In this document: positions 1-5,757 of the stretch, in pieces | Position numbering within the stretch: the first letter of the stretch is position 1 | Layout: each line of letters starts with the position of its first letter | DNA from: a bacterium | GTDB lineage: Bacteria > DYJV01 > JALVYZ01 | Direction of reading: 5' to 3' | Length of the DNA: 5,757 nt | NCBI GenBank assembly: GCA_027037705.1 | Contig: JALVYZ010000470.1 | Span: 1-5,757 of the forward strand | The notes under the pieces: model-generated | Told to the model about the DNA's origin: nothing | What the model saw: the letters and a program-made list of their open reading frames with translations, nothing else | Databases searched by the model: none | Program-made: the position numbers and the translations under genes

Positions 1-1674
1 AAAAGCTCTCATCTTGTTATTGAAAATTTATATGAAACTTCATTCCTTGAACATATGTTTCTTGAAACAGAATCAGGTGTTGGATACTATGATGAAAAAG
101 AGGATAAAATTGTTATAATTTCATCAACTCAGAATATCCATTACAAGAGAAAAGAGATTTCAAGAATGTTGAATCTGCCTGAGGACAAAATAAAAATAAT
201 TCAGGCAGTTACAGGAGGAGGTTTTGGAGGTAAACTTGATGTTACTGTTGAAGGATGGATTGCCCTTGCTGTGTATCACACAAAAAAGCCTGTAAAAATA
301 ACATTAACAAGGGATGATAGTTTTCTAACCAATACAAAGAGACATGCTTTAAAGTTTTATTATACATCCTATGTTGATAAGAATGGTTATCTAAAGGGGG
401 TAAAGGTAAAAATAGTTGGAGATACAGGAGCTTATGCATCTTATGGTGCTACTGTATGTTTAAGAGCTGCTGTGCATTGCACAGGACCGTATAATGTTCC
501 AAATGTATATGCAGAAAGTATAATGTGTTATACAAATAATCATCCATGTGGTGCAATGAGAGGGTTTGGTATACCTCAGATAGCTTTTGCTCATGAATCA
601 CAGATGGATGAAATTGCAGAAGCACTAAACATTGACCCATTTGAGTTGAGAATGAAAAATGTATTGAAAAAAGGAGATTTAACAGCAACAGGACAGAAGC
701 TAAATTACAGTGTGGGAATTGGAAAAACTCTTGAAAAATTAAAACCTGTTTATGATGAATTAAAAAAAAGTGGTAAAAAGGGTGTAGGTATTGGGTGTAT
801 GTATTATGGTATTGGAAATACAGGAATCCCAAATCCTTCCACAATTATTGTTGAATTAAGCACAAATGGAAAGATTGTTGTACATTCTGGAGTGTGTGAG
901 ATTGGGCAAGGCTCTGACACTATTTTATACCAAATAGCACTTGAAACATTGAAAATATCTCCTGATTTAATTGAATTTACACAAAAAGATACTTCAATTA
1001 CTGAAGATGCAGGTTCAACTTCAGCAAGCAGGCAAACATATATTTCTGGAAAAGCATTGTATGAAGCATGTGTACAGATGAGAGAATTTTTAGAAAGAGA
1101 AAATTTTTATTCAGGAAAAAGGTCTTTAAAGGATATATTCAGAGAAAAAGGAAATGTTAAGTTTACAGGATATTTTGACCCTCCAACTTCAAAACTTGAC
1201 CCTGAAACATCTCAAGGAGTTCCCTATGCAACCTATGCTTTTGCCACTCATATTGCAGTTGTGGAAGTTGATGAGATTACAGGATTTACAGATGTAAAAG
1301 AGGTTTATGCCTGCCATGATGTTGGAAAAGCAATTAATCCTGTTCTTTTAAAAGGTCAGGTAAACAGTGGTGTTGCAATGGGAGTGGGTATGGCATTAAT
1401 GGAAAAGTTTGTTCCAAAGGAGACAGAAAACCTGCATAAATATTATATCCCAACAAGTATGGACATGCCTGAAGTTAAAGCATTCTTTGTTGAAGATGAG
1501 GAACCAACAGGTCCTTATGGGGCTAAAGGTATTGGAGAGCCTGCTTTAATTCCAACTGCCCCTGCAATAATCAATGCAATTAAAGACTATACAGGTGTAA
1601 GGGTATATAAACTCCCGGCGGATATTGAGACATTGAAAATGAGTCTGGAGTCGGGAGTGCGGAGTCGGGAGTAA
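1..1674 (+). CDS. Molybdenum hydroxylase large (molybdopterin-binding) subunit, xanthine/nicotinate dehydrogenase type, 5'-truncated by window edge
   Basis: Catalytic Mo subunit of a xanthine dehydrogenase-family hydroxylase, which inserts a water-derived oxygen into an N-heterocycle. The frame is open from base 1 and begins inside the conserved ETSFLEHMFLETE stretch, so the ATG at 55 is internal. About 190-200 N-terminal residues should be missing for a usual ~750-residue subunit. Numbered from base 1, the visible landmarks are GGGFGGK (72-78), AMRGFG (185-190, the substrate-pocket Arg/Phe region), EIGQG (300-304) and DAGSTSASRQ (336-345, molybdopterin contacts). GAKGIGE ends at Glu513, which matches the catalytic Glu of the family. 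Both Mo-binding halves are in one chain, whereas E. barkeri nicotinate dehydrogenase splits them into two proteins. The neighbouring ena and hnr make nicotinate or a relative the likely substrate, but this is inference; purine or other heterocycle hydroxylases look alike. The last ~10 residues (SLESGVRSRE) come from a 7-bp repeat. FAD and 2Fe-2S partners are not in view. Confidence 0.93.
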   Translation, partial: KSSHLVIENLYETSFLEHMFLETESGVGYYDEKEDKIVIISSTQNIHYKRKEISRMLNLPEDKIKIIQAVTGGGFGGKLDVTVEGWIALAVYHTKKPVKITLTRDDSFLTNTKRHALKFYYTSYVDKNGYLKGVKVKIVGDTGAYASYGATVCLRAAVHCTGPYNVPNVYAESIMCYTNNHPCGAMRGFGIPQIAFAHESQMDEIAEALNIDPFELRMKNVLKKGDLTATGQKLNYSVGIGKTLEKLKPVYDELKKSGKKGVGIGCMYYGIGNTGIPNPSTIIVELSTNGKIVVHSGVCEIGQGSDTILYQIALETLKISPDLIEFTQKDTSITEDAGSTSASRQTYISGKALYEACVQMREFLERENFYSGKRSLKDIFREKGNVKFTGYFDPPTSKLDPETSQGVPYATYAFATHIAVVEVDEITGFTDVKEVYACHDVGKAINPVLLKGQVNSGVAMGVGMALMEKFVPKETENLHKYYIPTSMDMPEVKAFFVEDEEPTGPYGAKGIGEPALIPTAPAIINAIKDYTGVRVYKLPADIETLKMSLESGVRSRE

Positions 1675-1675
1675 T
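1641..1675 (+). repeat. 7-bp tandem array, consensus GAGTCGG, overlapping a gene end
   Basis: Five head-to-tail heptamers keep exact 7-nt spacing. The third position block varies (GAGTCTG, GAGTCGG, GAGTGCG) and the last unit is GAGTAAT. The array starts 31 nt before the hydroxylase stop codon, and its last unit supplies the TAA at 1672-1674. It brings in CGG and TCG codons that are unlike the AGA-rich usage of the rest of the gene. Confidence 0.9.
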
Positions 1676-1701
1676 TAAAAATGTTAGTTGATGTTATACA
1701 A

Positions 1702-1736
1702 AAGTCGGGAGTACGGAGTCTGGAGTCGGGAGTAAT
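1702..1736 (+). repeat. Second 7-bp tandem array, consensus GAGTCGG
   Basis: Five units at exact 7-nt spacing start with AAGTCGG and GAGTACG and again end in GAGTAAT followed by T. The 15 nt at the end (GAGTCGGGAGTAATT) are identical to the end of the array at 1641-1675. This suggests that one array was copied from the other, or that both came from a common element and then shuffled units. Confidence 0.9.
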
Positions 1737-1741
1737 TTGTT

Positions 1742-1769
1742 AATGAACTGTGCTCAATGAACAATGAAG
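1742..1769 (+). repeat. 7-bp tandem array, consensus AATGAAC, short and degenerate
   Basis: Units AATGAAC (1742), AATGAAC (1756) and AATGAAG (1763) stay in 7-nt register, with one diverged unit, TGTGCTC, between the first two. The 9-mer TGAACTGTG at 1744-1752 recurs at 1936-1944 in another array, so the two may be related. Confidence 0.6.
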
Positions 1770-1774
1770 AATAA

Positions 1775-1804
1775 AAAACTAACACTATCACCAACACTAA
1801 CACT
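1775..1804 (+). repeat. 6-bp tandem array, consensus AACACT
   Basis: Five hexamers are in register: AAAACT, AACACT, ATCACC, AACACT and AACACT. Three are identical and two are diverged. It lies directly after the AATGAAC array. Confidence 0.7.
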
Positions 1805-1825
1805 TATTTAGGCGAGAGGTACTGG

Positions 1826-1920
1826 GCTATAGATTATAGGAGGTTGTAGAGGTAGTTGAGGTTATAGATGTTGTAAAGGCTGTAAAAGTTGTAAAGGTTA
1901 ATTGAGGTTAGTTGAAGTTA
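1826..1920 (+). repeat. 9-bp tandem array, consensus GTTGTAAAG / GTTGTAGAG
   Basis: From 1843 to 1896 six units keep exact 9-nt spacing, for example GTTGTAGAG, GTTATAGAT and GTTGTAAAG twice. Two 10-nt variants follow (1897-1906 and 1907-1916), and a related unit GCTATAGAT precedes at 1826-1834. Because 9 is a multiple of 3, one frame reads as repeated Val-Val-Glu/Lys for about 20 codons. It has no start codon and a stop just upstream at 1837, so I do not call it a gene. Confidence 0.85.
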
Positions 1921-1983
1921 GTGAATAGAGAACAGTGAACTGTGATTAGTGATTAGTTATTAGTTATTAGCTATTAGCGATTG
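1921..1983 (+). repeat. 7-bp tandem array, GTGATTA / GTTATTA
   Basis: Nine consecutive heptamers drift gradually from GTGAATA, GAGAACA and GTGAACT through GTGATTA twice and GTTATTA twice to GCTATTA and GCGATTG. The register is unbroken and the array abuts the 9-bp array on its left. Neighbouring units are the most similar, as expected for growth by slippage followed by point mutation. Confidence 0.88.
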
Positions 1984-1990
1984 GTTTAAC

Positions 1991-2060
1991 AACAACAAAT
2001 AACTACAAATAACTATGAATAACTATGAATTACAATAACTTACAACAAATAACAATATTT
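1991..2060 (+). repeat. 10-bp tandem array, consensus AACTATGAAT
   Basis: Seven decamers are in perfect register: AACAACAAAT, AACTACAAAT, AACTATGAAT twice, TACAATAACT, TACAACAAAT and AACAATATTT. The stretch is almost free of G on the + strand, opposite to the G-rich heptamer arrays earlier in the spacer. It lies about 50 nt upstream of the ena ribosome binding site. Confidence 0.85.
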
Positions 2061-2063
2061 TTT

Positions 2064-2103
2064 CGCATTTACGCATTCACGCATTTACGCATATACGAAA
2101 TAA
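2064..2103 (+). repeat. 8-bp tandem array, consensus CGCATTTA
   Basis: Units CGCATTTA, CGCATTCA, CGCATTTA, CGCATATA and a decayed CGAAATAA are in exact 8-nt register. The array ends 5 nt before the ena Shine-Dalgarno sequence, so it would lie in the 5' leader or promoter of ena. Confidence 0.88.
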
Positions 2104-2108
2104 AACTC

Positions 2109-2114
2109 AGGAGG
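2109..2114 (+). promoter_or_regulatory. Ribosome binding site of ena (AGGAGG)
   Basis: A full-consensus AGGAGG lies 7 nt before the ATG at 2122. It fixes the ena start and is the strongest such site in the window, which fits the first gene of an operon. Confidence 0.9.
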
Positions 2115-2121
2115 TTTTGAA

Positions 2122-3273
2122 ATGGGAGATTTAATTATTAAAAATATTGGGGTAATTTTTACAGGAGATATTAATAATCCTGTTTCCACAAAAAAGGTTA
2201 TAGTTATAAAAAATGGAATTATCAAAGAGATTACAGATGAAGTGCCTGCAAATACAGAAGGATTTAAAGTTATTGATGCAAATGGTATGACTGTTACTCC
2301 AGGATTAATTGATTCTCATGCTCATCCTGTTTTTGGAGATTTTACTCCAAGGCAGAAGATGTTGAATTTTATTGATTCATCTCTCCATGGAGGTGTTACA
2401 ACAATCATTTCTGCAGGAGAAGTTCATCTTCCAGGAAGACCTAAAGATAAAATTGGCGCAAAAGCACTTGCAATTCTTGCATACAAGTCTTTTGAAAATG
2501 CAAGACCATCAGGAGTAAAGGTTTTAGGAGGTGGACTTATTCTTGAAAAGGGAATGACTGAAGAGGATTTTAAAGAACTTGCAGAAATTGGAATTAATCA
2601 TGTTGGTGAAATAGGACTTGGGAGCGTAAAAGGTGGAGATGAAGCTGCAGAAATGGTTAAATTAGCAAAAAAGTATGGAATGACAGTTATGATGCATGTT
2701 GGAGGAACTTCAATCCCTGGAAGTTCAACAATTACCTATGAGGATGTTGTGATGGTTCAACCTGATGTTATGTGTCATTTAAATGGGGGACCAACTTCTA
2801 TTTCTTATGAAAATGTTGAAAAATTAATAAAAGAAACTGATTTTACAATTGAGATTGTTCATTGTGGAAACATGAAAATGGCAATGAAAATTCTTGAGCT
2901 TGTTAATGAACTGAAATGCTATGATAGGGTTATTCTTGGAAATGATGCTCCTTCTGGAACAGGGGTTATCCCTCTTGGAATATTGAGAATGATTAATTTT
3001 GTATCATCAATTGGAGAAATTCCTGCTGAAATAGCAATATGTATGGCTACTGGAAACACAGCAAAGGTGTATAAATTGAACAGAGGAATTATTGCAGAGG
3101 GAAAAGAGGGAGATATTGTTATTATGGATTCTCCAATGGGTTCTGTTGGTAATGATGCAAAAACAGCAATAGAAGCAGGTGATATTCCTGGAGTTGCAGG
3201 AGTAATTATTGATGGAAATTTAGTTGTATCCAAAAGCAGAAATACTCCACCTTCTGTGAGGAAAATTTCATGA
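2122..3273 (+). CDS. ena: Enamidase (amidohydrolase superfamily), opens the 6-oxotetrahydronicotinate ring
   Basis: A 383-residue cytosolic metal-dependent hydrolase closely resembling E. barkeri enamidase, which hydrolyses 1,4,5,6-tetrahydro-6-oxonicotinate to 2-formylglutarate and ammonia. Landmarks run in the amidohydrolase order: a small N-terminal beta domain, GLIDSHAH with His66 and His68, Glu163 in VGEIGLG at the position where many relatives carry a carboxylated Lys, His192, His219 and Asp275 in GNDAPSGTG. The C-terminal GKEGDIVIMD segment rejoins the beta domain. Stretches I recall as typical of enamidase rather than dihydroorotases or imidazolonepropionases are GGVTTIISAGE, NARPSGVKV, GGTSIPGSST, NDAPSGTGVIPLGI and the SRNTPP tail. 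Length is normal and no key ligand is missing. It is the first gene of the operon, has an AGGAGG site, and its stop overlaps the hnr start as ATGA. The substrate may be a close analogue of the nicotinate intermediate, since only homology supports it. Confidence 0.9.
   Translation: MGDLIIKNIGVIFTGDINNPVSTKKVIVIKNGIIKEITDEVPANTEGFKVIDANGMTVTPGLIDSHAHPVFGDFTPRQKMLNFIDSSLHGGVTTIISAGEVHLPGRPKDKIGAKALAILAYKSFENARPSGVKVLGGGLILEKGMTEEDFKELAEIGINHVGEIGLGSVKGGDEAAEMVKLAKKYGMTVMMHVGGTSIPGSSTITYEDVVMVQPDVMCHLNGGPTSISYENVEKLIKETDFTIEIVHCGNMKMAMKILELVNELKCYDRVILGNDAPSGTGVIPLGILRMINFVSSIGEIPAEIAICMATGNTAKVYKLNRGIIAEGKEGDIVIMDSPMGSVGNDAKTAIEAGDIPGVAGVIIDGNLVVSKSRNTPPSVRKIS
3258..3261 (+). promoter_or_regulatory. 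Ribosome binding site of hnr inside the end of ena (GAGG)
   Basis: GAGG lies 8 nt before the ATG at 3270, within the last codons of ena. Together with the ATGA overlap it supports translational coupling and this start for hnr. Confidence 0.7.
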
Positions 3274-4763
3274 TATATATAAATGATAATTGCAAAAAAT
3301 GCGGAAACTGCGAAGAAATTTGTCTTGTTGATGCAATAAAGATTGGAGATAAAAGAGCTGAAATAGATAGTAGTAAATGCGTTGAGTGTGGCGCATGTGT
3401 AAAAGTATGTAAATTTAATGCAATAGAGCTTAAAAAGATAATAGAAGGAGTTGTTTGTGAAAACTGTCCAATCCAGTGCATAATTAAAGAACAGGGAATT
3501 GGAGCATGTCAGAGGTATAAGAATGAAAATGGAGAGATTAAAAGAATACGAAGGGTTGTGTCTTATGAAGAGATAGAATCAATTGTAAGAGAGATAAATA
3601 CTCCAGAGATAGATAAACCTCTTATTACAGGAATTGGAGCTGGGACAACATATCCTGATTTTAAACCATCTCCTCTAATAGTTAAAGGTCTTGTAAATGG
3701 AGTTGATGTGGTTACTGTTGTTACAGAAGCTCCTTTGAGCTACAGCGGGATAACATTAAAAATTGATACAGACAGATTTATAGGAAATGAGGGGAAAAAG
3801 GTTTACATTATTTCAAAAGGGAAAAAATATGCAGGTCATGTGTGCAGAGAAGAGTATGGTTCTAAAATGATTTCAATAGGTGGGGTTAATATACTTACTG
3901 GCAAAGATGGATTGTGGGTGGCAAAGTTTATCTTTGATATTTTAAGAGGCAAAAGGAGAAAAATAGTTGTTGAAGATGGAGCAGAGATTGAGGTTAAATT
4001 GAATGAAGCTCCTGTTATTAATGGAGAAAAGGACAAAATAATGAGAATTGGATGTGGAAGCGCAACACTTGGTTTATTTGCTCCATATTTGAAAGAACTT
4101 GCTGATGAGGTAATTGTTCTTGATGGACATATTGTTGGATTGCTTACAGAACATGCTGCAGGAAGGGCTCTTGGATTAAAATATTCAGGAATTAAATTAA
4201 ATGCATTTAAAAGTACTCCTGGAAGATATTTTGTTGAAAAAGGAGATGGATGGGGTGGAACAAATATAAAAGACCCTCTAAAAATTGTTAATATGGCGGA
4301 TTCAGATTTAGATGAGGGATTAACTCTGTTAATCCTTGATACAACTGCAACGAATTATGCTTTTTATAAATTTGAAAAAGGAGAATTTAAAGAGGTTGAG
4401 CCAACAGATAAGATTAAAAATTTTATAAAATTAATGAGAGAAAATTGTGAAAAGTCAAAAGTTACAGCAACTTTTTCAGGTGGAGTTGGCGGGTCTGCAA
4501 GAGCAGGAGTTACTAAAAATCCAATAAAGTTAACTCAAGCTGTTCATTCTAATGATGTGAGATTAACAATTGGTGGAGCAAAACCATTTATATATCCAGG
4601 TGGTGGAATAAATTTTATTGTTGACTTAAATAAGGTTTTACATGGAAGTATATATTTAAGCCCTACCCCTTCATTTATTGTGCCTGTTGAATTCACAATG
4701 ACTGAAAAAACATTTAAAGAGATTGGCGGGCATATAGATTATGTTGTTGAACTTAGAAGATAA
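3270..4763 (+). CDS. hnr: 6-hydroxynicotinate reductase, ferredoxin-domain iron-sulfur protein
   Basis: A 497-residue protein matching the 6-hydroxynicotinate reductase family, which catalyses the ferredoxin-dependent reduction of 6-hydroxynicotinate to 1,4,5,6-tetrahydro-6-oxonicotinate. The N-terminus is a two-cluster bacterial ferredoxin domain, with Cys8/11/14/18 and Cys37/40/43/47 in CxxCxxCxxxC spacing, good for two 4Fe-4S clusters. A further set follows at once, Cys63, Cys66, Cys70 and Cys80, and could hold a third cluster. The remaining ~400 residues form the family-specific part, with Gly-rich stretches (GIGAGTTYPDF, GCGSATLGLFAP, SGGVGGSARAG, YPGGGINF) that may bind substrate or a flavin; I cannot identify a standard cofactor motif there. 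It has no signal peptide or membrane segment. The start overlaps the ena stop by 4 nt and the 3' end overlaps the next gene by 23 nt. Adjacency to ena, the next enzyme in the pathway, strongly supports the call, though the exact ring substrate is inferred. Confidence 0.87.
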   Translation: MIYINDNCKKCGNCEEICLVDAIKIGDKRAEIDSSKCVECGACVKVCKFNAIELKKIIEGVVCENCPIQCIIKEQGIGACQRYKNENGEIKRIRRVVSYEEIESIVREINTPEIDKPLITGIGAGTTYPDFKPSPLIVKGLVNGVDVVTVVTEAPLSYSGITLKIDTDRFIGNEGKKVYIISKGKKYAGHVCREEYGSKMISIGGVNILTGKDGLWVAKFIFDILRGKRRKIVVEDGAEIEVKLNEAPVINGEKDKIMRIGCGSATLGLFAPYLKELADEVIVLDGHIVGLLTEHAAGRALGLKYSGIKLNAFKSTPGRYFVEKGDGWGGTNIKDPLKIVNMADSDLDEGLTLLILDTTATNYAFYKFEKGEFKEVEPTDKIKNFIKLMRENCEKSKVTATFSGGVGGSARAGVTKNPIKLTQAVHSNDVRLTIGGAKPFIYPGGGINFIVDLNKVLHGSIYLSPTPSFIVPVEFTMTEKTFKEIGGHIDYVVELRR

Positions 4764-5562
4764 GGGAACTTTTATTCAAATTGGACCTGCAAATTTAGTT
4801 GTTAATGTGAAAAAAAATGGGAAAAACCTTAAAGAGGCAGAAGAGGGATGTGTTGAAAAGATAAAAGAGATTTTTGCTGAACTCACAATGTTTAAAGATA
4901 TGTTAAAATTAAAAGCATGTTATCTGAATTTAAATAATAAAAAGATTCCAGATGTTATTTTTAAAACAGTTAGCAGTGCAAAGTTTATTGATGAAAAAGA
5001 GTTAACTCCAATGAGTGCAGTGGCAGGAGCTGTTGCTGAGACTGTTTTAGAATGGATTAAGGACAAATTTGAATATGAGACTATAACAGTTAATAATGGT
5101 GGAGATATTGCCATTGATTTTAACGATAGAATAAGTTTGCAGGTTGCAAATTTGAAAAAATTTTTAATTGTAAACAACAGCATAAAAGGTATTGCTACAA
5201 GTGGTTTTGGAGGAATTAGTTTGTCTAAGGGAATAGCTGACAATGTAACTGTATTTGCAAAAAGTGCTTCAATTGCTGATGCAGCAGCTACTTTTATTGC
5301 AAATAATGTTAGGTTGGAAAAATGCAATTCTGTGGATTACTGTTTTGCAGAAGAAATTATTGATAATTGTGATATTGAGGGAGAATTGGTTGTTAAAGAT
5401 ATTAAAAAAATTTCAGATAATGAAATAATTTATGCTCTTAAAAATGGGCTAAGGTATGCTGAAAAATTGGTTAATGATAATAAAATCTTTGGAGCAATTT
5501 TAAATAAAGGGAAATTTTATTATTTTACAAGGGGATTGAAAAATTTTATCAGGGAGGTTTAA
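4741..5562 (+). CDS. UPF0280 family protein (ApbE-like fold), function unknown
   Basis: A 273-residue protein of the UPF0280 family, which is related in fold to ApbE, the FAD:protein FMN transferase. Visible family blocks are TPMSAVAGAVAE (89-100), VNNGGDIAI (117-125), GIATSGFGG (150-158), GIADNVTVFAK (164-174) and SIADAAATFIANNV (177-190); the ADAAAT block resembles the metal/flavin-binding C-terminal motif of ApbE. No signal peptide is seen, in contrast to many exported ApbE proteins. The ATG at 4741 lies 23 nt inside hnr and has only a weak upstream GCGGG (4726-4730), so translation probably depends on ribosomes finishing hnr. The TTG codons at 4744 and 4747 are alternative starts; later ones would cut the first beta strand. 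Its lock-in with hnr suggests a role in the reductive step, perhaps cofactor handling or maturation, but this is inference and no activity can be assigned from sequence. Confidence 0.85.
   Translation: MLLNLEDKGTFIQIGPANLVVNVKKNGKNLKEAEEGCVEKIKEIFAELTMFKDMLKLKACYLNLNNKKIPDVIFKTVSSAKFIDEKELTPMSAVAGAVAETVLEWIKDKFEYETITVNNGGDIAIDFNDRISLQVANLKKFLIVNNSIKGIATSGFGGISLSKGIADNVTVFAKSASIADAAATFIANNVRLEKCNSVDYCFAEEIIDNCDIEGELVVKDIKKISDNEIIYALKNGLRYAEKLVNDNKIFGAILNKGKFYYFTRGLKNFIREV
5552..5557 (+). promoter_or_regulatory. Ribosome binding site of the AA_synth gene (GGGAGG)
   Basis: GGGAGG lies 6 nt before the ATG at 5564, inside the last codons of the UPF0280 gene. It supports the start at 5564 and independent as well as coupled initiation. 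Confidence 0.85.
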
Positions 5563-5563
5563 G

Positions 5564-5757
5564 ATGATAAAAATAATAAAATATTTTTTAATTTATGAAG
5601 AAATTCTTGAAGAACAGGGGAAAAAACTTGAAAAGCCATTAAAAAAGGTTGCTTCTGGTGTTGTTATAAAAAATCCATTTGCAGGAAAGTATGTTGAAGA
5701 TTTAACAGAATTAATGGATTTTGGCGAAAAGATGGGAGATGAGCTTGCTAAAAAAGC
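5564..5757 (+). CDS. AA_synth (DUF1185, 'amino acid synthesis') family protein, N-terminal part, cut by window edge
   Basis: Only the first 64 codons and 2 nt are in view; the family is usually about 190-200 residues. The translation opens MIKIIKYFLIYEEILEEQGK, and further on reads VVIKNPFAGKYVEDLTEL followed by GEKMGDELAKK. This reproduces the N-terminal signature of the PF06684 family (a charged helix, then V(I/V)xNPFAGxYVEDL and a GxxLGxxLxxx helix). The family name 'amino acid synthesis' is not backed by a known reaction. It starts 1 nt after the UPF0280 stop with a strong GGGAGG site, so it belongs to the ena-hnr operon. I recall UPF0280 and AA_synth genes near hnr-like genes in other bacteria, which would make this a conserved module, but I cannot check that here. 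Confidence 0.85.
   Translation, partial: MIKIIKYFLIYEEILEEQGKKLEKPLKKVASGVVIKNPFAGKYVEDLTELMDFGEKMGDELAKK

What the first reader, a model, noticed from the sequence alone, without database searches (positions are those of the whole stretch)
2122..5757. UPF0280 and AA_synth families locked into a reductive nicotinate-type ring-opening operon
ena, hnr, a UPF0280 protein and an AA_synth protein are joined by a 4-nt overlap, a 23-nt overlap and a 1-nt gap. Two families with no assigned reaction thus sit in the same translational unit as the ring-reducing and ring-opening enzymes. They could be accessory or maturation factors for Hnr, or enzymes acting on the enamide or aldehyde product. This is the best candidate for undescribed biochemistry here.
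Basis: partly seen in the sequence, partly recalled or inferred. Interest (0 to 1): 0.75.

Follow-up and report, generated by a model that had tools for sequence, protein, structure and literature searches.

The report
Helper genes of nicotinate ring-reducing enzyme
Two genes of unknown function next to an enzyme that reduces a vitamin-derived ring belong to a conserved gene set: one is almost certainly a dedicated helper of that enzyme and probably attaches its flavin cofactor, and the other more likely works with the next, ring-opening enzyme.

Summary
Confirmed: ena, hnr, UPF0280 and AA_synth overlap by 4 nt, overlap by 23 nt and are 1 nt apart. AA_synth is cut by the contig end and finishes on contig C96, followed by the selenium-Mo-hydroxylase maturation genes yqeB and yqeC.
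The linkage is far from chance. UPF0280 lies directly beside hnr in 45 of 47 evaluable loci (Bacillota, Desulfobacterota, two further MAG lineages, plasmids of Proteobacteria). In 398 Bacillota genomes, the Hnr-type UPF0280 occurs in exactly the 14 genomes that have hnr. AA_synth occurs in those 14 plus two.
When clusters are rearranged the two genes part company: UPF0280 goes with Hnr, AA_synth with the enamidase. In one genome hnr is deleted, UPF0280 is a remnant, and ena and AA_synth are intact.
The UPF0280 model has the fold of FMN transferases (ApbE, Z 16-18). It keeps the ApbE Ser and Asp/Thr positions but lacks the catalytic-His loop. Hnr is reported (my recollection) to carry covalent flavin. 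Best reading: UPF0280 is an ApbE-derived maturase that flavinylates Hnr. The dedicated partnership is strong; the chemistry is inferred.
A sister UPF0280 clade (COG2122) sits beside ferredoxin and COG1900 homocysteine synthase, where others proposed sulfur trafficking. That is the main rival.

The parts
1..1674 (+). C-terminal part of a molybdenum hydroxylase large subunit (nicotinate/xanthine dehydrogenase type), cut by the contig start
   Evidence: MoCoBD_1 1e-72, MoCoBD_2 3e-61; best NCBIfam profile selenium-dependent xanthine dehydrogenase, below cut-off as the gene is partial
2122..3273 (+). enamidase-like amidohydrolase (Ena)
   Evidence: Amidohydro_1 3.9e-15; 57-59% identical to the Ena of L033-L035
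3270..4763 (+). 6-hydroxynicotinate reductase-like protein (Hnr), 497 aa
   Evidence: 39-43% identity over about 88% of length to annotated 6-hydroxynicotinate reductases; alignments A1, A3, A6
3282..3428 (+). N-terminal 2[4Fe-4S] ferredoxin domain of Hnr
   Evidence: Fer4/Fer4_7 hits; ferredoxin fold Z 9.2
3456..3509 (+). conserved CxxCPxxC-x9-C motif of Hnr (C63, C66, C70, C80), probable further Fe-S site
   Evidence: conserved in at least 97% of 37 Hnr sequences; cluster type inferred
4260..4262 (+). Thr331 in G-x-G-[WY]-G-[GA]-T, a candidate flavin attachment residue of Hnr (T167, S157, T359, S409, C262 are the others)
   Evidence: invariant, at least 97%; the role is a guess
4741..5562 (+). 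UPF0280 (COG2122-like) protein, Hnr-type clade, ApbE-like fold; proposed Hnr maturase/flavinylase
   Evidence: NF003322 2e-54; 2O34 1e-17 by profile; fold Z 23 to 2O34 and 16-18 to FMN transferases; clade 100/100
5092..5106 (+). NNGGD motif of UPF0280, aligned to GGD of ApbE
5197..5205 (+). TSG motif of UPF0280 (Ser154), aligned to the catalytic Ser of ApbE
   Evidence: invariant; aligned
5275..5292 (+). ADAAAT motif of UPF0280 (Asp180, Thr184), aligned to the ADALAT motif of ApbE
   Evidence: Asp180 and Thr184 invariant; aligned
5564..5757 (+). AA_synth (PF06684/DUF1185), first 64 codons; the remainder is on contig C96 (L001:128-506)
   Evidence: 62.4 bits against cut-off 27; exact 127-bp contig overlap and 190-aa product

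Best explanation
The operon reduces and opens a hydroxylated pyridine ring, most likely nicotinate by the Eubacterium barkeri route: Mo hydroxylase, then Hnr (ferredoxin-coupled ring reduction), then Ena (hydrolysis of the cyclic enamide). UPF0280 is a dedicated maturation factor of Hnr (shown by association). Most likely it is a cytosolic ApbE-derived transferase that uses FAD to attach Hnr's covalent flavin (inferred). AA_synth is not an Hnr factor. It works with the ring-opening step, probably on the enamine, enol or aldehyde that Ena releases (inferred). My confidence: dedicated Hnr partner about 0.9, flavin transferase about 0.5, AA_synth acting at the ring-opening step about 0.5.
For: (1) hnr and UPF0280 directly adjacent in 45 of 47 evaluable loci. 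(2) On 72,556 plasmids, 26 carry hnr and 27 carry UPF0280, including all 26; the 27th has a stub of an hnr C-terminus just upstream, next to IS1071. (3) In 398 Bacillota genomes, hits over 200 bits to the Hnr-type UPF0280 profile occur in exactly the 14 hnr genomes; all others score 108 bits or less. (4) In G491 hnr is gone and UPF0280 is an 87-residue remnant, while ena and AA_synth are intact. (5) In rearranged clusters UPF0280 stays with Hnr and AA_synth with Ena (L080, L084, L087, L164). (6) UPF0280 fold: every row from rank 2 to 20 is an FMN transferase or flavin-trafficking protein, Z 16-17.7, next unrelated 8.8; profile match to ApbE P 5e-9 with Ser, Asp and Thr aligned; 12 of 18 homologues hit Pfam ApbE, best 5e-7. 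(7) The genome has no other ApbE at E 0.001. (8) Own knowledge: E. barkeri Hnr was purified with a covalently bound flavin, one [2Fe-2S] and two [4Fe-4S] clusters (Alhapel et al. 2006, not held). A clostridial cluster with the full E. barkeri-type gene set has UPF0280 beside hnr (L079).
Against: UPF0280 lacks the loop with the conserved ApbE His, which acts as general base and FAD lock. Hnr has no conserved DxxSGA[ST] flavinylation motif and no conserved His for an 8-alpha-histidyl link. The sister clade serves the COG1900 homocysteine synthase, where sulfur trafficking was proposed and the ApbE homology was said not to reach the flavin-binding region. The covalent flavin of Hnr is from memory. 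One divergent Hnr paralogue (L093) has no UPF0280 nearby, though its genome has one beside another hnr. Co-inheritance of a cluster can inflate association.
Confidence: 0.5

Rival explanations
1. UPF0280 is a sulfur-trafficking or Fe-S maturation partner of Hnr, as proposed for its relative MA1715 with COG1900, not a flavin enzyme.
For: COG2122 is needed for homocysteine synthesis from sulfide (r 0.98 with DUF39) and was suggested to act in persulfide modification; MA1715 is called a sulfur trafficking protein. 13 of 13 sampled non-Hnr UPF0280 genes adjoin COG1900, mostly with NIL/ferredoxin between. Hnr is an Fe-S protein with further conserved Cys262 and Cys393.
Against: The residues conserved in UPF0280 are the ApbE set (GGD, TSG, ADAAAT); no Cys is invariant in the Hnr-type alignment, while the COG1900 type has one. 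Ring reduction by Hnr needs no sulfur donor. The Hnr-type clade is closer to ApbE than the COG1900 type.
Confidence: 0.22
2. UPF0280 is an FAD- or FMN-binding electron-transfer or structural subunit of Hnr that no longer catalyses transfer.
For: ApbE fold with the catalytic-His loop lost; strict one-to-one partnership with Hnr.
Against: The Asp and Thr of the metal motif and the TSG Ser remain invariant, which a pure binding subunit would not need. From memory, E. barkeri Hnr was purified without a second subunit.
Confidence: 0.15
3. Both genes encode pathway enzymes acting on Ena products, and their place beside Hnr is only co-regulation.
For: The same operon also holds downstream enzymes (L079). 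AA_synth does track Ena and amidohydrolases.
Against: UPF0280 stays with Hnr when Ena is elsewhere or absent (L091, L080, plasmids without a nearby Ena) and is degraded where Hnr is lost although Ena stays.
Confidence: 0.08

Closest known systems
Nicotinate fermentation cluster of Eubacterium barkeri (Alhapel et al. 2006) and its clostridial relatives such as L079
   Same: Mo hydroxylase, Ena and Hnr in one cluster; L079 also has the split Mo subunits, Hgd-, Hmd-, Mgm- and Mii-like genes plus UPF0280 and AA_synth
   Different: the window has a single Mo subunit, and no downstream genes of that route are on the contig or on the 1.9 kb of C96 that was read; the E. barkeri sequence itself could not be read here
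Nicotinate clusters of Azorhizobium and Bradyrhizobiaceae (PMC3511419)
   Different: no function was proposed; the two genes were not named in the text read
ApbE/Ftp/FmnB FAD:protein FMN transferases (PF02424)
   Same: whole-domain fold Z 16-18; GGD, TSG Ser and ADxxxT motifs aligned
   Different: catalytic-His loop missing; not a PF02424 hit for the window protein; partner lacks DxxSGA[ST] and an FMN_bind domain
COG2122/UPF0280 of homocysteine synthesis (MA1715, DvMF_0044; structure 2O34, DVU1097)
   Same: same family by profile (P 4e-30) and fold (Z 23); partner is also linked to a ferredoxin
   Different: separate clade (100/100); partner COG1900 shows no profile similarity to Hnr
AA_synth/DUF1185 proteins TgnF (trigonelline), HcdD (7-hydroxycoumarin), BB2672 and SPO0826 structures
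   Same: same Pfam family; found in operons that open N- or O-heterocycles (contexts)
   Different: here tied to an enamidase; TgnF is said to stimulate a dehydrogenase, HcdD showed no such effect

Membership tests
UPF0280/COG2122 | profile match over the curated cut-off | tested here: not met
   NF003322 E 2e-54 but 184.5 bits against cut-off 290; all four PRK04334 models below cut-off. NCBI nonetheless names several of these homologues UPF0280 family protein
UPF0280/COG2122 | fold and profile of the solved member 2O34 (DVU1097) | tested here: met
   Z 23.0, rmsd 3.0, 211 aligned; profile E 1e-17
ApbE FMN transferase (PF02424) | Pfam match over cut-off | tested here: not met
   no PF02424 hit for the window protein; 12 of 18 homologues match, best 5e-7
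ApbE FMN transferase (PF02424) | T-fold ApbE domain | tested here: met
   Z 16-17.7 to 19 ApbE/Ftp/FmnB entries over about 205 residues
ApbE FMN transferase (PF02424) | catalytic Ser and Asp, metal-site Thr | tested here: met
   Ser154, Asp180, Thr184 invariant, aligned to ApbE; roles of Ser and Asp
ApbE FMN transferase (PF02424) | conserved catalytic His | tested here: not met
   loop deleted in the profile alignment
ApbE FMN transferase (PF02424) | partner carries DxxSGA[ST] | tested here: not met
   loose motif found in 3 of 37 Hnr and not conserved
ApbE FMN transferase (PF02424) | FMN transfer activity | not testable with these tools
   needs an assay
6-hydroxynicotinate reductase (Hnr) | full-length similarity to proteins named Hnr | tested here: met
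   39-43% identity, 85-91% coverage
6-hydroxynicotinate reductase (Hnr) | cysteines for two [4Fe-4S] and one more cluster | tested here: met
   Fer4 domains and C63/C66/C70/C80; N-terminal ferredoxin absent in proteobacterial members
6-hydroxynicotinate reductase (Hnr) | covalent flavin and substrate | not testable with these tools
   known to me only for E. barkeri, from memory
AA_synth (PF06684) | Pfam match over cut-off | tested here: met
   62.4 bits for the partial window ORF, 214 bits on C96, cut-off 27
enamidase (Ena) | amidohydrolase fold family and place beside hnr | tested here: met
   Amidohydro_1; adjacent to hnr in most Bacillota clusters
enamidase (Ena) | activity on 1,4,5,6-tetrahydro-6-oxonicotinate | not testable with these tools
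   needs an assay

The most novel reading that the evidence does not exclude
UPF0280/COG2122 as a whole is a cytosolic, ApbE-derived family that attaches flavin to ferredoxin-coupled reductases lacking FMN-binding domains and the known flavinylation motif. One clade serves Hnr, the other the COG1900 homocysteine/coenzyme M synthases, which would then be undiscovered covalent flavoproteins (their reaction, aldehyde plus sulfide to thiol, needs two electrons).
Probability: 0.25. Interest if true: 0.85.

Novelty: new variant of a known kind. Interest (0 to 1): 0.62.

Why it matters
The flavin of Hnr was reported (to my memory) as covalently bound in 2006, and I know of no proposed attachment site or maturation enzyme. 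A strict, testable partner gene would close that gap and extend protein flavinylation beyond ApbE and its known motif. The same family is required for homocysteine synthesis in sulfate reducers and methanogens, where its role is disputed, so one experiment on Hnr could inform both. Separating AA_synth (with the ring-opening step) from UPF0280 (with Hnr) also gives DUF1185, a family known in several ring-degradation operons, a sharper hypothesis.

Tried and rejected
Hnr as a distant relative of COG1900: profile comparison gave only a 22-23 column stretch, P 0.2-0.3. A known fold for the 440-residue Hnr body: the model (pLDDT 70.6) matched only ferredoxins at the N-terminus; it rests on five sequences, so the absence means little. 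A canonical flavinylation motif in Hnr: not conserved. UPF0280 as a general ApbE replacement: rejected as too broad, because the non-Hnr clade is tied to COG1900. AA_synth as an Hnr-specific factor: rejected, 386 plasmids carry a relative and only 26 have hnr, and it follows Ena in rearranged clusters. The genome-contig scan gave only four Hnr loci because the patterns were narrow. Papers on E. barkeri Hnr and trigonelline degradation are not held.
Full report
OBSERVATION. The window holds four overlapping or abutting genes on the + strand: an enamidase-like amidohydrolase (2122-3273), an Hnr-like protein (3270-4763), a UPF0280 protein (4741-5562) and the start of an AA_synth protein (5564 on). 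Upstream (1-1674) is the C-terminal part of a molybdenum hydroxylase subunit. The contig (C470 of G000) ends inside AA_synth. Contig C96 shares its last 127 bases exactly and completes a 190-residue AA_synth, followed by yqeB and, on the other strand, yqeC (selenium cofactor maturation, both over cut-off).

CO-OCCURRENCE. Beyond the window I collected Hnr loci from three sources. (a) Four further MAG loci with enough flank (L033, L034, L035, L096) all have hnr-UPF0280-AA_synth in that order. L005/L036 ends 275 bases after hnr and cannot be judged. (b) Of 72,556 plasmids, 26 carry hnr. All 26 carry UPF0280 directly downstream and AA_synth next to it; 14 were read in detail, the rest from match coordinates. 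UPF0280 occurs on one more plasmid, where a stub of an hnr C-terminus lies upstream beside IS1071 copies. (c) Of 398 Bacillota genomes, 14 have hnr, at 16 loci. UPF0280 is adjacent in 14 loci, 3.1 kb away in one (L091) and absent within 8 kb in one divergent paralogue (L093). Adjacency is therefore 45 of 47 (window 1, MAGs 4, plasmids 26, Bacillota 14). These loci share ancestry and transfer, so they are not independent trials.

REVERSE TEST. A profile of the Hnr-type UPF0280 searched over the same 398 genomes gave two separate classes: 15 hits of 205-264 bits, found in exactly the 14 hnr genomes, and the rest at 108 bits or less. In a tree the Hnr-type sequences (34) separate from the other type (13) with support 100/100. 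All 13 sampled genes of the other type adjoin COG1900 (DUF39), 12 with a NIL/ferredoxin gene recovered by the clustering. The window's own genome holds one of each type; a ferredoxin gene adjoins the second. AA_synth occurs in 16 of the 398 genomes, 14 of them the hnr genomes.

WHICH NEIGHBOUR BELONGS TO WHICH ENZYME. Rearranged clusters separate the two genes. In L080, L087 and L084, UPF0280 abuts hnr and AA_synth abuts ena. In G681, AA_synth lies beside a second ena copy, while UPF0280 lies beside hnr (L164). In G494's second locus neither ena nor AA_synth is present, but UPF0280 is (L091). In G491, hnr is gone, UPF0280 is an 87-residue remnant, and ena and AA_synth are intact, followed by downstream genes (L162). 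In other organisms AA_synth sits next to amidohydrolases or hydrolases in ring-degradation-type operons. This is the central new point: UPF0280 follows Hnr, and AA_synth follows the ring-opening hydrolase. A counter-case is the set of plasmids where ena is not near and hydantoinase-like genes are found instead; there AA_synth still follows UPF0280.

WHAT UPF0280 IS. The AlphaFold model (pLDDT 82) matches 2O34 (Z 23) and then 19 FMN-transferase or flavin-trafficking entries (Z 16-17.7), with the next unrelated row at 8.8. Profile comparison with ApbE (only three ApbE sequences) gives probability 96, P 5e-9, and aligns GGD, TSG and ADxxxT, but with an 18-residue gap where ApbE has its H-I-I-x-P loop. 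The conserved ApbE residues are Ser241, His257 and Asp285; changing His257 to Gly lowers but does not abolish activity (PMC12052999). So two of these three residues are kept. 12 of 18 Hnr-type members hit Pfam ApbE, against 0 of 13 of the COG1900 type. G000 has no other ApbE at E 0.001. Family filing: it works like an ApbE but fails three ApbE membership features, so I do not call it a member.

MECHANISM. Shown: one-to-one genomic partnership with Hnr, ApbE fold, and conserved Ser/Asp/Thr. From own knowledge: E. barkeri Hnr was purified with covalent flavin plus Fe-S clusters; the paper is not held. A clostridial cluster with the complete E. barkeri-type gene set (FAD and 2Fe-2S subunits, split Mo subunits, ena, hnr, a HIBADH-type dehydrogenase, a serine-dehydratase-type enzyme, a B12 mutase, a PrpF-type isomerase) has UPF0280 beside hnr (L079). 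Inferred: UPF0280 attaches that flavin. Hnr has no conserved ApbE motif; its most conserved Ser/Thr are S157, T167, T331, T359 and S409, and C262 and C393 are conserved too. T331 in G-x-G-[WY]-G-[GA]-T looks most like the end of the known motif, which is only a hint. For AA_synth, the known structures have a chorismate-mutase-like fold (PMC2954203). RidA enamine deaminases share that general fold (own knowledge), and Ena would release an enamine or aldehyde, so a role in that step is plausible but untested.

RIVALS AND PRIOR WORK. COG2122 is required for homocysteine synthesis (cofitness 0.98 with DUF39); it was described as distantly related to ApbE but not over the flavin-binding region, and sulfur trafficking was proposed (PMC5764234, PMC12068725). 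That is the main rival. The nicotinate clusters of Azorhizobium and Bradyrhizobiaceae were reported with two unnamed conserved proteins of unknown function (PMC3511419), so the association was partly seen in 2012. I found no held paper proposing a function for them in this pathway; the literature search covered open-licence papers only.

VERDICT. The partnership of UPF0280 with Hnr is near certain; covalent flavin attachment is the best but unproven reading.

Noticed in passing
window 1675-2100: Non-coding stretch between the Mo hydroxylase and ena full of short degenerate tandem repeats (GAGTCGG, TTAGTGATTAG, AACTACAAAT, TTTACGCA units), unusual for a bacterial intergenic region.
   Followed up: no
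L001:507-1944 (contig C96 of the same genome): yqeB (TIGR03309, over cut-off) follows AA_synth and yqeC (TIGR03172, over cut-off) faces it, suggesting the upstream Mo hydroxylase is selenium-dependent.
   Followed up: partly
G000 contig C488 (L165:3428-4566, minus strand): A second, COG1900-type UPF0280 with a ferredoxin gene beside it in the window's genome.
   Followed up: partly
L055 (Hydrogenophaga sp. BPS33 plasmid): IS1071-flanked repeated segments carry UPF0280 with only a stub of the hnr C-terminus; four UPF0280 places on one plasmid.
   Followed up: partly
L093:8139-12064: Divergent 597-residue-ORF Hnr paralogue with two ena-like genes and a permease-like ORF but no UPF0280 or AA_synth nearby; it may use another substrate or borrow the maturase of the second cluster.
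   Followed up: no
L039-L050 (plasmids of Proteobacteria): Most hnr clusters have two AA_synth genes in tandem of distinct subtypes, and some have hydantoinase A/B-like genes instead of a nearby ena.
   Followed up: no
P0002 residues 85-106 of the aligned Hnr body (A3), against COG1900 (A8): Short look-alike stretch VDVVTxxTxxPxxSxG shared by Hnr and COG1900, not significant by profile comparison.
   Followed up: partly
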